Shown here piece by piece: positions 1 through 26,549 of a stretch of DNA of 26,549 nucleotides. The translations under genes and the position numbers were made by a program. Under the pieces are notes generated by a model. That model did not search any database and had not been told where the DNA came from. It saw only the letters and a program-made list of their open reading frames with translations. Numbering within the stretch: the stretch's first letter is position 1; every line of letters starts with the position of its first letter. This DNA comes from Ectocarpus siliculosus (Eukaryota > Sar > Phaeophyceae > Ectocarpales > Ectocarpaceae). Location of the stretch: assembly GCA_000310025.1 (NCBI GenBank), contig FN648783.1, positions 12,740 through 39,288 of the forward strand, in the 5' to 3' direction.

Positions 1-18
1 GGGGGGGGGGGGGGGGGG
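1..18. repeat. G homopolymer at window start
   Basis: Eighteen consecutive G open the window. Similar G or C runs flank the N gap near 15.6-16.2 kb, so this may be a contig edge or a difficult-to-assemble G tract rather than a functional element. Confidence 0.9.
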
Positions 19-909
19 CGTTTAGGAGTCGGGGGGCGATCTATGTATGCCGTTTGTGTATCCTCTCGTCTATGAAAAAACAGGACAGGCCAGGTCAGCT
101 TTCCTTGTGGTATTGGTAGTGGTGGGTTGTCGTGGTTTCATTTCTTGTGTGGGTACGTGGGTTCCCGATACAACGAGTGTAGATCGTTCTAATGTCAGGT
201 GCCAAACGACCCTCGGCGTCGTTGATTGTGTTGTTCTGTTTTAAGTATCATATCTGCCCTCGTTGGTATGACAGCAGTCGTTGGTATGACAGCAGGCAAC
301 AAACGACGCGCAACACAAGTATGCATCTATCTGCATATGGTAAACCAGAGTGTAGTAAGGAGAACTGCGCACACTCGCACCAGTGGCGATTCAGCGTAAG
401 GCACTTGTCTCTGTCTACGCTTGTGACGAGGTGGCTTACATCCAAGTTGCGAGCCACCGAAGTTGTTGACCTGTCTCTCCTAACACACGACGTTCGACTC
501 GTGCGTGTAGAAGACATGATCAATGCTTCGAATAATATTGCAGCAGTGGAGCAGCTGCTTTAAAAAAGGGGGTGCTGCCGCGCCCTTGCCGCCAGGCAGT
601 ACATGACGTACGACATGAGGTGCGTGGCATCCACACCCTCGATAGTCTCGGGGGAGCCTGACAAGCACGCTGTGACAGCTGGCCAACCCTCTGCTGCTGC
701 ACCATCCTCCACTCGCCACACGGGCCGAAGCGACCATCCTACATCCTACTCTGGTCTCCAAAAGCGGCCCCGAACAGCCCGCCGTTTAAAAAAATGTTGC
801 CTTTTGCAACACAGAGACCGGTCCAGTCGCATGCTCGAACTTTGTCATTTTTGGGGACCTCTCTCCCACTCCTCTCTGTCACTCCCACGCCCTCTTTCCT
901 TCGGTTGGG
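19..909. other. No recognisable gene
   Basis: Short open frames of up to about 120 codons occur on both strands, but none shows a known motif. A 14-bp direct duplication (two copies of tggtatgacagcag) lies near 264-293. Any promoter for the nuclease gene starting at 910 would lie here. I could not pick out a convincing TATA or initiator element. Confidence 0.5.
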
Positions 910-2017
910 ATGGGAGTCAATTCGCTCTCCCGCTTGTCTAAAAGCGTGGCGTCGGTCAGGATTGATCTTGAAAACGGACAAGGCAAACATCATGTCATCG
1001 TCGACGGCGGGTTCCTAAATCACCGCATGTGTTTGAGGGGGGTAGCGGCGGCAAATTTACTTCTCAACAACGACGTCTCCCGTCAAGTAGAGGAGTGTGC
1101 CCGAGATATGAAGCTCTTTGAAGACCGCAATTTCCTAGTGACGGTAGTGTTCGACGGTCGGCCGCCTCCGGCCAAGAGTGGGACATCTCAACACCGACGA
1201 GAAAGGAGGCAGAAGAGTGCACAACAGGCGCGCGCTCTACACGACGCCGGTGGCTGTCCCGTGGAGATCAACAAGTTGGCCAGCGCTGCTTGTGCTTTCG
1301 ACGGTCGAGTTACCGCTGAGATCGCAACGCGCTTGAGAGCCCGTATCAGGGGGGAGGTTTACATCGCCCCAGGCAAAGCAGATCCACAGCTTGTAGTTTT
1401 CCAGGACATCCATCTCGCAACAGGGGCGAACGTGTACGTGTATGCCAATGACTCCGACTTAACAGTTCTTGGGGTACGGGATCGTTTGGTGGAAGTGGTC
1501 AAGAACGCGAGAGGAGAGCTTGTCGGCAGATCCGTCCGGCAGAGGCTGCTCTTCCAACCCACCGCATGGTCCTTCCTCCGGAGCGGGGATGCTCATGGTT
1601 GGCTGCGCCAGCTGCACGGGATACACCAGCCAGTTGACGAGGGCTTAGACTACACGCCTCTACCGGAACCGACCGGCCGCCGCCGCCTTCTCTTGTTCGC
1701 CGTTATCGTAGGCAACGACTTCGCGAAATTCAAAAATGTCGGACCAGTTACTGCTGCAAGGCTTGCTTTCGTTGACACCGAAAGCGGTGTCTGGGCGGCA
1801 TCTTTGCTGCCATTCGATGCGGTTGTGGGAGACCTGGCCTCAAGGCTGCTGGTGGAGTCCAGGGAGGAGGACACGCCTGCTGCGCGGCGTGAGTTTGAGG
1901 TCCGACTGCGCGCCTGCCACACCATGTTTACACAGCCCGTGGTGTGGAACCCGCTGAGCGGCGAACTCCAACATTTGTCCGGCGCCCCGACCAGGGAGGA
2001 AATCACCCGCCATACAG
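910..2017 (+). CDS. Exon 1: XPG/Rad2-family (EXO1/FEN1-like) 5'-nuclease domain
   Basis: An uninterrupted frame of 369 codons matches the Rad2 family from its first residues. It starts MGVNSL, like the MGI.GL start of EXO1/FEN1, which supports the ATG at 910. Family landmarks in order are VDGG (D32), VVFDG (D82), a basic arch helix with K89 and RRERR at 96-100, APGKAD (153-158), NDSDL (D181, D183), VGND (D270) and a helix-hairpin-helix-like FKNVGPVTAARL (274-285). A C-terminal stretch, VWNPLSGEL, resembles the VFDP segment that follows the EXO1 nuclease core. The family uses these acids to hold two metal ions and cut 5' flaps or recess 5' ends. The glutamate usual in the APxEAD motif is Lys156 here, which should weaken catalysis. 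The exon ends at a strong CAG|GTCAGT donor, and reading on gives only 8 more codons before a stop. Confidence 0.82.
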
Positions 2018-2383
2018 GTCAGTGTTCCGCGTTTTTGTGTGTGTAAGAATGCTCCTCGTACCTAAGACTAGCTTTTGGTTGATGTTTCCCGACGTCACCC
2101 TACTTGTAGTCGGGCGCCAGCAGTGAGACCTTACACACAAGTAAAATGTGTCCTTTACACTGGAGTCTGCGTGCAGCAAGGAGGTCTGATGTACCTTCAA
2201 ACATGCTTTCTACAAAGTAGATTTGCAGGTAAACCCACCAATGACCTCGGTCGGGCTTTGCTCGTCCCGTGATTACACGGCTCCCGCTGTACTGCATACT
2301 GAAGCAGATACATTTAGTGACGGCGTTGCATATACTATCGCCTGAACTCCCTTCACTGTCATGCTCGCATCCTGCACGTACAG

Positions 2384-2693
2384 GGACGTTGGAGCTATCC
2401 CCGCTGGCGTCCCGTGTGGCCCGGGGAGATGTCTGTCCGCTGACCGGGCGCGAATGGGACCCACCGCTGGGTACAGCACCAACGAAGGGGCAGGCGGTAG
2501 GCGAGGATGCTGGCAGGCAGAAGAAAGGGCAACACTCGAGACGGCTAGCACTCGCCCCCCGAATGCTAGCAGCAGGGCGTCTCGCGCTCGAGGTCCTCAA
2601 GACACAAACAACTACCGCGAGCACGGCTTCAGCAGACTCCCGGGGGAGACTGAAGATTACACCAAGTGGACCGTGCCTAAGCTTCGCGAGTTT
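2384..2693 (+). CDS. Exon 2: linker and start of SAP-like motif
   Basis: The acceptor gtacag at 2378-2383 restores the exon 1 frame. It gives a segment containing VARGDVCPLTGREWDPP, then a basic Ala/Leu-rich linker. The downstream half reads sensibly only in a second frame, ending YTKWTVPKLREF, which resembles the first helix of a SAP DNA-binding motif. One base must be gained or lost between about 2590 and 2650; a GGGGG run at 2641-2645 is a likely place. The exon ends at TTT|GTAAGC. Confidence 0.45.
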
Positions 2694-2889
2694 GTAAGCG
2701 TGAGTAAAAGATGAGTTTTTAGCGACATTTTTTATAGAGAGCTACTGTCAGTAGGTTACTAGTCGGGGAGGGTAGTTACAGTTATGGCTGTGACAGAATA
2801 TTTGGTCCATAGACTATTACTACTTCAAAATATATTTTGGGTAAAGAGTGCATCCTGTGTTGTAAACTTGGCGCTTCGTCATATTTCAG

Positions 2890-2937
2890 ACTGCCGTTAC
2901 TGGCTTCCGGGTGCGCCTGTCGACCATCCAGCAGCAG
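2890..2937 (+). CDS. Exon 3: middle of SAP-like motif
   Basis: A 48-base, phase-0 micro-exon lies between the acceptor atatttcag and the donor CAG|GTTGAG. It encodes TAVTGFRVRLSTIQQQ. Joined to the exon 2 end and to the VYRCLDNAG at the start of exon 4, this gives a helix-turn-helix of SAP length. The assignment rests on pattern and phase only. The GTTGAG donor is weak. Confidence 0.4.
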
Positions 2938-3549
2938 GTTGAGCGATGTACGCACACACGCTTACAAAAGAGACCACACACCACGTTCCGCTTTGCACAC
3001 AGCGCACTGCGGCTGCTGTTAATAAGGTTCGGGGCGGATATCCCGATTGGTTTAAGAAGTACTGTATTTGAAATGGCCCCAAAATGGTACCCCACAAGTT
3101 ATCACGAGTTGTGCGATTTTGGACTGTAGTTAAATTGTTCGCGTACGGTGGGCCACGCTTAGAGCAGATTAAGTACACCATTGGCGCCGGATATGTGCAA
3201 TTCAGCCCCCCTCGCAGTCTGTTTACGGTAATGGTCACGTTGACCACAAGGTAGATATTGATGTGCGTCAACCACTTCGTTACAGCAGTCGTTCGAACAC
3301 GGGATTATTGTGCGTAGGGTAACAACGAACCTAGAAGTTTTGGTTTCTTCGCGCTCTGTTCGAGGCAGCGGTGGGGTACGAGATGCACGGGGCAACTGCA
3401 CGTGGAGATTGCAAATTGTAACCGAAGATATACATTGTTCTTCGCCTAAGATAAGCGGGTGGGTTTCGGTGTGCGTCATCAGCTAAGCGTGAACGTATAT
3501 GCGCCCCACACGGTTGGGATTCTCCTCTTGTGTGCATTTCTGCCGTCAG

Positions 3550-3955
3550 GTTTATAGGTGTCTCGACAACGCCGGGACCAGTGGGTTCAACAAAGCACTC
3601 CTTGCTCAGATGGCTGGGGATGTGGTCAGGGTGATTAGGAGCTGCGGTGTGTTGGACACCAACTTGGCGTTTCGCCATCCCGTTCCGGACCTCAGCTCTT
3701 TTGAGGAAGAGGAGGCCAGGCTAATGCCGGATCTTCCTGCGACAGGGCTGCGCATAAAGGTGTGGTCCGCTATGCGGCGGTATCTCCCCGAGATATCGAA
3801 AGCCGTCATCTTACGGTTCATGGGAGAAGTGAACAAACTCGCCGGCGAGGGCTCGCGGCTCTGGTATAGATCGCTGCAGCGGTGTTGGACATGGGGAACC
3901 TCAGCAGGTTTTGGGCCGTTCCGGCAGCGGGGGGCATTATGTGGATTGGGACTAG
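3550..3955 (+). CDS. Exon 4: unassigned middle region
   Basis: The acceptor gccgtcag puts VYRCLDNAG in phase with exon 3. About 100 codons follow in this frame, including an acidic FEEEEARL and a helical LPEISKAVILRFMGEVNKL. From about 3867 a different frame looks better (VLDMGNLSRFWAVPAAGG), and its end is in phase with exon 5 through TAG|GTGAGG. A frame change near 3840-3870 is therefore proposed. I recognise no domain. Confidence 0.4.
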
Positions 3956-4495
3956 GTGAGGCGCACGATATGCACCCCGCCTGGAAGGAGGATAGGCATA
4001 TACTGCTTCGCGTTGCCGTCATATTGTTTCCGGTGTGTGTTCTAACGTTGTTATGTTTTGATGTTCGGAATACTTAGATGGAGTATGCTTGATCTAGTCC
4101 CGACGTACGATTCGACGGTGACAGCGCAGCATATTGCCACCCGGGCCTGTGTGCATCATGTGCACACGTACTTTACGTTGCATTCATGCTTTTCTGCCTT
4201 GACCATGTTTACAACCGTGTAGATGTTCCCGTCGGAATGACGCTGATGCCAGCATCGTACACAAAACAAGTTACCCTCTACGATACTCGAGGGACAGACC
4301 CGGTCCCCCACGTGTTCTTGCCTTGTTTTCCCGCACGTCATGACGGTGCGGTACGCTGCATTTCGTTGACTTTGTTTTCGATCGCTGCCTGCTCCGTCAG
4401 CAACGTTGTAGTGGAGATTAAAAACTCGAAAATGAAAGACTGCGCCTAACAACCTTCCCATCCCGATGAAATAATCTCCAACTGATAACACACAG

Positions 4496-5194
4496 CGCGG
4501 GCGCCTCCTTCTCGGCCGACAAGGAGTACCGCGTCCGCATCAAACTACGAGTGGAAGAAGTCGATGAGAACGCACACCCGACGGAGCAAGAGGAGAAGGA
4601 GGGGGAGGAAGAGGAGGAGGTCGTGGGCAATGACACGTGTCGGCGCAAACCCTGGTAGCCCTGGAGGTCATCGCGGCTCTCTGCGAATGTCCTGCAGGCA
4701 TTAAGGGGGGGTGCTCCCACGCCGCCATGGCGCTGTTTTTAGGTAGACTGCTCCAGATGTCTGAAGAACAGCTAGCCACGTTCAATCCTACCACGTGTAC
4801 GGAAATGGCATGCCGCTGGATAATGCAGCATGGCAAGGGTTCTCGATCAGCCAAACAGTGCGAGCTATACGGAATGAGTATGTCGGTAGGAACCACGGTC
4901 GTCCGGAGTGTTCGGGACCCGAAAGGGAATGTAGGATGGGACGACGACAAAAAAGTCCACGCGAGTGTGGTTCCACCCATAGATCGAATGAACCAATTCA
5001 ACCAGCATCCTACCGGGTGAATGTGGGCCGCACGCAAAGTGCACTTCGATGCTGGCGAGGACATCAGCAAACTCAAGAGGGACAAATTAATGGCATTCGT
5101 AAATCACGAGAGGCGATCGGACCACCAAGAGGTGTGCCTGGATTATCTACCGCCAAGAGTACGCGAAGAAAACAATTCTGCACACTCTGCGTAG
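4496..5194 (+). CDS. Exon 5: acidic linker and SWIM zinc finger
   Basis: After the acceptor cacacag the frame gives KEYRVRIKLRVEE and then a Glu-rich tract (about 4563-4620). The frame then shifts by one near 4634-4656. The new frame carries the SWIM pattern C-x-C-x7-C-x-H: the Cys codons start at 4682, 4688 and 4712 and the His codon at 4718, within ALCECPAG...GGCSHAAMAL. Downstream, TTCTEMACRW resembles a CT-x3-C-x-W segment that I recall following SWIM domains in some animal transposon-type proteins. A TGA at 5018 interrupts the frame, yet the same frame stays open past it (GEDISKLKRDKLMAF, CLDYLPPRVREENN) to a TAG at 5192. This suggests a recent nonsense change, or an unseen intron. SWIM domains bind zinc and mediate DNA or protein contacts in MULE-type and related transposon proteins. 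Confidence 0.6.
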
Positions 5195-5379
5195 CCACAT
5201 TGAAAAGTGCTTGCGTGTGCATTCGTGAAGTGATTCTGTGTGTGTGGCGGGGGGGGGGTCGTGGGTTGCTGTAATTGTCACGACCCAAGCTGGGGCGTGT
5301 TTCTCTCTTGCCCGGAGGGGAACTTGGTGGAGGAATGCGGTACAAGAGGAGGAAGGGCACCCGTGGCCACTCAGCTACC
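5195..5379. other. Non-coding spacer with G run
   Basis: Short spacer between the damaged nuclease gene and the diverged repeats. It contains a G run at about 5249-5258. No feature is recognised. Confidence 0.4.
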
Positions 5380-5584
5380 CTGACAGGGCCATGAACTAAA
5401 CAAGGTGAACACGTGGACCCTCGCAAGGTGCTAGGCCTTGCTGGGGTTACCCCTCGTGATCCTGCTACACACCCATCACCCTGTACGGGGTATCTCGTGG
5501 GACCTTGTCAGGGGGACGGTTGCTACAAGGCTATGTATGTGTTAAGCCTTGGAAAGGTGAAGGGTTCGTACAGGGTTGAAAAGG

Positions 5585-5675
5585 GGGACCTTTTGTGCTA
5601 TCTCCCCCCCCTCTACGGTGGGTTTTCGTCGCTTGGCAACGACGTTGTAAAACAAGCCAATTCACTTCGTGAACT
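5585..5675. repeat. C-run-linked block shared with 16090-16176
   Basis: After a C run the sequence reads ggttttcgtcgcttggcaac and onward to aagccaattcacttc. The reverse complement of 16091-16134 is nearly the same, also next to a long C run. Translated, both give GFSSLGND followed by two hydrophobic residues and KQANSL. Confidence 0.6.
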
Positions 5676-6624
5676 CGGCAACCAGGTTACCGGTTTTTGT
5701 TTTTACCTCGTTTTTGTTTTTGGCGGTAATGGTGGTCGAGTAGATCATGTTGTGCGGGGTCGAGAACCCTCACTCCGCGCAACGGGGGATGATCGCACCA
5801 CGTTGTGTTAAAATGGTCAAGCATCCTCGAGGCAGTTGCACAGTGCTTACAACTGTCTCTGGAAGTGAAAGCACCAGAAAATAAATTAAGTCATACGTAG
5901 CTGTCATCCGTACGCAAGGAAGTAAGCACAAGATGCCGAACACCCTTAGCAGGATGCAGCTCACCCTTCATGCGACTCGCCAAATACCTCACGGCGCTTC
6001 GCGCTTGGTGATGTGAGAGCCTGGTCCGGTGAGAACCCGGCGTGCTCCGTCCCGGCTTTGTAGGGATGCGAGGTCAATGGTCAAACGACTACGGCATGCA
6101 CGACTATGAGTATGAGTACACCCCCCTCTACGGTGTCGAGGGGCGTCGCCCTGATGTCATGTTCGGCCTTGGAAAGGTGATGAAGGGTTACTGCAGGGTT
6201 GAAAATGGAGACCTTCGGAGCTATCCCCCCCCCCCTTTGCGGTTTTTAGGGGCGGGCGTCGCCCTGCCATCCAATGTTGGGACCCTGGGAGGATAGCAGG
6301 TCTTCCGAGGGACAAGGAGGCATCATATCACACAGGCATGTTGTGCGGGCCCCTAGTTCAAGGTAAATAGCTCTAACCCTAACCCAAACTGATCATTGTG
6401 CTCTCAAACAATAGTCGTCACGCGCATGTGGGCTCTATTATTTGACACGTCTCCAGTTTGCGTTATGACGTCCTGTTCCTATTCACAAAGTCACTCTGCA
6501 CAAAGTACGTTTATCATGGTCATACTCCGTAGGTTTTATGATGCATGGCATATTGAAAAAAAAACAGTGGTCGGGCGCGAGGGAGTACCGCGATCGACGA
6601 TGCTGTACGCGGGGAGGAGATGAA

Positions 6625-6660
6625 CTTTCCCGTGAAAACTTCGAGGGGTGATCACGCCGG
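6625..6660 (+). repeat. Short dispersed repeat, copy 1
   Basis: Starts tttcccgtgaaaacttcg and continues with a near-identical ggggt.atca. It recurs at 8034-8070, both copies on the plus strand, so it is probably a fragment of a dispersed element. Confidence 0.55.
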
Positions 6661-7320
6661 GGGGAACAGAATAGTAAGGCTTGTTTCGAGTTACCTTGGG
6701 GGCCCCTTGGCTGAGGGGTCAACCCTGTAGGCACCCTGTAGGGGGGCTGTAGAGGGTGGCTACTGTAGTGGTTACAAGGTCTGGGAGAGGACCCTGATAA
6801 GGTGCTCTTTTCCTTGGGGGGGTCGAAGGTCATGACCTTGTACAGGCCGACACCCTGAACTGTGTTGTCAGCGTTGCCAGGGTCATGGTGTAAACAAAGT
6901 GAAAACGCGGGCCCTGGCAAGGTGCTAGGGTTAGGGTAAACCCCATACCGACTTGTTGCACATAGCCCACCCTGTACGGTGTAGAGGACGCGGCCTTGTC
7001 AGGGATAGGGCTAGTACAGGGTGTGAGGGAAGAACCTGGCAAAGGTGTTGCTTCTTGGGGAGGTCGAAGGTTATGACCTTGTGCAGGCCGATAACCTGAT
7101 CAGTGTTGTCGGACATGCCCTGCCAGGGTCATGGCGTAAACAAGGTGAAAAAGTGGGCCCGGGCAAGGTGTAAGACCTTGCAGGGGTTACCCCATGCGAA
7201 CATGCCCTGTGTGGTGTATATATAGGGCGGGGCCTTGTCAGATGAAGACTACCCACAAAGTGTATGTTGGGACCCTTGGAGGATAGCAGGCCTTGCAAGG
7301 GGCAAAGAGGTAGCAAGTCA

Positions 7321-8370
7321 GCTTAGCGTGACCCGTTTGCTTCAAGGAGAGAGGTCAGTGTGGTGCTTGTTGGCATTACGTTTGAGTCGCCGCATGGACT
7401 GTGTGACACCAGACACGTCACGAACCGTCCTCTTCATCGGCAGAACCAGGTCAACATAAATGAACCGTCGGCAAAGGCCCCCGTCATCATGTTTCCGTGT
7501 CCTCCGTCTCGTTTTCTAGCACCATTATTGTGTTGCTAACGATAATAACAATAAAAGAAGACGAGACGGGTCTCTCTAATGTCGGGTTTCCCGAAATGTG
7601 CTCATAAAGCTCGCCACGATTCAATTGAACGTGTTTCATACGGAGTTGTTACTACAACCCAGAGTCGTGCTTCGTTCTCCCAAACTTGGTCGACACCGAC
7701 GACGCAGAGCTCACATCGACGAAATAATCCCTACACTACGAGAGGTGCTCCGGGATCGTGCATATCCACCCCGTCAAACACGCGTCGCATGCATGTAGAC
7801 AAGAAGCGAGACCCCCGCCCCCCCTTGTCAATGTACTTCGCTGTCATTTAATAGCTCCCTCGCTCACGCATGACACCCCGCCACGACTTGGTTTTGTTGT
7901 CCTCATCTCCAAACAACGATATCCGTCCAGCACGCGCGAATGTCTCTGTTGTCAATGAGACGACCGAGAGAGAGAGAGGTAGCGACGGCGGGAAGCGGCG
8001 GGAGAGACAGCGGCAGAGGACTGAGCTTGTTTCTTTCCCGTGAAAACTTCGGGGGGTAATCATATCCCGGGGGGGCAAAGAGCAATATATTGACATACAT
8101 TCACACGCTGCCGTGTCCCCCCTATGGACAAGATATATGCGAGTAAGCATCGAGGAGGAAGGGAAGGAGGGTAGCACGTGCGGAGCCCTAACCCCTTCCG
8201 GTTACAAACACACAACCGTCTTCTAGAGAGTACCCCCTGACGCCGTTCGAGTTGAGAGTGGTGTCTGCAACCACAAAGCATAACTGCTACGAGAACGGGT
8301 GAACGCTTGAGGTTGTGCGCTACACCTGACTACAGCAATACAGTACAACGATGAGACGTAGCGGGAGTGC
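7321..8370. other. No recognisable gene; small inverted repeat at 7504-7569
   Basis: Open frames are short, on both strands and without known motifs. Arms at 7504-7516 (ccgtctcgttttc) and 7557-7569 (gaagacgagacgg) pair at 12 of 13 positions around an AT-rich 40-base loop containing AATAAA. The short dispersed repeat of 6625 recurs at 8034-8070. Confidence 0.45.
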
Positions 8371-8405
8371 GTGGGGCAGCGACCATACTCAACATCGGTG
8401 CCTAA

Positions 8406-8684
8406 CTCATCAGGGACTGGCACAGGAAGGAGAGCGAGCCAGACGACGCAAGCGACATCTCCAGCGACAACGATTCGTCGGTGTTGCCTTCAGAAAACGT
8501 TGACAGTTTTTCGCCGAAATTGGGAAGGACATTATTGTGGGGGGAGGGGGGGATATGGGTACCACCGTCGATCTGTACTCCGAAGTATCTATGCATACAA
8601 TATACAAGAAGCCAACAGACCAGAATGTAGAAGAGTACAAGAGCTCGACGTCAGGGCAAGGTGATGAACGTTTTGAGGTTCAGT
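8406..8684 (+). CDS. Possible coding fragments, acidic
   Basis: Two neighbouring frames look protein-like. From 8406 one reads SEPDDASDISSDNDSSVL, acidic and serine-rich. From 8504 another reads FAEIGKDIIVGGGGDMGTT and ends at a TAG at 8682-8684. They could be joined by a single indel in the G-rich run at about 8538-8552, or by the acceptor-like gttgacag at 8499-8506. No family is recognised, and the fragments may be chance open sequence. Confidence 0.2.
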
Positions 8685-8988
8685 AGTCAACATTGCGATA
8701 CATCGAGCGTGAGAACCGAAAGCATAATAGACCTCCCCCACCTTCCGACACTGCAGGTGGATGAACGTATGTCTTGGAAAACGCTGTGACGGTGCCCTCC
8801 AGTTTGTGTCACGACGCATCAAGGGCGCAGATGGCAGTGTGGAAGCTTTGGATGCTTGCAGTAAAGCATGACGGCCCGTTGTGGCTACATCCCGCCTCGG
8901 ACAACCACCACCTGCTGGTGACCGAAACACAGCCAAAACGCCTTCTGGACTGCGCAATGTCTAACGTTAAATATTCACTTGGTTCTTT

Positions 8989-9807
8989 GTGACAATTTGC
9001 GGTGGTGGAAAACGCGATGTGGACAAAAATGCCATAACCCAAAGTAAAGAGTTCACGACCCTTGATCTCCTTCCTCCCACGAACCATCCAGGGCTTGCAC
9101 CGAAGCTGTGGCGATGCACCCCTTTTCAAGCTCATGCAAAAGCTACCAGTGCAGAAACACCCCCCCCCTCGTATGACGCCCCCGACGAAGCCACGGTATC
9201 TCTTGTTTCCTTCTTTGCTGAGCTCAAGTGGTCCATGCCCAACCCACAGACAAGCCCATCAGGTACGGTTGGATCCCCTGCCACATCCTCGACCGTTGTG
9301 AACGGGCGCATAGAGATACTCCGAAAGAAGCAGTATTATTGTTTTTTTGGCCTGTCGGGTGCGACGTATGAAGCACCATGCGCAAGGGCGTGCGGCGGGA
9401 TAGGTAGGTGTGGTTGCGGTGCTTCTTGTACCATTATCATGATGCATATCGATATGCACAGCAGGGGTGCGAAGTTCTGGCGCGAAGCGGCGCAATTATT
9501 GTGGGCGACCGGGCCATGTACATACCCCTTCATCGAATTCCGATCAGTTGAGCCCCGGCCCGTTGGCATCCGTTGGCATCTCGGGTGCGGAACCCAACAG
9601 CCAGCCCAAGGCACACCACTACTATGCAACACACACGCACGACCAACAATGCCAAGCCCATGGAGATGCCATGGTCAGCTCCTTCAGCTTGGGCTACAAA
9701 CATGGGCGCACCAGCTTGCGCTATATTGTAATAGCGCGCTTGTCTCGATCCACGGAGAACTGGGCGGCACGACGATCTCCTCCTTCAACTCGAGATTGCA
9801 CATGTAG
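8989..9807 (+). CDS. 272-codon open frame, unrecognised
   Basis: This is one of the longest uninterrupted frames in the middle region. It is Pro/Ala/Thr-rich in its first third and Cys-rich in the middle (APCARACGG.GRCGCGASC), with no motif I can name. GT dinucleotides such as the one after AGCCCATCAG (9257-9267) could be donors. Length alone is weak evidence in sequence of this GC content. Overlapping minus-strand frames are also open. Confidence 0.22.
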   Translation: MTICGGGKRDVDKNAITQSKEFTTLDLLPPTNHPGLAPKLWRCTPFQAHAKATSAETPPPSYDAPDEATVSLVSFFAELKWSMPNPQTSPSGTVGSPATSSTVVNGRIEILRKKQYYCFFGLSGATYEAPCARACGGIGRCGCGASCTIIMMHIDMHSRGAKFWREAAQLLWATGPCTYPFIEFRSVEPRPVGIRWHLGCGTQQPAQGTPLLCNTHARPTMPSPWRCHGQLLQLGLQTWAHQLALYCNSALVSIHGELGGTTISSFNSRLHM

Positions 9808-10991
9808 TGGCGAGCACCGGGAGAGCGCTCTCAAGACGCGAGCCTTCTGAAGATGGTAAGTGCTATAGGGTTTGTCGAGATCCCGACATCGAGGCAACGC
9901 TGCTTGGCATTATTTCGTGTGCAGCACAGCAGCAGCGGTGCAGATAAATTTCTCCCTACAGCTTGTACAATTACCAGAGCTGGTGCTGGTCGCGAGCACA
10001 CCTACAGCTGCAGCACCTACCGAGGCAGGGAAGCAAGTGTGCTATATCAGTACTGCATTGGTGCTACTAGCGTTGTGTGACTCCATCGCACCTTGCATCG
10101 TCCGTAGCACCTATCTGCCGCTCTCCCGACGACAACAGCACAAGCAGTAGAAAAAACCAAACGGCCACCCGAGTCTGTGCTGTGTACTTGAGTATACCAC
10201 ACCAACAATTCTCCGGGACCCCCTCTTTCGTTGTTCGTTTTTTTGTTGTTTGCATGAGTCGACCCCATGCCCTTAGCCAACCCTGACACTCATTGCATAA
10301 ACCTCGACCTGTAGTGTAACCCGCGAGATGCCTCGAGACAGTAGTAATTTTATGTCTCCACTATTTTAATAGCTGTGATATGCCGTGACGTTGGATCAAG
10401 CTGTGCCACGAACTGAATGAATCATTTTTTCTGTATTGCTCCCTAGCCCTCTCTGCGTACTCTCGGGAGGCAAACTACGCTTAGCTGTCAGACCCCCCTA
10501 AATTTTCCCGAATTGCCTGGCCGTCACCCTTGTGATAAAAGAGAACGCAATAGAGTTGAAAACCACATGGCAATTGTCTTATCGGCACTACTACATGCAT
10601 GAATGAATTTACGCATGTTCAAATAATGGTCATGTGGTCGGCCAAGGGTCGGCCTCCAAAAATCGTCATAACGTACTCGTTCCAGATATGTACAATATCT
10701 CCGAACAACCCCGAAACCGATAATATATCCACCTCCAACACGTTAGATCAACGCGGCTACCTCCGAACGTATCGTCAGAGAGAGGATTTGGCGATTTGAC
10801 CAACTTTTCGGTCCTACATGTCGTTTCACCATCTTGTTTCACCTTTCGCAGCTTGCTGCACTCCACATGTTTTTTTTTCCATGATGATGTTTGTCCTCTA
10901 ACGTCTTTCAGTTTCACTTCATAACATGCTGTCTTACAACATCTCCCTGATGTCCCTTCCTCGGTTATTTTGCCCACAATGTGCATCACAG
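9808..10991. other. No recognisable gene
   Basis: Only short frames and low-complexity runs are seen: Ala/Thr-coding triplets near 9910-10040 and a T run at 10870-10878. No repeat family from elsewhere in the window is evident. Confidence 0.4.
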
Positions 10992-11205
10992 ATCAAGGCC
11001 GCCTTCGCCACTTCTCGTCGGCGGCGGCAGCTCATCATCGGTCGTGGCGATTCTCCGGGAGAGGCGCAGTTCAGGGGGGCAGGGCAACCGGAGGCGCGGT
11101 ACGAGGCTTTACGGCTGGAGCTTCGCCATCATCGAACCTCAAGAACACGAGTGCGCACGAGCACGTTCTGGGAGCCCGCGGATCTCGGCTACGAGGCCTT
11201 CATGA
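10992..11205 (+). CDS. Possible internal exon, unrecognised
   Basis: A 214-base GC-rich stretch lies between an acceptor-like catcacag and a strong donor, atga|GTAAGTG. All three plus-strand frames are open over it, so the frame is uncertain. One gives a basic segment ending FWEPADLGYEAFM. It could be an upstream exon of the gene proposed at 12182-14042, but no connecting exon with matching phase was found. Confidence 0.27.
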
Positions 11206-12181
11206 GTAAGTGTTGTCCTTGGTTTGTTTCTGTCTTCGTGGCGTACCAGAAAACCGTGACGGTGTACGTAATTTCTAATCCTTGACGGGGCAGCTGCGGT
11301 GATCGTGTCCTCTCTCTCCAACAGAATTACGGTAGCTTGTGCAGCTTCGTCTGTTCAGTGCGTAGTTGAGTTTGGACATACAGCAGTGTTGATCGGGCGT
11401 CGCACACCATATTGTAGAAAATGCGTGGTGTTTTGCGTTGGAATCGGGCGAACGACCTGTCTCATTGGCCGTCTGCACCATCGCTTCCCGAACGCGTGCG
11501 GACAGGCTGATTGCTCTTGGTCTGCCTTGGAGAGTGATTACTTTTTCTTTATCGCTGCAGTGATACTGTACTCATGAAACGCACGTTCCCGCCACGTACA
11601 TCGATCCGTCTGTTCGCAAGATATCGATGTATATACCTAGGTTTTCAATGGTTCCTTCGTTGAGACTAAATATCTCATCCTCTATGTGTACCTGAACGTC
11701 CGTTCGAATCGTCGTTTAGACTATTCGTTTTCTCGCCGCTCAAAACACAGAATTATTTCGCGCACCACTGCAATCTTCGCGTGCCCAGTTGCACAAGGCC
11801 GTCGGGCTGCCGTGGTCGAGTTCGTGTTCAAGAAGCCTGCGTACGGACTGATGAGGGTCGTGGCCGCGGGCTGATGGCGTAAGATACCGAGACTCTCACG
11901 TAGTGCGACGTATTTCATGTACTGTAGTGCCCAAGCGGAGGGAGCATGGGTGGGTCCTGTCGCGCGTTGGGTATCGTACACGAGACAGAGCAGCACGAGC
12001 ACCAACAACTAGTTAGCAGCAACCACACCTGGATTGTGCAGTTTTGTGGGGGTGGACGAGAGGTCGTCAGCCTGCGGAGAGGGGAAGCTCATGCGTATCT
12101 ACCCAAGTGAAATGTGACGTTGCCCCCTATTGAGCAACCTGCTCCCGTCGATCCTCTCGTCTCGTTTGCTCCCGCACACAG
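11206..12181. other. Probably intronic or intergenic
   Basis: There is a pyrimidine-rich acceptor-like site at 11308-11324 (ctctctctccaacag). A short frame at 11788-11872 encodes GRRAAVVEFVFKKPAYGLM before a stop. Neither could be tied into a gene. Confidence 0.3.
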
Positions 12182-14042
12182 GACATGATGGGGTTTGTCG
12201 GCTGTACGCTCGAGCTGCACCTTGAGGTCCACGGTTCGGGAGGCTGGGGTGCCCTGGACCCGTCTGGCACTTGGAGGGTCTGGGGGGGGCATGAGACCCT
12301 TGTTCATCTGAGTGCGGCTGGCGTGACCACGGTAAGCCTGCCACGAGGTAGGCCTGCATAGAGGCTGAGATCCGCTTTTTCTCTTGAGCAATTCAGGCGG
12401 TCCTAGATTTAACTGGATGGCGAATACCGGGAAACTCGGTGCCGAACCCCCATTTCAGTAATATTATCACTTTGACGTCATTTTGTGCACCAAAACTCGA
12501 GGTTGGACCTCGACCTGACCTTGAGTTTACTTAGCTGTCGCTCCGTGCCACCTTGAGTTCCTTTTCGAGAGCTAGTTATGTGTACAATAAAGGGATGGGC
12601 GAGGGGAGATGCATGCCACGATTCGCGACTTCGTGGAAGGCAAATTTACTATGTTCGCTTCGGTGGCAGTCTTGACTGTATCCTTGGTGCATGGGTTGAT
12701 AGCGTGCCATCGTGAATCAGGCTAGCGTTCTAGCTCAAAAGTTTCACGATAAACTTACGTCTAAGAAATAGACTATAGAACAATTTTCGGCACGTCCACG
12801 ACGTTGCCCGCCGATATGCATGCACAGTGATTTCGTTCGCGTAAGGCGCATCTTGATGTATATCACGCATCCATTGACCACGGGGTTGGCGGAATACTCT
12901 CCCCTAAAACCTTAAAGAAACTCCTGGTTGTCAAGACACACGAACAAAACGAAAACGAGGTGTGTCTTCAGTGCGAACGCTACGGCTGTATGCTTCAGCG
13001 CGCTTTGAAACATGTTGTCGGGCGTGGTCCTTTTTTTTACGTGCATCTCCAATCTAAGCAAGCCCTCTCATGCGCACGCCTTGTTCTCCTTATGCGAGAT
13101 GATACGTCCGCACTTTCTCCGGAGCAGCTTATGTTTTTAGGATCCATGCAGACGATTGCGCAGCTCTCGCGAGATTCTACGACACCCCATAAACTAGTCC
13201 TTCCAACAATCAATATTATTACACACATCTTATCCCTAACCACTTGTTCCGCCGGCCTTTTCGTCGTGGCACCTCCTTTTCACTTGCCCGCCGCAACCCC
13301 TCTCAAAACTCAACAGGTTGTTCCAGCACTTCTTCGTACGAGTGACTTGAGAGAACCACACGTTGCAGCCCTGCCTCTCGACTTTGACGCGGAGGCGTTT
13401 GGCAAGATTGGCATCTCACCCAGTACGCGTGCCCCTACCTGTCCAAGCGAGGTACGTTTTCGAAATCCAAATGTTGTGCGGTGCATGTAAGCCTGGGTGC
13501 CACTTATCTGTTGGGCATGTCCGGGCTTCGCCTGTGTGGGATTGGTATGCATATCTGATGAGAAGTTTGTCGCCGTGCTCGCCACCACAGAGCATTATTG
13601 GGGATTTTTGAATTACAGTCTAGCAAACACTCGCACTATTTTTTTCATGGTGTACATAGACTATGCAGCGGTCACATAATCTATTTTGGGTTTTGTCGTC
13701 GCAATCGCTTTCATGTCTATACCCACGCTACCCATGAATACCCTGCAGGCACCCCACCTGGACCCTCACTCAGTGGTTTCCAATGCCGTCGTTGACCTTA
13801 CTTTGATCAGCTGCACATCCGCTCACATTCCAATTTTATCTGTTTCTCTATTCGGTTCTCACCATCTGATTTCCTCAAACTTGCACATATGCCCGCTTTT
13901 GTGGCAGCCCCTTGCACGGGCGGCCGGTTCGGAGATGGCGCGGTGGCAATGGCTGTCGAGGTTGTCATGCCCTGATCTCGCTTCGCTGCCGGTATCATCA
14001 GGCGCGGGTATTCATGAATTATGTGTTTCCTTCCTGTTTTAA
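12182..14042 (+). CDS. Candidate uncharacterised multi-exon gene (3 exons seen)
   Basis: Three exons fit together in phase 0. 12182-12331 lies between cgcacacag and ACG|GTAAGC and is open in only one frame (GFVGCTLELHLEVHGSGG). 12972-13451 lies between gtgtcttcag and GAG|GTACGT and has 160 codons, including FYVHLQSKQALSC and MRDDTSALSPEQLMFLG. 13749-14042 follows taccctgcag (VVDLTLISCTSAHIPILSV) and ends at a TAA at 14040. Introns are 640 and 297 bp. No family, signal peptide or clear membrane segment is recognised, and the 5' end is not found. The match of splice sites, phase and open length is the only evidence. The last exon may end earlier, because another frame near 13891-13970 also looks coding. 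Confidence 0.38.
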
Positions 14043-14890
14043 CGCATCATGGGTGATAGGGCAGCGGTGTGATGGTGTAGCTTCGCGTGTTTAAGAAGGT
14101 GGTAAGGTACTACAGGAGCAATGAGACTGCGCGTGCCGCCGGATTATAGTATTTAATAGAAATTTTATCTTTGGTCGCTCCGCCATTATTTTGAATCTTC
14201 GGTGAGATACACACATCAGTGTGTACAGAGATGTGTATTGATATTCTGTACACGTTCGCAGAATATATCCAAATTTATTCCATCATGGTTGTTTTGTTTT
14301 TTTTCGTACACCCTGTGGTAATAGTCAGGCGCGGTTGTCGCCTGTAGTTCAGGCAGCCATTGGTGTGGTGGTCTCGCGTGTTGTTTGGCTGATGTCTTAA
14401 ACTCCATCACACATGCATACAGCAGAGAGAGAGACCGCGCGCGCCGCCTGATGGTACTGTTGTAGTCATATTTAGTGAGACTTTTTTTTGTTCCTGTTTT
14501 CTTTCTGATGTGGCGCAGCGTGATGGTGCCCATCATGGACTCTGTGTGTGGGAGCCTGTGACATTCGCGGGGTGAGTCTTGAGCCCAATTTGCTGAGGTC
14601 ATATCCGTTCGTTCATGTCTTTGAAGGATTATGTAGGCCCGTTCTGTCTCTACGCCTCCTTGGGTATTTTTCTATGCTCGACTTCGCTCTACGCGAGGGG
14701 AGGGAGACCAACGTATGCGCGTTGTTCTCATGTTGTAGCTCCGCGAGAGGGGCGGGTGAGGAGTACGTTGCGCTTTCGCCTCTGCGTTTTTGTACGATGG
14801 ACGATTTCAGAGGCCGACATGTGTGACTTGTCGATTGTCGGCCGCACGATCTGCGATACAACATGAAAAGAACTTTATGAGCAACGTCAT
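14043..14890. other. No recognisable gene
   Basis: AT-richer DNA with short frames of up to 128 codons on the minus strand and no known motif. No repeat is shared with the rest of the window as far as I can see by eye. Confidence 0.4.
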
Positions 14891-14919
14891 GCTCGAATCC
14901 CTAGTGAGGGCGTCGGCCT

Positions 14920-15168
14920 AGAAAAAGTTGCTTACCCCACCCTTGGGCCAACGTCGCTGTGCGTGCGTTGGCAGGGTCTGGGCATATAGTAGTACAGACG
15001 CGACGTTGGCATGCAGATAACCAAGCCTAAGGTCGCTGTGCCTAGGTAACCATGGTCTGGACCTAGGCCAAGGTTCCTTGTATGCCGAATCCTACCCAGT
15101 TTCGGACTGTGTCCAGGTTACCATTGACATACGTTGGCAGGGTCTGGAACTAGGCCAAGGTGCCTTTC
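14920..15168 (+). repeat. Diverged satellite related to the 88-bp array
   Basis: Words such as cgttggcagggtctgg, ctaggccaaggt and tgtccaggttacc recur with variable spacing and lead into the regular array. This looks like older or edge units of the same satellite. Confidence 0.55.
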
Positions 15169-15520
15169 GTGCCGAACCCTGCCCAGGTACTTGACCTTGG
15201 CCAGGTTACCTAACCCTAGTCATGTGATAATGGGGGGCATCCCCAAAAAGTCGTTGGTGCCGAACCCTGCGCAGGTACTTGACCTTGCCCAGGTTACCTA
15301 ACCCTAGTCATGTGATAATGGGGGGCGTCCCCAAAAAGTCGTTAGTGCCGAACCCTGCCCAGGTACTTGACCTTCCCACGGTTACCTAACCCTAGTCATG
15401 TGATAATGGGGGGCGTCCCCAAAAAGTCGTTAGTGCCGAACCCTGCCCAGGTACTTGACCTTGCCCAGGTTACCTAACCCTAGTCATGTGATAATGGGGG
15501 GCGTCCTCAAAAAGTCGACC
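15169..15520 (+). repeat. 88-bp tandem satellite, 4 units
   Basis: Units start with gtgccgaaccctg at 15169, 15257, 15345 and 15433, a period of exactly 88 bp. They differ at only a few positions. Each carries acctaaccctag (telomere-like), catgtgataatggggggc and ccaaaaagtcg. The last unit runs into a C run and then a G run bordering the assembly gap, so the array may be longer than shown. Confidence 0.95.
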
Positions 15521-15570
15521 CCCCCCCCAACCCTGTGGCTGAGCCGAATGGCCACGGGTGGGGGGCGGAA

Positions 15571-16176
15571 GGGGGGGGGGGGGGGGGGGGGGGGGGGTTA
15601 GTAAAGCNNNNNNNNNNNNNNNNNNNNNNNNNNNNNNNNNNNNNNNNNNNNNNNNNNNNNNNNNNNNNNNNNNNNNNNNNNNNNNNNNNNNNNNNNNNNN
15701 NNNNNNNNNNNNNNNNNNNNNNNNNNNNNNNNNNNNNNNNNNNNNNNNNNNNNNNNNNNNNNNNNNNNNNNNNNNNNNNNNNNNNNNNNNNNNNNNNNNN
15801 NNNNNNNNNNNNNNNNNNNNNNNNNNNNNNNNNNNNNNNNNNNNNNNNNNNNNNNNNNNNNNNNNNNNNNNNNNNNNNNNNNNNNNNNNNNNNNNNNNNN
15901 NNNNNNNNNNNNNNNNNNNNNNNNNNNNNNNNNNNNNNNNNNNNNNNNNNNNNNNNNNNNNNNNNNNNNNNNNNNNNNNNNNNNNNNNNNNNNNNNNNNN
16001 NNNNNNNNNNNNNNNNNNNNNNNNNNNNNNNNNNNNNNNNNNNNNNNNNNNNNNNNNNNNNNNNNNNNNNNNNNNNNNNNNNNNNNNNNAGGAAGTGAAT
16101 TGGCTTGTTTTAAAAGGTCGTTGCCAAGGGAGGAAAACCCAATCCGGAGGGCAAACACCGGGGGGGGGGGGGGGGT
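15571..16176. other. Assembly gap (N) bordered by G runs
   Basis: Ns fill 15608-16089. A G run of about 28 bases lies just left (15570-15597) and a second G run lies right (about 16160-16176). Protein frames spanning the Ns are meaningless. The 482-base size may be an estimate. Confidence 0.95.
16090..16176 (-). repeat. Second copy of the C-run-linked block
   Basis: Read on the minus strand this is a C run, about 19 bases, then gggttttcctcccttggcaa and on to aagccaattcacttcc at the gap edge. It matches 5620-5665 at nearly every position, and the encoded GFSSLGND...KQANSL is kept although four or more bases differ. Confidence 0.6.
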
Positions 16177-16199
16177 CCTTTTTCTTTTTTATGGATTTA

Positions 16200-16855
16200 G
16201 GTTAATTTTGCACCTGGGCCTGCCTGGGGATACAACATGGTGTTTTCCGCTACGAAGTATGTGTTGCTCTCGTCTTGAAACCCTTTGACACCGATTCTAC
16301 GCTGTCATGCGAATACCCCGATGCCTAAAATACAACGTTACAAAAATCGACGACAGGTTGCCCTCTTCAACCCCAATACCCCATTCTTCGCACTGTGTCG
16401 CACGGGGAGCCAGCAAGATGCACGAAACCTCTCACATGGCACCGAAACACGGGGTTCGGTTGTGCCAAGCCCTAGGCAATACAGTTCGATGAGGTCGTCA
16501 TCCTAGGCGTCTTTCCGTTTCCCGTGTTAATATTCGCACGCTAGCTGTTCGCCGCGTTACCTTACGTCCCACGAGGACAGCACTGACGCTGCAAGAGATT
16601 CATCTGGTTCCGTCCCCAAGGAAATTCCAGACGCGATAGTCTAACTCCAACTTAAGGATGTCCAACGTTCACGAGGGTTACCAAACAAAGAGTATTCCGT
16701 CCGAGGCCTGGAAACAACCGATGCAAGTCATGGGCCGGTATGCCGTTCACCAACCCAACACTACGCCCGAAAAAAGAACTCGTTTATCAGCAAAAAAGAA
16801 ACAGCTCTAAACTCCAGCAGGAGATAAAAAAAAAAATACGAGAAGACTAACAAAT
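16200..16855. other. Downstream flank of the transposase gene
   Basis: No gene is recognised. It would hold the 3' untranslated region and the terminal repeat of the minus-strand transposon. An A run lies at 16827-16837. I found no inverted match to the far side of the element by eye. Confidence 0.4.
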
Positions 16856-17751
16856 TTACTTATCGCTCTTGAACGGCTGCTGAATCATGTTTACTAAAGC
16901 TGCAACCACATGGAAGCACATCTCCAAGTGATCGAGTTGCTTATGGTTGAATTTCTTGTCGACGATGCTCCACTTCTTCATGGCCCCGATTGCCCGCTCT
17001 ACATGAATGCGCAAAATTCGCTACCTCCCAGTTGGATTCCATGTCGGCTTCAGTGAACTGCTTCTCCTTCTGCCGCTTGTAAGGGGGCGCCACGTACAGG
17101 AAACCTTCCTCGATCAACAACGGCGACACCGAATTGAACCCCTTGTCCGCCATGACCATGAGGCCTTCGTGATCAAGGCCATTGTCCCTCATGGCGTCGA
17201 CAAGACCAGACGCCTTTACAACCTCAACATCGGACATCCTACCGGGATACGCGGGCCCAATGTAACAAATCGCACCCCCAGGGGTGACCGCGACAAGTAA
17301 TTTCGCCGTCTGTCTGCCCTTGTACGTGGAATATGTGATCCAGTTCCAGTCAGTTTGCCAAGACCTGCAAATTTCTATCTCAGTGGCGTCCAGAACTAGA
17401 ACACACTTTGCATACCCATAATCGACAAAGTTCTGCGGGACGAACTCATCCACCTCTGCTAAAGTAGGAAGCCGAACCAAAGGCCGAAGACTACGCCAAA
17501 GGGAAGTTTAACCATGTCGTGAACGCCCTCCCCCCGGTAGTCTCGTGGACACCAAACAGGGCCGATGCCACCACAATCGGCGTTGCGGTGCGCAGGACCA
17601 TCAACGTGAAAAAAAGTCCGTTCACTCCCCGAAATATCTTTCGCCTCTGCTCAACCCTTGTCCCGTCTGCTGTTATCCCGCCTCCCTCTCGCTGGTCATA
17701 GAACACCATATTCTCCGCCTGACCCTCAGCATCCAGGAACTCGTACAACTT
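16856..17751 (-). CDS. Exon 2: HTH_Tnp_4 and DDE_Tnp_4 nuclease (frameshifted)
   Basis: After gcctgcag the frame runs KLYEFLDAEGQ, then FFTLMVLRT...ALFGVHETTG.AFTTWLNF, the helix-turn-helix seen upstream of DDE_Tnp_4. A one-base shift near 17499 leads to LPTLAEVDEFVP, VLDATEIEI (first catalytic Asp), YSTYKGRQTAKLLVAVTP, YPGRMSDVEVV and MADKGF (second Asp). A second shift near 17014 leads to RIHVERAIGAMKKW, with the catalytic Glu, and a C-terminus ending FKSDK with TAA at 16858-16856. All three DDE residues are present across the frames, and both lesions sit in short A runs. Confidence 0.85.
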
Positions 17752-18264
17752 CTGCAGGCGGTGGCACGTGGGGTGATGACGAAGATGCGACGAAGGTTGC
17801 ATTGCGGATATCAGCACATGAAAACTATTTGCATGACTCGGGTGACAGTAGATATCACATGAAATATTATGACTGCATCCGACTGGCGCGGAGTCTTCGT
17901 GACCTTTCGTTGCCGTTAAACAAAACACGAACCCTCCACTTTCCCAACAGAAGAGCAGCAACAGCAGCAGTCACCCTATAGAGGCGAAAAACAACAAGGG
18001 TCGATCCGAACTCTGCTAGATTGGTAGCGAATTCAATACAATGGAAGGAACTTACATACCGCACTGCCGCGCTATCTCATGCTTGACAAGAAGTATGTCA
18101 CTATGGCCTTTTATGTCAAGAACAACGATGTACGCGCTGCTGTATGCATGACAATGTATGCATTCTTCAGCAGCGGTCAATGGAGCATATACTTATTTTG
18201 CAACTGCTGCTGTGTCGGCGGCATGCAGTAATGTGGCGTGCTCGTCGCTTACGGAACTGGCCGG

Positions 18265-18359
18265 TTTAGAGAGAGACAGAGCGAGAGACAGAGGGAAAGA
18301 GAGGGAGAGAGAGGGAGGGACACATGGGCAGAGAGAGACAGAGCGATTGAGACAGAGCG

Positions 18360-18419
<60 letters not shown>

Positions 18420-18470
18420 ACTCACACACACACACAGCGAGAGCCAGAGAGAGACGGAGAGTCGTGCAGC
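18265..18470. repeat. GA/CA microsatellite inside the transposase intron
   Basis: About 54 bases of pure (GA)n at 18363-18416 are followed by (CA)n to about 18437, in a wider GA-rich zone. It lies wholly in the proposed 842-bp intron. Confidence 0.95.
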
Positions 18471-18593
18471 CGGCCGACCAAGCAAGTGCTAGGACCTACA
18501 AACATGTATTGACCAAGCAAGTGCTAGCACCTACCCTACGTTACGGCCGGTCTTGGGTACTCTGATGACACGCACAAGCCTCAGAACACTTAC

Positions 18594-19373
18594 CTCGAGA
18601 GACTCATGGTCGCTGAGACCGACAAGGGAGCGAACTCCCACAGGCTGCAAAGAACGCAGTAAGTTGTGGTCGATCCCAATCACACCAGGGGCTGTTCCTG
18701 CCGCTTCCTTTGCACTCCTCTCGTTCTGCTTCGCTTCCTTAAGCTCCGCCTTCAGCACCGAGATGCGTAGCCTAACCTTCCTCGCCTCGCCATTGAGTCG
18801 TCGCTGTTCCTCGTTGTCATCCAGCAATGCTGCCCTGTATCTTGTCACCAGAGCATCGGACTTCCGACTCTTTGCAAGGGCACCCCTCGAAGCATTGAAC
18901 ATTTCGTCGCTTGACTGATCTGGCAGAGCTCCATCTTTAACCCTTACACCCAACGTACTACCATCCACCGAGTTGATAGTGTTCTCGGCTTCTAGGCTCC
19001 CAGGTGGGAAGTGAGCAGCGGAAATCCTTGCGTCGCGTACTGGCCTCGGGAGGTCGCTCCGGCCGAAAAGGGCGTGGCACCAGCTTGCTCTCTTCCCAGG
19101 GTCAATCGGCATCCGTATGGTTGCGTGTCCGCCGTGTACTCGGCAAAATTCAGTATCACAGACGCACTTGTGGTTCCCGATCGGGGTGTCGGTCGCAGCA
19201 ATCGAGTCGGATGTGAAGGCGATACCGGAGAATACCGGAGAGAGTGGGTGTAGATTGCTGCCTTGGTGCTGTTGTTGCTGTCGCTGTGGCTTGTTGTGGC
19301 TTGTGTTTTTTGTTTTTTGTTTGAAAGGGCGGAATGCGTTGTGGGTGTTCTTCAAGCCAGGCGTATCAATCAT
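18594..19373 (-). CDS. Exon 1: THAP-like zinc finger and coiled coil
   Basis: The zinc-finger pattern runs from about 19166 to 18921. It has CVCDTEFC (C-x4-C as the first pair), a conserved MP...W (IRMPIDPGKRASW), then RISAAHFPPG, where THAP domains have a C-x2-H, and a later KDGALP like the terminal AVPT box. The spacing between the second Cys and the third-ligand site is 40 residues, inside the family range. The third ligand is Ser instead of Cys. A helical, charged segment (ARKVRLRISVLKAELKEAKQ, about 18803-18744) looks like the coiled coil that often follows THAP domains and helps pair subunits. The exon ends at SLE|GTAAGTG in phase 0. Confidence 0.62.
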
Positions 19374-19609
19374 CTCGTGGCTGTGGTTGTGTGCACTCCC
19401 TTGGCACAGAAAGTGTGTGTGTAACCCGTGTCCAGCGCTGTAACAACGTTGTGAGGCCTGTGCATCCGAGGGCGGTGCTAGGATGATGAGCCCACCACAA
19501 CGAGAACCTGGGGGCAAATGTGTCTTGAAAATAGACTGGGAATCGGCCTGACCCCCCCCCCTCCCACACAGCCACTTTTGGGAATTTGGCGGCCCAATTG
19601 CAGGAAGCC
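19374..19609. other. 5' flank of the transposase gene
   Basis: Open in the transposase frame but low in similarity to any domain. A run of nine C lies at about 19551-19561. It may be 5' untranslated sequence or the element end before repeat copy A. Confidence 0.35.
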
Positions 19610-20500
19610 TATGAAAACGGCCGGTTGAACAGCGAAAGAGGGTCCTGCGTGCTGCGCGCCACACGCAAGTGTTTTTTTGCGTTTGTTCTTGAGTGACCAT
19701 GGTAGTACACATGCGGCTGCTGCTGCGGTTTCTGCTGTCGGGATGTGCTGCAATGGTCGTACGGTTATCGTAGTCAGGTTTGACAACAGTCTACTCGTTC
19801 GTATAGCGGTAGCGGTGCGCATCTATCGCGACGGCAAGCGCATTGAGATAATAGTTCGTCCGTCGTGCTTCTAGTCTACACCACTACACAGACAGATAGT
19901 CGTGTTCTTCTTTGTTGCCGCTTCATACCAGAAAAGAAAGAAAGTCTCCACCAACTTACAGTATCTCCACAGCAGTTCGGAAACGACGACTATTTTTCCT
20001 TTGTCGTGTTTGTTGTTGCTGAGCGCACATCGGATGTCGCCGCTCGTTACACGTGTTCAAGCCTGCGGTGGAACAGAGGGATGAGAGTGAGCGTCTTCTC
20101 GACGAGAGTTCATGCCTTGTCTTCTCGAGTCTCTCTTCCTTTAGTCTACCTCTCTCTCTCTCTGTTGCATTTTCGCCGTTAGGGTCCCCAATAACATCAA
20201 ACGTCAACGGGAATCGTTTTGCGTCTTGCTGAGTAGGAGGCTGCCCGTGTACCCGGCTGCTGCATGTGAGGCAATGGGCGCCGCCTCTTTCCGTCAAGCA
20301 ATACGCATGGCCCCTACGGTTCGCCGCACATGCAGTGCTTGCTGTGTGACAGCTTCCAGCGGTTCAGAGCGTCGACGGTGTTTTTTGCCTGTAGAGCCCC
20401 AGAACAACGCGAACCCCCCGGCTGTTTCATTGTTTTTGGGTCCCCCACTCGCCCACCCATCCATGAACTTCAGCAGTTTTCGGTGGGGGGATGATTTTCT
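19610..20500 (-). repeat. Dispersed repeat, copy A (inverted)
   Basis: Read in reverse complement it follows copy B in the same order. 20340-20480 matches 22850-22690, 20165-20275 matches 23020-22925, 20020-20120 matches 23210-23090, 19815-19870 matches 23370-23320 and 19615-19740 matches 23870-23725. It lacks roughly the stretch corresponding to 23400-23690 of copy B. No coding function is recognised. Confidence 0.75.
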
Positions 20501-20605
20501 TGTCATGTCCATGATGACGTGGTGCCCCGAGCGAGTATGGCTCGGTAGGGACTCGCAAACCATCACCCCTCCCCGAGTTTGAGCATCAGCTTCGGCCCCC
20601 TGTGA

Positions 20606-21469
20606 GGGCCGGTCTTAACGAAGGAATCGGTTCTCGATTTCACGTCCCGATTTGATTATAAGACCACAAGATCCAAAGAACTCTCTTGTTGATTGGCTAA
20701 AAGTTCTGGAACCCGTGGAATCTTTAGGGCTTATAATCGGATCCCCCCTCTCCAAATCGGGAATAACAAAAAAAAGGTAAAATGATTTAATCGGATCCCG
20801 ATTTGGGTGAAACGAAACCAACTTCGAACATTAGCGGTCCAGTCGACGGCAAGTGACGCACTGACGCAAAGAAAGTAGTGCCGTGGCAAGGCGCCACACC
20901 AAGCCGCAACACCAATCCAGCACGGAGTGCGCACAGGCACACCCACGGTGGGGCACCTTGTTGCGCAAGAGCAGTAGAGGAAGAATGTCCTATTCGCAAG
21001 GCGGGGGGCATGACCAGGAGAATCACCAGCATCTGGTCCCGAAAACAAACGTGTGTGGGATGTATGTGTTGGTCTGTGGGGCAATCTCCCGTGGGTTGTC
21101 GAACTTCAAATGCACAGACGAATTGGCGGCTTTCCGTCGGACGAGGGTCGATTCAAAGTGTCACATGCATAGACATCGTGTCAGTACCACACAGAGGCCA
21201 TGTACGCGTTTGGTGTGTGCTTCTCGGGAGCGATAGCTCCCCATGTGGTGTGGCCACGTCATAGCAGTACGTCACAACAGCAATTTGGCAGTTGGCAAGC
21301 GGCGGACCTCTCGGGTTGTTCGTGGTGGACTGCAGAGATTCGTTTCCATGTGGCAGATCTCCCGTTAAGACACACAGGCCATTTCTGTCCGGATATGGCT
21401 AGATCCGACTCTCGCATTCTTATAATCAAATTCGAAATCGAGAACCGATTCCTTCGTTAAGACCGGCCC
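20606..21469. mobile_element. 864-bp MITE with 36-bp perfect TIRs and TGA duplication
   Basis: The left end (20606-20641) starts gggccggtcttaacgaagga; the right end (21434-21469) is its exact reverse complement over 36 bases. After a 6-base difference the arms pair again for about 14 bases (gatttgattataaga on the left, aatttgattataaga on the right). TGA lies directly outside both ends (20603-20605 and 21470-21472), a 3-bp target-site duplication. GG-starting TIRs and a 3-bp duplication fit PIF/Harbinger-type non-autonomous elements, although TGA is not the usual TWA. Open frames inside show no transposase motifs. Confidence 0.88.
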
Positions 21470-21479
21470 TGACGGACAA

Positions 21480-21725
21480 GAAGACCGGAAATTGTCTCGC
21501 CATCCAAAAAACAGTTGGCCGGTTGAAAAAAAGAGGGTTCGGTCCGCCGAAGATTTTGTTTTTATGTTTCCCTGCCGACAAATATCCTCGGCTGCGGCAG
21601 TGCAAATCTCATGGCGCCTCAAGTACGGTTCCGAAGGGAATTGCAAATCACGACGCCTCCCCGACTTTGAGTATAGCTTCCACCTCCTGCGGTTGATAAG
21701 ACCGACGTCAAACCCTAGATTTTGT
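21480..21725 (-). repeat. Partial inverted relative of the copy B right end (D)
   Basis: gttggccggttgaaaaaaag, and gcctccccgactttgagtat followed by agcttccacc, correspond in reverse order to 23800-23970. A 233-codon minus-strand frame (22066-21365) crosses this block and the MITE end. It matches nothing I recognise and is probably repeat-derived. Confidence 0.5.
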
Positions 21726-22228
21726 CCGCCTGTGTCGCCATGTCGTCGCCATCCACGAACAGCAATTGGAGAGTCACAACAAAGAGGGTCCGCTTCGCCA
21801 CCAAGAAAACACTTTTTTTTTTCGATTCCATACATGTATCGGGCATAGCTGTGGTTGAGCTTGAGGGATATAGGGTCTACGGCAGCCACGGGTCGGACGC
21901 ACACCACTGGCCCTGGTTTGTCGCCAATAATGAGAAAGTAGCGGGAGGGAGAGAAATTCTCTATTCTTGAGATTGTTGAAAGCAAGCCGACGAATATCGT
22001 CGGCGTTGCTAGTCCCAAGCTTTTTATTTTTATTTTAGTCGCGTGTTGCGCGTGTGCTGACACCACGAACGGGAAGGACCTTAATTAGCCGACACACTAC
22101 GCAATAATGGTCGTGATGGACGCGGGTACGCAATAAAAAAACAACACATACATCCGATCCTCGGGAAACACGAAATGCAACGTCTACATACACACTGTAT
22201 GTCCCTTGTGTGTCTGTCCCTTTAACAC

Positions 22229-22390
22229 GGTACGTACTGCTTTTGCCTACCACTCTCGTCCTCTCGTCCGCATCAACAACAAACAATGCAACTTGCCGCA
22301 CAACAAGAGCCATCCCTGCAGGAAAAGCTGTACAAACAAGCAAAAAGCAGCTCCTGCTGCTGTGAACTGCTGCTGTATGTACCATTTTTC
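22229..22390 (+). repeat. Dispersed repeat, E1
   Basis: Starts ggtacgtactgcttttgcct and runs through ctctcgtcctctcgtccgca to aaaagcagctcctgctg...tgtatgtacc. The same order is found at 25529-25670 on the same strand with small indels. Confidence 0.75.
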
Positions 22391-22689
22391 AGCACGAACG
22401 AACAACAGATACAGCACAGGCGAAGGAGCTGAGTCTGCCTGTCTGTGTCTGCGTCGGCGTGAGTAGGGGTGAGTGTGAGGTATCGATAGAGTAACGACAG
22501 GATGTTTCTTTATTTTTATTCTTCTTAATATGACACAACGAATCCATCTCCATCATAGAAAAGAGTCTGAGACAGATTAGCAATGAATTCATTGTGTATG
22601 GCATCTCGACGAGTATCGTCGCGTTGCCTGTCTGAAGCTTTCGATTTTTGCAGCGGGTAACAATCAAGGTAGACACCAAGAAGACGCCC

Positions 22690-23960
22690 GATGAGCACAC
22701 AGGAACCGGGGGACCCCAAAAAACAAAGCATGAAAAACAAAAGAGAGAAAGAAGCGAGAACAAACGAGCCAGACGCGACAGGCTTCAGGGAGGAGGCAAA
22801 AGAGCGCATAGAAGAAAAGCACCGTCGCCGCTCGCTCCGGACGGCTGGAAACTCTCACATAGCACTACATATGGAGCAAATATTAGGTAGGGCCCAAGTT
22901 CATTGCTTGGCATAACGCCCATCGCTTCACATGCAGCAGCCGGATGCACGGGTAGCCTCTTACTCAGCAAAAAGCGAAACGACTGCGGTTGGTTGACGTT
23001 CGATGTTGTTGGGACCCTACCGGCGAAAGGCGAGAGAGAGAGAAAGAGAGGTAGACAAAAAGAAGAGAGCGGAGAGAAGACAAGGCATTGACTCTCTCGA
23101 GAAGAGAAGGCATTGACTCTCTCGAGAAGACACTCACTCTCGTCCCTCTAGCCCGCCGCAGGCTGTCAGACATGATGTCACGTTGTGTATCGAACGGCGA
23201 TATCCGATGTCGGCTCAGCAACAGCAAACAAGCACAACAACAAACAAAGTCGCCGTGTGCGAGCTGTGGACTATCTTGCTGTAGGAAGTGAGAACTAAAA
23301 AGAGCACGACTACACAGCACCACGGACGAACTATTATCGCAATACGCTTGCCGTCCGCCATAGATGCGCACCGCTGCACGAACGAGCTGTTGGTTATCAT
23401 ACCTCACTACGTAGTATCTAAGATTGTGCTGCCATCTACCTTACTTATCGCTCAAATTACGACTACGCAGCAGACTCAAGGCAAGGAAGCAACACGCGTG
23501 CCGATGCATACCACCCATGCATGCAGCAAAACAAAAAAAGGCGGACCGTCTGTTGTTGTTTGTCTCTTCACCTAACCGTGCTGCCGACAACGGCACTGGG
23601 AAAAAGTAGGAGACGCGCATCGCCTACGCGAGCAACGCGTGCAGCCCAAAACAACAGAGACGATAACCTTACGACCTTTCTTTTCAGCACATTCCGAGCA
23701 TATACTGCAGCAACCGCAAGTAAGTATGTGTACAGCAGCAGCCGCATGTCGTGTACAACAACGGTCACTCAGGAAGAAAATCACAATAACAAACGCAAAA
23801 AAAACAAAGGTGGTGGCGCGCAGCACGCAGGACCCTCTTTCGCTGTTCATCAACCGGCCATTCCCATGGCGAAACAGACAAGGTACAGCCGTGAAGGCCG
23901 ACTCTTGCTGGCCCCAGGAGGCGGAAGCTGCTCAAACTCGGGGACGGGTCATGATTTGCG
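22690..23960 (+). repeat. Dispersed repeat, copy B
   Basis: The most complete copy. Shared words with copy C include gccagacgcgacaggcttca, agcctcttactcagcaa, gacgttcgatgttgttggga, accacggacgaactatt and cagagacgataacctta. It contains a local duplication (aaggcattgactctctcgag at about 23082 and again 25 bases later). No coding function is recognised, and frames in the three copies are not conserved. Confidence 0.8.
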
Positions 23961-23994
23961 ATTGATTCCTCACCGAACGGATATCGAACGATGA

Positions 23995-24305
23995 CACTAC
24001 TGTTTCAATTGGCTTCAGAAAAGCTTCAAAATTAATTGTGAAACTTGCAGAGTCATAGAAATGGCAAGTAAACACCCCGTTCCAAAGAATATCTGTCGTT
24101 GATTTTTATTGACTTGCGGACCTTTCGGGGCAGTTTGTTTTTGCGTACCTCTTTAGGGTAAGTTAGCCTGTGACCACGGGAATCGACCGCGTCAAGTGTT
24201 GGATCAGTAAGGACATATGAAGGTACTGGGTAGAGAGAGATCGGAACGGTTTTTAATGCGAAGACAACAACAACAACAATATTTAAAACTGAACTAATGG
24301 GTGGT
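23995..24305. other. Spacer between repeat copies B and C
   Basis: AT-rich sequence with a (CAA)n run at about 24265-24280. No gene or shared repeat is seen. Confidence 0.4.
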
Positions 24306-24309
24306 GGGC

Positions 24310-25425
24310 GGATGACCGGCGGACCCCAAAAAGCAAGCTGAAAAATATAATATAGACTATGTTAAGAAAAAAAAGAAAAAAAAAAGAAGGGACGACAAAG
24401 ACAAGTGAGCCAGACGCGACAGGCTTCAGGGAGGTGGCAAAAGAGAGCATACGAAAACCACCGTCGCCGCTCTGAACCGCTGGAAGCTGTCACATAGCAC
24501 AGCATGCAGCAAACAGTATAGACTAGGGGCCATGCCCCCGTTGCTTCAAGTAAAGAGGCAGCGCCCATCGCCTCACATACAGCAGCCGGGTACGTACTCC
24601 ACAAATAGCCTCTTACTCAGCAAGAAGCAAAACGATTGCGGTTGACGTTCGATGTTGTTGGGACCCCAACGGCGATAATAATAGGCGAGAGAGACAGGTG
24701 CTACTACTACGTAGACCAACAGAAGAAAGCGTAGAGAAGGCATTAATTAACTCTCGAGACCCTAACCCTAACCCTAACCCTAACCCTACCCGAAGACACT
24801 CACTCTCGTCCCTGTGGCCCACCGCAGGCTGTAACGAACGGCGACATCCGATGTGCGCTCCGCAACAACAAACGCAACAAACCAAATATAGTCGCCGTTT
24901 CCGAACTAACTGTGGAGACTCTCTTTCATCACTTGTGGTATGAAGTATGAAGTGACAACGAAATAGAAAATGATGACGAGAAGCACCACGGACGAACTAT
25001 TTTCTCAATACGCTTGCCGTCGCGATAGACGCGCACCGTTCCACGAACGACCAGTTGTCAAACCTCACTACGCAAATAAGATTGTCCTGCCATCTACCCC
25101 TTATCGCTCAAATTACGACTACGCAGCACACTAAAGGTAAGTAAGGCAGCAACACGCTTGCGATGCTTTACCACCCATCCATGCATGTAAGGGAAGAAAA
25201 AAAAAACTATGGCGGACCGTCTGTTGTCTGTATCTTCAACCGTGCTGCCGTTGCTTTTCTTCATGGATATCGGCACAGAGAAAAAATGAGGAATGCGCAT
25301 CTCCTACGCGAGCACGGCGTGCAGCCCAAGCGACAGAGACGATAACCTTATGACCTTTGCAGCATCTTCCGAGCATAACAGCAGCCACCGCATGTGTACA
25401 ACGGTCACTATAGTCACAAAATCAC
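24310..25425 (+). repeat. Dispersed repeat, copy C
   Basis: Colinear with copy B at 22690-23790, from the ggaccccaaaaa motif to caacggtcact. It carries an extra 32-base telomere-type tract at 24760-24791 that the other copies lack. Confidence 0.8.
24760..24791. repeat. Interstitial telomeric repeat
   Basis: Four CCCTAA units, then CCCTACCC. The flanks ctctcgaga and gaagacactcactctcgtcc are contiguous in copy B (23119-23145) and, in the inverted sense, nearly so in copy A. The tract is therefore an insertion into copy C. Confidence 0.9.
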
Positions 25426-25528
25426 TGGTTATCGCCCCACAGCGAGCGATAGCTGCTCAAACGACTGTGAGAGGTCTTGAAATCGTCTCAGCTACCCAGA
25501 ACTGCTGGTAGTTGCCGGAGATTTGCAG
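25423..25528 (+). repeat. 106-bp direct repeat F, copy 1
   Basis: Starts actggttatcgccccacagc and ends near tttgcag. It recurs at 25932-26036 with only a few differences, including gtctcagctacccagaactg. Confidence 0.92.
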
Positions 25529-25670
25529 GTACGTACTGCTTTTGCCTACCACTCTCGTCCTCTCGTCCGCACATCAACAACAACAATAAATGCTAATTTT
25601 CGCACCACAAAAGAGCCATGCAGAAAGCTGCAACAACAGAACAAAAGCAGCTCCTGCTGTATGTACACAG
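25529..25670 (+). repeat. Dispersed repeat, E2
   Basis: Second copy of the 22229-22390 block. It follows repeat F copy 1 directly. It is shorter, having lost one of the gctgctg-rich segments. Confidence 0.75.
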
Positions 25671-25728
25671 AATGTCCAGCTGTGTGCTGAGGTCGGTCAG
25701 CATCTCGAGAGAAGCGTGGCCAGCAAGC

Positions 25729-25853
25729 AAGGCTTGGCGCGGGCGGCGAAAAAAAGAAGACGACTCTATATAAAAAGATCTGTAAAAAAGAAGGCTTGGC
25801 GCGGGCGGCGAAAAAAATGAAGACGACTCTAATACAAAAAGATCTATAAAAAG
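25729..25853 (+). repeat. 62-bp tandem duplication
   Basis: aaggcttggcgcgggcggcg starts at 25729 and 25791. Each unit continues with an A run, gaagacgactcta and aaaaagatct, so there are two units with small indels. Confidence 0.9.
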
Positions 25854-25931
25854 AGGACCCTCAACGACAAGTCAACCAATCTGGTCGTTCCGATGTGACG
25901 ATGTAACGCAGATCTTCTTGTCGACGGAGAA

Positions 25932-26036
25932 ACTGGTTATCGCCCCACAGCAAGCGATAGCTGCTCAAACGACTGTGAGAGGTCTTGAAATCGTCTCAGC
26001 TACCCAGAACTGCTGGTAGTTCTCGGAGGTTCGCAG
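25932..26036 (+). repeat. 106-bp direct repeat F, copy 2
   Basis: Direct match to 25423-25528 with a few substitutions. Intervening sequence holds E2 and the 62-bp duplication, so F may mark the edges of a small inserted or duplicated segment. Confidence 0.92.
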
Positions 26037-26549
26037 TGTGGGCTGAGATCGGCCTTTTCGACCCGGTCGGGCAAGGGGTCCGCTATGCTACTGAAAACTC
26101 CACAGACGGAAAAAAAAGACTTTTGATCGACTGAGACCCAAGCTAGAGCTTGGGAATGAGTCCCGGGTGCGTCGCATCTGGTGAGGGAGGTATTCATCCA
26201 GCTCTTTCTTCTTCTCGATCATTTGCACAGACCGCCTGCCGTTTCCCACAAGGGAGACTTCCACCGCCGGCGGGGGGTCTGCCTCCGCCCGCCGGGCCGT
26301 CAGAAGGTCCGAATTCGAGGGCAGGGCTTTGCTGACGTGCACTTGTGTGCATGGGTTTTGGTCGAACCGCCCAGCCATTTTCGGGTTGGGGAAAGAAAAA
26401 CCGCGTACTCCTCCGGGGGGTGAGTAGCCAAGATCGGGTGCACCCGGTGGAAAGGCGGTCAAGGTCGGGTAGGGGCGGGCGTCGGCCAATCAGATGGTGG
26501 CATGCGGCCGCTCCCAGCAGCATCTTGTAGGGGTACCCGATTATGGCCG
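26037..26549. other. No recognisable gene
   Basis: GC-richer DNA with overlapping short frames on both strands (up to 133 codons) and no motif I can name. Confidence 0.4.

Follow-up and report, generated by a model that had tools for sequence, protein, structure and literature searches.

Large transposons of Ectocarpus siliculosus with an EXO1-type nuclease gene, probably related to ISL2EU

The ISL2EU transposons of the PHIS superfamily encode a second protein with a YqaJ exonuclease domain (Han et al. 2015, PMC4482050). They are on average about 4.8 kb long, have been reported from animals only, and produce a 5'-AT-3' target-site duplication with a conserved flanking A/AT/T; their terminal inverted repeats (TIRs) usually start with GG, and their transposase includes DDE, HTH and THAP parts (PMC4482050). 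Accessory nucleases are described also from other DNA transposons. In the Kolobok lineages D, E and P they differ by lineage, being DnaQ-like, lambda-exonuclease-like and of the His-Me finger type, according to the parts of PMC9587614 used here, and AcademX transposons encode a nuclease as well, as stated in the available part of PMC10045372.

The stretch of Ectocarpus siliculosus DNA analyzed here, 26,549 nucleotides and called the window below, includes a nuclease gene at positions 910–5194. It is probable (roughly 0.6) that this gene belongs, as the second of its genes, to a DNA transposon of the PHIS superfamily that resembles ISL2EU and resides in an alga, with an EXO1-type nuclease in the place of YqaJ. 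The features of the window are the following:

910–2017, forward strand: exon 1, EXO1-type Rad2 nuclease, 369 amino acids (XPG_N, PDB profile search, structure match, donor CAG/GTCAGT)
2384–2699, forward strand: exon 2, linker and first helix of the SAP-like segment (conserved block, dN/dS, splice sites; frameshifted in the window copy)
2890–2937, forward strand: 48-nt exon 3 of the first-pass annotation, doubtful (unseen in the relatives inspected)
3550–3955, forward strand: exon 4, conserved region without known fold (conserved block, dN/dS, splice sites; frameshifted in the window copy)
4496–5194, forward strand: exon 5, SWIM-type motif, then the C-terminal tail as far as the stop codon (ligands kept; frameshift and internal stop in the window copy)
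5358–16159, no strand: 10.8 kb segment absent from the C15 relative (poly-G at its bounds, N gap at 15608–16089)
16859–17970, reverse strand: DDE_Tnp_4 transposase region, broken and in convergent orientation to the nuclease gene (position derived from C239 coordinates; family assigned on the open relative C131)
18993–19178, reverse strand: N-terminal, THAP-like part of the transposase gene (located by sequence)
19337–19610, reverse strand: right TIR, ending in ..GAAGCCT and followed by AT at 19611–19612

The window copy of the transposon is damaged, both the nuclease gene and the transposase being broken. The 10.8-kb segment at 5358–16159 is either a nested insertion or an assembly artefact. 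The left transposon end lies outside the window, and the contig to the left of the window reads N.

The gene with the nuclease and the SWIM-type motif is located within a TIR-bounded transposon. Four related elements of 12–15 kb, all with the nuclease gene, have inverted repeats of about 310–400 bp at their ends; the TIR search gave 13 matches and the reversed control none. An empty site (GATGAGA-AT-ACTCC) was obtained for one of the four insertions tested, and its comparison with the filled C390 site, which has AT on both sides, indicates a 2-bp AT target-site duplication. Because AT is the duplication at the empty site, the TIR start is read as AGG. Judged by the element ends, a TA duplication with a TIR starting GG seemed possible, and the empty site ruled it out; the 3-bp ANT duplication known from Pangu did not fit the ends.

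The transposases of C131 and C390 matched the Pfam family DDE_Tnp_4 above the cut-off (1.1e-32 and 1.9e-32, respectively), as well as HTH_Tnp_4 (29.8 and 37.3 bits, cut-off 27). The DDE positions are kept in four of the five rows aligned, and the fifth loses the frame before the last position. The THAP profile matched the transposases of C390 (17.0 bits, E 0.01) and C13 (17.4 bits, E 0.008) under its cut-off of 23.9 and gave no match for those of C53 or the window; the third zinc ligand of the THAP-like segment is Ser, not Cys. Altogether 14 contigs of the same genome include the nuclease exon, the SWIM exon and the convergent DDE transposase together, the separate parts being present on 17, 18 and 19 contigs, respectively. 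Also a further Cys-rich coding region is present in the element. The first-pass annotation had suggested a Rad2 nuclease as a mobile-element accessory protein where a YqaJ-type nuclease sits elsewhere, and the long TIRs, the AT duplication and the convergent DDE_Tnp_4 transposase support this.

The Rad2-family landmarks noticed earlier in exon 1, from the start Met-Gly to the helix-hairpin-helix, were confirmed by Pfam XPG_N (28.8 bits, cut-off 22). The C390 relative scored 21.9 bits with the same family, just under the cut-off, and XPG_I exceeded its cut-off in the C187 relative. When the exon 1 profile was compared with the PDB, EXO1 was the best match (E 3.2e-15) and the next protein followed at E 8e-7. 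Also the structure search placed EXO1 at all of the ranks 1–15 (5.4e-13), with about 20% identity in the fold match, and EXO1 bound to 5'-flap DNA was among the structural matches. With cellular EXO1 the nuclease shares the core, the catalytic acids and the best sequence and structure match, and judged by these it belongs to the EXO1 branch of the Rad2/XPG family, FEN1 and XPG being less similar to it. A FEN1-type nuclease was rejected, as FEN1 and XPG scored far under EXO1 in both sequence and structure; the archaeal FEN1 model of NCBIfam reached 4.8e-6, far below its cut-off. A Pfam REV match to exon 1, likewise under the cut-off, was taken as a chance likeness of an Arg-rich stretch.

All seven catalytic acids are present in four of the five open nuclease copies checked. 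The exception is the window copy, in which Lys replaces the catalytic Glu of the EADxQ motif. The IMG/VR scan for a viral source, made with the C390 nuclease, produced 28 pattern matches and no relative. The host has an EXO1-like gene of its own on C2, with EXO1 as the best PDB match (2.4e-18 and 1.1e-16), and because of this separate gene and the far divergence of the transposon nuclease, it was not assumed that the transposon captured EXO1 recently from its host.

Conservation among the copies indicates that positions 910–5194 form one spliced gene, in which the Rad2-family nuclease is followed by the SWIM-type motif, with four well supported exons and one doubtful. The C131 and C53 relatives have open frames in exons 1, 2, 4 and 5, and the order and strand of these exons are conserved in at least four subfamily-2 relatives, with about 45–70% identity per block; C13, a fifth subfamily-2 relative, agrees in exon order when compared with C15. 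Exon ends, frameshifts and subfamily groups were read partly by eye. Splice sites are conserved among the gene copies. The junctions given in the first-pass annotation were correct for the exon 1 donor at 2017 but not for that of exon 2, where the conserved GTGAGT follows 2699 and not 2693. The 48-nt exon at 2890–2937 was not found by eye in C53, C261, C94 or C187, all four of which allow exon 2 to be spliced straight onto exon 4 in phase 0, and is therefore considered doubtful. Spliced at the junctions first given, the translation of the window copy has 8 internal stops, caused by frameshifts and an in-frame stop. Exon 4 matched no Pfam family.

The dN/dS values were 0.22, 0.18 and 0.29 for exons 1, 2 and 4, respectively, and 0.93 for exon 1 in the wrong frame as a control; in exon 5, dS was saturated. 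Between subfamilies, exon 2 gave dN/dS 0.48/2.72, and weaker selection was seen between more distant, broken copies (exon 4 0.71/1.39, exon 5 0.65/2.61). These values show purifying selection on exons 1, 2, 4 and 5, and selection has held the nuclease and the SWIM-type motif together in a conserved spliced gene.

The motif C-x-C-x7-C-x-H noticed earlier lies in the open frame 4634–5017. A search made without using the motif detected the SWIM exon in 16 of the 18 copies compared. The four ligands are complete in 15 of the 16, and C178 has Arg for His. Pfam did not recognize the motif, and SWIM is here a motif call. The exon had no NCBIfam match, the PDB profile search of exon 5 was empty (best E 1.5), and the predicted fold had a pLDDT of 40, unusable as a model. 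The SAP-like motif noticed ahead of it was not established as a SAP domain, the profile match (E 0.07–0.19) covering only the first helix of two. Some transposon-encoded proteins combine a YqaJ-type nuclease with SWIM, and cellular EXO1 is not known to have a SWIM exon.

Judged against the published description of ISL2EU, the algal element is similar in its AT target-site duplication, in the HTH and DDE domains of a transposase that begins with a weakly THAP-like segment, and in having a nuclease as the second gene. It differs in that an EXO1-type Rad2 nuclease is present where ISL2EU has YqaJ, the TIRs start with AGG and not GG, the bases flanking AT vary among the insertion ends, the size is 12–15 kb, and the host is an alga while ISL2EU is described from animals only. 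AcademX is likewise a DNA transposon with an accessory nuclease, of the XPG type in the Rad2/XPG family, but it belongs to a different transposase superfamily, has duplications of 3–4 bp and, as far as we know, lacks SWIM. The Kolobok superfamily similarly has different accessory nucleases by lineage, but its transposase family is another, no Rad2 nuclease is among the nucleases named in the parts used here, and the word XPG is absent from the text of PMC9587614. The Harbinger/Pangu elements of Ectocarpus share the two tail-to-tail genes and the brown-algal host but have ANT or TNA duplications, according to the available part of PMC12477816, the main text of which does not mention exonuclease, XPG, THAP, YqaJ or ISL2EU. 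Among the matches listed for open PubMed Central papers, none describes, judged by title, the start of the abstract or text passages, a PHIS transposon with an XPG/EXO1 nuclease.

In the proposed mechanism, the transposase would excise the element, and the SWIM and helical parts may tether the nuclease to the element ends or to the transposase. At the broken ends of the donor site the nuclease would strip the 5' strand, or it would trim 5' flaps at new junctions. The resulting 3' overhangs would channel repair into sister-chromatid recombination, restoring the element at the old site and increasing its copy number. In animal ISL2EU this role would fall to the YqaJ protein, an enzyme of equal polarity but without relation to EXO1. 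That the two elements have, at one and the same position, unrelated nucleases of probably equal polarity points to one step, 5'-strand resection or trimming, and we infer 5'-to-3' resection after excision by both nuclease types, with sister-chromatid repair. Tentatively, and at somewhat less than even odds, this lineage may have swapped a lambda-exonuclease-type nuclease for an EXO1-type one, unrelated in fold and equal in polarity, and kept the SWIM-bearing frame. If so, 5'-to-3' end resection would be the purpose of the long-unexplained second protein of ISL2EU. The data suggest that the ISL2EU type has an algal relative, and they add a case to the accessory-nuclease exchange known from Kolobok (PMC9587614, in part).

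EXO1 and FEN1 cut 5' flaps, and together with the EXO1–5'-flap DNA complex among the structural matches this would agree with a nuclease that trims 5' flaps or gaps at new insertion junctions and takes no part in donor-end resection. This is doubtful, as enzymes of the lambda-exonuclease type degrade DNA 5'-to-3' from duplex ends and the activity generally known to be common to both nuclease types is resection. It is also unlikely that an independent PHIS lineage, which never had YqaJ, recruited the EXO1-type nuclease and gained the SWIM-like motif separately, thus being a sister group and not a swapped ISL2EU. The atypical THAP, under the threshold or unmatched, the TIR start AGG and the 12–15 kb length, against the ISL2EU average of about 4.8 kb and its restriction to animals (PMC4482050), would fit such an origin, but ISL2EU agrees in the AT duplication, the HTH and DDE transposase with its THAP-like start and the nuclease encoded as a second protein.

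Large Ectocarpus transposons carry accessory genes, most of them without known function, according to the available part of PMC12477816, and both this and the Cys-rich coding region are compatible with the nuclease gene being passenger cargo or directed against host defence, with no role in transposition. The presence of the pair on 14 contigs, in four subfamilies grouped by eye, is unlike ordinary cargo and makes this quite improbable. Least credible, with hardly any probability, are two neighbouring genes, one for the nuclease and a separate one for SWIM: the broken frame of the window copy would allow them, but the splice sites are conserved, the open frame past the exon 1 donor differs between subfamilies, and no start Met is conserved in exon 2, 4 or 5 (read by eye).

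YqaJ itself was matched only once in the genome, within a virus-like stretch and not in these transposons. This lone match adjoins a DEAD/ResIII helicase and itself matches a viral alkaline exonuclease model.

The nuclease gene at 910-5194 is part of a transposon. On contigs C131 and C390 (C numbers denote contigs of the same genome and the element copies on them), an open reading frame convergent with the nuclease gene matched DDE_Tnp_4 at 1.1e-32 and 1.9e-32, respectively, and HTH_Tnp_4 above the cut-off. The end-sequence search gave 13 matches and its reversed control none. Four elements were bounded by paired ends; C131 yielded a right end only.

Elements bounded by paired ends (lengths counted from GG to CC; the full AGG..CCT ends add 2 bp)
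C13 element: 14,285 bp
C53 element: 15,197 bp, of which 1,880 are N
C390 element: 12,199 bp
C15 element: 14,664 bp, of which 100 are N; the window's own subfamily

The inverted repeats of the C13, C53, C390 and C15 elements covered 312, 316, 314 and 403 alignment columns, respectively, with 90-98% identity, and the right terminus of the window copy at 19610 is the same as the end of these elements. The open nuclease gene was not present in all four, exon 1 being frameshifted in C15 and C13. When the flank pairs of the four insertions were joined and searched for empty sites, 40 of the 596 candidates were scored. All 40 fell in the C390 part, 30 including the full joined stretch, one nearly all of it and nine the junction with the right side; the joined flanks of C13, C53 and C15 had no match among the candidates scored. 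Since the three empty sites examined show a single AT, and in the filled site an AT flanks the element at either end, the target duplication is AT and the ends are AGG..CCT. The C13, C53 and C15 insertions (flanks in the fetched stretches L015, L021 and L025) sit in C-AT-G and that of C390 in A-AT-A; judging from this sequence context, shared by three of the four both-ended elements, a target preference is possible. More ends with the terminal inverted repeat of these elements were present at C33:293793 and C178:21188, near nuclease copies, and at C15:3154200, C26:6307912, C166:69599 and C186:22366, which may be non-autonomous relatives.

The genes of the element are linked. In the genome of 189 Mb and 492 contigs (window = C239:12740-39288), the nuclease exon was found on at least 17 contigs, the SWIM exon on at least 18 and the transposase on at least 19, at least 22 contigs having one or more of them; all contig counts are lower bounds. 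All three parts occurred together on at least 14 contigs, and on those 14 the nuclease and transposase genes face each other. The nuclease lacked the transposase on C376 (contig end close by), C372 and C4, the last two also lacking the SWIM exon. The transposase occurred without the nuclease on C114, C454, C12, C223 and C200, of which the last three have the SWIM exon: the C223 copy is truncated by the contig end, on C200 the upstream sequence (about 5.4 kb) had no match to the nuclease, and on C12 the SWIM exon and transposase are on the same strand.

The nuclease belongs to the EXO1 fold class. Exon 1 (910-2017) passed the Pfam XPG_N model, and a profile of ten copies found human EXO1 in PDB at 3.2e-15, the next different protein being an XPG/FEN1 construct (8e-7), with FEN1 from 2e-6. 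In a structure search with the predicted C390 nuclease (mean pLDDT 72.7, pTM 0.72), ranks 1 to 15 were all EXO1 (best 5.4e-13) and FEN1 came after (4.5e-8). These results confirm the Rad2-family nuclease proposed in the first-pass annotation. The seven metal-binding acids of EXO1, numbered here from the EXO1 profile alignment and from what is known of the enzyme, were kept in four of the five open copies checked, the exception being the window copy with Lys at one of them. The host's own EXO1-like gene is separate, on C2.

Exons 1, 2, 4 and 5 formed conserved blocks with a single order and strand among the matches listed in the translated comparison with subfamily-2 relatives. A survey of six splice sites covered 11 copies from two subfamilies. 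Each of the five subfamily-1 copies had the full set. Of the six subfamily-2 copies, C390 has lost the AG preceding exon 2 and C407 showed no exon-4 acceptor; the exon-5 acceptor of this subfamily, read by eye, was CAG/CGC. The 48-nt exon first annotated at 2890..2937 is doubtful because exon 2 can join exon 4 directly in phase 0 in C53, C261, C94 and C187. The distant copies C261, C187 and C94 have the identical exon order, yet are themselves broken.

Selection acts on these genes. Between the subfamilies (C131 vs C53), dN/dS was 0.43/2.0 in exon 1, 0.48/2.72 in exon 2, 0.35/1.2 in exon 4, 0.29/saturated in exon 5 and 0.24/2.1 in the transposase, and against more distant, broken copies 0.65/2.61 in exon 5 and 0.71/1.39 in exon 4, all dS values being rough and close to saturation. 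The sole wrong-frame control, exon 1, gave 0.62/0.67.

The four ligands of the putative SWIM finger were invariant in all nine aligned rows, which had been chosen by the motif itself. A motif-independent search found the SWIM exon in 16 of the 18 copies in hand, and 15 of these kept C, C, C and H (C178 has Arg for His). No Pfam model matched the exon; its profile found nothing in PDB, and its fold model was of too low quality to use. As for the SAP-like motif, its first helix was seen, but only as a sub-threshold profile match.

The traits compared with ISL2EU were AT duplication, HTH, DDE, THAP and YqaJ as the second protein (Han et al. 2015, PMC4482050). The Ectocarpus element has the first three; a THAP-like transposase start matched below the cut-off in C390 and C13, with no match to the THAP model in C53 and the window, and YqaJ is replaced by the EXO1-type nuclease. 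We therefore describe the element as ISL2EU-like without assigning it to that group.

YqaJ, of lambda-exonuclease type, and EXO1 have a common polarity but different folds. From this shared polarity, the nuclease would resect donor ends 5' to 3', which could lead to sister-templated repair, and the SWIM part might serve in targeting. The nearest rival to donor-end resection is that the nuclease trims flaps.

The sole YqaJ match found in the genome (G000:C16:4387488-4387868, stretch L034) also fits a viral alkaline exonuclease model and adjoins a DEAD/ResIII helicase ORF, and for these reasons the locus looks, by its sequence, like an endogenous algal virus, which would point to a brown-algal host. 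PF00504, the light-harvesting family, matched the genome 87 times, and the host is therefore photosynthetic.

To the left of the nuclease gene, both subfamilies have an additional coding region (likeness by eye), which is first rich in Cys and then coiled; no Pfam family exceeded its cut-off there.

Positions of the Cys-rich and coiled region (left arms of the elements on C13 and C15)
L020:663-1307
L025:2022-2504
L025:3394-4044

The window copy is a remnant, and the finding rests on the family. Comparison by eye with open relatives shows its reading frame disrupted by frameshifts in exons 2 and 4 and close to the beginning of exon 5, which also contains a stop; one catalytic acid is lost and the transposase is broken. 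On C239, the sequence to the left of the window (12,739 bases) is all N. About 10.8 kb of extra sequence (5358-16159), absent from the C15 relative, has poly-G at its borders and an N gap at 15608-16089, and reflects either nested insertion or an artefact of the assembly. Reading by eye also showed diverged repeats, resembling a minisatellite, around CCCTGACAGGG and GGGTCATGG at about 5380-7300.
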